54,754 nucleotides of DNA from Bacteroidota bacterium (GTDB taxonomy: Bacteria; Bacteroidota; Bacteroidia; NS11-12g; UBA955), in contig CANMBF010000017.1 of assembly GCA_947496065.1 (NCBI GenBank), positions 1 to 54,754 on the forward strand. The letters run 5' to 3'. Made by a program: the position numbers and the translations under genes. This document shows positions 1 through 54,754 of the stretch, one piece after another (position 1 is the stretch's first letter; every line of letters begins with the position of its first letter). The notes under the pieces were generated by a model. That model was not told the origin of the DNA and did no database searches. It saw nothing but the letters and a program-made list of their open reading frames with translations.

Positions 1-950
1 CGAAATTCAAAAACAGAACACGTGATATAATAAAAAGTGCCACCAGTTTTTAAATTTTTAATGGCGTTTTGTACAATGCTTCTTTGTAGTTCGGAATAGA
101 AATTTATTTTTTCGGCATCTGTTTGTTTAATCATCTCGGGTGTTCTACCCCAAGTGCCACTGCCCGAACAAGGCACATCAGCCATAATTACATCGTATTT
201 TTTTTTGAGTTGAAACGGTTCTTTTAAGTCGCACAACTCAATATGAGGCATGGCCATTTGAGCCGTTTGGAAACGTTTTTTTAAATTTTCTAAAATACTA
301 AAACGCGCATCAGAACAGGTAAGTTTAAAAGTATTCTTAAATTTATTTGTGATGTACAATGCCTTGCCACCCGCCCCACTGCAACAATCCCATACTTCAT
401 CACCGGCCTTAATTTGTATTAAGTTGGCGGCCATTTGCGAAGCTTGGTCCATGATGCTAGCCCACCCATTTTCGATAAGCCCGTTACAATTTGCATTCGC
501 GTTAACACGGATACAATTGGGGTTGATATAAGTGTAAGGAATCCCATTGCTTTCTAATGCTGCATTGATATCATTTTGAGCATTGTTTATAACTGCCAAA
601 TAAACCGGTTTTTGTTCCAATAAATCCAATAAGAATTGATCGCGTGCAATGTTTTTTGAAATCTTTTGGTGGGCAGGGAAAATGGTTTTTAAATCAAGCT
701 GATTAGCAATAACTTCTGCCGACTGTAAACCTAATTGAATATTATTTTCTATGGTACCAGTATCGCTGGCATGTCCCAATCTAAAATAAGCGTAACAAGC
801 TTGACGGTAAATTTTCCGATCGCGACTGCCCCAATTTTTATGTTGTTTGCACTGCTCGTTAAAATAACTTGTAAAAGGTACTTTGCCAGAATAATTGCGA
901 ATTAATTCTGCGGCAATTGCTATTTGAAAGGGTTTGATTATTGTCTCCAA
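1..950 (-). CDS. 16S rRNA (cytosine-C5) methyltransferase, RsmB/RsmF-like (partial, C-terminus cut off)
   Basis: The reverse strand holds an open frame that leaves the window at position 1, so the C-terminal end is missing. It contains the SAM-binding motif DCCSGAGGKAL, the motif DVPCSGSGTWGR with the PC dipeptide of motif IV, and ITCSVFEF with the TC dipeptide that holds the catalytic cysteine of RNA m5C methyltransferases (NOL1/NOP2/Sun family). The enzyme should methylate a cytosine in rRNA in the cytoplasm using S-adenosylmethionine. An N-terminal helical stretch of about 150 residues precedes the catalytic domain. I place the start at a TTG (948-950), giving METIIKPF, because no in-frame ATG is near. 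This start overlaps the end of the upstream gene by 13 bases, which suggests translational coupling. The exact start is uncertain and the family assignment is firm. Confidence 0.85.
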   Translation of the reverse strand, partial: METIIKPFQIAIAAELIRNYSGKVPFTSYFNEQCKQHKNWGSRDRKIYRQACYAYFRLGHASDTGTIENNIQLGLQSAEVIANQLDLKTIFPAHQKISKNIARDQFLLDLLEQKPVYLAVINNAQNDINAALESNGIPYTYINPNCIRVNANANCNGLIENGWASIMDQASQMAANLIQIKAGDEVWDCCSGAGGKALYITNKFKNTFKLTCSDARFSILENLKKRFQTAQMAMPHIELCDLKEPFQLKKKYDVIMADVPCSGSGTWGRTPEMIKQTDAEKINFYSELQRSIVQNAIKNLKTGGTFYYITCSVFEF

Positions 951-2065
951 TAAGCTTTGTAAAGATTGTAATTGTCGAAGTAGAAAAGATTGGTACCTGC
1001 ATTCTCAATTAAATTACCGCGCTGTATAAAGCGGTAATTGGTGTGCACCATTCTAAAATTTTTATCAATAATATATTTATAAAATTGATTATCAAAGGTC
1101 ATTAAAGCACTGCCAAAAAACATGAATTGATCGTACCCTACAAAAGTGTATCGCTGAGGGTCGCCACCGTATTTGGTTCTAAATTGTCTGCGAATTTTTT
1201 TGTAAGATGTATCATTTGAAGGCACACAATAAGAGTCGTAAAAATACACGCCATTAAAGACATTGTAATTGGTGCGATCGACATCTAGCCAATCGGCCGA
1301 ACCAGCCACCACCCATTTGGTTTTACTTGCATTATCGAGCGCTGCTCCTGCAGATGAGCCATTTTTAGAGGTGTAATAAATGAGCAAAGAATCTTTACCA
1401 TTCCATTCGGTGGTAGGTGTTTTTATTTTGCCATCAATAATGTTACATTTTTTAACCGCTACTGATTCGTAACCACGTTTGAAATTTCTTGCAGCAAATA
1501 TTTTTAAATTTTTATCGTTGTTTTCGACCACCAAGGCTTGAAAATTTTTGAATGCCAAGGCTGCATGCTGTCCAATATAATAGTATTCTAAACTATCGGG
1601 CGGCACACAATTAATTAAAGGAAAACGACCACCCGTTCTATTCGGAAAATAACGCAATGGGCTTACCATCGGTATGTTGTAGATAGAACAAAATTTTTCG
1701 GCTTCTACCAATTCGTTATCGTAAACAGGCCCAATTAATAAATCAATTTTTTGCATTTCAGGATCGGAGAGAAGACGTATCACTTCTAAACTATCCATGC
1801 GGGTATCGTATACCTTTAACGACATGTTCATGCCCATTTTTTTAAGATCCTCTATCGCCATTTCAACACCCTCATAATAGTCGGCCATTTTATCGCGCAC
1901 CTTATATTTATCTGGCATATCTATGCAGAAGGGCAACATTAAAACCACCTTGAATTCTTTTTGAAAAACAGGCGTGTTATTGGCTTTGCGGTCAAAACCA
2001 TTTTGTGCCTTCAATGCAAACTGAAAACTGGTAATTAATAAAAGTATAACGTAAACCTTGCACAT
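938..2065 (-). CDS. exported periplasmic-binding-protein-like (type 1) protein
   Basis: The product begins with an apparent signal peptide ([20 protein letters not shown]), followed by a domain that looks like a type 1 periplasmic binding fold: an early strand KVVLMLPF, the repeating helix region YYEGVEMAIEDLKK, then IDLLIGPVYDNE and IPMVSPL, as in branched-chain amino-acid receptor-like proteins. Bacteroidota often fuse this fold to LysM domains; no LysM is visible here. The ligand is unknown, and no ABC transporter permease or ATPase genes lie nearby, so a sensory or envelope role is as likely as transport. I prefer the ATG at 2065, which overlaps the guaA stop as TAATG, over the ATG nine bases upstream (2074), because it puts the hydrophobic signal directly at the N-terminus. 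It is probably co-transcribed with guaA and the downstream methyltransferase. Confidence 0.7.
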   Translation of the reverse strand: MCKVYVILLLITSFQFALKAQNGFDRKANNTPVFQKEFKVVLMLPFCIDMPDKYKVRDKMADYYEGVEMAIEDLKKMGMNMSLKVYDTRMDSLEVIRLLSDPEMQKIDLLIGPVYDNELVEAEKFCSIYNIPMVSPLRYFPNRTGGRFPLINCVPPDSLEYYYIGQHAALAFKNFQALVVENNDKNLKIFAARNFKRGYESVAVKKCNIIDGKIKTPTTEWNGKDSLLIYYTSKNGSSAGAALDNASKTKWVVAGSADWLDVDRTNYNVFNGVYFYDSYCVPSNDTSYKKIRRQFRTKYGGDPQRYTFVGYDQFMFFGSALMTFDNQFYKYIIDKNFRMVHTNYRFIQRGNLIENAGTNLFYFDNYNLYKAYWRQ

Positions 2066-3591
2066 TATTCCCATTCTATAGTGGCTGGTGGTTTCGAACT
2101 AATGTCATATACAACGCGATTAATGCCTTTTACTTGGTTAATTATTTTATTACTAATTTCAGCCAATATCTCATGCGGAATGTGCACCCAATCTGCGGTC
2201 ATGCCATCAACTGAGGTTACAGCGCGCAAGCAAATTACATTTTCGTAGGTTCTTTCATCGCCCATGACACCAACACTTCTTACAGGTAAAAAGATAGCAC
2301 CTGCTTGCCAAATTTTATCATACCAACCACGCTCTCTCAGGGTGTTTAAAAACAATGCATCGGCCTGTTGTAATATTTTTACTTTGGTAGCATCTACCGC
2401 GTCAATTATGCGAATGGCAAGTCCTGGTCCTGGAAAAGGATGGCGACCTAGTATATTTTTAGGGATGCCCAATGCAGCGCCTACTTTTCTAACTTCATCT
2501 TTAAACAAACTGCGCAATGGCTCAATAATTTTTAAATCCATTTTTTCTGGAAGTCCTCCCACATTGTGGTGCGATTTAATAGTGGCCGATGGCCCCTTTA
2601 CCGATACCGATTCGATCACATCTGGATAAATGGTACCTTGCGCTAGCCAACGGGCACCATCAATTTTTTTAGACTCCTGTTCAAATACTTCTACAAATAC
2701 TCTGCCAATGGCTTTTCTTTTTAATTCAGGATCTTGAATATCGGCCAATGCGGTATAAAATTGTTCAGTAGCATCAATACCAATGACATTCAAATCCATT
2801 TCTTTATAAGCTTCTAACACTTGTTCGAATTCATTCAACCGCAACAAACCATTGTCTATAAAAATACAATATAAATTTTTGCCAATGGCCTTGTGTAATA
2901 GTCCAGCAGCTACACTGCTATCGACACCACCTGACAGGCCAAGTATGACTTTGTCGTCACCAATTTTTTGAATCAACTCATCGACTGTTGTATGAATGAA
3001 ATTGTTGGGACTCCAATCCTGTTTGCAACCACTAATACCAACTACAAAATTCTTTAGTAAATGCGCGCCATCGGTGCTATGGGTAACCTCCGGATGGAAC
3101 TGAATGCAATAAGTATTTGAATCGGTTAATTGAAATGCTGCAAATGGAATCGAATCCGTTGAAGCAATCAATTCGGCATTGGTAGGCAATGCGGTAATGG
3201 TATCACCATGACTCATCCATACTTGTGTTGGAAATTGCATGCCTTCAAATAAGCGACTTTCTTTGGCCTTGTTAAGCATGGCTCTGCCGTATTCGCGGTG
3301 ATTGCTTGCAGCAACATTACCACCGCCTTTTTGCGCATAATATTGGGCGCCATAACATACCGCTAGGATGGGTAGGTCTTTTTCGAATTGCGTTAAATCT
3401 ATTTGTGGTGCTTCGTTATCGCGCACTGAAGCTGGGCTGCCTGAAAGTATAACGCCTTTAATGTTTTCGGTAATGGCGGGTATGTGGTTGTAAGGATGGA
3501 TTTCGCAATACACATTGAGTTCGCGCACTCTGCGTGCAATGAGCTGGGTGTATTGTGAACCAAAATCAAGGATTAAAATTTGTTCCTGCAT
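2065..3591 (-). CDS. guaA: GMP synthase (glutamine-hydrolysing)
   Basis: GMP synthase converts XMP to GMP with ATP and glutamine in the last step of guanine nucleotide synthesis in the cytoplasm. The 508-residue product has the usual two parts. An N-terminal class I glutamine amidotransferase domain has the nucleophile Cys79 in AVCYGAQ and the His166/Glu168 pair in FHPEVTH. An ATP-pyrophosphatase domain begins with the PP-loop SGGVDSS at residues 220-226. The C-terminus ends in KPPATIEWE, the standard dimerisation-domain tail. Length is typical for the family. It is the first gene of a minus-strand run with the binding-protein-like gene and the methyltransferase. A TAnnTTTG-type element lies just upstream at 3609-3616. 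Confidence 0.98.
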
Positions 3592-3608
3592 GCTTAAAAT
3601 TAAGTTAG

Positions 3609-3616
3609 CAAAAATA
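3609..3616 (-). promoter_or_regulatory. possible -7 promoter element of guaA
   Basis: Reading on the minus strand, TATTTTTG fits the Bacteroidota -7 consensus TAnnTTTG and lies about 18 bases upstream of the guaA start codon. I see no TTTG at the expected 19-21 base distance upstream, so only half of the promoter is supported. Confidence 0.35.
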
Positions 3617-3649
3617 ATGTTTTAAACCCAAAGAACACATTTCATTTTA

Positions 3650-3793
3650 TAGTTATTCGGGAATAGTTATTGGTTAATGGTTATAAGTTATTGAGGGAAA
3701 TACGTTCAAGCGCCCCAATAAACATTGAAGTTATTTGTTAATTATTTTTAGTAGTTAAAGGAATAACATCGAAGCTTCCTAATAACCAACTAT
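3650..3793. repeat. imperfect inverted repeat, GTTATTGGTTA/TAATAACCAAC family, copy A
   Basis: This stretch opens with repeated AGTTATT/GGTTAAT-like units and closes with CTAATAACCAACTA, so its ends can pair as a long imperfect hairpin. It lies at the 3' end of the PKD/T9SS gene (stop at 3790). Similar stretches lie at 10691-10754 and 49566-49647, also next to gene ends. It may act as a transcription stop or be a relic of a small mobile element. Confidence 0.5.
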
Positions 3794-6375
3794 CGCATTA
3801 ACAACAAACTGCTTGTGTGGTTTTCAATACCTGCGCCATAAGGTGTTAAGGCAATTTTACAAATGTAGATGCCGTTAGGACAATAGTCATCGCGAAATTT
3901 GCCATCCCATCCTTTTTGTACATCATTGCTTTCAAATAATTTCTCGCCCCATTTGTTAAATATTTCCATTTTGAAATAGCTAACATATAAACTCGAAAAT
4001 GGCATATACGTATCGTTGATGGCATTGCCATTCGGCGAAAAAACATTGGGTAAATAAAAAAAGAATTTGTGATAGGTGGTAAGACTATAGCTATCCGAAC
4101 AACCTCCGGCAGTGGTGGCTACCAGAGTAAAAGTGTTCTTTCCTGAATCCAAATAATTTAGAATCGGATTTTTATCGTTGCTGTTTTTGCCGCTGCCAAA
4201 AGTCCAACTGTAATCAACGGTATTATCAGTGGAGTAATTGTGAAACTCAATCACTTTATGCCCCCCGTTCAAAGAGCTAATTTCGTTGAATGTAAAACTT
4301 GCAGTAGGCCTCTCTCTTACCGTTATGCCGCGATGTTTAACAACTGAATCAACGCAACCATTTTCTGCTCTTATGACCAATTTGACATTGTATTTGGCTG
4401 GTTCGGTATAAAATTTCAAAGGATTTTTTTTAGCAGAAAACGTATTGTCGCCAAACGACCACCAATAATTAATGATTTTACCCGATGCAAAAGTAGATTG
4501 GTTGTTAAACTCAACACTGTCTGGAAAGCAAGGCGAACTAGCTTCAAAAGCCGCATCAGGACTCGCTTTTAACATTATTAATTTCGAAATACTATCTTGG
4601 CAATTGTTGGCAGTTACGATGCTTAAACTTACTTGGTACAAGCCATAAGTAGCGTATTGCTTTAATACCAAACTATCGTTACTGGTGGTGCCATCGCCAA
4701 AATTCCAATACGAATGCGCTATATAATCATCGGCGACATAACCGCTGTTAAAGAATTTGAATTGATTGTTTTTAGAACACATGATGGTATCGGAGGTGCC
4801 AATTTTTGCAGTTACCGTTGGATTGTGTACCACTATGGTATCCGAACTATTACATCCAAAACTATCTAAAACATTTAAAATATAAGTACCTTTTTTATTG
4901 ATTTGCAAAGATGCTCCTGTGTTTCCTGTGTTCCAATTGTATTGCAAGTGTGGCTCAGGGGTCGAGAGAATTAGGGCAAAAGCATTGCAAAAACTAGTAT
5001 CATGGCCAATATGCGGCTTAACATCTTTTACTTTAATTTTTGTATATGCAAAGGACACTGATTTTTTATAATAGTAATACAACCAAACCGTATAAGTGCC
5101 CGCTAGCTTATAAATATGCTGTGCGCCAATGGCTGTTCTTGAATAATTAGAAGGATCTTTGCCTTGCTCGCCAAAGTACCACTTGACAGAATCGACATCT
5201 TCTGTACTCGATATACTAAAGGTGGCCGTGTCATTTAAACAATAACCTTTGGCAAATATGGTTTTTAAATTGAAGAGCGATGCGTTAAAATTGGGCAAGC
5301 CTAGTAAACAATTTTTTCCGCCCAAATAAAGGCTGTTTTTTAGGGGGTGAGAAAGAACTCCCGCAGAATCAGGCGCTTCAATAGAATGTAAGTAGGGATG
5401 ACCTGTTACAGAGATGTATATCTTCCCATTAATGGCCAATTGCAATGCCCCTAGTTCATTGTTGTAATTACTATCTACCGTGTATTTGGATTTCAAAAAA
5501 TCACTATATGTAGTAGCTTTCGCATCGTACTGATAAAGTTTTTTGTTTTTAAATTCAGTGATATAAAGATATTTACTTTTTGATGAAAACTCCAAGCCGT
5601 AGGCCTCTTTATTGCGGAATAAAAAGGGGTTTGTAACAAAGCCTGTTAAATTATTGAAATCAGCAATTACCGAAGTGTCTCTTGTATAATTAACATACGC
5701 TATTTTTCGACCATCAGGCGAAAATTTCATACTGCCCAAAGTATTAGAATAAATGCCACTAATTTTTAAACCTGTTTTGCTTTTAACAGGGCGCGGTATA
5801 ACGCCATAACCTGTAACACGAAATGCATATAAACTATCACTATTGTATTTGTGCGCCATGATCCAATAATCGAAACCATTGCCATGTTTTACAGCACAGA
5901 GTTTTTCGCATGCAGGTGCTGCCAACTTTTTATTCTTGTTCCAATACAAAACATCGCCCTTGCCACCATTCAGGCCCATATTAATTTCTGAATAGGTAAT
6001 ACCTTCCGCTCCTGCTACTTTATCAGAGGTGAAAATATAATACGAGTTGGTGGAAAATGGCTTGGGTACAATCACTATCGATTGGGTACTCGAAGCACTC
6101 CCTTTTAGGTCGTCACCATTGGGCATTTGTTTGTGTGTGCTATCCCAAACATTAACGCCATCGGAATAAAACAATAAGCGACCCTCTGCATTACAAATGC
6201 TAGCACAACCTTCCGATGCAAACATTTTTCCATTGGTAATGGCTTTCGGTGTGCCGCTGTTAAAATCAATCCCCGCATTGGCACCAAAATACCAAACATT
6301 CGCCTCTTTTTGGGCGTTTGCTATCGGCACTATCAGCATGAAGGAGATGAAAAAAAACAAGCATTTTTTAAGCAC
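3790..6375 (-). CDS. PKD-domain protein with gliding-motility type (T9SS type B) C-terminal sorting domain
   Basis: This 861-residue exported protein starts with a signal peptide (MLKKCLFFFISFMLIVPIANA). The first ~370 residues look like a beta-propeller-type region of a Bacteroidota-specific kind (NVWYFGANAGIDFNSG, LLFYSDGVNVWD). Several PKD-type immunoglobulin-like repeats follow, marked by WNFGDGTTSNDS, WWSFGDNTFS and YSWTFGSGKN. The last ~90 residues (LPNVFSPNGNAINDTY, then FNKWGEKLFES and WDGKF) match the gliding-motility-associated C-terminal domain (CHU_C, type B) that routes proteins through the type IX secretion system to the cell surface. A role in adhesion or as a surface structure is likely but not provable. 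It stands alone, with no clear operon partner; a dispersed inverted repeat sits at its 3' end. Confidence 0.92.
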   Translation of the reverse strand: MLKKCLFFFISFMLIVPIANAQKEANVWYFGANAGIDFNSGTPKAITNGKMFASEGCASICNAEGRLLFYSDGVNVWDSTHKQMPNGDDLKGSASSTQSIVIVPKPFSTNSYYIFTSDKVAGAEGITYSEINMGLNGGKGDVLYWNKNKKLAAPACEKLCAVKHGNGFDYWIMAHKYNSDSLYAFRVTGYGVIPRPVKSKTGLKISGIYSNTLGSMKFSPDGRKIAYVNYTRDTSVIADFNNLTGFVTNPFLFRNKEAYGLEFSSKSKYLYITEFKNKKLYQYDAKATTYSDFLKSKYTVDSNYNNELGALQLAINGKIYISVTGHPYLHSIEAPDSAGVLSHPLKNSLYLGGKNCLLGLPNFNASLFNLKTIFAKGYCLNDTATFSISSTEDVDSVKWYFGEQGKDPSNYSRTAIGAQHIYKLAGTYTVWLYYYYKKSVSFAYTKIKVKDVKPHIGHDTSFCNAFALILSTPEPHLQYNWNTGNTGASLQINKKGTYILNVLDSFGCNSSDTIVVHNPTVTAKIGTSDTIMCSKNNQFKFFNSGYVADDYIAHSYWNFGDGTTSNDSLVLKQYATYGLYQVSLSIVTANNCQDSISKLIMLKASPDAAFEASSPCFPDSVEFNNQSTFASGKIINYWWSFGDNTFSAKKNPLKFYTEPAKYNVKLVIRAENGCVDSVVKHRGITVRERPTASFTFNEISSLNGGHKVIEFHNYSTDNTVDYSWTFGSGKNSNDKNPILNYLDSGKNTFTLVATTAGGCSDSYSLTTYHKFFFYLPNVFSPNGNAINDTYMPFSSLYVSYFKMEIFNKWGEKLFESNDVQKGWDGKFRDDYCPNGIYICKIALTPYGAGIENHTSSLLLMR

Positions 6376-6546
6376 TGTTTAGACTATATTTTTACGAAGA
6401 TAAATGATATTGAAAACAAAACAATACAAGGATTCAGATTATTTCCAAGTATTTGGCATTCAAAAAAATAATTAATATTAAAACAGTCGATTGTCCCCTT
6501 TTTATAAGGCATTGTAGCTATCAGAAAAAAGACTTTTCTGCATTTG

Positions 6547-7179
6547 TTATTTAAGCTTTAAATTCAAGCGTTTCATTAAGTCAATAACAATTGGGTTTTC
6601 TTTTACAATTTCATCCAATTGTTCGCGCTGGGTATAAGCTTTTGTCTGAGCAATCACCGTGTTATCTTCGTTAATCACCAAAGTAATTTGACGGTTCGAA
6701 AAATAATCGCGCAAAAACCTTTGCCATTCTACCTTGATGGGTTCTATTAAATTGATATTGGCCTTCTGCATTGAAAGCACCACGTCATAAACTTCTATCT
6801 TCGGTAAAAACATTTTGACCAAGGCCGCAGCAGATGGCGATAAACTAGAAGCAAAAGCCAACATAGCGGCTTTTAAATTTACATCGTTCAGCTCGACCAC
6901 CGCTTGAGGTTCGTTTACTTTAGATAAAGTTTCTAGCGTTTCTTCTTTGGCCGCTTCTATCTTGGCCTGCACTGCAGCATCAGAAGCTTCTATAATCTCT
7001 GCAATCTCAATTTGAATAGGAGGGTACAACGTTTTGATTACGTTTTCTCTCACCGGTAATTTCGGTAAAATAAAACTAGCATCTGCTAATGGAATTGGTT
7101 TTACAACAGGGGTAGGGTTCTGCGCTGTGGCCCCGTTTTGAAAATTGAGCTCGGCTTTGCGCGCTATATACTCATCACT
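6547..7179 (-). CDS. dnaX: DnaX tau-specific C-terminal extension, reached by -1 frameshift
   Basis: This frame continues the dnaX coding sequence downstream of the A10 run. Read from AGT at 7177-7179 it gives SDEYIARKAELNF and runs on without a stop to 6547 (210 residues). It contains a linker and then a folded C-terminal part (ALVKMFLPKIEVYDVVLS, FLRDYFSNRQITLVINED) of the kind that ends full-length Bacteroidota DnaX. Joined to residue 365 of the upstream frame by one repeated A it makes a 575-residue tau protein, a normal length. The tau tail in other bacteria binds the polymerase core and the replicative helicase. No ATG start lies in the frame; the GTG at 7051-7053 is inside the domain and is unlikely to be a real start. 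The alternative explanation is a one-base loss in the homopolymer, by sequencing error or mutation. Confidence 0.85.
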   Translation of the reverse strand, partial: SDEYIARKAELNFQNGATAQNPTPVVKPIPLADASFILPKLPVRENVIKTLYPPIQIEIAEIIEASDAAVQAKIEAAKEETLETLSKVNEPQAVVELNDVNLKAAMLAFASSLSPSAAALVKMFLPKIEVYDVVLSMQKANINLIEPIKVEWQRFLRDYFSNRQITLVINEDNTVIAQTKAYTQREQLDEIVKENPIVIDLMKRLNLKLK

Positions 7180-8273
7180 TTTTTTTTTAATTCGTCAAGC
7201 GTAGCAGCCGAATTCAACATATTTTTAATATGGCATAATTTCAACAAGGCCAACTCTACATGCAAACGTTGATTCCTGCTGTTTTTATATTCCAAATCAA
7301 ATTGGTTGTTGATGTTTAATGCATTCAACAAAAAAGTGAGATTGGTGTTTTTGCTCTGCTCGTTGTATTTGGCTTTATGCATTTCGCCAACATCCAATAA
7401 ATGCGCAGTGGCCGAATCTTTACAAACCATTAAATTTCTAAAATGCTCGTTCAATCCATTTAAAAATAGTTGACCATCGAACCCTTTTTCTAAAACCATG
7501 TCAAAGTAGTTGAGCACCTCGCCCACGTTTTGATTTAAAATGGCATCGGTTACTTTAAAATAATAGTCTTTGTCGAGCAGGTTTAGATTCTCTACCACTT
7601 GAGCGTAGGTAATATTCCCATTGCAAAAACTTACCATTTGATCGAACATCGATAAGGCATCGCGCAAACCACCATCTGCCTTTTCGGCTATCAGATGCAA
7701 GGCTTCGTCTTCGGCTTTTATATTTTCTTTGGCAACAATGGTTTTCAAATGGTGAACCATGTCTTTTACTTGTATGCGTTTGAAATTAAAAATTTGGCAA
7801 CGCGATAAAATGGTCGGCAATACCTTGTGCTTCTCAGTAGTTGCTAAAATAAAGATGGCATATTTAGGCGGCTCCTCTAAAGTTTTTAAAAATGCATTGA
7901 AAGCCTGCTGACTTAACATGTGTACCTCGTCTATAATATAGATTTTATAGGTGCCTGTTTGCGGTGGTATTCTAACTTGTTCGTTGAGTTGACGTATATC
8001 ATCTACCGAATTGTTACTAGCAGCATCGAGTTCAAAAATATTAAAGGCATAATCCAAATTAGGATCATCATGGTCTTTTTGGTTAATCACCTTGGCTAAA
8101 ATACGGGCGCAAGTGGTTTTACCGACACCACGTGGACCAGTAAACAAAAAGGCTTGGGCCAGGTGGTTATTGTTAATCTCATTGAGCAAAGTATCGGTAA
8201 TATGCTTCTGTCCTACCACATCATCGAAGATGGAGGGGCGGTATTTGCGGGCAGATACAATAAAATTTTCCAC
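7164..8273 (-). CDS. dnaX: DNA polymerase III subunit gamma (short form) / N-terminal part of tau
   Basis: DnaX is the ATPase motor of the clamp loader at the replication fork. The 369-residue frame has Walker A GPRGVGKT (46-53), Walker B YIIDEVHML (about 112-120), sensor 1 ATTEKHK and the SRC motif (157-159), followed by the helical and oligomerisation domain III. It ends four residues after three AAA lysine codons at the A10 run, which fits a gamma-like truncated product like that of E. coli. The -1 frame directly continues the tau tail. One oddity is that the four-cysteine zinc module, normally between Walker A and the DAASNNSVDDIR motif, is replaced by a cysteine-free loop (NQKDHDDPNLDYAFN). 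The ATG at 8271-8273 gives the typical MENFIVSARKYRP start. Confidence 0.95.
   Translation of the reverse strand: MENFIVSARKYRPSIFDDVVGQKHITDTLLNEINNNHLAQAFLFTGPRGVGKTTCARILAKVINQKDHDDPNLDYAFNIFELDAASNNSVDDIRQLNEQVRIPPQTGTYKIYIIDEVHMLSQQAFNAFLKTLEEPPKYAIFILATTEKHKVLPTILSRCQIFNFKRIQVKDMVHHLKTIVAKENIKAEDEALHLIAEKADGGLRDALSMFDQMVSFCNGNITYAQVVENLNLLDKDYYFKVTDAILNQNVGEVLNYFDMVLEKGFDGQLFLNGLNEHFRNLMVCKDSATAHLLDVGEMHKAKYNEQSKNTNLTFLLNALNINNQFDLEYKNSRNQRLHVELALLKLCHIKNMLNSAATLDELKKKVMSI
7179..7190 (-). other. dnaX slippery site (run of ten A)
   Basis: On the coding strand the sequence is TT followed by ten A and then GTGATGAG. The zero frame reads TTA AAA AAA AAA GTG ATG AGT ATA TAG and stops. A -1 shift, or one extra A added by transcriptional slippage, reads into the tau frame as LKKKSDEY. 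Comparable slippery runs in dnaX are established: A AAA AAG in E. coli (ribosomal) and A9 in Thermus (transcriptional slippage). The in-frame stop lies 10 bases past the A run. I see no strong hairpin just downstream, which favours transcriptional slippage over hairpin-stimulated ribosomal shifting. Confidence 0.7.
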
Positions 8274-8491
8274 TAAGCTTTAAACTAAAAAGAAATGCAA
8301 AAGTAAGGATTTTTGGAGACTGTTTTGGATTCAAAAATTAAAATATCAATATTTTTTCGACATGCAGAGCGGATGTCAATTAAAACAACATATGCACGCT
8401 TTCTAAAAAAGGCAAGTTGCATGATTGCTTGATTTTTAAGGTTAAATGATATAAAAACGTACAAAAATTTCGCATTGTTGGGTCTTTTTTG

Positions 8492-8499
8492 TAAATTTG
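8492..8499 (+). promoter_or_regulatory. possible -7 promoter element of pckA
   Basis: TAAATTTG matches the Bacteroidota -7 consensus TAnnTTTG and is followed by CACC, 27 bases upstream of the pckA start. The nearest TTG (8475-8477) is only 14 bases upstream, so the -33 part is not convincing. Confidence 0.4.
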
Positions 8500-8526
8500 C
8501 ACCCTTTAAAAAGTATAAATTAAACA

Positions 8527-10125
8527 ATGAATAATCAAGAAATTCTATCAGGAGTTATTGAAAATGCGGCCAATGCTTTCCTTAACTTAAGTACCGACGA
8601 ACTTGTACAAAAAGCCATTGAGAGAAATGAAGGTGTAATAACTGACAACGGAGCACTTGCAGCTGATACCGGCGAATTCACTGGACGTTCCCCGAAAGAT
8701 AAGTTTACCGTTTGCGACGAGAAAACTGAAAACACAGTTTGGTGGGGCGATGTGAATTTTAAATTCGAGCCTTCTAAATTTGATGCTTTGTTAGCCAAAG
8801 TATTGAACCACTACAAAGGCAAAGAACTTTTCGTAAGAGATGCTTTTGCTTGTGCCGATCCTACCTACTGTTTAAATATTAAAGTAGTAACCGAAACAGC
8901 GTACCAAAATTTATTTGCAAAAAATTTATTCTTACGTCCAGAGGCTGCTGAGCAAATACCTGCTGAATGGTTAATTTTAGCGGCTCCATCATTCAAAGCA
9001 GTTGCTGCCGAAGACGCTACCCGTCAACACAATTTCTCGATTATAAACTTCACTAGAAAAATCATTTTAATTGGTGGTTCAGGTTATACTGGCGAAATTA
9101 AAAAAGGTATTTTCACTGTTCTTAATTATATCTTACCTCAAGAAAAGCAAGTATTATCGATGCACTGCTCGGCTAATATTGGTGAGCAAGGCGATACTGC
9201 TATTTTCTTTGGATTATCAGGTACAGGTAAAACCACTTTATCGGCCGATCCAAACCGAAAATTGATTGGTGATGATGAGCACGGTTGGTCAGATACCAAT
9301 GTCTTCAATTTTGAAGGTGGTTGCTATGCAAAATGCATCGACCTAACCGAAGAAAAAGAACCACAAATTTGGAACGCTATTAAACACGGTGCTTTGGTTG
9401 AGAATGTAAGATTCTATCCAAATTCAGCAAAAGTTAATTACGAAGATGTATCTGTAACTGAGAATACCCGTGTGGCTTATCCTATTGAGTTCATCGATAA
9501 TATTGCAGTGCCTTCAGTTGGCAAAGCCCCTAAAAATATTTTCTTCCTAACATGCGATGCCTTCGGTGTATTGCCGCCCATTTCTAAATTAACAGTTGAG
9601 CAAGCCATGTACCATTTCATTTCTGGCTATACTAGCAAAGTAGCGGGTACCGAAGCTGGAATCACTGAACCACAAAGTACGTTCTCTGCATGTTTCGGGC
9701 AGGCATTCTTGCCATTGCACCCAACCAAGTATGCGAAATTATTAGGTGAAAAGTTAAAAGCGAACAAAGACATCAACGTATGGTTAGTGAATACTGGCTG
9801 GAGCGGTGGTGGATATGGTGTAGGTAGCAGAATGAAATTGTCATATACCCGTGCCATGTTAACTGCAGCCTTGAATGGCGAGTTAGAACAAGTCGAGTTT
9901 ACACAACATCCAGTATTTGGGATGTTAATGCCGAACACTTGTCCAAATGTACCAACAGAAATCTTGCATCCAAAAAACACCTGGAGCGATAAATCAGCGT
10001 ATGACGCACAAGCGAATGACTTGGCATTACGTTTCAATAAAAACTTCGTGAAATTCGAAGATGGTGCTGATGACGATATCAAAAACGCAGCCCCAAAAGC
10101 TGGCGCTACTGAGTCTCATAACTAG
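8527..10125 (+). CDS. pckA: phosphoenolpyruvate carboxykinase (ATP)
   Basis: This enzyme interconverts oxaloacetate + ATP and phosphoenolpyruvate + CO2 + ADP, the entry to gluconeogenesis. The 532-residue length fits the ATP-dependent family. Clear signatures are the substrate loop FTGRSPKDKF (51-60), the P-loop-like GLSGTGKTTLSADP (229-242), the metal-binding GDDEHGW (248-254) and the late region TGWSGGGYGVGSRMKL. It is monocistronic: a promoter-like element lies upstream, and a hairpin terminator with a T tract lies about 65 bases after the stop codon. The ATG start gives a normal N-terminus. With mdh at 17717-18652 it covers the two steps from malate to PEP. Confidence 0.97.
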   Translation: MNNQEILSGVIENAANAFLNLSTDELVQKAIERNEGVITDNGALAADTGEFTGRSPKDKFTVCDEKTENTVWWGDVNFKFEPSKFDALLAKVLNHYKGKELFVRDAFACADPTYCLNIKVVTETAYQNLFAKNLFLRPEAAEQIPAEWLILAAPSFKAVAAEDATRQHNFSIINFTRKIILIGGSGYTGEIKKGIFTVLNYILPQEKQVLSMHCSANIGEQGDTAIFFGLSGTGKTTLSADPNRKLIGDDEHGWSDTNVFNFEGGCYAKCIDLTEEKEPQIWNAIKHGALVENVRFYPNSAKVNYEDVSVTENTRVAYPIEFIDNIAVPSVGKAPKNIFFLTCDAFGVLPPISKLTVEQAMYHFISGYTSKVAGTEAGITEPQSTFSACFGQAFLPLHPTKYAKLLGEKLKANKDINVWLVNTGWSGGGYGVGSRMKLSYTRAMLTAALNGELEQVEFTQHPVFGMLMPNTCPNVPTEILHPKNTWSDKSAYDAQANDLALRFNKNFVKFEDGADDDIKNAAPKAGATESHN

Positions 10126-10190
10126 GGCACAATAAGCCACAGATTCAATGATTAATTTATTGTGAATTAATTTCACTGATAAAAATTAAA

Positions 10191-10220
10191 AGACCTCGTA
10201 ACAACTGCGAGGTCTTTTTT
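10191..10220 (+). terminator. rho-independent terminator of pckA
   Basis: The arms AGACCTCG (10191-10198) and CGAGGTCT (10208-10215) form a perfect 8-bp stem with a 9-base loop, followed by a run of T. Confidence 0.9.
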
Positions 10221-10320
10221 CTGCCACAACAATGGTGTAAACACAATCTCGGAAGCAGTTATTTAACCACAAAGGCCACCAAGAGAAAGCCCACAAAGCA
10301 CACAGAGCATAAAATGGTTT

Positions 10321-10543
10321 CTAACCCGCCTGAGGCGGGTTAAATATGAATAGAAAAAGATATTCATTAACGGCACCAACCCCGAAGGCGGTTGAATATG
10401 TTTAGCAACCAAATATTAAAACATATAAACGCATTGTTCCAAGCCACCAAAGCCTCGAGCGTTCCATCCTGTATAATCCCTACGGGATAAAGATGCATCA
10501 GTTAGGATACCTCTTTATAAATATTAAATCCCTACGGGATAAA
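10321..10543. repeat. cluster of REP-like palindromes in a gene-free region
   Basis: The gene-free stretch between pckA and the bacilliredoxin-like gene holds several palindromes. TAACCCGCCTGAGGCGGGTTA lies at 10322-10342, with a related CCCCGAAGGCGGTTGAATATG unit at about 10380-10400. The 17-mer AATCCCTACGGGATAAA occurs twice, at 10475-10491 and 10527-10543, each with the palindrome ATCCCTACGGGAT. At 10263-10310 a CCACAAAGGCCACCAAG-like stretch precedes them. I see no gene here. The units resemble dispersed intergenic repeats known from many Bacteroidota. Confidence 0.7.
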
Positions 10544-10647
10544 ATTACCTAGGCTTAATTTTAAGAATTAAAATTTCATCTTTGATAATTCTGTTTTCAA
10601 AATAAATTCTGCGAATCTGTGGCTTATTATTAAAAAAAGATATGGCA

Positions 10648-10678
10648 TAAAAAAGTCCCGCGATGAATCGAGGGACTT
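10648..10678 (-). terminator. rho-independent terminator of the bacilliredoxin-like gene
   Basis: On the minus strand AAGTCCC pairs with GGGACTT, the stem is extended inside by CGAT/ATCG, and a T run follows. It lies about 75 bases beyond the stop codon. Confidence 0.8.
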
Positions 10679-10690
10679 CCTATTTATTTT

Positions 10691-10754
10691 TTAGTTAATA
10701 GTTATTAGTTACTAAGGGAAATACCACTCACCTCCCTAATAACCCAATAACTAA
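10691..10754. repeat. imperfect inverted repeat at a gene end, copy B
   Basis: The left arm (TTAGTTAATAGTTATTAGTT, continuing ACTAAGGGA) pairs with the right arm TCCCTAATAACCCAATAACT. The right arm overlaps the stop codon of the bacilliredoxin-like gene. This is the cleanest member of the family also seen at 3650-3793 and 49566-49647. Confidence 0.6.
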
Positions 10755-11167
10755 CAGTGTGCGTCAAAAGCCTCTTTCAGGTTGTTCGCAATTTGATCGG
10801 CTGTATGGCCTTCGATGTCTAATCTTTGCACAAAATGCACCAATTGTCCATCTTTAAACAAGGCAATAGATGGCGATGATGGCGGATAAGGCAACATTAA
10901 ATCTCTTGCTTTAGCAACGGCTTCTAAATCTTGGCCCGCAAAAACGGTCATTAAATTGTTGGGTGTTTTTTCGTTGGTTAAAGAGCGGATTACCCCTGGG
11001 CGGGCAGATCCTGCAGCGCAACCGCACACAGAATTAACAACCAATAGTGTAGTACCTTGGGCTGTTGGAAGGACAGTGTCAACTTCTTCGGCCGATTTAA
11101 GTTCGGTAAAGCCTACGTTGGTTAATTCGGCACGCATAGGCGATACTAGCATTTCTGGATATGGCAT
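10751..11167 (-). CDS. BrxA/BrxB family bacilliredoxin-like protein
   Basis: The 138-residue product matches the BrxA/BrxB (YphP/YqiW, DUF1094) family: a thioredoxin fold with a Cys-Gly-Cys active site (VCGCAAGSARPG, Cys48 and Cys50) and a third Cys at the very C-terminus. In Firmicutes these proteins remove bacillithiol from oxidised proteins. Bacteroidota also carry homologs, where the low-molecular-weight thiol partner should be bacillithiol or a relative; that is inference from the family. It is a single gene with its own terminator; the upstream 258 bases carry only a weak promoter-like pattern. Start codon ATG (MPYPEMLVSPMRAEL) matches family N-termini. Confidence 0.9.
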   Translation of the reverse strand: MPYPEMLVSPMRAELTNVGFTELKSAEEVDTVLPTAQGTTLLVVNSVCGCAAGSARPGVIRSLTNEKTPNNLMTVFAGQDLEAVAKARDLMLPYPPSSPSIALFKDGQLVHFVQRLDIEGHTADQIANNLKEAFDAHC

Positions 11168-11425
11168 AAAATATTTTTAATTTGAATTTTTGTTCTGCGA
11201 AATTAAGTAAACTATTCGAATCCTGTTATTGGTTTTTATAATAGGGTTATTTGAGGAAGCTTTGGTTGTTTTTAGATTTTCGAATTGAAAGCAGCAAACG
11301 GCATGATTGCATTTCAATTAAGAAACAAAAATAAAAAATGTACATTTAAATGAATATTTTTTCAATGGTATCAATGCTGCTTCTCGGTATAACTTATGTG
11401 GTTGTTCTTGTTTCCCAAAAAATCA

Positions 11426-12070
11426 TTAAGGACTCAATCGACTCAATTCCCATTTACCCTCATTCAAAGTAAACAACAAACGGTCGTGTAACCTGCTGCT
11501 GCGCCCTTGCCAAAATTCAATTTTAGTCGGTTTTACAACATAACCACCCCATTGGGTTGGTCGCACTGGTTTTTCAGTATGGTATTTACTTTCTATGGCA
11601 GCCCATGCATCATCTAGGGCCTGGCGGTCTTTTAAGATACTGCTCTGTTGACTCACAATGGCACCTATCTGACTGCCAATTGGTCGACTATAAAAATACG
11701 CATCATTGGCCGCATCACTCAATTTCTCAACCATGCCTTCAATGCGCACTTGGCGTTCTAACTCCAACCAAATAAAATTCAAAGCCACATGCGGATTCGC
11801 TGCCATCTCATAGCCTTTATTACTCTCGTAATTAGTGAAGAATACAAAGCCACCTTGTTCAATGCCTTTTAACAAAACATAACGACTACTAGGTTGGTTA
11901 TTGTCCACGGTGCTCAAACACATGGCATTGGGCTCTAGCAAATGTGCATGCAAAGCCTCATCAAACCACACTTTAAATTGTTCTATCGGATCAGATAAAA
12001 TATCTGTTTCTAATAAGGCTTTGAATTTATAGTCTTTGCGGAGTTCCGATATTTGAATAGGATCAGCCAT
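11426..12070 (-). CDS. pdxH: pyridoxamine 5'-phosphate oxidase
   Basis: PdxH oxidises pyridoxamine- or pyridoxine-phosphate to pyridoxal 5'-phosphate with FMN and oxygen. The 214-residue length is standard. Recognisable parts are the N-terminal MADPIQISELRKDY, the FMN-binding FFTNYESNKGYEM region, YFYSRPIGSQIGAIVSQQS and the C-terminal WQGRSSRLHDRLLF (substrate-binding Arg and His). It ends in SRLSP, close to the usual RLAP. It overlaps the upstream glycosyltransferase by 8 bases and is probably in the same transcript, although the functions are unrelated. Confidence 0.96.
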   Translation of the reverse strand: MADPIQISELRKDYKFKALLETDILSDPIEQFKVWFDEALHAHLLEPNAMCLSTVDNNQPSSRYVLLKGIEQGGFVFFTNYESNKGYEMAANPHVALNFIWLELERQVRIEGMVEKLSDAANDAYFYSRPIGSQIGAIVSQQSSILKDRQALDDAWAAIESKYHTEKPVRPTQWGGYVVKPTKIEFWQGRSSRLHDRLLFTLNEGKWELSRLSP

Positions 12071-12791
12071 TTTTTTTAAATAAACTATTGATTTTTAATT
12101 CTATAACACCAAAGAAAGCTTCTCTGAAAATTTTCTTACTCATTTTCGAAGTGCCCTTGGTTCTATCTGTAAAAATAATGGGGACTTCTTTTATTTTAAT
12201 ACCAGCCAAAAAGGCTTTGAATTTCATTTCAATTTGAAATGCATATCCCTTAAATTTAATATTGTCAAGTTCTATGGTTTCTAATGTTTGTCGGGTGTAA
12301 CATACAAATCCTGCCGTCGCGTCGCGAATGGTCATGCCCGTAACTAAACGCACATAAGCACTGGCATAATAACTCATAATCACTCTGCTTATGGGCCAGT
12401 TGACCACATTGACGCCAGTAATATAACGCGAACCTACTGATAGGCCATTGCCTTCTTTTTCGCAAGCTTCTAAAAGTTTAATTAAGTCGTCAGGATTATG
12501 CGAAAAATCGGCATCCATTTCAAAAATATATTGATAGTTGCGTTCGAGACACCATTTAAAACCAGCAATATAGGCAGTACCTAAACCGTTTTTTTCTTTC
12601 CTTTCGAGTAAATGTAGGCGATTGGGGAATTCCAATTGTAGCGCCTTAACGATTTGTGCGGTGCCATCGGGAGAGTTGTCGTCCACAATCAAAACATCGA
12701 ATGCAGATTGTAAAGAAAGAGTCTTTCTAACAATGGCATCGGCATTCTCTTTTTCGTTGTAGGTGGGAATTATGACGATATAGGGTGACAA
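12063..12791 (-). CDS. polyprenol-phosphate mannosyltransferase-like GT2 glycosyltransferase
   Basis: This 242-residue GT-A glycosyltransferase has IVIIPTYNEKEN at the N-terminus, VLIVDDNSPDGTA and the metal-binding region EMDADFSHNPDD, matching the dolichol-phosphate mannose synthase (DPM1) family. It lacks the C-terminal membrane domain found in GtrB-type members, so it is a soluble or peripheral form. It likely moves a sugar from a nucleotide donor to a polyprenyl phosphate at the inner face of the membrane; the sugar is not determined. It is divergent from the gmhB-like gene, with only about 65 bases between them holding both promoters, and pdxH follows with an 8-base overlap. Confidence 0.92.
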   Translation of the reverse strand: MSPYIVIIPTYNEKENADAIVRKTLSLQSAFDVLIVDDNSPDGTAQIVKALQLEFPNRLHLLERKEKNGLGTAYIAGFKWCLERNYQYIFEMDADFSHNPDDLIKLLEACEKEGNGLSVGSRYITGVNVVNWPISRVIMSYYASAYVRLVTGMTIRDATAGFVCYTRQTLETIELDNIKFKGYAFQIEMKFKAFLAGIKIKEVPIIFTDRTKGTSKMSKKIFREAFFGVIELKINSLFKKNG

Positions 12792-12856
12792 AATATTTTA
12801 ATTAAAAAAAACGTTGCAAAATAGTATTTATTTGCAGCATAATAAAATAAGGTTGG

Positions 12857-13357
12857 ATGAATAAAGCAGTTTTTTTCGATAGAGATGGTGTACTGAACAA
12901 AGAAATAGGCAACTACGTTTGCAAAATCGAGGACTTTGAATTATTGCCAGATGCTGTTGAATGCATGGTCATGGCCCAAGATAATGGATTCAAGATTATT
13001 GTAATTACCAACCAAGGGGGCATCGATAAACAATTGTATTCCCACGCCGATCTGGCTTCCTTTCACCAATTGCTCATAAATGCTTGTGCTGATAAGGGTG
13101 TTGTAATCGATGAAATTTTTTATTGTCCCCACCATCCCACAATTGGCCATTGCCTGTGCCGTAAGCCAGGTTCACTAATGATTGAAAAAGCCATTGCTAA
13201 ATACAAAGTGGACCCAGTAAATTCTATTATGTTTGGCGATACCGAACGCGACATGGAAGCTGCGGCTGCGTGTAATGTTTTAGGCATACGCGTACAACCT
13301 AATGAAGATAAAATAAGTCTATTGAAAAAAGAAATACTCCGTATCAATAACAATTAA
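12857..13357 (+). CDS. gmhB: D-glycero-D-manno-heptose-1,7-bisphosphate 7-phosphatase-like HAD hydrolase
   Basis: The 166-residue HAD-family phosphatase has the catalytic pair Asp8/Asp10 in FFDRDGVLN, motif II ITNQGG (about 50-55) and motif III/IV MFGDTERDMEAA. A zinc loop with Cys90, His92, Cys99 and Cys101 is the hallmark of the GmhB/HisB-N subgroup. GmhB removes the 7-phosphate of heptose bisphosphate on the way to ADP-heptose for lipopolysaccharide. A heptosyltransferase-like gene at 30041-31027 fits that pathway, although it is far away. The histidinol-phosphatase alternative is less likely, because there is no histidine gene nearby. It is 13 bases upstream of the thioredoxin-family gene and probably co-transcribed with it. 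Confidence 0.87.
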   Translation: MNKAVFFDRDGVLNKEIGNYVCKIEDFELLPDAVECMVMAQDNGFKIIVITNQGGIDKQLYSHADLASFHQLLINACADKGVVIDEIFYCPHHPTIGHCLCRKPGSLMIEKAIAKYKVDPVNSIMFGDTERDMEAAAACNVLGIRVQPNEDKISLLKKEILRINNN

Positions 13358-13370
13358 TTAAATTTGCAAA

Positions 13371-14561
13371 ATGTTTAAGGCCTTAATATCTATTTTATGT
13401 TTGCTTTTAGTGACAGTTACAGTTGCTCAAAAGCCTGTAAAACCAACACCTCAAAAACCTAGCAGCGCATTGGCTTCAAAGCCAGCGGCTAAAGCGAAAA
13501 CACCTGCTGTCAAACCTTCCCCAAAAGGAAAAGTAAAATTTAAAATCATTGGCAAAATCAATAACCAACCTTACCATTTAATGGTACTGAACCGTTTTCG
13601 TTCAACCGAATATTTATTGTTAGATTCTGTTACCACCGATGCGAATGGCAACTTTGTTATGGAAAAAACGATTGCAGAGCCTTGTGTGGCTTATTTGATG
13701 CACTCTAAAACAGCCGCAGTGCCTTTAATTATTGAGAATGGTTCGGTATTTAACCTCGAGATCAAATCAACCGGCGAAATGCTCGATTATTCTATCTCTG
13801 GTGTGAAAGCTGAGAAATCGATAAGATTATATGAATTCGTTAGAAATCAAAGCAAACTATACAGCGAATTAAGTCAGCTAGAACAATTTATATACAAAGA
13901 AACCGATCCTATCAAATTACAAGAAATGCAAAACCAATACACCTTGAAACAAACCCAGGTGAATAATAATATTGCAACTGAATTAATAAGTTCGGGACTA
14001 GAAGGTTATTTTGTTTTGTACAATTTCAAAGAAGAACAAACGCCTACTGATGTAAAAAAAGTATTGGATAAAATGACCCCTGCTGAAACCCAATCAATCT
14101 ATTACAAAGACCTTAAGAAATTTTATGACGACAATAAATTATTAGAGATTGGCGCTTTAGCTCCCGATTTTGCTTTGCCAACGCCCAATGGTGACACCAT
14201 GCGTTTGTCTGACTTGAGAGGTAAATACGTGCTCATCGATTTTTGGGCCAGTTGGTGCGGGCCATGCAAGGCCGAGTTCCCCAATGTTAAGCGGGTGTAT
14301 AATCGCTTCAGTGAAAGTGGATTCGAAATCCTAGGTGTTTCGCTCGATAAGGAAGAGTCTTCGTGGAAAAGTTCGATTATTTCTTTAGGATTGAATTGGA
14401 TGCATGTGAGCGATTTGAAATATTGGAGCTGTGCCCCAGCCCGTTTGTACAAGGTATCTTCAATTCCATCAACAGTTTTAATTGATAAGAATGGATACAT
14501 TATAGCGAAAAATTTAAGAGGCGAAGAATTAGAGCGAAAATTGGAAGAATTGTTTCAATAA
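13371..14561 (+). CDS. TlpA-like thioredoxin-family exported protein with DUF4369-like N-terminal domain
   Basis: The product is 396 residues. It has a signal peptide (MFKALISILCLLLVTVTVAQ), then a low-complexity Pro/Lys/Ala linker (about 21-55), a DUF4369-like beta domain, a helical section and a C-terminal thioredoxin domain with the redox motif WASWCGPCK near residue 296. This architecture is common in Bacteroidota for envelope-facing thiol-disulfide reductases. Client proteins are unknown. The protein starts 13 bases after the gmhB-like gene and is followed after 65 bases by the two-component pair. Confidence 0.88.
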   Translation: MFKALISILCLLLVTVTVAQKPVKPTPQKPSSALASKPAAKAKTPAVKPSPKGKVKFKIIGKINNQPYHLMVLNRFRSTEYLLLDSVTTDANGNFVMEKTIAEPCVAYLMHSKTAAVPLIIENGSVFNLEIKSTGEMLDYSISGVKAEKSIRLYEFVRNQSKLYSELSQLEQFIYKETDPIKLQEMQNQYTLKQTQVNNNIATELISSGLEGYFVLYNFKEEQTPTDVKKVLDKMTPAETQSIYYKDLKKFYDDNKLLEIGALAPDFALPTPNGDTMRLSDLRGKYVLIDFWASWCGPCKAEFPNVKRVYNRFSESGFEILGVSLDKEESSWKSSIISLGLNWMHVSDLKYWSCAPARLYKVSSIPSTVLIDKNGYIIAKNLRGEELERKLEELFQ

Positions 14562-14626
14562 TGATAATTTAACATTAGTTTAATTATCTAGTCAGTTTAA
14601 AGGCCTTATTTTGAATCAAAATTACC

Positions 14627-15313
14627 ATGGCATTACAAACATCTTACAAAATATTAATAGTCGACGATGAAATTGATATCATCGAACTGTTAAGCTACAA
14701 CCTAAAGAAAGAAAATTTCACTGTTGTAGCCGCAATGAATGGCAAGGAAGCCATTCAAATTGCCTCCAAGATGAAGCCAGATATTATTCTAATGGATGTC
14801 ATGATGCCCGAAATGGATGGTATTGAGGCATGTAGACAAATTAAAGCAATTCCACAATTAAAGAATACACCGCTTATCTTTTTAACAGCCCGTGGCGAAG
14901 AGTTTAGCGAATTAGCTGGTTTCGAAGCAGGTGCGGATGATTATATTATCAAACCAATTAAACCAAGGGTTTTGATATCGCGTTTAAAAGCAATCCTAAG
15001 AAGAAACCAATCAGATTCTGCTACACCCGGTAGAATGGAATTCCCCGATTTAAAAATCGACCGCGAAACATTTACTGTTACCTATTTAGGCAAGGCCTTG
15101 CAATTTCCGAAAAAAGAATTTGAATTGTTGTCTTTGTTAGCAAGCAAACCAGGCAAAGTATTTACGAGAGAGCAAATCTTAGAATCTATATGGGGTGACG
15201 ATGTTCTGGTAGTTGATAGAACCATTGATGTCCATATTCGTAAAATTCGTGAAAAACTGGATGATAACTTTATACAAACAATTAAAGGCGTAGGCTATAA
15301 ATTTGAAGTGTGA
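14627..15313 (+). CDS. OmpR/PhoB-family response regulator
   Basis: The 228-residue product has a receiver domain with the acidic pair Asp13/Asp14, phospho-acceptor Asp57 in ILMDVMMPEMDG, Thr87 and Lys109 (IIKPIKP), followed by a winged-helix DNA-binding domain ending in TIDVHIRKIREKLDD and IKGVGYKF, typical of PhoB-like regulators. It overlaps the downstream histidine kinase by four bases (GTGA), so the two form a cognate pair. The kinase has no large periplasmic sensor, as in PhoR, but no phosphate transporter genes are near. The regulon cannot be read from the sequence. Confidence 0.95.
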   Translation: MALQTSYKILIVDDEIDIIELLSYNLKKENFTVVAAMNGKEAIQIASKMKPDIILMDVMMPEMDGIEACRQIKAIPQLKNTPLIFLTARGEEFSELAGFEAGADDYIIKPIKPRVLISRLKAILRRNQSDSATPGRMEFPDLKIDRETFTVTYLGKALQFPKKEFELLSLLASKPGKVFTREQILESIWGDDVLVVDRTIDVHIRKIREKLDDNFIQTIKGVGYKFEV

Positions 15314-16344
15314 TCAGAAACCCAACACCCGAAAGAATATCGCTTTTAACAACGCTGTTATTAACGTTTATTTTTTCTGTGTTTCTTTTTGTATTTAAAA
15401 TTCCTTTTCTCACTTTTTTAATTTCTATCTTCTCATTTGGTTCATTAACTTACATTGTTATATTATATGGGTTAGAAGTGTTTATTTACCGTAAAATAAA
15501 ACTCATATATAAAACCATTCACCATTTAAAAACGACCAAGTTTACGCCAAAAAACTATATGGCCGATATCAATATCGATCCCATCAAAAGAGTCAACGAA
15601 GAGGTGATACAATGGGCCAATGATCAGAAACAAGAAATCACCCAATTGAAAGCGATGGAGAGCTATCGCAAAGATTTTTTAGGCAATGTGTCCCACGAAT
15701 TAAAAACACCCATTTTCAATATTCAAGGATTTATTGAAACCCTTATCGATGGTGCTGTGAATGATCCTGAAGTAAATTTATTGTTTCTTCGCAAGGCGGC
15801 CAATAGTGCAGAACGTTTGAACACGCTTGTCAATGATTTGTTAGAAATAAGCAAATTAGAGAGTGGTAATTTAGAGATGAATTTTGGCGCTTTTGATATC
15901 TGCGAGTTGACCAAAGAAGTTTTCGATATGTACCTTTCGCATGCCGAAAAAAGAGGCGTTCAGCTGAAAATAAAAGAGGGCTGCGACCGTCCCTTTATGG
16001 TGCTGGCCGATAAAAATAGAATACGCCAAGTGCTTAACAACTTAATTGCGAACGCCATTAATTATGGAAAAGAAAATGGGTTAACCAGTATCGGTTTTTA
16101 CGATATGGATAAAAACATATTAATAGAAGTTGCTGATAATGGCGATGGCATCGATACAGAGCATTTACCGCGTTTGTTCGAACGCTTTTATAGAACTGAT
16201 AAAAGCAGAGCGCGCAACAGCGGTGGCTCAGGACTTGGACTCTCAATTGTTAAGCATATTATCGAAGCGCACCATCAAACCATTAATGTGCGCAGCTCTA
16301 TTGGTGAAGGTACTACCTTTGGTTTTACTTTGAAGAAAAGTTAA
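15310..16344 (+). CDS. PhoR-like sensor histidine kinase
   Basis: The 344-residue kinase has two closely spaced membrane helices (about residues 11-29 and 33-55) with almost no periplasmic loop, then a short linker and the catalytic parts: H box with His129 (NVSHELKTP), N box NLIANAINYG, G1 VADNGDGID, F box LFERFYRTD and G2 GGSGLGLSIVKH. No PAS or HAMP domain is obvious, so sensing is probably in the membrane or through partner proteins. Translation starts at GTG (15310-15312), which overlaps the stop of the response regulator. It ends eight bases before the convergent thioredoxin-like gene. Confidence 0.94.
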   Translation: MIRNPTPERISLLTTLLLTFIFSVFLFVFKIPFLTFLISIFSFGSLTYIVILYGLEVFIYRKIKLIYKTIHHLKTTKFTPKNYMADINIDPIKRVNEEVIQWANDQKQEITQLKAMESYRKDFLGNVSHELKTPIFNIQGFIETLIDGAVNDPEVNLLFLRKAANSAERLNTLVNDLLEISKLESGNLEMNFGAFDICELTKEVFDMYLSHAEKRGVQLKIKEGCDRPFMVLADKNRIRQVLNNLIANAINYGKENGLTSIGFYDMDKNILIEVADNGDGIDTEHLPRLFERFYRTDKSRARNSGGSGLGLSIVKHIIEAHHQTINVRSSIGEGTTFGFTLKKS

Positions 16345-16352
16345 ATCTTTTT

Positions 16353-16964
16353 TTATTGCACCCACTTAATCATACAACCTACCGCTTTGGTGGTTTTAAC
16401 AGTGATGTCTTTGCCGGCTATTAATTCATCAAGGGCAGCTTCTAAATATTTTTTGGTAACCTTGTCGACATTTTCAATATTATTGTCAATGCCACCGGTA
16501 TATTTAACCATGAATTTATCCCCTTCTTTTTGAATTAAAAAAACATGGGGTGTTTTCATAGCGCCAAAAGTGCGGGCTATGTTTTGGGTTTCATCTGTTA
16601 AATAAGGAAATGTAAAGCCTTTTTCGATGGCACGCTTTACTTTCTCTTGGTGCACTTCTTCAGGGTAATTAAAAGTATCGTTGGAATTAATTGCAATAAC
16701 AGGAAATCCTTGTGGTTTATATTTTTTATCCAAAGCGATAATACGATTTTCGTATTTGCGCGCAAAAGGACATTCGTTGCAGGTAAATACGACTATAAAG
16801 CCTTTGGCCTCTGCCAGACTAGACATTGATACCATCGCGCCATCTATATTTTTTAAGTTAAAATCGGCAGCTTCCATGCCAGGTTCATAGCCATTGTTAG
16901 CAGATTTAAAGGCCATTACTAGCAATGTGGTAATAAACATTAAGCCAGAGAAAAAGTGTTTCAT
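16353..16964 (-). CDS. exported thioredoxin-fold (redoxin/AhpC-TSA type) protein
   Basis: The protein has an N-terminal signal (MKHFFSGLMFITTLLVMAF) and then a peroxiredoxin-like redoxin domain: ADFNLKNIDGAMVSMSSL, FTCNECPFARKYENRI with a C-x-x-C motif, and VIAINSND. This is the arrangement of the thioredoxin-family proteins often annotated as thiol-disulfide isomerase-like in Bacteroidota. I choose the ATG at 16964 and not the one 36 bases further upstream, because it places the signal peptide at the N-terminus. Whether it acts as a peroxidase or a reductase is unclear. It is convergent with the histidine kinase gene. Confidence 0.85.
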   Translation of the reverse strand: MKHFFSGLMFITTLLVMAFKSANNGYEPGMEAADFNLKNIDGAMVSMSSLAEAKGFIVVFTCNECPFARKYENRIIALDKKYKPQGFPVIAINSNDTFNYPEEVHQEKVKRAIEKGFTFPYLTDETQNIARTFGAMKTPHVFLIQKEGDKFMVKYTGGIDNNIENVDKVTKKYLEAALDELIAGKDITVKTTKAVGCMIKWVQ

Positions 16965-17118
16965 AGTTTGAGAGAATTTGTTAAATATGTGTTGTAACAA
17001 ATATACTGAAAAATATTTTTCGTTTTTTATTTTAATGTAAAAAAATTATTTTTTTGCTATCGCCATTAAAGTCAGGTGCTAAAAAAATTATAAGCTTTGA
17101 ACAAGAAACCTAAAAGCC

Positions 17119-17598
17119 TTATTTTTTAATAAATTTAAGTAATTGTTTCAGACTACTAAAATTCATTTCATGATTTTTGCGTTTGCCATTATTTATTAAA
17201 ATAGTGTAGGGAATATTGCCTTCCCATTCGCCAACAGAAGTTATCAGTTCGTTAAAATCATAACTGTCGAACAGGTAATGCGTGCCAGGCAAACGTTTCA
17301 TCTTTATAAATTTTCGTACCTTTTCTAAGCCATTTTCACCATCGAATGATACAAAAATAAATTGGATATTTTTAGATTTTAGGATTGAATCGGCTTCAAT
17401 AAAATAGGGCAACTCTTGCACACAGGGCTTGCACCAAGTAGCCCAAAAATTAATCACGATTGTACTGCTGTCCTTAGGCGAACGCACTATGTGGAATAAT
17501 GAATCAGTAGAAATTAATTTAACTTGTGCAGGCAAGTGAAAACTTAATAATAAAACAATGAGAAGTCCTATTATTTTTAAGTGTCTTGTTTTTTTCAT
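17119..17598 (-). CDS. TlpA-like exported thioredoxin-family protein
   Basis: A short exported thioredoxin: signal peptide MKKTRHLKIIGLLIVLLLS, then a thioredoxin domain with the redox motif FWATWCKPCVQELP and the cis-proline region NIPYTILIN. At about 159 residues from the chosen ATG (17598) it is a single-domain TlpA/ResA-like protein. Such proteins reduce disulfides in the periplasm, for example during cytochrome c assembly; no cytochrome assembly genes are adjacent. An upstream ATG at 17619 is in frame but less likely, as it would put seven polar residues before the signal. It is the second exported thioredoxin-fold gene on this strand within 1.3 kb. Confidence 0.88.
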   Translation of the reverse strand: MKKTRHLKIIGLLIVLLLSFHLPAQVKLISTDSLFHIVRSPKDSSTIVINFWATWCKPCVQELPYFIEADSILKSKNIQFIFVSFDGENGLEKVRKFIKMKRLPGTHYLFDSYDFNELITSVGEWEGNIPYTILINNGKRKNHEMNFSSLKQLLKFIKK

Positions 17599-17651
17599 GT
17601 GTGTTTTAGTGTTAAACAAAGATATGATTTCTAAATCAGTGTCTCGTCCTG

Positions 17652-17684
17652 AAAAAAGCCAACACGTTAGGTGCTGGCTTTTTT
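17652..17684. terminator. bidirectional hairpin terminator between the TlpA-like gene and mdh
   Basis: The arms AAAAAAGCCA-CAC (17652-17665) and GTG-TGGCTTTTTT (17671-17684) form a stem flanked by A and T runs. On the minus strand it ends mdh transcripts. Confidence 0.85.
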
Positions 17685-17716
17685 GAATTATTTTTTACAA
17701 TATTCTGACAGTAATT

Positions 17717-18652
17717 TTACATACTCATCGTGCTCAACACACTGTTCATGCTGCGAACTGCTTCTGCAGATTTGCTGAATGCTGCTTGCTCTTCTTCGTT
17801 AAGTTTGTAATCAACGATTTCTTCCCAACCGTTTTTGCCAATAATTACTGGAACCCCTAAGCAGATATCGTTTTGTCCGTATTCGCCTTCTAAAAGTACG
17901 CAACATGGCATTAATTTTTTCTCGTCTCTAACAATGGCTTCAACAAGCGCAGCTACTGCAGCACCAGGTGCATACCATGCGCTGGTACCTAACAAGCCTG
18001 TTAAAGTTGCGCCACCCACCATGGTGTCTGCTGCTACTTTTTTCAATGCTTCTTCGCTTAAACGGTTGCTAACAGGTAAGCCATTAACAGTTGCCATTCT
18101 GGTTAAAGGAATCATAGTCGTATCGCCATGGCCGCCAATCACGACAGCGTGTAAATCGTTGGGAGAAGCTCCTGTAGCCAACGATAAATAGCATTTAAAA
18201 CGTGCGCTATCCAATAAACCACCCATGCCAATCACTCTGTTTTTAGGCAAACCACTTGATTTCAAAGCAAGGTAGGTCATCGTATCCATTGGATTACTTA
18301 CAATAATGAAAATCGCATTTGGAGAGTATTTTAAAATATTTTCAGTAACACCTTTCACAATACCCGCATTGATACCTATTAATTCTTCACGGGTCATGCC
18401 TGGCTTACGTGGAATACCACTGGTAATAACAACCACATCGCTGTTGGCCGTTTTGCTATAATCGCTGGTGCTCCCAGTCATTTTAGTATCGAAGCCCAAC
18501 AAAGAAGAGGTTTGAAATAAATCCAAAGCTTTACCTTCGCTAACACCTTCTTTTATATCCAACAATACCAATTCTGAACAAAGTTCTTTGCGTGCAATGT
18601 TGTCTGCACAAGTTGCGCCTACTGCTCCGGCTCCTACGACTGTTATTTTCAT
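17717..18652 (-). CDS. mdh: malate dehydrogenase
   Basis: The NAD-dependent malate dehydrogenase of the TCA cycle, in the LDH-like (311-residue) subgroup. It has the Rossmann motif VVGAGAVGATCA at the N-terminus, the mobile loop with substrate arginines (SGIPRKPGMTREEL), ISNPMDT-like VSNPMDTMTYL, and the catalytic His in IGGHGDTTMIPL. It stands alone, with a hairpin terminator about 35 bases after its stop. A TACATTTG (-7-like) element lies at 18684-18691 upstream on the same strand. Together with pckA it links oxaloacetate supply and gluconeogenesis, though they are not in one operon. Confidence 0.97.
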   Translation of the reverse strand: MKITVVGAGAVGATCADNIARKELCSELVLLDIKEGVSEGKALDLFQTSSLLGFDTKMTGSTSDYSKTANSDVVVITSGIPRKPGMTREELIGINAGIVKGVTENILKYSPNAIFIIVSNPMDTMTYLALKSSGLPKNRVIGMGGLLDSARFKCYLSLATGASPNDLHAVVIGGHGDTTMIPLTRMATVNGLPVSNRLSEEALKKVAADTMVGGATLTGLLGTSAWYAPGAAVAALVEAIVRDEKKLMPCCVLLEGEYGQNDICLGVPVIIGKNGWEEIVDYKLNEEEQAAFSKSAEAVRSMNSVLSTMSM

Positions 18653-18683
18653 ATTATTTTTTTGATTTGAATAAATTTTGGTG

Positions 18684-18691
18684 CAAATGTA
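18684..18691 (-). promoter_or_regulatory. possible -7 promoter element of mdh
   Basis: Read on the minus strand this is TACATTTG, a match to TAnnTTTG, about 32 bases upstream of the mdh start codon. The matching -33 TTTG is not evident. Confidence 0.4.
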
Positions 18692-18870
18692 GCAAAATAA
18701 TTAAAGATTAGAATACTAGAAATTGAAAGCCTTGCTGATTGGTGTCAATGCATGTTGGCCAATGCTTTTTATAGAAAAATAATCAACAAACTTTAACGAA
18801 TACTTGACAAGGCTTTAGATCGGAAAGACCTATTAACCAACTTTTGCAGAAAACAAAAAGGTAAAACATA

Positions 18871-18897
18871 AAAAAATCCTGATAAAACTATCAGGAC
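18871..18897 (-). terminator. terminator downstream of tRNA-Leu
   Basis: On the minus strand TCCTGATA pairs with TATCAGGA around a 4-base loop and is followed by a T run. It lies about 17 bases beyond the tRNA 3' end. Confidence 0.85.
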
Positions 18898-18913
18898 TTT
18901 CTCTACTTCACGG

Positions 18914-18993
18914 TGCCCAGGACCGGAGTCGAACCGGTACGGTTTCCCACAGGTGTTTGAGACCAGCGCGTCTACCAATTCCGCCACCTGGGC
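18914..18993 (-). tRNA. tRNA-Leu (anticodon CAA)
   Basis: On the minus strand the sequence opens with the acceptor arm GCCCAGG (18987-18993), matched by CCTGGGC (18915-18921) plus discriminator A. It has the class II features of tRNA-Leu: D arm GGCGGAATTGGTAGA, an extra variable arm around GTGG/CCGT, and the T arm ACCGGTTCGACTCCGGT. The anticodon loop reads CTCAAAC, so the anticodon is CAA (codon UUG). The second base pair of the anticodon stem is a U-U mismatch. The 3' CCA is not fully encoded (ACC is followed by G). A canonical promoter upstream and a terminator downstream show it is a single-gene unit. Confidence 0.93.
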
Positions 18994-19015
18994 TTTTCCT
19001 TCCTAAAAAGGAGTG

Positions 19016-19046
19016 CAAATTTAGGATTAATTCTTTCTAAAGCAAA
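19016..19046 (-). promoter_or_regulatory. canonical Bacteroidota promoter of tRNA-Leu
   Basis: Read on the minus strand: TTTG (19043-19046), a 19-base spacer, then TAAATTTG (19016-19023). This is an exact match to the housekeeping sigma factor consensus TTTG-N19-TAnnTTTG. The tRNA begins 22 bases downstream of the -7 box. Confidence 0.85.
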
Positions 19047-19128
19047 TACATTTTGCATAAAAATTTATAAGAGAAATACATTTTCTTAATAGTGTATTAA
19101 CATTATAAAGTCTTTCTTTGCATGAAGT

Positions 19129-20154
19129 ATGACCAGGTATACCCTTCATCTATTATTGTTTCTTGTTGTTTTAAGCGCTGCTACATGTCGCAATAAAGCC
19201 AATGGTTCTATAGGGAACAAGCTTAGCATCGCCTTTTATAACATCGATAATTTATACGATGATGTAGATGACACCGACCACGATGATCAGGATTTTACAC
19301 CCAATGGGCGATACCAATGGACCAACGAGCGCTACCGTCAAAAATTAGACAACATGGCCAAGGTCATCGCACAATTGGCCAATGGCAAAGCACCCGATGT
19401 TTTGGGAGTGTGTGAATTGGAAAGTGCCAAAGCCCTCGAAGATCTGATCAATACAGGTGATTTGAAGGGGCAATATGGCATGGTGCATTACGACTCGCCC
19501 GACGAACGTGGGGTAGATGTGGCCCTGATTTATAAAACAGAAAAATTCAAAGTACTCAGTTCGGAAAAAGTACCTGTTGTTTTAAGCAAAGATTTAAATG
19601 ATAGAACCCGCGACCAGTTGTTCGTTAAGGCCTTGTTGCTTGCATCGAACGATACCATTTCTTTTTATGTGTGCCATTTTCCATCGCGAAGAGAAGGTAA
19701 AGATGAGAGTGAAATTAACCGCATAGATGCCGCCAAAACGTGTAGAAATTTTATTAATTTGCATCTGAATATGGCAAACAATAATCTAATCGTAATGGGC
19801 GATTTTAACGATGAGCCTTGGGATAACAGTATCAAAGTAGGCATAATGGCCAATAATATTCAGGAAAAGGGTGGGGCCGATTTGTTGAATCTAATGTGGG
19901 ACTTTAAATCGGCTGGGAGAGGTTCCTACAATTTCAAAGGACAAATGAATTGCCTCGATCAATTCATAATTACACCATCATTGATCGATGGTAAAAAATT
20001 AGAATACATCAAAAAGTCGGTGAATATTTTAGATGCCAAATGGTTAACCCAAACCGGAAAATACAAAGGATTTCCATTGCGAACATTTGGAGGGAATAAA
20101 TGGTTAAATGGCTATAGCGATCACTATCCGATTTACCTCGAACTACAATATTAA
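19129..20154 (+). CDS. exported endonuclease/exonuclease/phosphatase-family protein
   Basis: The product is 341 residues with an N-terminal signal (MTRYTLHLLLFLVVLSAATC); the Cys at the end could be lipidated, although the lipobox is not ideal. The body shows the EEP fold: IAFYNIDNLYD, VLGVCELES with the metal-binding Glu, VCHFPSRREG, the catalytic VMGDFNDEPWD, and a final YSDHYPIYLEL with the catalytic His. Proteins of this family cleave phosphodiesters in nucleic acids or small molecules. The substrate is not clear; extracellular DNA or nucleotide use is plausible. The polyphosphate kinase gene follows after 17 bases. Confidence 0.9.
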   Translation: MTRYTLHLLLFLVVLSAATCRNKANGSIGNKLSIAFYNIDNLYDDVDDTDHDDQDFTPNGRYQWTNERYRQKLDNMAKVIAQLANGKAPDVLGVCELESAKALEDLINTGDLKGQYGMVHYDSPDERGVDVALIYKTEKFKVLSSEKVPVVLSKDLNDRTRDQLFVKALLLASNDTISFYVCHFPSRREGKDESEINRIDAAKTCRNFINLHLNMANNNLIVMGDFNDEPWDNSIKVGIMANNIQEKGGADLLNLMWDFKSAGRGSYNFKGQMNCLDQFIITPSLIDGKKLEYIKKSVNILDAKWLTQTGKYKGFPLRTFGGNKWLNGYSDHYPIYLELQY

Positions 20155-20171
20155 AAGAGCAAGGTTGAAAT

Positions 20172-22232
20172 ATGGCAAAAAAGAAAATTAGTTACATTAA
20201 CAGAGAAATAAGTTGGTTGGCATTCAATGATAGAGTGTTGCAAGAAGCCAATGATGCGAATGTTCCATTGTTGGAACGCCTAAAATTTTTAGGCATTTTT
20301 TCTTCTAACCTCGATGAGTTTTTTAGGGTGCGCGTAGCTACTAATAAGCGCATGCTCCAAATCAAAAAGGGCAGTCTTGAACAAATTAATCAGAAGGAAA
20401 TTAAATTGCTTTTGACAGAAATTCACGATAAAGTAATTATTCAACAAGCTAAATTTAATTTAATCTATCAAAATATATTAGAAGCTTTTAAGGTTAAGAA
20501 TATTTTTTTTATCAACGAAAAACAAATCAATATTCAACAAGTCGCCGAGGTAAGAAAATATTTTAAGGAGGAAATCCTCAATGCCATTTTTCCCTTAATA
20601 CTTTCTCAGGATCGGCCATTCCCTTTCTTAAGAGATAACACTGTTTATTTAGCATGTAAGCTTAAAAATAGTCAGACTGGTGATATTAAATATGCCTTAA
20701 TTCCATTGCCTACTAAGGTGAAAAAGCGTTTCTTTCAATTGAAAAAACAAGATGGTAATACCTTTATCATGTTTGTTGACGACGTTATTCGCATCAATTT
20801 AGATGTGGTCTTTTCAAGTTTCGATTACGATACCTTCGAAGCGTATACCATTAAATTAACACGCGATGCTGAATTGGATTTGGACAATGATATTTCTCAA
20901 AACTTAGTTGATAAATTAAGTGAGATTTTAAAGCAAAGAAAGAAAGGTATGCCGGTGCGTTTTATTTACGATGCAGATATTGCGCCCGACTTGTTGAAAT
21001 TTATTAACCGCAAATTGAGGGTAAAGAGCGATGAGTTAATACCTGGTCAGCGTTACCACAATTTCAAAGATTTTATTTCCTTCCCTGATATCAAACGCGC
21101 CGATTTAAAATACCATAGCATAGAGCCTTTGTACATTCCAGAATTAGACAATGCTAAATGTTTGTTTGATGTCATTAAAAAGCGAGATTATTTGCTCAGC
21201 AATCCTTACCAACCCTTTGGTTATGTGGTACGCTTACTGCGTGAGGCAGCTATTGATCCAACTGTGCTGGCCATAAAAATTACCTTGTACCGTGTAGCCG
21301 AAAATTCTAACATCGTAAATGCTTTAATAAATGCTGTAAAAAACGGTAAAAAAGTATTTGTTGTAATGGAGTTAAAGGCACGATTTGATGAAGAACACAA
21401 TATCTTTTGGAGCACCAAATTAACAGAAGCAGGGGCTAATGTTTTGTTCGGGGTGCCCAATTATAAAATACATACTAAAATGTGCCTTATTTACCGCAAG
21501 GAAAACAATGTGGTGAATTTATACGCCCATTTAGGAACAGGTAACTACAATGGCGAAACAGCGCGTATATACTGCGACCATTCCATTTTTACTAGTAATA
21601 AAAAATTAACCCAAGAGGTTAGTAAGGTATTTAATCTCATTGAAGATTTTAAAACCAAAACGATTAAATTCAATCAATTGTTGGTTGCCCCACTCAATTT
21701 GAAAGAATCAATTATAAAAATGATTGATGTTGAAATCAAAAACAAAAAGCTGAAAAAAGAGGCCTTTATTATTATGAAGATGAACAGCTTGGTAGATGCT
21801 GAAGTTATTAATAAGCTTTATGCGGCAAGCAATGCTGGCGTAAAGGTTCAATTAATTATAAGGGGCATGTGCTGCTTGGTGCCAGGTGTTAAAGGTCAAA
21901 GCGAAAACATTAGTGTTATAAGTATCATCGATAGATTTTTAGAGCATGCGAGGATTTATGTATTTGCCAATAGTGGTAAAGAGAAAATGTATTTAGGCTC
22001 TGCCGATATGATGACCCGCAATTTGGAAAATCGCATTGAGATTTGTTTTCCAATACTCGATCCAAAGGTGAAAGAAGAGCTTAATATGTTGCTGAAAATT
22101 CAGTTGAGTGATAATGCCAAGGCGAGGATCATCAATCAGTTTTTAACCAACGATTACCTTCCCAAAGCCATACCAAGCATACGTTCCCAAGAAGAGTTTT
22201 ATAACTACTTAAAATTAAAGTATTCTAAATAG
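20172..22232 (+). CDS. ppk1: polyphosphate kinase 1
   Basis: PPK1 reversibly builds inorganic polyphosphate from ATP. The 686-residue product has the N-terminal motif YINREISWLAFNDRVLQEA, the conserved SSNLDEFFRVRVA, and the catalytic phospholipase-D-like core. His434 in NYKIHTKM is the position that is autophosphorylated in E. coli PPK1. YAHLGTGNYNGETA and MYLGSADMMTRNLENRIE are further family signatures. The length is typical. It lies 17 bases after the EEP-family gene and ends three bases before a convergent gene, so the two plus-strand genes likely form one transcript. A two-component pair of the PhoB/PhoR type lies 4 kb upstream, but no direct link is visible. Confidence 0.97.
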   Translation: MAKKKISYINREISWLAFNDRVLQEANDANVPLLERLKFLGIFSSNLDEFFRVRVATNKRMLQIKKGSLEQINQKEIKLLLTEIHDKVIIQQAKFNLIYQNILEAFKVKNIFFINEKQINIQQVAEVRKYFKEEILNAIFPLILSQDRPFPFLRDNTVYLACKLKNSQTGDIKYALIPLPTKVKKRFFQLKKQDGNTFIMFVDDVIRINLDVVFSSFDYDTFEAYTIKLTRDAELDLDNDISQNLVDKLSEILKQRKKGMPVRFIYDADIAPDLLKFINRKLRVKSDELIPGQRYHNFKDFISFPDIKRADLKYHSIEPLYIPELDNAKCLFDVIKKRDYLLSNPYQPFGYVVRLLREAAIDPTVLAIKITLYRVAENSNIVNALINAVKNGKKVFVVMELKARFDEEHNIFWSTKLTEAGANVLFGVPNYKIHTKMCLIYRKENNVVNLYAHLGTGNYNGETARIYCDHSIFTSNKKLTQEVSKVFNLIEDFKTKTIKFNQLLVAPLNLKESIIKMIDVEIKNKKLKKEAFIIMKMNSLVDAEVINKLYAASNAGVKVQLIIRGMCCLVPGVKGQSENISVISIIDRFLEHARIYVFANSGKEKMYLGSADMMTRNLENRIEICFPILDPKVKEELNMLLKIQLSDNAKARIINQFLTNDYLPKAIPSIRSQEEFYNYLKLKYSK

Positions 22233-22235
22233 ATT

Positions 22236-22895
22236 TTAAAAGTCCCAAACAGGATTGTATCGCCTTATCTTAAAGGTATACTTGGTGGAAGGTATTTGAA
22301 AAGATACAACGAATCTGTTGTTGTGATGGTCAATCATTGTTAAAATTTGGTAGGTGCCATTAAGCTTATCTTCTCTTTCTTTCACGAGTCGACCTGCGCG
22401 TTCCTTTTCATATTCTTCACTTACAACACACCCTGCTGATATGATGATCAAACTGTCATACGAGAGCGTTTGATAGGGTAGTAACTTATTATACTTGTAA
22501 TACATGGGATTAAATGTTTCGTAATAACGCGTCATAGAAAAGTAGTCTTCATAATCATCATAAAAGTAAGTTCCTAAATCCATTTTTATTTTATTGTGAA
22601 ATACTGTTTTAGGGAGACTGTCATTCTGATTGAAATAGTACTCACTCAATGTATTTTCTTCTGTATTTACATTGTAAGATTCATAAATAAAGGTGAAGTC
22701 ACACACGGTCGTATCAACCCGTTTTTGCAAATGCATGCGATTGCGTTTGGTAAGTATTTTTTTGAAAATGGCCTGTTCATTTGCACCCAATTGAGTATGG
22801 TTAGATTGAGTAATAGAATCTACCACACGATATTTAACTTGTGCATCAGCAAAGCTGCAGAAAGTAAAAAGTAGTATAACCACAATTGACTTCAA
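22236..22895 (-). CDS. hypothetical exported protein
   Basis: I do not recognise a family. The 219-residue product has a cleavable-looking signal (MKSIVVILLFTFCSFADAQ) and a mature part rich in Tyr and charged residues, without cysteines arranged as a redox site. It has no membrane segment after the signal, so it is probably periplasmic or surface-exposed. It is the only gene between ppk1 and the 357-base gap upstream of panB and is convergent with ppk1. Codon use and a good start codon make it a real gene. Confidence 0.6.
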   Translation of the reverse strand: MKSIVVILLFTFCSFADAQVKYRVVDSITQSNHTQLGANEQAIFKKILTKRNRMHLQKRVDTTVCDFTFIYESYNVNTEENTLSEYYFNQNDSLPKTVFHNKIKMDLGTYFYDDYEDYFSMTRYYETFNPMYYKYNKLLPYQTLSYDSLIIISAGCVVSEEYEKERAGRLVKEREDKLNGTYQILTMIDHHNNRFVVSFQIPSTKYTFKIRRYNPVWDF

Positions 22896-22899
22896 TATG

Positions 22900-23250
22900 A
22901 TTTCGTTTTTTTTATATTACAAGTTTAAGCATTAAATAAGTAAACGCATATTGTTTTTTGAATAAAAGGTTGAGGTAGGGGGTATTCGTTATTGGGTTAA
23001 TATTTACCAATGGTACCTGTTCTAACTTAAATGAAGGAGTCTCCATATGGCTACATATAACATAAAAGTCACAAAAGATGAGACCCATAAGTCACAAAGA
23101 ATTTATTTTGCTAACCTTTTTTTGCAAGGCAAAAAAAACTTATGTGTCCTTAAAAAGTGATTCGAAGCAATAGATGTTAATCTATCTCATCAGTATTAAC
23201 GAAGAGAAAAAAAACTTATCTAACTTATGTGGTAAAAAAAGCGTTTCGTT
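22900..23250. other. gene-poor gap with degenerate TTATGTG repeats
   Basis: About 350 bases with no convincing gene. They hold scattered copies of AACTTATGTG (23137-23146, 23222-23231) and the reverse-sense CATAAGTCACAAAG (about 23085). The same AACTTATGTGG occurs at 11391-11401. A 37-codon frame from ATG 23047 follows an AAGGAG-like site but shows no real similarity beyond its first residues. Confidence 0.5.
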
Positions 23251-23252
23251 GT

Positions 23253-24074
23253 CTAGTACTGCTCCCCTTCATTCGGGAAATCCTTCGCCTTAACATCCGT
23301 TATATACTTTTCAACTCCTGTCTTTATCTCCTCATACAAATTCAAGTACCTGCGCATAAACCGCGGACTGAAATCTTTGTTAATACCCAACATGTCATGC
23401 AGCACCAATACCTGTCCATCTACTCCACTGCCAGCGCCAATACCAATAACAGGGATCGTTAACATCTGTGCTACTTGTGTAGCCAACTCAGCTGGAATTT
23501 TTTCTAATACCAAAGCAAAACAGCCAGCTTCTTCCAATATTTTAGCGTCTTTCAATAAACGATCGGCTTCTACTTTTTCAACGGCTCTAACCGCATAGGT
23601 ACCAAATTTATAAATACTTTGTGGGGTTAATCCCAAGTGGCCCATCACAGGCACACCTGCACTGATAATGCGTTTTACTGATTCAGTAACTTCTTCGCCA
23701 CCTTCTAATTTAATCGCATGCGCACCACTTTCTTTCATTATGCGAATGCTACTATTCAGCGCTTCTTTGCTATTACCTTGGTAAGAGCCAAAAGGTAAAT
23801 CAACTACTACCAATGCGCGTTTTACGGCCCTGATAACAGAAGATGCGTGGTAAATCATTTGATCGAGGGTAATGGGCAAGGTGGTCTCGTGGCCTGCCAT
23901 TACATTACTGGCGCTGTCGCCTACAAGTATCACATCGATATTGGCATCATCTACAATTTTGGCTAAAGAAAAATCATAAGCGGTTAACATGCTTATTTTT
24001 TCGCCCCTTTGCTTCATTTCTTCAAGTGTATGAACGGTCACACGCTTTACCGGTTTAATTGGAGTCACTGACAT
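23253..24074 (-). CDS. panB: 3-methyl-2-oxobutanoate hydroxymethyltransferase
   Basis: PanB makes ketopantoate from alpha-ketoisovalerate and methylene-tetrahydrofolate in pantothenate/CoA synthesis. The 273-residue length is standard. Signatures are [33 protein letters not shown] (metal-binding Asp), [33 protein letters not shown] and PVIGIGAG. The C-terminus [10 protein letters not shown] is also family-like. It is single, with panC/panD not in the window. The start at 24074 gives a short lead before the conserved TVHTLEEMK. Confidence 0.97.
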
Positions 24075-24203
24075 GCCTCAAAGGTATTGTAAATTTTCTG
24101 CTAAATAAAAAGCAAGTGGGTTTTTTAGGAATTCTTCATCTTGCAAAAGGCGGTTTTTACCTAATGTGTGAATGATGTAATGGACGCTGTAAAAAATTTG
24201 CAC

Positions 24204-24211
24204 TAAATTTG
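24204..24211 (+). promoter_or_regulatory. possible -7 promoter element of the AsmA-like gene
   Basis: TAAATTTG fits TAnnTTTG, 17 bases upstream of the AsmA-like start. No clear -33 TTTG lies 19-21 bases upstream. Confidence 0.35.
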
Positions 24212-24228
24212 TAAGTACTTAATTAAGT

Positions 24229-26955
24229 ATGAAAAAATTTCTGAAAATTACAGGCCTATCACTTTTGTTTATTCTCTTCTTACTAATCATTACGCCCTTT
24301 TTATTCAAAGGTAAAATTGTAAGTTTAATTAAGGAGGAAGCCAATAAAAACCTAAATGCCACTTTAAATTTTAACGATGATATCAGTATCAGTCTTAATC
24401 GCAGCTTTCCGCGATTAAGTATAGGCATTGAACAATTGTCCATTGTTGGAAAAGATACTTTTAGTGGCGATACCCTCGTTTATCTGCCTTCTTTCAAAGC
24501 CAGTTTAGATTTAATGACTGTCATCAATGGCGATAAAATTGATGTAAAAAGTATCAGTCTTTCTAAGCCTTGCATCAATTTGATTGTCTTAGAAAACGGC
24601 CAAGCCAATTGGGACATCGCCAAAGCAGATAACACCCAAGCAGTGCAAGATACAACACCTTCTAAATTTAATTTGGCGCTTAAAAAATTAGAAATCGAAG
24701 ATGGTTATTTAAGTTATATCGACAAAAGTTTAACATTTAATACCGAACTCAAACATTTTAACCACGATTTAAGTGGCGACTTTACAGCAGATAATTTTTT
24801 GCTGCAAACCAATACCACAGCCGAAGAATTAACTTTGGGTTATGGCGGTGTCAACTATTTATACAAAGTGGCAAGTACCCTCAAAGTGAACGTGGACATG
24901 GACATGAAAAACATGAAGTTTACGTTTAGCGACAATGATATTCTCTTGAATCAACTCAATATTGGTGGTGCTGGTTTTGTCGACATGAACGAAAACGACA
25001 TGGACTTTGATTTTAAATTCAAAAGTAAAACTGCCGATTTTAAAACCATCATGTCTTTGATTCCAGGGGTGTATGCTAAAAGTTTTGACAAGGCAAAGGC
25101 TTCAGGTAAATTGGCCTTCAGTGGTTATTTCAAAGGTAAAATGACCGACGATTTAATGCCAGGTTTTGGCTTGAAACTCGATGTAGACAATGGTTATTTT
25201 CAATATCCCGATTTGCCAAAATCTTTGCAAAATGTGTTCGTAAATTTAGACATCGATAATCCTTCAGGCATCATGAATAATACGGTGGTGAACCTTAGTC
25301 GATTCGATGCCAATATTGCTGGTGAGCCTGTGTTTGCAAAGCTATTAGTTAAAACACCCATGACCGATCCTTATGTCGATGGTCAACTTAAAGGCAATGT
25401 CAATTTATCGGAGTTTAGAGATTTTATACCACTCGAAACTAGCACCGAAATTTCGGGTCTTATTAAAAGCGATGTGAAATTCAAAGGCCATGTAAGCAGT
25501 ATTCAAAATCAAGATTTAGAAAAATTTGAGGCCTCAGGAACTTTGGCAGCAGAGAATTTTCATTACAAAGATCCAGTTAATTTAAAACAAGGCACAACGC
25601 TTAATTCAGAATTATCGTTTAATCCAGCAACAGTTGAATTGAAATCCCTTAAAGGTCAGGTAGGCATGAGCGATTTTGATTTGAATGGTAAAATCGACAA
25701 TCTATTTGGCTATATGCTGAAAGATGAATTGTTGAAAGGCGTGTTTAATTTCAATTCAAATTATTTTAATGCCAACGAATTCTTAACCGATGAGCCAGTA
25801 AAAAAAGAACCTACTGCTGCCGATAGCATGCCACTTCAAGCGTTCGATGTGCCATCCAATATCGACTTCACTTTGAATTCTAGAATCATCCAATTGATTT
25901 ATGACAATTTAAACATGACTGATTTGGGTGGCAGTATCATTTTAAAAGATAAAAAAATGATTTTCCAACAAGTAGGTGTTAAAATGCTTGGTGGTAGCAT
26001 GTCACTGAATGGTGCATATGATTCGCGTTCGCCTAAATTTCCTTTTAGCAATATCGATTTCGGAATACAATCACTCGATATTGTTCAAACATTCAATTCA
26101 TTTGAAATAGTGAAAAAGTTAATGCCTATCGCCCAATACACGCAAGGCCTATTTAATGCTAACCTTAAATTGAGCAATAATTTCAACCAAGATTTAAGTG
26201 TCAATTATCCAACGGTGTCGGGTACCATACAAATGGGAATTGCCGATGCGGCTGTGAGAAATTTACCTGTATTAAGTCTATTAGCGGAAAAATTAAAAAT
26301 CGATAAATTCAAAAACATAAATTTGAAAAATCTCAATTTCAAACTCAATATTTTAAATGGAAAAGTGAACATGGACTCTATGTTATTGCCATTATGGGAA
26401 GGTGCGAAGGCCAAAATTAGTGGCTATTCGGCACTCGATCAAAGCATGCAATACATTGCCAAACTCTCCATACCTCGCAAAGACTTCGGTCCGGCCAACA
26501 CTGCCTTAAATAGTTTAACAGATCAGGCCAAAGCCAAGGGTATTAATTTAGCACTAAGCGATATGGTAGATGTTGATGTGATAGTGAGTGGATTCTTTAC
26601 GAAGCCAGAAGTGAAAGTGAGTTTGCATGATGCGAAAAAGAACTTGGTAGACAATTTGAAAAATCAATTGCAAGACCAAGCAGAAGCTAAGAAACAAGCC
26701 GCCATAGCAGAAGGCAAACGACAAGCCGAAGCTGCTAAACAAAAGGCCATCGATTCATTGAACCGCATGAAACAACATGCCATCGATGTGGTCAATGCTA
26801 AAAAATTAGAACTCGAACAAAAAGCCACCGAAGAAAAACGCAAACTCGAAGAGAAAATAAAAGCGGAAGCCGATAAAGCCAAAGCCGATGCCGAACAAAA
26901 AGCAAAAGATAGAATTAAAAGCGGTATCGATGGCATCTTGAAAAAGAAAGGTTAG
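24229..26955 (+). CDS. AsmA-family membrane-anchored envelope protein with C-terminal coiled coil
   Basis: A 908-residue protein with an N-terminal membrane anchor (about residues 8-27, LSLLFILFLLIITPFLF) and then the AsmA N-terminal motif (ANKNLNATLNFNDDISISL.RSFPRL). The rest is a long beta-rich repeat region typical of AsmA/TamB-like proteins, which form elongated beta-taco bridges in the periplasm and are linked to lipid or outer-membrane-protein transport. The last ~110 residues (from about 800) are rich in Lys, Glu, Ala and Gln, giving a predicted coiled coil. This tail is not part of the canonical AsmA fold. The gene is monocistronic, with a weak hairpin at its 3' end. Confidence 0.88.
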   Translation: MKKFLKITGLSLLFILFLLIITPFLFKGKIVSLIKEEANKNLNATLNFNDDISISLNRSFPRLSIGIEQLSIVGKDTFSGDTLVYLPSFKASLDLMTVINGDKIDVKSISLSKPCINLIVLENGQANWDIAKADNTQAVQDTTPSKFNLALKKLEIEDGYLSYIDKSLTFNTELKHFNHDLSGDFTADNFLLQTNTTAEELTLGYGGVNYLYKVASTLKVNVDMDMKNMKFTFSDNDILLNQLNIGGAGFVDMNENDMDFDFKFKSKTADFKTIMSLIPGVYAKSFDKAKASGKLAFSGYFKGKMTDDLMPGFGLKLDVDNGYFQYPDLPKSLQNVFVNLDIDNPSGIMNNTVVNLSRFDANIAGEPVFAKLLVKTPMTDPYVDGQLKGNVNLSEFRDFIPLETSTEISGLIKSDVKFKGHVSSIQNQDLEKFEASGTLAAENFHYKDPVNLKQGTTLNSELSFNPATVELKSLKGQVGMSDFDLNGKIDNLFGYMLKDELLKGVFNFNSNYFNANEFLTDEPVKKEPTAADSMPLQAFDVPSNIDFTLNSRIIQLIYDNLNMTDLGGSIILKDKKMIFQQVGVKMLGGSMSLNGAYDSRSPKFPFSNIDFGIQSLDIVQTFNSFEIVKKLMPIAQYTQGLFNANLKLSNNFNQDLSVNYPTVSGTIQMGIADAAVRNLPVLSLLAEKLKIDKFKNINLKNLNFKLNILNGKVNMDSMLLPLWEGAKAKISGYSALDQSMQYIAKLSIPRKDFGPANTALNSLTDQAKAKGINLALSDMVDVDVIVSGFFTKPEVKVSLHDAKKNLVDNLKNQLQDQAEAKKQAAIAEGKRQAEAAKQKAIDSLNRMKQHAIDVVNAKKLELEQKATEEKRKLEEKIKAEADKAKADAEQKAKDRIKSGIDGILKKKG

Positions 26956-26958
26956 AAA

Positions 26959-26982
26959 AAAACATACTAACTAGTATGTTTT
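26959..26982 (+). terminator. weak hairpin terminator of the AsmA-like gene
   Basis: AACATACT and AGTATGTT form an 8-bp stem with a four-base loop and a short T run. It is AT-rich, so its strength is doubtful. Confidence 0.45.
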
Positions 26983-27069
26983 ATCGCTTTCAACTGCCAT
27001 TAATTAACTTTAATAATTTGGTCATCCTATCCCAATAACTATCGGGAGACGAAGGATGCCAACTATCCT

Positions 27070-28164
27070 TTATTTCATCGCATACTTTTTGCCAGGCAAG
27101 CTGTTGATAATCCCATTGAATTCAAGGTCGAGCAAAATAAGGGCTAACTGACTCACATTGATTTGTGTTTCAAAGTGCAAATCATCTATGCCTTTTTCGC
27201 CCCCTCTTAAATAGTTCACCACTTTTAATTCGTTTTCGCTGAGTTGTTGCAAAAGTGATAATTGAGCGGCCCTTGGTTTCTGTGTTTTTTCGAAGCCTAA
27301 AGTATTTATTAAATCTTCAACACTCCCAATAATAGCTGCCTTGTTCTGATGGATTAAGTGGTTACAACCTTGACTCCAAGTGTCGGTAATTTTGCCGGGC
27401 AAGGCATACACATCTTTGTTATAACCATTGGCAATTTCTGCAGTGATTAAACTGCCACCTTTTATGCCACTTTCAATAACTACGAGTGCATCACACATGC
27501 CCGCTACAATTCGGTTGCGTTGCGGAAAATTTTCTTTTACACCCGGTGCATTGAATCTGTATTCTGTTAATAGTCCGCCATTCTCTAGCATCTCGATGGC
27601 CAATTTGCGATTATCACTTGGAAAAATGGTTTGTAAGCCATGACCTAAAACACCAACGGTGGGTAGGCCGTTTTTTAAACTGTATTTGTGTGCATTGGTA
27701 TCGGTGCCGGCGGCCAATCCACTGCTTATTAAAACATCGTGTGGTTTTAATGCCTCGCACAATTGTTCTGTGAATTGTTTGCCGTACACCGTGGCTTTGC
27801 GTGTGCCCACAATCGAAATAATACGGTCGTGGTTTAAATTGGCTGTGCCGCGATAGTATATGAGTATCGGACTGTCCTCATGATTTTTTAAACGGTAGGG
27901 GTAATTTTTATCAAGGTAAAATAAAGTTTGAACCTTGTGTTTTTCAATCCGTTTAATTTCCTTGTATATCTCTTCAAAGCCATTGAATTGTGCAATATTA
28001 CTGGCGGTGTATTCGCCAATGTTTGGAATTTTTTTAAGAAAGTTTTTCTTTTCTTTAAATACGGCTTCTGCACCGCCACAATAACTGATTAAATTTTTAG
28101 CAACTAGGTTGCCAACACCTTGCACCATGGTAAGTGCCATCTGATAGGGTAGTTCAGGAGACAT
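27070..28164 (-). CDS. dprA: DNA-processing protein DprA
   Basis: DprA loads RecA on single-stranded DNA taken up in natural transformation. The 364-residue product has an N-terminal helix-hairpin-helix-like region (about 1-80), the Rossmann-like core with ISIVGTRKATVYGK, ISSGLAAGTDTNAH, TVGVLGHGLQTIFPSDN, GGLLTEYRFN and ENFPQRNRIVAGM, all family hallmarks, and a C-terminal winged-helix-like domain. No other competence genes lie next to it. Start ATG at 28164. Confidence 0.97.
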   Translation of the reverse strand: MSPELPYQMALTMVQGVGNLVAKNLISYCGGAEAVFKEKKNFLKKIPNIGEYTASNIAQFNGFEEIYKEIKRIEKHKVQTLFYLDKNYPYRLKNHEDSPILIYYRGTANLNHDRIISIVGTRKATVYGKQFTEQLCEALKPHDVLISSGLAAGTDTNAHKYSLKNGLPTVGVLGHGLQTIFPSDNRKLAIEMLENGGLLTEYRFNAPGVKENFPQRNRIVAGMCDALVVIESGIKGGSLITAEIANGYNKDVYALPGKITDTWSQGCNHLIHQNKAAIIGSVEDLINTLGFEKTQKPRAAQLSLLQQLSENELKVVNYLRGGEKGIDDLHFETQINVSQLALILLDLEFNGIINSLPGKKYAMK

Positions 28165-28356
28165 GTTTGTAGTTTCGTTTTAAAATAAAATCAAGCATTC
28201 ATCATAGGCGCGTTTTAAACCTATCATTGCCCGCTTTATGCAAATATATTATTTCCTTTTATTTATCATCCATCACCATATTTAATTGTGAATAATTCTT
28301 GCCTTTTGCTAATTTATTTAGCAATTTTTTAGAACTGATTTTAATAATTTTCGACT

Positions 28357-28364
28357 TATGTTTG
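28357..28364 (+). promoter_or_regulatory. possible -7 promoter element of the PolX-like gene
   Basis: TATGTTTG fits TAnnTTTG and lies 10 bases upstream of the start codon at 28374. That is very close to the start, and no TTTG lies at the correct distance upstream. Confidence 0.3.
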
Positions 28365-28373
28365 TAAACAGAT

Positions 28374-30044
28374 ATGCGGGATAACCACGACATTTCAAAT
28401 ATACTTTATACCTACGCAAAACTCTATGAATTGCATGGGGGTAATTCTTTTAAAGTAAGGGCAACCGCTGGCGCTGCTTACAATATTAAGAAAATCGGTG
28501 AACCACTTGCCAATCTGTCAGAAGAGGAACTTGCAAAGGTGCAACAAGTGGGCAAGGGACTAGCTTCTAAAGTCTACGAAATTATTCAAACTGGTTCGTT
28601 CGAAGATTTAAATGATTTGTTGGAAGCTACGCCAAAAGGTGTCATCGATATACTGAAGGTAAAAGGCCTAGGACCCAAAAAAGTTGAAGTGCTTTGGAAA
28701 GAAGTGGGCATCACTTCTATCCCCGATTTATTAGATGCCTGTCGCGAAAACCGCTTGGTAGAAGTAAAAGGGTTTGGTTTTAAAACCCAAGCCCAAATTA
28801 TCAGCGATATTGAATTTAAATTCAACCAAGAGGGTAAATTTCATTGGGCCAAATTAAAACCTGTTGTCGAAATAATAAATGATCTATTCGAAGCATCGGA
28901 ACATATCTCACAATACGAGGTAACCGGAGATTATAGGCGCTTAAACGATGTGGTTGAGAATTTGGATTTTTTGGTTATCTGCAGCGATTTGCAATTGCTA
29001 GCAGATGAATTATCTGAACACCAATTTGAATTAATAGATGTGCTAGATGATCACCATTTGTTCCAATATGCTGAGGCTGTTAATGTAAGAATATTTAATA
29101 CCTCCGATTATAGTTGGGGTAGTGCTTTAATTAAATTCACAAGCACCCAAGCACACCTCGATTTAATAAAGTTCGATACAATCTCAGAAACATTTGATGA
29201 TGAAATAAAAGTTTACCAAGCCTTAAATCTTCCCTACATTTTACCTGAATTGCGAGAAGGTTTAAACGAGCTCCAAAATCTGAATGAACAAGATCAACTC
29301 ATTACTTACTCTGATTTAAAAGGGGCGTTGCACAACCACTCTACCTATAGCGATGGACTTCATTCTTTAGAGGAAATGGCCAAACAAGCACGCAGCATGG
29401 ACCTGCAATATTTTGGTATTTGCGACCACTCTCAAACCGCTAACTATGCGAATGGATTGAAGCCAGAACGCGTGCTCGAACAAATGCGAGAGATAGAAGC
29501 GCTCAATAAAAAAATGGCGCCTTTCAAAATATTAAGTGGTATCGAAAGTGATATTTTAGGTGATGGTAGTTTAGATTATACCAATGATATATTAATGTTA
29601 TTTGATATAGTGGTGGCAAGTGTTCACAGCAACTTAACCATGGACGTGGACAAGGCGCATTTGCGATTGAAACGCGCCATTGAAAATCCTTACACCACCA
29701 TTTTGGGTCATCCAACAGGTAGGTTGTTGCTCATGCGCCCCGGCTACACCATCGACCATGCCTATATCATCGATGCTTGTGTCGACAATAATGTAGCCAT
29801 CGAATTAAATGCCCATCCTTACCGCCTCGATTTGGATTGGCGTTGGATTGATTATGCTTTAAGCAAAGGAGCCTTTATAAGTATCAATCCTGATGCCCAC
29901 CAAAAAGAAGGGTTAAGCGATATGCAATATGGGGTGAATGTTGCACGCAAAGGCTATCTCAAGCCAGCGCAATGCCTCAATGCCATGGGGCTAGCTGAGC
30001 TCTTGGAATACACAGAACGCAAAAGAAAAATTAGGATGCCATGA
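28374..30044 (+). CDS. PolX-like protein: degenerate X-family polymerase fused to an intact PHP domain
   Basis: The 556-residue product has the layout of bacterial PolX: helix-hairpin-helix repeats (KVKGLGPKKVE, VEVKGFGFKTQAQI), a polymerase-like part (about 150-290) and a C-terminal PHP domain. The polymerase GS/GDxD motif reads TGDYRR...ENLD (184-198), so one catalytic Asp is Asn196; the third catalytic Asp region reads VNVR (236-239), also Asn. The fold markers FTSTQAH remain. The PHP metal ligands all seem present: HNHSTYSDG (320-328), GIESDI, ASVHS, GHPTGR and NPDAH. So it is probably a PHP 3'-5' exonuclease or phosphoesterase without DNA synthesis. It overlaps the next gene by four bases (ATGA). 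Confidence 0.88.
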   Translation: MRDNHDISNILYTYAKLYELHGGNSFKVRATAGAAYNIKKIGEPLANLSEEELAKVQQVGKGLASKVYEIIQTGSFEDLNDLLEATPKGVIDILKVKGLGPKKVEVLWKEVGITSIPDLLDACRENRLVEVKGFGFKTQAQIISDIEFKFNQEGKFHWAKLKPVVEIINDLFEASEHISQYEVTGDYRRLNDVVENLDFLVICSDLQLLADELSEHQFELIDVLDDHHLFQYAEAVNVRIFNTSDYSWGSALIKFTSTQAHLDLIKFDTISETFDDEIKVYQALNLPYILPELREGLNELQNLNEQDQLITYSDLKGALHNHSTYSDGLHSLEEMAKQARSMDLQYFGICDHSQTANYANGLKPERVLEQMREIEALNKKMAPFKILSGIESDILGDGSLDYTNDILMLFDIVVASVHSNLTMDVDKAHLRLKRAIENPYTTILGHPTGRLLLMRPGYTIDHAYIIDACVDNNVAIELNAHPYRLDLDWRWIDYALSKGAFISINPDAHQKEGLSDMQYGVNVARKGYLKPAQCLNAMGLAELLEYTERKRKIRMP

Positions 30045-31027
30045 AAATTTTAATCCTTCGTTTTAGTAGCATTGGCGATATTGTGTTAACCACACCAGTG
30101 GTGCGTTGTTTGAAAAAACAAGTGCCGAATATCGAACTGCATTATGCCACTAAAGCAGGCTTTGTAGGTTTGTTGAAAAACAATCCTTACATCGATAAAA
30201 TACATGGGCTTGGAGAAAATCAATCAGAATTTATTGAAGCATTAAAAGCAGAAAAATTTGATTTGATCATCGATCTGCACCACAACTTAAGAACCTTGTT
30301 AATTCAATTGAAACTTGGTGTAAAACGCTATGCCTATGATAAAATAAATTTAGAAAAATGGTTAATGACCTTTTTTAAAATTGATATAATGCCATACACC
30401 CATATAGTCGATAGATACATAGAAACAGTCGAGAAATTGGGTGTTCTGAACGACAGCCGTGGCCTCGATTTTTTTATTGATTCTGCTACAAATTTAGAAG
30501 GTGTCAAACTACCAGACAATTATTTGGTATATGCCATCGGTGGTCAACATGCCACTAAAAAAATGCCACTGAACAAACAAATAGAATTGCTCATGAAAAT
30601 AGACGCCACCGTTTTTTTAATAGGAGGGAAGGAAGATAATGAAGCTGGAGAAACTTTGAAATTAGAATGTAAACAGGCTGTCAATTTATGCGGTCAATTA
30701 AGTATTCAACAAAGTGCTTTGCTTATACGCGGAGCCTCGCAAGTTATTACCCATGATACAGGTATGATGCATATTGCAGCAGCTTTAAATAAATCGATTA
30801 TTTCTATTTGGGGCAATACGATTCCTGGATTTGGTATGACGCCCTATTATACAGAAAATGGATTGAATAGTGTTTACGATCCCATTCCGGAAAATCCAAA
30901 ATCGACCATCCTGCAAGTAAATGATTTAAGTTGCCGTCCTTGTAGTAAAATTGGCTATCAAAAATGCCCCAAAGGCCATTTTAAATGCATGAACGACCTT
31001 GATTTTGACAAGTTGTTTAATAATTAG
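30041..31027 (+). CDS. glycosyltransferase family 9 (heptosyltransferase-like)
   Basis: The 328-residue product has the GT9 N-terminus KILILRFSSIGDIVLTTPVVRCLK and the C-terminal donor-binding region VITHDTGMMHIAAAL, as in LPS heptosyltransferases (WaaC/WaaF). It probably transfers heptose or a similar sugar to lipid A-core at the inner membrane; the heptose-phosphate pathway is hinted at by the GmhB-like gene at 12857-13357. It overlaps the PolX-like gene by four bases (translational coupling). A late cysteine cluster (SCRPCSKIGYQKCPKGHFKC) lies where many GT9 proteins keep it. It ends eight bases before the convergent DUF1501 gene. Confidence 0.92.
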   Translation: MKILILRFSSIGDIVLTTPVVRCLKKQVPNIELHYATKAGFVGLLKNNPYIDKIHGLGENQSEFIEALKAEKFDLIIDLHHNLRTLLIQLKLGVKRYAYDKINLEKWLMTFFKIDIMPYTHIVDRYIETVEKLGVLNDSRGLDFFIDSATNLEGVKLPDNYLVYAIGGQHATKKMPLNKQIELLMKIDATVFLIGGKEDNEAGETLKLECKQAVNLCGQLSIQQSALLIRGASQVITHDTGMMHIAAALNKSIISIWGNTIPGFGMTPYYTENGLNSVYDPIPENPKSTILQVNDLSCRPCSKIGYQKCPKGHFKCMNDLDFDKLFNN

Positions 31028-31035
31028 GTATCCGC

Positions 31036-32610
31036 TTATAGTTTCACTAAATGTCTACCTGTTTGTCCATTAGCGGTTATCAATTGGTAATAATAATTGC
31101 CCGCAGGTAAATGGGTGCCATCCAAAACTTCAGTATAACTGCCTTTAGGAACAACGCCATCTGCCAAAGTTTTTAGTAAGCGACCTTGACTATCGAATAA
31201 GCGCAATTCAACTTGTCCTCCTGGACTTACGAACTCAATATTCGTAAAGTCTTTAAAAGGGTTTGGATAGTTTTGCATTAAGGTTAAACTGTTGCCACTG
31301 CGCACTTTTTTAACATCTAAACTCGATTTAAAAATGGCCAATGTGTCGAAATGCTTAAACAATAAATCTGAATCTGTTTTGCTAACACTTGCTTGGAACC
31401 AATCTTCTAATACCGAGGCGTAAATTTGTCTGAAATCATATTGCATGGGTACATTGTCATTCACTGTTACTGAAGCAGGAATGTTTGGATTAGAGCCAAT
31501 AATACCTGGATTCACATTTTTGCCGAACACAATCACAGGCGCAGCAGCACCATGATCGGTACCTAAACTCGCATTACTTTTTATTCTTCTACCAAATTCA
31601 CTGTAGGTCATCCCAGCTACTCTATCCGCTATGCCCAATTGATCGCAATCCGATTGGAAAGCGGCAATGGCATCGGAGACTTTTTTCCATAAATCGGCAT
31701 GGCTGCCCGTTTCGGTGCTGCCCGATGAGGTAACTTGCGAGGAGTGTGTGTCGAATCCTCCAATACTAACAGTATAAATGGGTGTTTGTAAACCTCCTGC
31801 TATAAGGTTGGCTACAATTTTTAATTGATCACCTAAGCTATTATTAGCAGGGTAGGTGGCTTTGTTGGTGACAGCTTGCGCAGCTGTTTTTACGGTATTG
31901 TTATAGGCCTGGGTTTGTTGTAAAACTAGGCGTACATAAGTTAATTCATGACCGGCTGGTGTGTTGGGTGCAGGGTCTACAGTGCCATTGACTAATTGGT
32001 AAAACGAAGTAGGATTACTAATGGCTATGCCCGTACTACCGGTTGGTCCCATTAAGACAGTTGATACCGAATAGCCTATTGAGATAGCAAGCGGATCAGG
32101 GTCATTCGTATTTGGATATCCTGCAGGAAAACCTGCATACACATCTTCTAAATATCGGCCTGCCCAACCGCTTCCAACATATTGGTTGCTATCGCTCGCG
32201 CTATGCCAAATATCTGTCGCACGGAAATGTGAGAAGTTAGGATTTGGATAGCCCACACTTTGCACAATGCTTACCTTTCCATTGTCATACATACTGCGCA
32301 AACCCGTCATAGCTGGGTGCATGCCTGTTGCGTTGTTGCCCGTTAGCGATAGTACTTTGCTTTGTTGTATTAAAATATTGCTTCTTGCGGCACTCAAATT
32401 CGAATATTGATCCACTGGGATAATTGTATTTAAACCATCATTGCCACCATTCAACTGAATTAATACAAAGACCCTCCCGTTTTTTAAGGAGGCCCTTTTA
32501 ATGGCCTCCAACATTGGAGTTGAAGCCATGGTTTTTATACTGATACCATTGATAAAAAATGGCACCATGGTGGCGGGTAACGCTTTCTTTAAAAATTCTT
32601 TCCTTTTCAT
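31036..32610 (-). CDS. DUF1501 protein with T9SS type A sorting domain
   Basis: The product is 524 residues. The N-terminus (MKRKEFLKKALPATMVPFF) is signal-like but without a twin-arginine motif. The body matches DUF1501 (FVLIQLNGGNDGLNTIIP, GMTYSEFGRRI, HGAAAPVIVFG), a sulfatase-like hydrolase fold of unknown activity. The last ~80 residues (LMQNYPNPFKDFTNIEF, LRLFDSQGRLL, LPAGNYYYQL) are the Por secretion system C-terminal (type A) sorting domain, so it leaves the cell by type IX secretion. It sits 36 bases downstream of the DUF1800 gene, the usual partner. Their joint function is not established. Confidence 0.93.
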   Translation of the reverse strand: MKRKEFLKKALPATMVPFFINGISIKTMASTPMLEAIKRASLKNGRVFVLIQLNGGNDGLNTIIPVDQYSNLSAARSNILIQQSKVLSLTGNNATGMHPAMTGLRSMYDNGKVSIVQSVGYPNPNFSHFRATDIWHSASDSNQYVGSGWAGRYLEDVYAGFPAGYPNTNDPDPLAISIGYSVSTVLMGPTGSTGIAISNPTSFYQLVNGTVDPAPNTPAGHELTYVRLVLQQTQAYNNTVKTAAQAVTNKATYPANNSLGDQLKIVANLIAGGLQTPIYTVSIGGFDTHSSQVTSSGSTETGSHADLWKKVSDAIAAFQSDCDQLGIADRVAGMTYSEFGRRIKSNASLGTDHGAAAPVIVFGKNVNPGIIGSNPNIPASVTVNDNVPMQYDFRQIYASVLEDWFQASVSKTDSDLLFKHFDTLAIFKSSLDVKKVRSGNSLTLMQNYPNPFKDFTNIEFVSPGGQVELRLFDSQGRLLKTLADGVVPKGSYTEVLDGTHLPAGNYYYQLITANGQTGRHLVKL

Positions 32611-32645
32611 TTTGTGTGTATGTTTGGAATAAAGTGTTTAATAAA

Positions 32646-34331
32646 TTATGATAATTGGTTTTCAGCTAAATCTAAAAGATATTTTAACATTAACTGAAGT
32701 CCTGTCGTTACAGTCCCTTTTTTTGTTGCATCATTGGGCGATGCCAAATAATCATTCCAAGCATTGGTCCAATAGTAATCGTTACTCTGACCGAACAACA
32801 GGGTACTTTGTTTCAAGGTGGTTTTCGAAGCGGTGGATAAGTCAATCGGTAATAGTAAATCGATGGCGTCTTGAATTAATTTTGTTGGATCCTCAGGACT
32901 CGCTAACTGTTTTGCAAAAGCAATCACATCGGCTTGTAATTTTTTACCAGTTTTATACTGATAACCCACCACCGTTAAACCAACGGTAATAGATATGCGC
33001 TTTGGAAGGGTATCTGAATTTAACCATGATTCAGTGAATTGGGGTGTTTGATAATAGGCTGGCCAGCCCGATACATTGGGTGGATTACCAATCATCATAC
33101 CAGCATAAGCGCCTAAAGTAAACATCGAATACCAGGCCTGGTATTGGTCTTCGACAGTTGTCGATGGATATTGTAAGTTAAATACTTTTGAGCATGTCGA
33201 AATCACTTCGATAGGGTTTTTAATATTGCAACCCATGTTATTAGGGTCAAAGAAATGTTGACTTTTTAGTAAAGCCGTTACCAATGGTTTGACGTCCCAA
33301 TTGGTTTTAAAATCATTGGCCAATGGAATAATAATATTGGTTTCAATGTTTGCATCAATGACATAATAAACAAAGTAACGGTAGAGTCTTCGTACAATAT
33401 AACGCGCTACCACATCGCTCTTCGCAAATATCATATTCAATAAATCATCGGTTTCTAAAGCCCCATTGGCGCCCGTTTGGCCGGTAATGGTGGTATTGCC
33501 AAAGAAAGAAGAGAAAGTTTTATTGGAAGTTTCATGCGTTGTTGAATTAAAGAACGAGGTGTAATTGGTATTGTTGATTCGCCACCCAGTTAAAACTTTT
33601 GCTGCATTTTTAACGTCATCTTCCGTGTATTGACTATCAGGGCCTTTGCCAAGGGTAAATAACTCCATTAATTCTCTTGCATAATTTTCGTCAGGTGCTG
33701 TTTTAGTGTTGACATATCCATTCAGATAAACCAACATGGCAGGATCAGTGGTAACGCTTTTTACAAAGGTTCTAAAGTTACCCAAACAATTATCGCGCAA
33801 AAGCTTGTGGTGGTTATAAGCAATAATAGGACTGCCAACATTCTCAACCTCTGTAGAAAAATGATTGTGCCAAAATAGGGTCATTTTTTCCCTAATATTT
33901 CTGTCAGGATTTAATATTTGCTGCATCCACCAAGCATACAATGAATTCCGCCTTTTATTTGTAAAATTATTGTCGTCTGGTCCGTTTACCCAAGTGCTGC
34001 CAGCCGAAATATTAGGATCGATGAGGGTTGAAGTGTTATAGCCATTTAAAGGTGGCAATGGAGGATTCACAGGTGTGGTCATAATATAATCTACCGCATC
34101 ACTCATGGTCATGGCTGCAAAAAAATCGACATCGGCTTTTGTAAAACCAAAAAGTGTTCGTCTTAATAAATGGATGGCTTCTGCGCGACCCCATGTACCC
34201 GAAAAAGGTGTAATTGAAGCGACTCCTAAATCAAGGTGGTCAGGTAGTTTTTGGTTCTGGATATCTAAAACCGGGTCTTTAACTGGTGTTTTGCCTGTAA
34301 TTGTTTGTGTTATAAATGCTCTTCTTTCCAT
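32646..34331 (-). CDS. DUF1800 domain-containing protein
   Basis: The 561-residue product matches DUF1800: WGRAEAIHLLRRTLFGF, MTLFWHNHFSTEV, YARELMELFTLGKGP and GWPAYYQTPQF. DUF1800 proteins are nearly always next to DUF1501 proteins, as here, in Bacteroidota and Planctomycetes. The biochemical role is unknown. The N-terminus (MERRAFITQTITG) resembles exported members, although no strong signal peptide is visible. It is the first gene of the pair, with an AT-rich 275-base gap to the divergent metK. Confidence 0.9.
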   Translation of the reverse strand: MERRAFITQTITGKTPVKDPVLDIQNQKLPDHLDLGVASITPFSGTWGRAEAIHLLRRTLFGFTKADVDFFAAMTMSDAVDYIMTTPVNPPLPPLNGYNTSTLIDPNISAGSTWVNGPDDNNFTNKRRNSLYAWWMQQILNPDRNIREKMTLFWHNHFSTEVENVGSPIIAYNHHKLLRDNCLGNFRTFVKSVTTDPAMLVYLNGYVNTKTAPDENYARELMELFTLGKGPDSQYTEDDVKNAAKVLTGWRINNTNYTSFFNSTTHETSNKTFSSFFGNTTITGQTGANGALETDDLLNMIFAKSDVVARYIVRRLYRYFVYYVIDANIETNIIIPLANDFKTNWDVKPLVTALLKSQHFFDPNNMGCNIKNPIEVISTCSKVFNLQYPSTTVEDQYQAWYSMFTLGAYAGMMIGNPPNVSGWPAYYQTPQFTESWLNSDTLPKRISITVGLTVVGYQYKTGKKLQADVIAFAKQLASPEDPTKLIQDAIDLLLPIDLSTASKTTLKQSTLLFGQSNDYYWTNAWNDYLASPNDATKKGTVTTGLQLMLKYLLDLAENQLS

Positions 34332-34556
34332 AAGGCTGAATGATATTTTATTAGACTAGATAATTATTTAAAGGTTGTTTCTTAGATAGAACTTTTTATC
34401 AAAAATAATCATAATATTTAATAATCAATATTAACTTTTTAACAAAATTAATTCACCTCTCCATTACCAAATGTTATTTTTTAATAGGCTTTCATTCATC
34501 TATTGGCTTTATTGATGTGCTCCTGAGATTCAAATATTAACAAAAAAATCAAACTA

Positions 34557-34587
34557 TTGGCGAACACAATTTTAAAACTTACTTTTG
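34557..34587 (+). promoter_or_regulatory. promoter of metK
   Basis: TTG (34557-34559), a 20-base spacer and TACTTTTG (34580-34587) fit the Bacteroidota consensus. The start codon is 20 bases downstream, so the 5' leader is short. No SAM riboswitch is apparent in the leader or the rest of the intergenic region. Confidence 0.75.
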
Positions 34588-34606
34588 CACAAATTTTAAA
34601 AATATA

Positions 34607-35860
34607 ATGCCCTATTTATTTACATCTGAATCTGTTTCTGAAGGTCATCCAGATAAAATTGCCGACCAAATCAGCGATGCGCTGATCGATAATTTCTTGG
34701 CCTTCGACCCTCAAAGTAAAGTAGCTTGCGAAACGTTAGTTACCACTGGTCAAGTAATATTGGCTGGCGAAGTAAAATCAAAAGCCTATCTCGATGTGCA
34801 ATCAATCGCTAGAGATGTCATTAAGAAAATTGGTTATACAAAAAGTGAATACATGTTCGAAGCCAATTCATGTGGTGTGCTATCTGCTATCCATGAGCAA
34901 AGTGCCGATATTAATCAAGGGGTAGATAAAAAGAAAAAAGAGGAACAAGGCGCTGGCGACCAAGGGATGATGTTTGGTTATGCCACCAACGAAACCGATA
35001 ATTATATGCCATTGGCTTTAGATTTAGCGCATGCAATCCTTATTGAGTTGGCCGCTTTGAGAAGAGAAAACAAAGCCATCAAATATTTGAGACCAGATGC
35101 TAAAAGCCAAGTGACTTTAGAGTACAGTGATAAAAATGAGCCTATCAGAATCGATGCTATTGTGGTTTCAACACAACACGATGATTTTGATAACGAAGCG
35201 AAAATGTTGGCCAAAATTAAAAAAGATATTGTCGATATTTTAATTCCAAGAATTAAAACCAAATACCCACAATACAAAAGTTTATTCAATAGCAAAATTA
35301 AATACCATATCAACCCAACTGGTAAATTTGTAATCGGTGGTCCGCATGGTGATACTGGTTTAACTGGAAGGAAAATCATTGTTGATACCTATGGCGGTAA
35401 AGGCGCACACGGTGGTGGTGCATTCAGTGGCAAAGATCCAAGCAAAGTGGATAGAAGTGCGGCTTATGCAACCCGCCACATCGCTAAGAATTTAGTGGCT
35501 GCTGGTTTGTGTAAAGAGGTATTGGTGCAAGTAAGTTATGCCATTGGTGTAGCGCAGCCAACCAGTATCAATGTGAACACTTACGGCACTTCGAAAGTAA
35601 AAATGAGCGATGGCGAAATTGGGAAAATGGTGGAAAGTATTTTCGATATGCGTCCTTACTTCATTGAGCAACGTTTGAAATTAAGAAACCCAATCTATAG
35701 CGAAACCGCTGCTTATGGTCACATGGGAAGAAAAAATGAAACCGTTACCAAATCATTCTTCACACCCGATGGAAAAGAGAAAAAAGTAAAAGTTGAATTG
35801 TTCACTTGGGAGAAATTAGATTACGTAGAAAAAGTAAAAAAAGCATTTAAGTTAAAATAA
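34607..35860 (+). CDS. metK: S-adenosylmethionine synthetase
   Basis: MetK makes S-adenosylmethionine from methionine and ATP. The 417-residue length and the motifs [56 protein letters not shown] and [19 protein letters not shown] match the family throughout. A strong promoter lies 20 bases upstream and a stem-loop terminator directly follows, so it is monocistronic. The start codon gives the standard [17 protein letters not shown]. Confidence 0.98.
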
Positions 35861-35880
35861 TTACTAAACGATTTATATTT

Positions 35881-35910
35881 AAAAATGCCCCAAAATACGG
35901 GGCATTTTTT
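35881..35910. terminator. terminator of metK, probably bidirectional
   Basis: AAAAATGCCCC pairs with GGGGCATTTTTT around a 7-base loop. The A/T flanks make it work on both strands; on the minus strand it would end the small broken gene next to it. Confidence 0.92.
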
Positions 35911-35912
35911 GT

Positions 35913-36197
35913 TTAATCATTTTCCCATTTTCTGCTTTTTCTTCCTGCTCGCTGGTGTAAATGCCAAGGGTCATGATTGACCAGCTTGCGAGGCAACCAA
36001 TGCAAGGATCCAACATGAATAAAACTTGCAAATGCTCCTTTATACTTTAAAATCGCAGGTCATCCGTGAATGCCACCAAACATTTTAGGTTCTCCTTTTA
36101 CAATGGGTTTCGACCCATATACAAATAATATTTTCAAGGGGTCATTTACGCAAACCCTCAGGCTAACAAAGAGAAGAATTATAAGTAAATGTTTCAC
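35913..36197 (-). pseudogene. small exported-protein gene interrupted by an in-frame TGA
   Basis: On the minus strand a frame starts at GTG 36195-36197 with a signal-like KHLLIILLFVSLRVCV, continues LKILFVYGSKPIVKGEPKM and GGIHG, hits TGA at 36060-36062, and then runs on in the same frame as PAILKYKGAFASFIHVGSLHWLP to a TAA at 35913-35915. The protein-like composition on both sides of the stop suggests one 95-codon gene broken by a single change (GGA to TGA would explain it). I do not recognise the family with certainty. Recoding is possible but there is no evidence for it. Confidence 0.5.
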
Positions 36198-36296
36198 AGG
36201 TTGAATGTGCAATGTCTATGCAAATCTATACAAATAAATTATGTGCGTATTATTTAATGGCTTTCTGCCTAAATTTAAGTTTATTTGAAAATATTT

Positions 36297-37781
36297 ATGT
36301 CACCAGTTTTATTTTTCACAGTCATTGTTTTATATTTTTTAGCGCTTATTATTATTAGCCGAATTACGGCTCAGCATGCCAATAGCAATACCTATTTTAT
36401 AGGTAATAAACAATCGCCATGGTACCTTGTGGCCTTTGGAATGTTAAGCGATTCTTTAAGTGGTGTAACCTACATCTCGGTGCCAGGGGCTGTGCTCAAC
36501 CAATCACTTACCTACCTACAAGTCGTATTTGGCTATTTCATTGGCTATTTTATAATTATCTATTTATTACTGCCCTTGTATTACCGATTAAATCTAATTT
36601 CAATCTACACTTACTTGCAAAAACGTTTTGGGAAAAATGCCCAAAAAACAGGCGCTTTCTTTTTTCTTATTTCTCGTTTGCTAGGTGCTGGCGGAAGATT
36701 AATGTTGGCCATTGGTGTTATGCAGTTGTTTATTTTCGAACAATACCATATCCCCTTTGCTTTAACGGCTTCAATTTTCATTGGTCTCATGCTATTGTAT
36801 ACTTATAAAGGGGGTATCAAAACCTTGGTATATACCGATGCCTTTCAATCTTTGTTTTTAATTTTAGGGGTTGTCTTATCAATTGTCGCCATTGCAACGC
36901 AACTCGATTTTAATGTGAGCGAAGTATACGAAAACATGGCCCATAGTAAATACAGTAAAGTATTCGAAACCGATTGGTTAAAAGGCAATTTTTGGGTGAA
37001 GGACATTGTTGCAGGGGCGCTTTTTACCGTTGCCATGACTGGTCTCGACCAAAACATGATGCAGAAGAATTTAAGTTTGAAGTCTTTAAAGGAGGCACAA
37101 AAAAACATGCTTTGGTTTAGTTTTGTGATGCTCATCATCAGTACACTTTTTGTTGCTTTAGGGGCCTTGCTTTATCAGTTTGCCGATACAAAAGCCATTG
37201 TACTTGCAACCGATGCTTCTGGTAAAATTATAACAGATAGTGTATTCCCGGCTTTGGCCCTTGGTCATTTTGGAGCCCTTACGGCATTGGCTTTTATCAT
37301 TGGTTTAACAGCTGCTACCTTTAGCAGTGCCGATTCTGTTTTAGCAACTTTAACTACCTCTTTTTGTATCGATTTTTTAAGGTTTGGCGATGGCAATACG
37401 GCCTCGGATGTTAAACAAAAAAACATACGCCATGCCGTGCACATTGGATTTGCAATAGCACTATTGTTGGTCATTCTTGTATTGCGCTATGCCATCGATA
37501 GCAGAGCCACCATTAAATTAATACTAGCCATGGCTTCACTAACATATGGTCCTCTCATTGGTTTGTTCGCTGCAGGTTTGTTTACTAAAATAAAATTCAA
37601 TGATAAATGGATCCCAATAATCTGCCTAATATCTCCTGTGGTTTGTTATTTTTTAAATATTTATGATAAAGCATTGTTGGGAGGCTATGATTTTGGAAAT
37701 GAAATTATTTTAGTGAATGGTTTGTTAACCTTTTTATTTTTATTATTATTGAAGAATAAAGATAATGAACTCACTCTCTGA
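36297..37781 (+). CDS. sodium:solute symporter (SSS family)
   Basis: The product is a polytopic membrane protein of about 494 residues with roughly 13 hydrophobic helices. The N-terminal ISRITAQHANSNTYFIGNKQ followed by WYLVAFGMLSDSLSGVTYISVPG matches the sodium:solute symporter family (SLC5-like) seen in Bacteroidota. The substrate (sugar, amino acid, nucleoside or sialic acid) cannot be told from sequence. I choose the ATG at 36297; a TTG 12 bases upstream is in frame but less likely. It overlaps the LOG gene by 17 bases, so the two are probably co-transcribed. Confidence 0.9.
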   Translation: MSPVLFFTVIVLYFLALIIISRITAQHANSNTYFIGNKQSPWYLVAFGMLSDSLSGVTYISVPGAVLNQSLTYLQVVFGYFIGYFIIIYLLLPLYYRLNLISIYTYLQKRFGKNAQKTGAFFFLISRLLGAGGRLMLAIGVMQLFIFEQYHIPFALTASIFIGLMLLYTYKGGIKTLVYTDAFQSLFLILGVVLSIVAIATQLDFNVSEVYENMAHSKYSKVFETDWLKGNFWVKDIVAGALFTVAMTGLDQNMMQKNLSLKSLKEAQKNMLWFSFVMLIISTLFVALGALLYQFADTKAIVLATDASGKIITDSVFPALALGHFGALTALAFIIGLTAATFSSADSVLATLTTSFCIDFLRFGDGNTASDVKQKNIRHAVHIGFAIALLLVILVLRYAIDSRATIKLILAMASLTYGPLIGLFAAGLFTKIKFNDKWIPIICLISPVVCYFLNIYDKALLGGYDFGNEIILVNGLLTFLFLLLLKNKDNELTL

Positions 37782-38481
37782 CGAAGAAAAAATAAAAAAG
37801 GCATTTGCCAATAAAAAATGGCCCGAAATTCAAAGTACCAATTCTTGGATGGTTTTCAAAGTAATGGCCGAATTTGTAAATGGTTTAGAAAGCATGGCCC
37901 GTATTGGTCCATGTGTTAGTGTTTTCGGTAGTGCTCGCACCTTACCCGAACACCCTGCTTATCAATTGGCAAGCGATATTGCTTTTAAATTAAGTCAAGC
38001 GGGCTATGGTGTTATCACTGGTGGCGGCCCAGGCATAATGGAGGCCGCCAATAAAGGCGCTAAAGAAGCCAAAGGTAAATCGGTTGGTTTAAATATAAAG
38101 TTGCCGTTCGAGCAACATCCTAACCCCTATATCGATTACGATAAATTAGTCAACTTCGATTACTTCTTTGTGCGCAAAGTTATGTTGATGAAGTTTGCAC
38201 AAGGTTTTATAGTTTTACCTGGTGGTTTAGGCACCCTCGATGAATTGTTCGAAGCACTTACATTGGTGCAAACCAATAAACAAGCCAAGTTCCCAATTAT
38301 TTTGGTAGGTACTTCTTATTGGTCGGGCCTAATCGAATGGATTAAAAAAGTAATGTTAGAAGATGGGCACTACATTTCGCCAGAAGATATGTTCTTGTTT
38401 AAAATAGTTGACACAGCCGATCAAGCAGCTTCAGAGATTTTCGACTTTTACAGTAAATACACCATTAGCCCTAATTTTTAA
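37765..38481 (+). CDS. LOG family protein (TIGR00730, cytokinin riboside 5'-monophosphate phosphoribohydrolase-like)
   Basis: The 238-residue product has the family motifs VFGSARTLPEHP, ITGGGPGIMEAANKGA and LPGGLGTLDELFEAL (the PGGxGTxxE motif). LOG proteins split nucleoside monophosphates into base and ribose 5-phosphate; in bacteria without cytokinins they work in nucleotide salvage. It overlaps the symporter gene at its start, and the DUF3857 lipoprotein follows after 13 bases, giving a possible four-gene run. Confidence 0.94.
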   Translation: MNSLSDEEKIKKAFANKKWPEIQSTNSWMVFKVMAEFVNGLESMARIGPCVSVFGSARTLPEHPAYQLASDIAFKLSQAGYGVITGGGPGIMEAANKGAKEAKGKSVGLNIKLPFEQHPNPYIDYDKLVNFDYFFVRKVMLMKFAQGFIVLPGGLGTLDELFEALTLVQTNKQAKFPIILVGTSYWSGLIEWIKKVMLEDGHYISPEDMFLFKIVDTADQAASEIFDFYSKYTISPNF

Positions 38482-38494
38482 AATAGCCTTTCTT

Positions 38495-40681
38495 ATGTCT
38501 AAAAGAATTATCCAAGCATCCCTAATTCTAGGTCTCGTAGCCTGCTCTAGTCCTAAAATTCATATTCCCTATATCTACGAAGGACGTTTTGTTTATTATG
38601 GGGAGAATGAGGTCAAATCAACTGCCTATTCAATTAAGGAGGCAGGTAAATTAGCCGAGGAATATCCTGATGAATCTATACTCAACGATGAAATAAAAAT
38701 CACCATGCGATTTGAAAAGAATGATGTTTATGATTCTGCTGCCTTTTCTAAATTAGCCGATAATGCAAAAAAAACTAAATCTAAAAAGGACCAAGAAATA
38801 GCCAAGATGGAGGCCGAAATGAAAAAGAAAACTGGGCGCCTTGGAAATAAAGAATTAGAAGAGTTGCTCAATACTAAAGACGATGCGGACGATGAATTAA
38901 CTGAATTTCCTATTCCCGATGGCGAAATATTTACCTCTACAAAATTTGAATATGAATACACCACATTAAAAGATTTTGTGAGCGAACCGTTTGTGGTTTA
39001 CTATAACTCAATGACCAATGCAAAAAACTTTAGTTTTAAAATCAATGATGTAAAAGTTGACCTAGAAAAGAATAAGGAAAAAAGTTCAAATAGTGATTAT
39101 TTTAAAACAGATTCACGCAATTTGGTGTATGATATGAGCCTGCCTGTGCGCGGTACACGGGTAAATGCACGCTATTTAGAGAATTGCCGAGATGCTAAAT
39201 TTAATAGTCAAATCTATATTCTCGAAGATCATCAAACAGAAAAAAAGACCATCAAAATAAGCAAGCCAGATTGGTTAGATTTCGAAATTATCGAAAAGAA
39301 TTTCGAAGGACTCGATTATAAAAAAGAGGAAGTCATTGAATCTAATAAGTCGGATGAAGATACTGAAAGTAACAGCAATAAGAAAACATCAAAATACATT
39401 GTTTACACATTTAAAAATTTAAGTCCTGCGCAAACCTATAAGGGTGGTCGAGGCCCAAGCTATAACCAACCACTGCTCTATATTCATTATAAATCTTTAG
39501 GTGTAGGCGAAAAGCAAAAAACTATTTTTAATTCTACTGACGATATGTACCGTTGGTACCGTCTTGTTACTGGAACACTTCAAAATGATACAACTAAATT
39601 TTCAAGTTTTACAAAAAATTTGGTTAAGAATGCAAAAACAGATGATGAGAAGATTAAAACAGTTTTTTACTGGATGCAAGATAATATTCACTACTTGGCA
39701 TTCGAAGATGGTATTGCTGGATTTCGCCCCGATGAATGCAGCAATGTGTTTTCCAAAAAATTTGGCGATTGCAAAGGCATGGCCAATCTTACAAAAAATA
39801 TGTTGAAAGTCTTAGGCTTCGATGCGCGCATGGTTTGGATTGGTACAAGACGTCAGAATTTTAATTATGATATTCCTGGATTGCCTGTCGATAACCACGC
39901 GATATGTGCAGTCAGAATCCATGGTAAGTTCTTGTTTTTAGATGCCACCGAAACATATTGTACCATGGGTAATTATGCTAACCGTATTCAAGGACGAAGA
40001 TGCATTGTCGAAAATGGTGCTGCCTATTCAGTAGAACGCATACCAGAATTTGAGTCGAGTCACAACGAAGAATTTACGCAAGAAACAATTACACGCATTG
40101 GTCATAAGTTGATGGTTGATGGTCATAAAAAATTCAAAGGCGAAAGCAAAATTGATTTTTTACGCAGCTATAATTTAATCAAAACCCAAAAGAAAGATGA
40201 ATTTTTATTCAATTATCTTACCAAAGAACGCTTAGCCATTAATGCAAAAAATATTGTAAGTTCAGATTTAACAAACCGCGATATTGATCCTGATATTAGA
40301 TACAATTTAGAAGTTGATAACCACGCTTTTTTCAATGGTGATAAGCAATATGTCAATCTAGAATGGGATAATTATTTCTCGGGTTTTAATTTTGATTCCA
40401 TTCGTAAGGTAGATTATGATTTTGGGTTCAAGGTGAATGTGCACAAACAAATTACCTTGATACTCGGTGCTGAAAGGGCAAATAACCTACCTGCACCTGT
40501 CACTATCGATAATGCCTATTATCAATTTAATTTAAATATTAAACAGGTTAATAATACACTTATTTACACCTGCGATTTAATTACCAAGCAAGATTACATA
40601 CCAGCCAGTATGTTTAAAACATTTAATGCCGATTCCGAAAAGTTAACTGAGTTTTATAATACTTATATTGAACTAAACTAA
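38495..40681 (+). CDS. DUF3857 lipoprotein with active-looking transglutaminase domain
   Basis: About 728 residues from the chosen ATG (38495). It has a lipoprotein signal (ILGLVACSSP, lipobox VAC). After a beta-rich N-terminal domain (DUF3857) comes a transglutaminase-like domain with Cys in FGDCKGMANLT (near residue 425), His in DNHAICAV and Asp in FLDATETY, the three residues of the cysteine-protease-type triad. A C-terminal DUF2569/DUF3858-like domain follows. An upstream in-frame start (38408) lies inside the LOG gene and lacks a signal peptide. Substrate unknown; envelope protein or peptide crosslinking or cleavage is plausible. Charged Lys/Glu/Asp stretches occur between residues 60 and 140. 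Confidence 0.85.
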   Translation: MSKRIIQASLILGLVACSSPKIHIPYIYEGRFVYYGENEVKSTAYSIKEAGKLAEEYPDESILNDEIKITMRFEKNDVYDSAAFSKLADNAKKTKSKKDQEIAKMEAEMKKKTGRLGNKELEELLNTKDDADDELTEFPIPDGEIFTSTKFEYEYTTLKDFVSEPFVVYYNSMTNAKNFSFKINDVKVDLEKNKEKSSNSDYFKTDSRNLVYDMSLPVRGTRVNARYLENCRDAKFNSQIYILEDHQTEKKTIKISKPDWLDFEIIEKNFEGLDYKKEEVIESNKSDEDTESNSNKKTSKYIVYTFKNLSPAQTYKGGRGPSYNQPLLYIHYKSLGVGEKQKTIFNSTDDMYRWYRLVTGTLQNDTTKFSSFTKNLVKNAKTDDEKIKTVFYWMQDNIHYLAFEDGIAGFRPDECSNVFSKKFGDCKGMANLTKNMLKVLGFDARMVWIGTRRQNFNYDIPGLPVDNHAICAVRIHGKFLFLDATETYCTMGNYANRIQGRRCIVENGAAYSVERIPEFESSHNEEFTQETITRIGHKLMVDGHKKFKGESKIDFLRSYNLIKTQKKDEFLFNYLTKERLAINAKNIVSSDLTNRDIDPDIRYNLEVDNHAFFNGDKQYVNLEWDNYFSGFNFDSIRKVDYDFGFKVNVHKQITLILGAERANNLPAPVTIDNAYYQFNLNIKQVNNTLIYTCDLITKQDYIPASMFKTFNADSEKLTEFYNTYIELN

Positions 40682-40693
40682 AAGTAATACCTC

Positions 40694-42907
40694 ATGAAAA
40701 TAATATCAATTTCAATTGTCTTCTACTTACTTTTAGCTGGTCATGTCATAGCACAGACTGAACATGAAAAAAAATATTTTGAAGAAATAATGGCCGATAC
40801 CGTTAAGAATGCATCCGTGGTTATTGTCAAAGATTACGAGGCCTATTCAATTAAAAAGTTCAATGCATTTGATTATAAAATAACAGTTGTTCTTCGCACC
40901 CAATACAAACTGAAGGATGCTTATGCCGTTGAAGCCTTCAGTACTTTGAATAAGACCAATGGCTTAAAAAAAATACTTATCACGCAAATAAAACCCAATG
41001 GAAACATCAAAACCATTTATTTTAAAGAAGATAAAAATTTCAATGAAGATCAGCCAGATGATAAGGTTAAATTGCACGAAGGTGAGGATGAGTTGGCTGT
41101 TGAAGATTTAGAAATTGGCGATGTTGTCGATTACCGTTATGAATACACCTATTCAACAACGGTGCCAACGTATGTCACCAAAGATATAAAAAATGGGCGA
41201 AACTATGGGGAAGAAAAGATTTTTAAAAATTCGAATACCTACCGTGATTTGCCCGATTTCTTAAAATTCTTGCAAGAGAAATATCCTTTATTAAGTTCAT
41301 ATAGTGTATTTGAAATGCCTGCTGAACTCAATTTGATTCAAAAAGCCATTAACTGCGACTACCGTTTTGTTGAATCGAAAACAAGTGATGGTAAACTATT
41401 TGAATGTCGCATAGGATACGTTAAAGCCTATAAAGATGAATTATTTACATATAAAAATGTTGACTTGCCAGTAATTAAGTACACTCTGGTAAATACCGCA
41501 AATGCAAAAATGCATAATTTGTATCCCTATCAATTTGAACATACTAGTGTTACGAGCGATGAAATTGCAAAATTTGGTCGTTCTTTCTATAAAGATCCAA
41601 AACTGATATCGAAATATTTATACTATACCTATTATTATAAGGATTATAAGGGTTATGCCTATGTGTCGGTCAATCAATTTATGAGTGCCTTTATCAAAAC
41701 CTTTGGTGCCAACAAGCAAAGTAAACTAGAGCTGTTAAATCTTTTTCATGATTATTTGTGTAATAACGATGAGTTAAATGTATGGCAATTTGGAAAAATG
41801 GATCTTGCGGTTTTGATGGCCCGCTTCTGCGATAAAATTAAACAGCCGTATAAGATGATGGCTGCCATGCATAAGTACACAGGAAAATGGGAAGACTTAG
41901 TGTATCCAAGTGAAATTAATTGGGGCCTTTATATCAAAGAAAATAACCAAGAAATTTTTATTTCAAATGCATACACAAATAGTAATATTTATGAAAAATA
42001 TGGCTCATTGTCGGGCACTGCTGTTATTTTATTTGATACAAAAATTGAAACCAAACCAATAACTGTTATTTATCCTGAAGTTAGCTATGGAGAAAATACA
42101 GTCAATTACGTGAGCAAGGTTGAATTAATGTCAGAGAAAAATAGTGTTTTCGATTATCATTTTACCAACGAATACACTTTTAAGGGGGCGCAAAAAGACA
42201 ATATAGATGATAATATCAGTGGTAATTTTTTCCCATCAACATTGTATACCAATGCCCAAAGTTATGGCTTGGTGAGTTATGGTTTGTATTCAAATGATAT
42301 GTTGAAAGATTCTGGCGTATTCTATCCTGAATTGCGACGTATTAACAGCAGTTATCAGACACGCAAGAAACTAGGCAAAGATGAAGATTTTAAAGCTTTT
42401 TTATATTCAGAATATCATTTTTCAAACATTATACTTGACAGTTTTAGAATTATAGAAGGCGAAGATTATGCCGATGATGCGAATGGACAATGTCGGTTTA
42501 AAGTTGAATTCAACTCAACTGATGTCATCAATCGCACAAGTGGCAATTTTCTATTGTTGAATTTAGGAAGATTAATTACCGAACAGCTAGAAATCAGTAA
42601 TTTTAATAACCAAGAAAGGAATACTAATTTCTACAATAGTAACCAAAAGGCTTTTTACTGGGATATAGAAGTCGATCTGCCAGCGGGATACAAGCCACTG
42701 AATTTACCCGATTTTAATAGTCATTTCGAAAATTCTGCAGGTATTTTTAATGCCACGGTTACCCAAGATGGACAAATGCTAAAGATCCATTTAGAGAAAA
42801 TTTACACTACCAATTATTTGCCAAAAGAGCAATGGAGCGACTTTACCACTTTTGTTCGACAGGCTGTTTTATATTACGAAAAACGACTTTTACTCGAAAA
42901 GGCATAA
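40694..42907 (+). CDS. DUF3857 exported protein, transglutaminase triad lost
   Basis: A 737-residue exported protein (signal MKIISISIVFYLLLAGHVIAQ) homologous in layout to the gene just upstream, with the same DUF3857-type start (AYSIKKFNAFDYKITVVL). Where the neighbour reads GDCKGMANLT it reads GKMDLAVLMARF, and where it reads DNHAICAV it reads EINWGLYIK, so the catalytic Cys and His are gone. It is therefore likely a structural or binding paralog. It starts 12 bases after the previous gene and probably follows it in one transcript. Tyr- and Asn-rich composition is notable. Confidence 0.8.
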   Translation: MKIISISIVFYLLLAGHVIAQTEHEKKYFEEIMADTVKNASVVIVKDYEAYSIKKFNAFDYKITVVLRTQYKLKDAYAVEAFSTLNKTNGLKKILITQIKPNGNIKTIYFKEDKNFNEDQPDDKVKLHEGEDELAVEDLEIGDVVDYRYEYTYSTTVPTYVTKDIKNGRNYGEEKIFKNSNTYRDLPDFLKFLQEKYPLLSSYSVFEMPAELNLIQKAINCDYRFVESKTSDGKLFECRIGYVKAYKDELFTYKNVDLPVIKYTLVNTANAKMHNLYPYQFEHTSVTSDEIAKFGRSFYKDPKLISKYLYYTYYYKDYKGYAYVSVNQFMSAFIKTFGANKQSKLELLNLFHDYLCNNDELNVWQFGKMDLAVLMARFCDKIKQPYKMMAAMHKYTGKWEDLVYPSEINWGLYIKENNQEIFISNAYTNSNIYEKYGSLSGTAVILFDTKIETKPITVIYPEVSYGENTVNYVSKVELMSEKNSVFDYHFTNEYTFKGAQKDNIDDNISGNFFPSTLYTNAQSYGLVSYGLYSNDMLKDSGVFYPELRRINSSYQTRKKLGKDEDFKAFLYSEYHFSNIILDSFRIIEGEDYADDANGQCRFKVEFNSTDVINRTSGNFLLLNLGRLITEQLEISNFNNQERNTNFYNSNQKAFYWDIEVDLPAGYKPLNLPDFNSHFENSAGIFNATVTQDGQMLKIHLEKIYTTNYLPKEQWSDFTTFVRQAVLYYEKRLLLEKA

Positions 42908-43039
42908 GTCTATTCAATCCACGTTTTTTAGCGTTTCTTGTGACTCAAATTAACTTTTGTCTAAAATTTTAACAGATTATAGTCATAAAGTTTGTTAAGC
43001 CCGAACTATTTTAAGTAATTCGCACCACAAAAAATTTGT

Positions 43040-45184
43040 ATGAAAAAAATATACGCTTTATTACTTTCTGCAACTGTATTATTCTCTAATGCAGTAAAAG
43101 CAGACGAAGGCATGTGGTTATTATCTTTATTAGAAAAGATGAACTACAAGGAAATGCAGTCAAAAGGGTTAAGATTAACCCCCGAACAATTATACAGTAT
43201 CAATAATTCAAGCTTAAAAGATGGTATTGGTTGGTTTTCTAATGGTTGTACCTCTGAATTAGTATCTGACAAGGGTTTGGTTTTTACCAATCACCACTGC
43301 GGTTACGATGCAATTGCTACCCTAAGCACCCCCCAAGACAATATACTTGACAATGGTTTTTGGGCCAAATCAATGGCCGAAGAAAGACCAGCACCAGGTG
43401 TTACTTTCGCGCTTGTAAACAGAATTGATGATATTACCAACGAAGTATTCGATTCAATTAAAGGCATGGATGTAAAACAAAGAAGCACCAACTTGGCACG
43501 GATTTTTAAAAATATTTCTGAAAGAGCTTCTAAAGGAACCCACTACGAAGCACAATGCAGAGAAATGTTCAAAGGCAATGCTTACTACTTATTTATCTTC
43601 GAAAAATTTACCGACGTAAGATTGGTTGGAACGCCTCCACAAAACATTGGTAAATTTGGTGGCGAAACCGATAATTGGATGTGGCCACGTCATACTGGCG
43701 ACTTTAGTGTATTCAGAGTATATGCCAATAAAGAAAATAAACCATCAAAATTCAATGCGGAAAATGTGCCATATACCCCTAAAAAACACATACAAGTAAC
43801 AACAGCGGGTGTTAAAAAAGGCGATTATGCCATGATCATGGGTTTCCCAGGTAGAACCAACCGTTATGAGTTTTCACAAGGTGTGCAAATTGCCACCGAT
43901 ATTGTTGACCCTGCCATCGTAAAATTAAGAGATATTAAATTAAATTCTTGGATTGTTGAAATGGATAAAAGTGTTGATATTCGCTTGAAATTATCTTCTG
44001 ACAAAGCAAGTATCGCCAACTATTGGAAATTCTATAGAGGTGAAAGCGAACAATTGAAAAACAATAAAGTATTTGATATTAAAAAAACACAAGAAACGGC
44101 TTTTGCTAAATGGGCTGCTAGCAACCCTGAATTCAAAGAGGTATTGCCTTCAGTTGAAAAAGTATTCGCTGCCTACAAACCTTATGCAGCGCAAAGAACC
44201 TTCTTAATTGAAGGTATCTTATCGCCTTTCGCAGCAAAGTTTGCAAACATGGGCATGATGTTAGAGCCTAGTTTATTGAAAAATGATTCAGCAGCTATTG
44301 CAAACATGGCAAAGAATGTTTTGGAAGCCATGGAAGAAATGCCATATGATATGCAAATTGTGCGTGCTGATAAAAGAATTTTCGATAGCTCTTTGGTATA
44401 CTACTACCAATCGGTTTCTGCCGAAATGCAGCCAAAGTTAATGAAAGATATCATTGCAAAATATGATGCTTCAAATCCTGTTAATGCCATAAAATTATAT
44501 ACCAATTATGTATTTGGTGCAAGTATTTTCACGGATAAAAATATGGCCAAAGCTTGGCTGCAAAACCCACGTTTAAGCATCCTTCAAAACGATCCTCTGT
44601 ATTTGCATTTAAAGGCATTTAAAGACCATTACAACGCGAACTTTAAGCCAAAGGTAGATGAGTTCAACGCACAGATAGTAGAATTAGGTAGACTTTATAT
44701 TAAAGGTTTAATGTTAATGAATCCTAAAACGAAGTACTATCCAGATGCTAATTCATCCATCCGTTTAACTTATGGTCAAGTAGAATCTTACATGAAATTT
44801 CCAATGATTACTTATTTAGATGAAGTAGTTCTTAAAAATGAAATTAATAAAGGTAACATCGAATTCGATGTTCCAACTAAATTAATTGATTTACAAAAGG
44901 CCAAAGATTATGGTAACTATGCTGATAAAACAGGCAAATTACCAGTTTGTTTCTTAACCAATAATGATATTACTGGTGGTAATAGCGGCAGTGGAGTATT
45001 AGATGGTCAAGGACGTTTAATTGGCTTGGCTTTCGATGGTAACTGGGAAGCAATGAGTGGCAATATCAGCTACGACAAAGCAAAGCAAAGAACCATTTGT
45101 TTAGATGTACGCTATTTATTATGGCTCATCGAGAAATTTGGCGGAGCCACCAATATAATCGAAGAGTTAAAATTAGTGAAGTAA
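43040..45184 (+). CDS. S46 family dipeptidyl-peptidase (DPP7-like)
   Basis: A 714-residue exported peptidase with a signal (MKKIYALLLSATVLFSNAVKADEGMW). The catalytic His is in FTNHHCGYDAIATL (H85 by DPP11 numbering), Asp in the region PRHTGDFSVFRVYA, and Ser in GGNSGSGVLDGQ. Eighteen residues after that Ser the residue is Gly (FDGNWEAMSGN); in Porphyromonas DPP7 this position is Gly and in DPP11 it is Arg, so hydrophobic rather than acidic penultimate residues are expected. S46 peptidases take dipeptides from extracellular peptides, suiting a protein-feeding Bacteroidota. It has a clear hairpin terminator. Confidence 0.95.
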   Translation: MKKIYALLLSATVLFSNAVKADEGMWLLSLLEKMNYKEMQSKGLRLTPEQLYSINNSSLKDGIGWFSNGCTSELVSDKGLVFTNHHCGYDAIATLSTPQDNILDNGFWAKSMAEERPAPGVTFALVNRIDDITNEVFDSIKGMDVKQRSTNLARIFKNISERASKGTHYEAQCREMFKGNAYYLFIFEKFTDVRLVGTPPQNIGKFGGETDNWMWPRHTGDFSVFRVYANKENKPSKFNAENVPYTPKKHIQVTTAGVKKGDYAMIMGFPGRTNRYEFSQGVQIATDIVDPAIVKLRDIKLNSWIVEMDKSVDIRLKLSSDKASIANYWKFYRGESEQLKNNKVFDIKKTQETAFAKWAASNPEFKEVLPSVEKVFAAYKPYAAQRTFLIEGILSPFAAKFANMGMMLEPSLLKNDSAAIANMAKNVLEAMEEMPYDMQIVRADKRIFDSSLVYYYQSVSAEMQPKLMKDIIAKYDASNPVNAIKLYTNYVFGASIFTDKNMAKAWLQNPRLSILQNDPLYLHLKAFKDHYNANFKPKVDEFNAQIVELGRLYIKGLMLMNPKTKYYPDANSSIRLTYGQVESYMKFPMITYLDEVVLKNEINKGNIEFDVPTKLIDLQKAKDYGNYADKTGKLPVCFLTNNDITGGNSGSGVLDGQGRLIGLAFDGNWEAMSGNISYDKAKQRTICLDVRYLLWLIEKFGGATNIIEELKLVK

Positions 45185-45205
45185 CTTGTTTCCAAAGCAT
45201 AAAAG

Positions 45206-45232
45206 AAACCCCGGCCTAGGTCGGGGTTTTTT
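45206..45232 (+). terminator. terminator of the S46 peptidase gene
   Basis: AAACCCCG and CGGGGTTT pair around an 8-base loop and are followed by T, 21 bases after the stop codon. Confidence 0.92.
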
Positions 45233-45233
45233 G

Positions 45234-45265
45234 TTCCCGTTCAGATATAAAAAATTCCCGTTCAG
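45234..45265 (+). promoter_or_regulatory. direct repeat with 21-bp period, LytTR-operator-like
   Basis: TTCCCGTTCAG occurs twice, at 45234-45244 and 45255-45265. The repeat starts are exactly 21 bases apart, two helical turns. The core CCCGTTCAG matches the LytTR site pattern [TA][AC][CA]GTTN[AG][TG] at eight of nine positions, and LytTR sites are pairs of direct repeats with this spacing. It lies about 90 bases upstream of the small membrane protein at 45353. No LytTR regulator is in the window. Confidence 0.5.
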
Positions 45266-45352
45266 CTTTTTTCAACTATGATTTTATATTAAAGTCATTT
45301 AGTATTGTATGTAACTATATAAAATATTTATTAATTCTTAATTTATTTAACC

Positions 45353-45610
45353 ATGGCACTACAAGAAAAAAACAACGACATCGTAGGATTTTCCGCACTT
45401 ATCTGCTTGGTTTTAGTTGGTTTTAAACTCGCTGGGAGCATTATTGCAGTGAATTGGTCGTGGTGGTGGGTTTTTTCTCCGATTTGGATTTATGCAATAT
45501 TAAGTGTTGTTTTTTATGCACTAGCTGCATTCCATAAGTTCAATAAGCAGATTTCGACTCCACCGACTAGAATTGATCACAACGCACTTGATTTAAGTAA
45601 AAGGCCATAA
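45353..45610 (+). CDS. small two-helix membrane protein
   Basis: The 85-residue product has two hydrophobic segments (about residues 12-32 and 40-61) separated by a Trp-rich turn (VNWSWWWVF), with a charged, proline-containing C-terminus. I do not recognise a named family. A frameshifted paralog follows 165 bases downstream. The LytTR-like direct repeat upstream suggests regulated expression. Function unknown; small two-helix membrane proteins are often sensors or accessory subunits. Confidence 0.55.
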   Translation: MALQEKNNDIVGFSALICLVLVGFKLAGSIIAVNWSWWWVFSPIWIYAILSVVFYALAAFHKFNKQISTPPTRIDHNALDLSKRP

Positions 45611-45652
45611 TCTACTTATTTTAAACCATAAGTTATACATTGAAAATATTTA

Positions 45653-45675
45653 AATCTCATAAATGAGGTTTTTTT
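45653..45675 (+). terminator. short terminator of the first small membrane gene
   Basis: AATCTCA and TGAGGTT pair (one T-G wobble) around a four-base loop, with a T run after. Small stem, but the T tract supports it. Confidence 0.55.
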
Positions 45676-45775
45676 ATGCCTTTTTAGCATGGTATTCATC
45701 CCATTCGGGAATTTTGTTATGAATAAATTCGTTGAAACACAAATTATGGCATTTTACTTACACTTTTAAACTTAC

Positions 45776-45969
45776 ATGATTAATAATAAGCAAAACAAAG
45801 AAACACCCGGATTGGTATTTATGTTGTTTCTCGTTCTTATTGGGTTTAAATGTCTGGCATTGTCATTTCAGAAAATTGGCTGTGGTGGGCTGTGGCAATT
45901 TCCCTCTTTATTTACCTTGTCTATAATTTCACTGCAATCAATCAAAAGGCAGCACAAAGAACGCATTAA
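45776..45969 (+). pseudogene. frameshifted paralog of the small two-helix membrane protein
   Basis: The zero frame from ATG 45776 reads MINNKQNKETPGLVFMLF, then LVLIGFK, and drifts into a cysteine-rich, less membrane-like sequence. At AAA (45848-45850) a -1 shift gives GFK-MSGIVISENWLWWAV and continues to TAA at 45967-45969. That sequence lines up without gaps with GFK-LAGSIIAVNWSWWWVF of the gene at 45353. So the gene is a 64-residue paralog with one base missing near 45848-45850, or it uses a frameshift. The ATG at 45850-45852 could also restart translation of the second half. Confidence 0.6.
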
Positions 45970-46018
45970 AAACGACTAGTGACCGCTAAGTGATTGATAA
46001 TTAAAGCTAACAAAAAAT

Positions 46019-46041
46019 TGACAATTTTATGATGATTGTCA
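46019..46041. promoter_or_regulatory. palindromic operator candidate upstream of the 46144 operon
   Basis: TGACAAT (46019-46025) and ATTGTCA (46035-46041) form a perfect inverted repeat with a 9-base spacer, 10 bases upstream of the -33 box. The size suits a homodimeric regulator; the family is not clear. Confidence 0.45.
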
Positions 46042-46051
46042 TAACAAATGT

Positions 46052-46084
46052 TTTGTATGTTTTGAGTTTTTTTAGTTATATTTG
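46052..46084 (+). promoter_or_regulatory. promoter of the 46144-48472 operon
   Basis: TTTG (46052-46055), a 21-base spacer and TATATTTG (46077-46084) fit the Bacteroidota consensus. The first start codon lies 59 bases downstream. Confidence 0.6.
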
Positions 46085-46143
46085 TAATTGTTAAATTTAT
46101 TTGTAAAACAGCACCTAAAACGTATTTAAATTAACCATTCTGA

Positions 46144-46518
46144 ATGAAAAAGGGCTATCTAATTGGTGTACTATTTTTTTTATTACTTACTTTTCAAAGT
46201 TGCTATAAAGACAAAGCAGAAAAATTGTACCCAAGCGTTGCTGCGTGCGATACTGCAAATATTACATACACCAATAATGTAAAATCAATATTGGATGCCA
46301 ACTGCGTGAATGCAGGTTGTCATAACACGAGCAATCCTAGTGGAGGTTATTTGTTAGATAATTACAATAACACACTACTAACAATTCCAAGTAATAAATT
46401 AATTAACGCGCTCAAATATACAAGTGGTGGTAGTAAAAATATGCCACCTGCTGGTAAAATTAGCGATTGTGAAATCAATAAAATACAAGCTTGGCTGAAC
46501 CAAGGCGCCAAAAATTAA
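46144..46518 (+). CDS. c-type-cytochrome-like lipoprotein with CX4CH motif
   Basis: The 124-residue product has a lipoprotein-like signal ending FQSC (Cys20) and a small domain with CVNAGCH (Cys54, Cys59, His60). This is a CX4CH variant of the c-type haem-binding motif, with a possible distal ligand at Met100 in KNMPPAGKIS. Bacteroidota proteins of this type are usually annotated as cytochrome c or planctomycete-type cytochrome. Haem attachment by the standard system needs CX2CH, so binding is inferred and not certain. It is the first gene of a four-gene operon, with the OB-fold gene starting four bases after its stop. Confidence 0.75.
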   Translation: MKKGYLIGVLFFLLLTFQSCYKDKAEKLYPSVAACDTANITYTNNVKSILDANCVNAGCHNTSNPSGGYLLDNYNNTLLTIPSNKLINALKYTSGGSKNMPPAGKISDCEINKIQAWLNQGAKN

Positions 46519-46522
46519 AGCC

Positions 46523-46948
46523 ATGAAAAAAAAATTAGCCATTGTGCTCTCTCTTCTTATCATTTTAGGAATCGGAGCCCTTATTTATCTTAAATATGCC
46601 TACTTCACTGACAGGCATAATGACCCACTCCAATCGGAAGATAAGATCTATATAACTGCTCCTCAATTGTTTGCTTTGTATAGTCAATTTGAAGACAGTG
46701 CCAATCACCAATACAATGACAGTGTTATTAGCGTCACAGGCGCCATTCAAAGCATTGAATTAAATGGAGACCGATATACTGTTGCGCTTAATTCAAATGA
46801 TAGCAACGGTGCAGTTCTATGCGAAATGGATATGCTAGAAAACGAGAAAATAAAAAAACTTAAAAATGGGCAACAAATAAATTTGGTTGGCTATTGTAAT
46901 GGTATCCTTCTAGATGTTCAACTCGACCGCTGTAAATTGGCAAAGTAA
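46523..46948 (+). CDS. membrane-anchored OB-fold (tRNA_anti-like) protein
   Basis: The 141-residue product has one N-terminal membrane segment (LAIVLSLLIILGIGALIYL) and then a domain that looks like the tRNA_anti-like OB-fold: VISVTGAIQSIELNGDRYTVAL, VLCEMDM and QQINLVGYCNG. Exported OB-fold proteins of this kind are found near YceI and DUF5777 genes in Bacteroidota. Binding partner unknown. It is four bases downstream of the cytochrome-like gene and 37 bases upstream of the YceI gene. Confidence 0.75.
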   Translation: MKKKLAIVLSLLIILGIGALIYLKYAYFTDRHNDPLQSEDKIYITAPQLFALYSQFEDSANHQYNDSVISVTGAIQSIELNGDRYTVALNSNDSNGAVLCEMDMLENEKIKKLKNGQQINLVGYCNGILLDVQLDRCKLAK

Positions 46949-46985
46949 TTGTAGTAGTATCTAACATAATAAAATAACTAATCAT

Positions 46986-47534
46986 ATGAAAAGTAAAATA
47001 TTTTTAACTCTCTTAATGGCCTTCACTATATTAAATTTAAAGGCACAGCTATACATAACTAAAACTGGGCTGGTGAAATTCTTTTCTCACACAACACTCG
47101 AAGATATTAAAGCAGAAAATAGAAAAGTAGTGAGTGTGCTCGATAGTAAAACAGGTGTTATGGAATTCACCATGTTGATGAAAGGTTTTGATTTCCCCAA
47201 CCAATTAATGGAAGATCACTTTAATGAAAGTTTTGCCGAGAGCAGTAAATTTCCGAAAGCGGGTTTCAAAGGCACCATTACCGATATCTCTAAAGTTAAT
47301 TTTTCTAAAGATGGCACTTACACCGTTAATTATACCGGAAAAATGACATTGAAAGATGTTACAAAAGATATTTCTGGAATTGCCACCTTCGTTATTAAAG
47401 GAGATAATGCGACTGCTACTTCAAAGATTAAAATCAAACCGACCGATTACAATTTTAAAATCCCTACAACAGCAGTCGCAAGAATTTCTGACCAAATGGA
47501 TATAGACATCATCATGGATTATAAGAAAAAATGA
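46986..47534 (+). CDS. YceI family protein
   Basis: The 182-residue protein has a signal (MKSKIFLTLLMAFTILNLKAQ) and a YceI-type lipocalin-like barrel: FFSHTTLEDIKAENR, KGFDFPNQLMEDHFNESF and FKGTITDISKVNFS. YceI proteins bind isoprenoid or other lipid chains in the periplasm. It shares a four-base overlap (ATGA) with the DUF5777 gene and follows the OB-fold gene. The layout suggests a periplasmic lipid- or redox-linked module. Confidence 0.9.
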   Translation: MKSKIFLTLLMAFTILNLKAQLYITKTGLVKFFSHTTLEDIKAENRKVVSVLDSKTGVMEFTMLMKGFDFPNQLMEDHFNESFAESSKFPKAGFKGTITDISKVNFSKDGTYTVNYTGKMTLKDVTKDISGIATFVIKGDNATATSKIKIKPTDYNFKIPTTAVARISDQMDIDIIMDYKKK

Positions 47535-48472
47535 GACTAGCCACTACCGTATTACTTTGTTTTTTTTGGGCCAAAGCCATGGCGCAAACAGACAGCACCA
47601 AATTGATGCCCGTTCAGATTTCTGATATCCCCGGCTATCAAGCAGATACTTCTAAAAGTTTGCTCGATGGATTGACCTTGGATGAAGGTCCAGATTTTGA
47701 ATCTAACACCTTTAAAGGTACAAGAGTTATTAACTCACAAAGCATCGAAATGTTGGGCAAAGCCAATATGGATTACCGCATTTCGCATCGCTTTGGAACA
47801 CTCAATACGGGGGCATATAATTTGTATGGTCTAGACCAAGCTTACCAAAGAATGAGTTTTACCTTTGGATTGTCTGATTTATTGAATATTGAAGTGGGCA
47901 GAAGTTCAGTTAACAAGGTATACGATGCAACAGTAAAATATAAAATGATGCGGCAAGCAAAAGGCGATAAAAAACGCCCATTTAGCATTGTTTATGTTGG
48001 CAATATGGCCATTCAAACCCTTAAAAACACCAATCCGAGTTTCGATCCTTATTATTTTACACACCGTTTGTATTATACCCACCAATTATTAGTGGCCAAA
48101 AAATTCAATGAAAAATTATCAATTCAATTAATGCCAACAATTGTTCACCGCAATTTTATTGATTCAATGAAATACAAAAACACAGTACTGAGCATGGGGA
48201 TTGCGGGTCGCTATAAATTAACAAGAAAATTAGCATTGACAGGTGAATACTTTTATGTTTTACCAAATCAAATTTCACCTTACTTATACCACAACTCATT
48301 ATCTTTTGGTTTTGATATCGAAACAGGTGGACACGTGTTTCAATTACATTTCACGAATAGTACTGGCATGAATGAAAAAGGATTTATAGCCGAAACAACC
48401 AATAGTTGGGCAAAAGGTCAAGTGCATTTTGGATTTAATATTTCTAGAGTCTTCTACATCGGAAGAAACTAA
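47531..48472 (+). CDS. DUF5777 family beta-barrel protein
   Basis: A 313-residue exported protein with a signal (MRLATTVLLCFFWAKAMAQ). The mature part has many short amphipathic strands (FKGTRVINSQSIEMLGKAN, YRISHRFGTLN, FGLSDLLNIEVGRSS), and the family (DUF5777) is predicted to be an outer-membrane barrel. It is the last gene of the 46144 operon and starts inside the YceI stop. A role as an outer-membrane partner of the periplasmic proteins upstream is inference. Confidence 0.8.
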   Translation: MRLATTVLLCFFWAKAMAQTDSTKLMPVQISDIPGYQADTSKSLLDGLTLDEGPDFESNTFKGTRVINSQSIEMLGKANMDYRISHRFGTLNTGAYNLYGLDQAYQRMSFTFGLSDLLNIEVGRSSVNKVYDATVKYKMMRQAKGDKKRPFSIVYVGNMAIQTLKNTNPSFDPYYFTHRLYYTHQLLVAKKFNEKLSIQLMPTIVHRNFIDSMKYKNTVLSMGIAGRYKLTRKLALTGEYFYVLPNQISPYLYHNSLSFGFDIETGGHVFQLHFTNSTGMNEKGFIAETTNSWAKGQVHFGFNISRVFYIGRN

Positions 48473-48564
48473 TAATAGAGGGCTGTTTCATTTATAGTAC
48501 AGCCAAGGTTTTCTGTTCAAAAAACCTTTTCCATCTTCCATTTAATCAACTTACTTTTGATGGT

Positions 48565-49569
48565 ATGAAAAGCATGTCATTTAAAACAGTTGCATTAAGC
48601 ATATTGCTTTGCGCCTGCGTTCCACAAAGAAAATTGGATGATTTACAATTAAAATTGGATGCTTGCCAAAAGTCAAAATCGGAGTGTGATAATAATTTAA
48701 CCAACGCACAAACCAATCTTAGCAATTGCAATGATATCAATAGCAAATTAAAGGTTAAAGTTGTTGAGTTAAGAACGGATTCTTTGGAGTGTTTTACCGA
48801 ACTCGAAAAAACAAAATTACTCTATGCGCAATCAGATGCTCTTTCTCAAAAAATCATTAATAATAACCGTTATGAAAACGAAAAATTGTCGACCGATTTA
48901 AATGCAAAGAACGAATCACTTAAACAAAAGGAAATGGAGCTAAATGATAAGGAAGCAAAATTAATGGAGTCGCAAAATAAGAACCGCGACCTAAGTGCCA
49001 ACCTTTCACTAGCTGCCGAAAATTTGAAGAAGAGAGAAGCACGTGTGGCTGAGTTAGAATCTATCTTAAGAGCAAAAGACAGCGCAGTATTAGCATTGAA
49101 ATTAAAAATTCAAAAAGCTTTATTGGGATTTCAAAACCAAGGTTTAACCGTTGAAACGCGCAATGGTAAAGTATACGTAAGCATGGATGAAAAACTATTG
49201 TTCAATTCAGGCAGTACCACAGTCGACCCAAAAGGTGTAAGTGCTTTATTAGAATTGGCAAAAGCATTGAATCAAAATGGCGATGTAAGTATTTTGGTCG
49301 AGGGTCACACCGATAACGTGCCAATGAAAGGCAATCCAAATATCAAAGATAATTTAGACTTAAGTGTTTTGAGAGCGACAGCCATTACCCGTATTTTAAC
49401 AAGTCAAGGTGCTGTTGATGCCAGAAGAATTACATCTGCAGGTAGAGGCGAACATTTTCCAATCGATACCGCCAACACATCTGAAGCCAGAGCAAAAAAC
49501 AGAAGAACGGAAATTATCTTGACGCCTAAATTAGATGAACTATTGTCTATTCTTGGTGGCAATAATTAA
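48565..49569 (+). CDS. OmpA-family lipoprotein with coiled-coil stalk
   Basis: The 334-residue protein has a lipoprotein signal (ALSILLCACVPQ, Cys near residue 15), a long coiled-coil region rich in Lys, Glu and Asn (about 20-180) and a C-terminal OmpA-like peptidoglycan-binding domain: LLFNSGSTTVDPKG, LVEGHTDNVPM (conserved Asp) and EARAKNRRTEIIL (conserved Arg). It likely links the outer membrane to the cell wall. An ATG nine bases downstream (48574) is an alternative start. It stands alone between the DUF5777 operon and rlmH. Confidence 0.93.
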   Translation: MKSMSFKTVALSILLCACVPQRKLDDLQLKLDACQKSKSECDNNLTNAQTNLSNCNDINSKLKVKVVELRTDSLECFTELEKTKLLYAQSDALSQKIINNNRYENEKLSTDLNAKNESLKQKEMELNDKEAKLMESQNKNRDLSANLSLAAENLKKREARVAELESILRAKDSAVLALKLKIQKALLGFQNQGLTVETRNGKVYVSMDEKLLFNSGSTTVDPKGVSALLELAKALNQNGDVSILVEGHTDNVPMKGNPNIKDNLDLSVLRATAITRILTSQGAVDARRITSAGRGEHFPIDTANTSEARAKNRRTEIILTPKLDELLSILGGNN

Positions 49570-49647
49570 TAGTAAGTTTTTGGTTAATAAGGAGCGCGTG
49601 TGAATGAATTCCCTAATTCCTAATTCCTATTTTCTAATCCCTAAATT
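49566..49647. repeat. degenerate inverted repeat at a gene end, copy C
   Basis: The gap between the OmpA gene and rlmH holds TTAATAGTAAG, TTTTTGGTTAATAAGGAG and on the right TTCCCTAATTCCTAATTCC, similar in arrangement to copies A (3650-3793) and B (10691-10754). This copy pairs less well. Confidence 0.4.
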
Positions 49648-50115
49648 ATGCTGAGCATTACCATTATTAGTATTGGAAAAACCAACGAGGCCTATGTAAA
49701 ACAAGGCATAGAAAAGTATTCTACTTTATTATTAAAGCACTGTAAGGTCGATTGGATAGAATTGCCGGATGTTAAAAATAGCAATAAACTGCCAATTGAT
49801 AAATTAAAAGAAGCAGAGGCCGAATTGATCAGTACAGCATTACCTCCTAAAGCCGCACTTATTTTTTTAGATGAAATTGGTAAACAAATGAACTCAACCG
49901 ATTTTGCAAATTATATGAATCGCAAAACCACTGAGTATTCAAAATTAGTATTTGTTATCGGGGGTTCTTATGGTTTACATAATTCAATAAAACAAAAAGG
50001 AGAGAGCATCGCCTTGTCGGCTATGACCTTCAATCACCAAATGGTGCGCGTGATTTTGGCAGAACAAATTTTCAGGGCCTTTACCATTACAAAAAACACA
50101 GGGTACCACCATTAA
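49648..50115 (+). CDS. rlmH: 23S rRNA (pseudouridine-1915 N3) methyltransferase
   Basis: RlmH methylates pseudouridine 1915 in helix 69 of 23S rRNA. The 155-residue length is standard, and the SPOUT motifs are clear: ISIGKTNEAYVKQGIEKY at the start, LDEIGKQMNSTDFA, FVIGGSYGLHNSIK and FNHQMVRVILAEQIFRA. The usual ending (PYHH) here reads NTGYHH. The secreted hypothetical gene follows after 32 bases, so the two may be co-transcribed. Confidence 0.97.
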   Translation: MLSITIISIGKTNEAYVKQGIEKYSTLLLKHCKVDWIELPDVKNSNKLPIDKLKEAEAELISTALPPKAALIFLDEIGKQMNSTDFANYMNRKTTEYSKLVFVIGGSYGLHNSIKQKGESIALSAMTFNHQMVRVILAEQIFRAFTITKNTGYHH

Positions 50116-50147
50116 TTTGGTATTACCTTTGCAATTGACATAACATT

Positions 50148-50633
50148 ATGAAACGCCTTTCATTAATACTAACTATTTTATTGGTACTAGGTTTAAGTGC
50201 CTTTACTAGCAATAAAAACATTGCAGATTTTAAATTAATAAGTGCAACCAAAATGGTAAGAATGGGTGGTGCTGCCGGTAGTCCTATTGTAACAGAATTT
50301 AATGTTACACTCAAAGCACAAAGGAGTTTTACGGTTACTTGCGATTCTGCTTTTGGCGAAGGTCGTATGGATCGACTCACCATTAAATGCGATACATCAA
50401 ACAATTTGCAAATGAAAAAAATCAGAAAAGGACAGCTCATTCACCTAAGATTCTCCATTATGCAAGCCGGCGACAATGGTAATAACAATACTGGATTTCA
50501 ATTTAGTAGCAGTCCGACAGCAAAGGTTCCAATGAATTCAAAAACAGGAGTGGTATTACGTTACTATGCAAGTCAGAAAAAATATTTTAATATCACTTTT
50601 GTCAACACACAATTGCCAGTCTATGCACCATAA
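50148..50633 (+). CDS. hypothetical exported protein
   Basis: The 161-residue product has a signal (MKRLSLILTILLVLGLSAFTS) and a mature part with alternating beta-type patterns. I do not recognise the family. It sits between rlmH and the TIGR02757 gene, eight bases upstream of the latter, and is probably translated with it. Confidence 0.6.
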   Translation: MKRLSLILTILLVLGLSAFTSNKNIADFKLISATKMVRMGGAAGSPIVTEFNVTLKAQRSFTVTCDSAFGEGRMDRLTIKCDTSNNLQMKKIRKGQLIHLRFSIMQAGDNGNNNTGFQFSSSPTAKVPMNSKTGVVLRYYASQKKYFNITFVNTQLPVYAP

Positions 50634-50641
50634 GCATTAAT

Positions 50642-51433
50642 ATGGCGATGCATACTAAAGCTAGTGTTGCAATTCAACAAAAGCTCGATCATTTTTATTT
50701 AGAATACAACCAACTGGGTTTTATTCAGAACGACCCTGTTCAGATACCGCACCTATTTACTAAAAAGCAAGACATAGAAATCATGGGTTTCTTGGCCGCT
50801 GTATTGGCCTGGGGGCAACGCATCACCATTATCAATAATTGTAAAAAATTAATTCAAATAATGGATGGTGCACCACACGATTTCATTTTACACCACCAAG
50901 CGATTGATTTAAAACGCTGTGAGCAATTTGTGCACCGCACGTTTAATGATACCGACTTATTGTCATTCATCGCTTTTCTCAAAACCATCTATACCCAATA
51001 CGATTCTTTAGAACCCGCATTTGCCAATCACTTAAGCGCAAGAGACAAGACGGTTGAAAAGGCTTTGAATGGCTTTAGAAATTTGTACGAAAATTCAGAT
51101 GCCTTTGTACCCCGAACCACAAAGCACATTGCGCATCCTGCGGCGGGCAGTGCATGCAAAAGAATCAATATGTTTTTGCGTTGGATGGTAAGAGACGATA
51201 GGCGAGGCGTAGACTTCGGAATTTGGAAAAATATTCAACCCCATCAACTTATCTGCCCTTTAGATTTACATGTCATAAGGGTTGCCACAGAATTGGGACT
51301 GCTAAAAAATCCGAAAAGCGATTGGAAAACGGCCATTCAACTCACCAATAAGCTAAGGGCATTCGATGCGAATGATCCGGTGAAATATGACTTTGCCTTG
51401 TTCGGCATGGGGGTCAACAAAGCAGATTTTTAA
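50642..51433 (+). CDS. TIGR02757 family protein (DUF2400)
   Basis: The 263-residue product matches the uncharacterised TIGR02757 family of Bacteroidota and related bacteria: IMGFLAAVLAWGQRITIINNC, KRINMFLRWMVRDDRRGVD, LICPLDLHVIRVATELGL and the ending FALFGMGVN. Helix-hairpin-helix-like patterns suggest nucleic acid binding, but no activity is established. It is the last gene of the rlmH run. Confidence 0.88.
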   Translation: MAMHTKASVAIQQKLDHFYLEYNQLGFIQNDPVQIPHLFTKKQDIEIMGFLAAVLAWGQRITIINNCKKLIQIMDGAPHDFILHHQAIDLKRCEQFVHRTFNDTDLLSFIAFLKTIYTQYDSLEPAFANHLSARDKTVEKALNGFRNLYENSDAFVPRTTKHIAHPAAGSACKRINMFLRWMVRDDRRGVDFGIWKNIQPHQLICPLDLHVIRVATELGLLKNPKSDWKTAIQLTNKLRAFDANDPVKYDFALFGMGVNKADF

Positions 51434-51597
51434 CATAACTAAATTATCACCTTCGATTGGCATTAAACATTGGAAATGCAATTAAGGGTATTAATAAATT
51501 ATCAAAACGAAGTTTCATTAATGCGAAATAAAAACAATTAACAAGATTAATAAATCAATAATATTTCTCCTACATTCGCATTTTATATATTTAAATT

Positions 51598-52446
51598 ATG
51601 ATTTTAGTAGCAGACAGTGGAAGTTCAAAAACGGATTGGTGGTTATCTAACGGAAAAGAGGTGAATACTAGATTCGAAAGCGTTGGTTTAAATCCAACCT
51701 TTTGTACCCAAGATTTTATTGTCGAGACTTTAAATAAGACGTTCTCAAGCGATGATATCAAAACCATTACTAAAATCTTTTTTTATGGTGCTGGCTGTCG
51801 CAGTAAAGATGAAATTGCAAGGGTAAAAAATGCCCTTACCATTGTTTTTCCTGATGCCGAAAGCATGGTCGACCACGATATCAAAGGCAGTGCCATTGCT
51901 ACTTGCGGTAACAAAGAAGGAATCGCTTGCATTTTAGGAACTGGAAGCAATGTTTGTTTGTGGAATGGTGCCGATGTGATGCCTCAAATTCCCGTATTTG
52001 GTATGGGGTATATTATTGGCGATGATGGCAGTGGTAGCCATCTTGGAAAAACATTATTGCGTAAATATTTATACAATGAGATGCCAGCTGATCTAAGAAA
52101 CGAACTCATTGAAATGGACATTAACAAAACCAATATTGTCGAAAATGTGTATGGTAAAGAAGGTGCAAACCGCTACTTAGCTAGCTTTGCCCGTTTTATT
52201 CAAGACCGCAAAACACACCCCTTTCTACAAGAATTAGTAAAAGAGTGTTTCCATGTGTTTTTCAAAACGCATATCGTCAAATACGACAACTATCAAACCT
52301 TGCCTGTTAACTTTGTGGGCTCTATTGCTTTTATTTTCGAAGAACAACTAAAAGAGGTAGCAGCAGAATATGGCGCGCATGTTGGTGTTGTTATTAAAAA
52401 GCCAATCGATAACTTGCTTAAGTTTCATTTGCCAGACATCAATTAA
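51598..52446 (+). CDS. BadF/BadG/BcrA/BcrD-type ATPase, N-acetylglucosamine kinase-like
   Basis: The 282-residue product has ASKHA-type phosphate-binding motifs: ILVADSGSSKTDWWL at the N-terminus, IACILGTGSNVCLWNG, GYIIGDDGSGSHLGKTLLR and NFVGSIAFIFEEQL. It matches the short Bacteroidota members of the BadF family, close to N-acetylglucosamine kinase. It likely phosphorylates amino sugars from peptidoglycan recycling; the substrate is inferred from family. A 164-base AT-rich gap lies upstream; the SDR gene follows after about 135 bases. Confidence 0.9.
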   Translation: MILVADSGSSKTDWWLSNGKEVNTRFESVGLNPTFCTQDFIVETLNKTFSSDDIKTITKIFFYGAGCRSKDEIARVKNALTIVFPDAESMVDHDIKGSAIATCGNKEGIACILGTGSNVCLWNGADVMPQIPVFGMGYIIGDDGSGSHLGKTLLRKYLYNEMPADLRNELIEMDINKTNIVENVYGKEGANRYLASFARFIQDRKTHPFLQELVKECFHVFFKTHIVKYDNYQTLPVNFVGSIAFIFEEQLKEVAAEYGAHVGVVIKKPIDNLLKFHLPDIN

Positions 52447-52582
52447 ATTAAGCGAAGCTGCTTTCTTAAATTCTTTTTTTGGTCCTGTTAAAAATTGTGA
52501 CCCTAACTTTTAAGGTGTTCATCAAAAATACCCAAGATTTTGTTTGTGCTTTGATTTATTCTATTATATTGCAAGCATTAAT

Positions 52583-53338
52583 ATGAAAGACAAACGGTAT
52601 ATCTTAAGCGGTGCAGGCAGTGGGATAGGACGCGCTATTGCCATTAAATTAGCCAACGAAGGGGCGGGTATTGTGCTGGCCGGTCGCAACGAAGTAAAAC
52701 TCGAAGAAACCTTGAAATTATTGCCCAAGGGAAACCACTTGGTGGTGGCTACCGATATACGAAAGAAAGACAATTGCGATGAAGTATCAAACATACTAAG
52801 TGGTATGCACATCGATGGCATTATTGCCAACGCAGGCGTTGGTGGCGAGAACCATTATGGCGAAGGCGACCGTTGGAACGAAATTATCGATACCAATTTA
52901 AGTGGTACCTATTGGTTTGTTAATTCATTTTTACCACAATTAAAAGAAAGCAAAAGTCCTCATAAACATATCCTCTTAACTTCCAGTGTTTTGGCCCGTT
53001 TGGGTGTTAAACATTATACAGCATACTGCGCTTCAAAAGCAGGACTGTTGGGATTAATGCGCAGCTGGGCCATGGAATTGGCCGACGATCATATTTTAGT
53101 GAATGCCATCAGTCCAGGTTGGGTAAACACCACCATGGCCAAAGAAGGCATGGAAGGCATAGCAAAAGGTTTAGGATTAGAATACGATGAGTTCCATAAA
53201 ATAGCCATGCAAAGTGTGCCTTTAGGGCGCATGGCCGAACCCGAAGAGATTGCGGATTTGGTGCATTATTTACTCAAGCAAACTGCCATTACTGGTCAGG
53301 TAATGGACATCAATTGCGGCAGTGTGATGAGTAGTTAA
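52583..53338 (+). CDS. SDR family oxidoreductase
   Basis: A classical short-chain dehydrogenase of about 251 residues: cofactor motif SGAGSGIGRA, NAG motif IANAGVGG, catalytic TSSVLARLGVKHYTAYCASKAG (Ser, Tyr, Lys) and the C-terminal MDINCGSVM. I chose the ATG at 52583, since the upstream in-frame start (52544) adds a 13-residue stretch not seen in the family. The substrate is not predictable. The Lrp/AsnC regulator follows after 38 bases. Confidence 0.95.
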   Translation: MKDKRYILSGAGSGIGRAIAIKLANEGAGIVLAGRNEVKLEETLKLLPKGNHLVVATDIRKKDNCDEVSNILSGMHIDGIIANAGVGGENHYGEGDRWNEIIDTNLSGTYWFVNSFLPQLKESKSPHKHILLTSSVLARLGVKHYTAYCASKAGLLGLMRSWAMELADDHILVNAISPGWVNTTMAKEGMEGIAKGLGLEYDEFHKIAMQSVPLGRMAEPEEIADLVHYLLKQTAITGQVMDINCGSVMSS

Positions 53339-53376
53339 AAAGTGATTTAATATTCATAAAAATTTAACCTCCGATT

Positions 53377-53841
53377 ATGGATCAAATAGACATAAAAATT
53401 TTAAATATTTTGCAAAAGGATGCTACGGTTTCGTACAAAGACATTGCAAAAAAAATTGGCTTGACTTACAGTCCAACCTACGAACGCATACGCATTATGG
53501 AAGAGGAGGGGATTATTAAAAGTAGGGTTACGATTTTAGATCCTTCTAAAATTGGCATTAAATTATTTGCCTATTGCAATATCACACTTAAAGAGCAATC
53601 CAAAACAGCCTTGCTTAATTTCGAAAAAACAATTGCCAAATTTCCAGAGGTAATGGAAGTGATAGGTTTGTCAGGTGTTTACGATTACATGGTTAAAATT
53701 GTTGCAGAAGATATTGAATCGTATAGCAAATTTTTAACATATAAATTAGCGGATATTCCAAATATTGGGCAGTACCATAGCAATATTGTTTTAGGTATTA
53801 TTAAAGACGAGACGGCCTATCATCTTGTATGTAAAGTTTAA
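53377..53841 (+). CDS. Lrp/AsnC family transcriptional regulator
   Basis: The 154-residue product has an N-terminal helix-turn-helix (MDQIDIKILNILQKDATVSY, then KDIAKKIGLTYSPTYERIRIMEEEGII) and a C-terminal RAM (AsnC-type) ligand-binding domain: VMEVIGLSGVYDYMVKIVAEDIESY. It probably responds to an amino acid, and could control the SDR gene 38 bases upstream, which is likely in the same transcript. Confidence 0.95.
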   Translation: MDQIDIKILNILQKDATVSYKDIAKKIGLTYSPTYERIRIMEEEGIIKSRVTILDPSKIGIKLFAYCNITLKEQSKTALLNFEKTIAKFPEVMEVIGLSGVYDYMVKIVAEDIESYSKFLTYKLADIPNIGQYHSNIVLGIIKDETAYHLVCKV

Positions 53842-53900
53842 GGGTTATCGCCTTAATAGATTGAAGAGGGGTGAACAACCCTGTAAATAAAATGAGGTTA

Positions 53901-53996
53901 ATATTCGGTACCTCCAATTTATCTTTATCTAATGTTTCTTTATGCGAAAGAACCGATTTAGCCTTGTGATAAAATGGAGGTGTAGCTCCCGAATAT
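53901..53996. repeat. 96-nt imperfect inverted repeat (structured RNA or small mobile element)
   Basis: The outer arms ATATTCGG (53901-53908) and CCGAATAT (53989-53996) pair perfectly. The inner arms ACCTCCAATTTATC (53910-53923) and GATAAAATGGAGGT (53968-53981) pair at 13 of 14 positions. TTCTTT and AAAGAA pair in the centre around ATGCG. Nearly the whole element could fold into one hairpin with a small asymmetric bulge (53982-53988). No transposase lies near and no T run follows. Confidence 0.6.
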
Positions 53997-54040
53997 GTTA
54001 TAAAACACCTACATGTGAAACTGTTCCGATGTTATAAATC

Positions 54041-54388
54041 TTATGCAGCAAACGAATTAATTCTGTTTTCCCCGAATGCATTTGTCGAACCCAATTTTTC
54101 AACTTTCATAAATCGCTCAGCGGCTATCATATAAAAAGCTGTAGAAACGAATTCATTGCAAATACTTTTCTGTGTAAGCACCTGTTTGTTTACGGGGCAA
54201 TTCGGAACAGTCCATGTATTATCTTTCTGTAAACACCATGCATTGGGTTGATTCAATTTTTGTGTTTTGTAGTCTGTCAATTTCCTTTTCATAGAATCAG
54301 GGTATTTGAACAGCAATGATGGGTTTATCTTGTTGTTTAAAAGGGCTGATTGGAGTTGCATCTTACGCATTATCTCTAAAGGATTCAT
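54041..54388 (-). CDS. hypothetical protein
   Basis: I do not recognise this 115-residue product. It has no signal peptide or membrane helix. Residues 40-90 contain three cysteines and several Trp (AWCLQKDNTWTVPNCPVNK, then KSICNEFVSTAFYM), a pattern of a small folded or metal-binding domain. The start codon lies inside a short palindrome (CATTTG-CAAATG at 54386-54401). The gene is isolated, and could also be a shorter remnant of a larger gene. Confidence 0.5.
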   Translation of the reverse strand: MNPLEIMRKMQLQSALLNNKINPSLLFKYPDSMKRKLTDYKTQKLNQPNAWCLQKDNTWTVPNCPVNKQVLTQKSICNEFVSTAFYMIAAERFMKVEKLGSTNAFGENRINSFAA

Positions 54389-54754
54389 TTGTCAAGCAAA
54401 TGTAAATGATTATCTGCAATAACAAAATAATTTAGATAAATAATCTATAAATATATTTAAATACGGATAAATAAGCTTCTCATATGATAACTAAGGCTAG
54501 TATTTAATGGTTTCATTTGTAAAAGTGATGAAGTAGTTAGAAAATCACAATTAATTAAGATATTTAGATTACTTACACTGGCTTATTAGAATTAATCACA
54601 ACTATTTTAATAATATTTGGGAAATAGTTTGGTAATGTAAAAACTTTCCTTACTTTTGCACCCCTCTTAAAAAGGAGTTGCACACTAAGAAAAGACAAGA
54701 AGAAGCATCGTTTTTTTAACCCTTAAAAGTTTTTAAAATAATCTTTGGAAATGT
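54389..54754. other. AT-rich region before the right edge; no gene seen, strong outward promoter at its end
   Basis: About 366 bases without a convincing gene, ending in a canonical promoter (54628-54658) whose product lies beyond the window. The last bases (AATCTTTGGAAATGT) loosely resemble antitermination boxes that precede rRNA operons in Bacteroidota, but no RNA gene is in the window itself. Confidence 0.5.
54628..54658 (+). promoter_or_regulatory. canonical strong promoter reading out of the window
   Basis: TTTG (54628-54631), exactly 19 bases, then TACTTTTG (54651-54658), a full match to the Bacteroidota housekeeping consensus, followed by CACCCC. The downstream leader of at least 90 bases carries no start codon with a plausible gene before the edge. 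Confidence 0.8.

Follow-up and report, generated by a model that had tools for sequence, protein, structure and literature searches.

A conserved run of ten adenines at the gamma/tau junction of dnaX in Bacteroidia as a candidate programmed-slippage site

We found that dnaX in the window (the whole stretch of 54,754 nt analyzed here) is divided between two reading frames at a run of ten adenines (A10), with the zero frame closing shortly after the run to end a gamma-type product and the −1 frame continuing with the remainder of tau. Judged from the sequence, dnaX is quite likely a programmed-slippage gene in which RNA polymerase would slip on A10, such that one gene gives both gamma and tau. 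Runs of this kind were found at the same junction in most of the dnaX loci that we compared, and we lean toward the view that dnaX is frame-neutral across Bacteroidia, in that a run held close to ten A, with both off-frames closed by stops, would yield gamma and tau by polymerase slippage whatever the frame of tau. The layout of this essential gene would then have flipped at least 10 times with neither product lost.

Direct reading of the minus strand places the start codon of dnaX, a GTG, at position 8273, and the gene comprises the following features:

7164 to 8273, minus strand: dnaX zero frame, a gamma-type product of 369 aa (AAA+ ATPase, lid and domain III)
7188 to 7179, minus strand: A10, the putative slippage site in dnaX (codons TTA AAA AAA AAA)
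7172 to 7177, minus strand: tandem TGA TGA stops in the +1 frame, directly 3′ of A10
7166 to 7164, minus strand: zero-frame stop of dnaX and end of gamma (TAG here)
6547 to 7179, minus strand: −1 frame tau tail of 210 codons plus a stop (linker and predicted C-terminal domain)

The zero-frame codons at the junction are GAC GAA TTA AAA AAA AAA GTG ATG AGT ATA TAG. The zero frame is therefore closed 4 codons after A10, and the +1 frame is closed after 1 codon by TGA TGA, which would end products made after the loss of one A or the gain of two. The −1 frame opens at 7179 with AGT GAT GAG TAT ATA GCG and continues to a stop at 6549–6547, giving a tau of 575 residues (365 shared residues plus 210). 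The initial annotation, which had placed the end of the zero frame after 369 residues just past A10 and the tau tail in the −1 frame with a total of 575 residues, was thus confirmed by direct reading. Its further statement that the zero frame ends soon after domain III agrees with the Pfam matches on the zero-frame product (DNA_pol3_delta2, DNAX_ATPase_lid and DNA_pol3_gamma3), the last of which spans residues 222–359 of 369.

The zero-frame product matches TIGR02397 (404 bits) and covers positions 2–372 of the NCBIfam gamma/tau model NF011531 (614 positions), and the −1 tail covers positions 416–613 of the same model (E-value of 2.1e-6). Since head and tail are collinear on one model, the two belong to one protein, of which the tail forms the C-terminal part, and the window gene has AAA+ domains I–II, domain III and the C-terminal tau part in the order of the gamma/tau model. 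A Pfam search with the tail gave no family at E-values up to 1, and a PDB sequence search with an alignment that took in 68 of 115 tails returned no DnaX chain and two chains only, with E-values of 0.31 and 0.93. The predicted structure of the tail (209 residues modelled) consists of a low-confidence unstructured stretch and a well-predicted small alpha/beta domain, with block means of pLDDT above 90 in residues 101–170. Foldseek placed E. coli tau domain V (2aya) at rank 10 as a weak match (E-value of 0.055), and the top rows of a second structural comparison were DnaA domain I and similar small folds, with DciA close behind. The absence of 2aya among the best 50 rows listed by VIA-align is no evidence against it, and the modelled fold is compatible with tau domain V.

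Further analysis of the run revealed that A10 occurs once in the window in comparison with 7.27 occurrences expected from dinucleotide shuffles, indicating that such runs are otherwise avoided there. The whole genome contains 12 A/T runs of at least 10, and the other 11 lie between stop-to-stop ORFs or approximately 55 nt or less from an ORF edge. Two shorter runs in the window, nine T at 198–206 and nine A at 46526–46534, lie inside longer stop-to-stop open frames and are either further slippage candidates or start-region runs. The window also encodes a secreted-looking protein of 861 residues (3790–6375, minus strand), whose C-terminal region we take to resemble gliding/type IX secretion C-terminal domains.

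The run and the offset are conserved within the genus. Specifically, all 15 same-genus loci (the window gene and 14 relatives, the latter at 75–97% protein identity) carry A10 with the same −1 offset and have TAAAAAAAAAAGTGATGA in common amid surrounding bases that have changed, and all 15 also keep TGA TGA in the +1 frame. Some of these relatives close the zero frame with TAG and others with TAA (10 rows aligned). A dnaX search of two further same-genus genomes gave no match. The tau tail is under purifying selection: compared with the nearest relative, dN was 0.086 and dS 1.04 for the tail in the −1 frame (dN/dS of ~0.08), with a dN of 0.018 and a dS of 0.81 for the head in frame 0. One same-genus draft genome has a TAA 9 codons into the tail after A10 (locus L016), beyond which the tail looks homologous in the same frame by eye, consistent with either an error or a loss. 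The initial annotation had suggested inspecting the run and the offset in the dnaX of relatives and had named a true run of A11, or relatives with an uninterrupted frame and no A run, as observations that would refute its reading. Neither was borne out: A10 and the offset are kept throughout the genus, and relatives with an uninterrupted tau mostly retain the run as well.

For the wider comparison, relatives, evenly drawn members of the class, some genomes from other classes of the phylum and named contigs together supplied 145 dnaX loci, and removal of 13 exact duplicates around the site left 132. The search for relatives matched 55 of 59 genomes (the source genome included), with the cut matches in G022, G053 and G058 left out, and all 48 genomes of the even class draw were taken in. 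The 12 genomes from other classes were hand-picked, partly for short open frames, and the 7 of them with the run do not represent a rate. We found a run of A9–A12 at the gamma/tau junction, i.e., at the end of domain III, in 118 of the 132 distinct loci, with A10 being by far the most frequent length (97 loci, versus 10 with A9, 10 with A11 and 1 with A12). Within the even class draw, 46 of 48 genomes had A9 or longer at the junction. The 14 loci without such a run include 5 of the 12 hand-picked genomes and one locus whose contig is cut short of the site. Elsewhere in dnaX, only one other run of A9 or longer was present in the 201,357 nt of 115 complete genes. Two of the loci without a run have a stop at the gamma end. 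In L057 (CADCPQ010000077.1, around position 4100), this stop is an in-frame TAG past which frame 0 resumes as a tau-like linker, as would be seen with readthrough, stop reassignment or an error; in L070 (CAJOFD010000015.1, around position 4100), it is a TGA, and the +1 frame is open for 258 codons, which may indicate a +1 shift of another kind.

The run is shared by loci with different tau frames. Of the 118 run-bearing loci, 57 encode tau in frame 0 (including one truncated at a contig end), 60 in the −1 frame and a single one in the +1 frame. That the run is retained even where tau already lies in frame 0 would be difficult to account for if slippage served no purpose. In the single +1 case (L103, in G146), the run is A10, and a genus-mate (G087) has A11 with tau in frame 0. 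Across loci, the first A of the run can occupy codon position 1, 2 or 3, and within one family of the genome set (f6), tau is found in all three frames (0, −1 and +1) at one and the same site. A quick single-gene tree built from the ATPase part implies at least 15 changes of layout at face value, 14 with branches below 90 support collapsed and 10 with branches below 95 collapsed.

Next to the run, the non-tau frames are closed far more often than expected. For this comparison, 115 loci were testable, i.e., the 118 run-bearing loci minus L016 (broken tail) and L066 and L088 (cut by contig ends), and the expected values were taken from other positions of the same tails. Both non-tau frames were closed within 7 codons in 109 of these 115 loci (23.9 expected) and, with one locus per genus, in 66 of 71 (13.7 expected), where each named contig and each other-class genome counted as its own genus, and where binomial p values overstate certainty because genus representatives share ancestry. 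Stops in the +1 frame were enriched in both layouts, with 42 of 46 tau-first genus representatives (16.4 expected) and 24 of 25 gamma-first representatives (7.5 expected) carrying one. The distances were also alike in the two layouts: on the −1 side of the tau frame a stop followed within 2 codons in 87% of loci, and on the +1 side 83 of 115 loci had one after 3–6 codons, which implies that the downstream stops are kept while the upstream phase changes. In the remaining 6 of 115 loci, an off-frame stays open for 9–86 codons.

These features suggest the following mechanism. RNA polymerase would slip on A10 and produce mRNAs with differing A counts. Transcripts that keep A10, lose one A or gain two would meet a stop within four codons and give gamma (domains I–III), and those that gain one A or lose two would continue in the −1 frame to yield tau at 575 residues. 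Both subunits would come from one gene, with the tau:gamma ratio set by slippage. Selection would hold the run near ten A together with the stops in both non-tau frames and leave the tau frame free to flip, because slippage would feed all three frames. Gamma retains the ATPase and oligomerisation domains I–III and should be able to load clamps, and the C-terminal part of tau tethers polymerase and helicase in known replisomes. We infer the occurrence of slippage, its level and its transcriptional rather than ribosomal nature from the sequence features described here.

A different route to the same two products is that the mRNA is faithful and that some ribosomes slip by −1, or slide, on the lysine codons to give tau, with the rest stopping at TAG to give gamma; we regard this as unlikely, though the most probable of the alternatives. 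Ten A would allow re-pairing in any frame, and ribosomes are reported to slide on poly(A) (PMC4363877); however, according to the same report, sliding in the reconstituted E. coli PURE system needed at least 11 A. The site in the window reads A_AAA_AAA, on which frameshifting in E. coli is described as far less efficient than on A_AAA_AAG (PMC5009743). The latter motif is absent from the zero frame of the window dnaX (codons TTA AAA AAA AAA GTG) and occurs in frame in 29 of the 118 run-bearing loci. With respect to tRNAs, one tRNA-Lys (UUU) and no CUU were seen among 28 matches in the draft genome, which resembles the condition of E. coli, and not of Thermus, as far as a list that lacks Glu, Ile and Asn can tell.

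By folding, no stable hairpin is predicted at the window site. The 100 nt around the site have a z-score of +1.3 relative to shuffles, and the 50 nt after the run fold at −7.6 kcal/mol (rank 31% of the gene's own windows), in comparison with −19.7 kcal/mol (rank 6.5% in its gene) for the 50 nt after the E. coli dnaX site. Structure after the run showed no tendency among the 71 genus representatives, with a median rank of 49% among same-gene windows, 3 of 71 in the lowest 5% and 9 of 71 in the lowest 10%, and 2 of 115 loci equalled or undercut the E. coli site in the folding energy of the next 50 nt. In comparison with shuffles, z fell below −2 for 6 of 71 representatives; since the shuffle test also misses the known E. 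coli dnaX hairpin (z of −0.28), its z values say little, and the rank test is the better one.

The upstream sequence bears on ribosomal slippage in both directions. The window gene lacks an SD-like AGGGAG approximately 10 nt upstream, and the 18 nt preceding A10, TGCTACGCTTGACGAATT, match AGGAGG at no more than 3 of 6 positions (4 at the E. coli site). Among genus representatives, however, SD-like bases are more frequent than in controls: at least 4/6 matches to AGGAGG within 18 nt are present in 42 of 71, versus 31.9% of control positions, and at least 5/6 in 9 of 71, versus 7.1%. The excess could also reflect Glu-Glu codons upstream, and it slightly lowered our confidence in programmed slippage. 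Potential stimulators resembling those of E. coli are reported for the reversed dnaX of Chlorobium phaeobacteroides (PMC5009743). A scan for promoters and terminators gave nothing clearly above shuffles.

The stops and the phase of the run speak against a simple ribosomal shift. The enriched +1-frame stops would be useless to a pure −1 shift, and the phase of the run is not kept across genera, although a −1 shift would need it fixed; off-frame stops on both sides would also suit ribosomes sliding both ways. Taken together, the off-frame stops, the free phase, the lack of structure, the scarcity of A_AAA_AAG and the A-length thresholds favor slippage by RNA polymerase, possibly with a ribosomal share. 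The same reading had been guessed in the initial annotation, and it still appears the better one for the window gene, which has no stable hairpin, no in-frame A_AAA_AAG and stops in both the +1 and 0 frames.

It is very improbable that the break reflects a sequencing or assembly error, with a true run of A11 (or A8) and tau in one frame. Errors are common in homopolymers, and the assembly is a draft in 79 contigs, but the zero-frame stop is kept through a change between TAG and TAA, and the explanation is already contradicted by the identical A10 and offset in all same-genus loci and by the presence of the broken layout in one-contig genomes of the class (G115, G228 and G153). Just as little probability attaches to a split or decaying gene, in which gamma ends at TAG and the tail is either a dead remnant or a separate, re-initiated protein. 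The first possible start in the tail frame, a GTG at 7053, does lie ahead of the predicted domain, but of the 59 loci whose tau is not in frame 0, only 3 have a tau-frame ATG, GTG or TTG no more than 10 codons from the gamma stop, and we rejected both decay and re-initiation given so few starts, the constraint on the tail (dN/dS as above) and the fusion of the same tail in frame 0 in relatives. Phase variation, whereby changes of run length in the DNA would switch tau on and off between cells, is the least probable of all and was rejected, since the run, for all the mutability of homopolymers, is near-fixed at exactly 10, unlike a contingency locus, and tau is expected to be essential.

With polymerase slippage as the preferred reading, the window dnaX belongs to an already known kind, the reversed two-ORF dnaX, because Antonov et al. 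described the same layout with A10 in 2013 (PMC3711429). That study reported reversed two-ORF dnaX in 17 genes of 12 genera and put forward transcriptional slippage as the mechanism for the nine genes that carry ten A; it also noted that the 17 genes lacked recoding annotation in RefSeq (PMC3711429). We expect that genes like the window dnaX are likely to be called as a short DnaX plus an orphan ORF. In the open-licence papers searched, we found no description of a class-wide A10, of the run in relatives with an unbroken tau or of repeated flips of the layout. A 2012 review states that, outside enterobacteria and Thermus, most bacteria keep no dnaX frameshift signature and may make no gamma (PMC3290774). 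The loci analyzed here argue that most of the class keeps a signature, which makes it probable that gamma is both produced and of use there. Flips of layout such as those in family f6 offer natural comparisons for the level of slippage and the tau:gamma ratio.

Among known systems, the closest is the two-ORF dnaX of the GeneTack cluster of Antonov et al., in which, as in the window gene, gamma stops in frame 0 and tau requires −1 recoding at a poly-A junction, and nothing essential in its description differs from the window gene (PMC3711429). The latter likewise has its frame-0 gamma stop just after the site, its tail in the −1 frame and a junction poly-A that is conserved in relatives. A search for broken frames presumably sees only the reversed layout, whereas here relatives with an unbroken tau keep the same run. 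In genes of the Shigella mxiE type, the longer product also needs transcriptional slippage on a homopolymer, as proposed here, but the product is a transcription activator and the homopolymer a U run, in contrast to a replication protein and an A run (PMC1088944). The likeness to E. coli and Thermus drawn in the initial annotation holds insofar as gamma and tau would come from one gene by slippage, and fails for the layout, which is reversed, as tau in those organisms is the zero-frame product. In E. coli dnaX, the frame also changes after domain III, but this occurs by −1 ribosomal frameshifting at A_AAA_AAG with AGGGAG upstream and a hairpin, none of which is seen or predicted in the window gene. 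The dnaX of Thermus thermophilus is more similar at the site itself, with nine or more A, near stops in both non-tau frames and gamma and tau from one gene, and transcriptional slippage on nine A has been demonstrated there (PMC1088944, PMC5009743). Its tau, however, is a single zero-frame ORF, whereas the zero-frame product of the window gene is gamma (PMC1088944, PMC5009743). According to a 2016 review, one altered base can be enough for the two dnaX products to exchange roles (PMC5009743), and the uninterrupted tau frame of the Thermus type, although absent from the window gene, is present in 57 of the 118 run-bearing loci.
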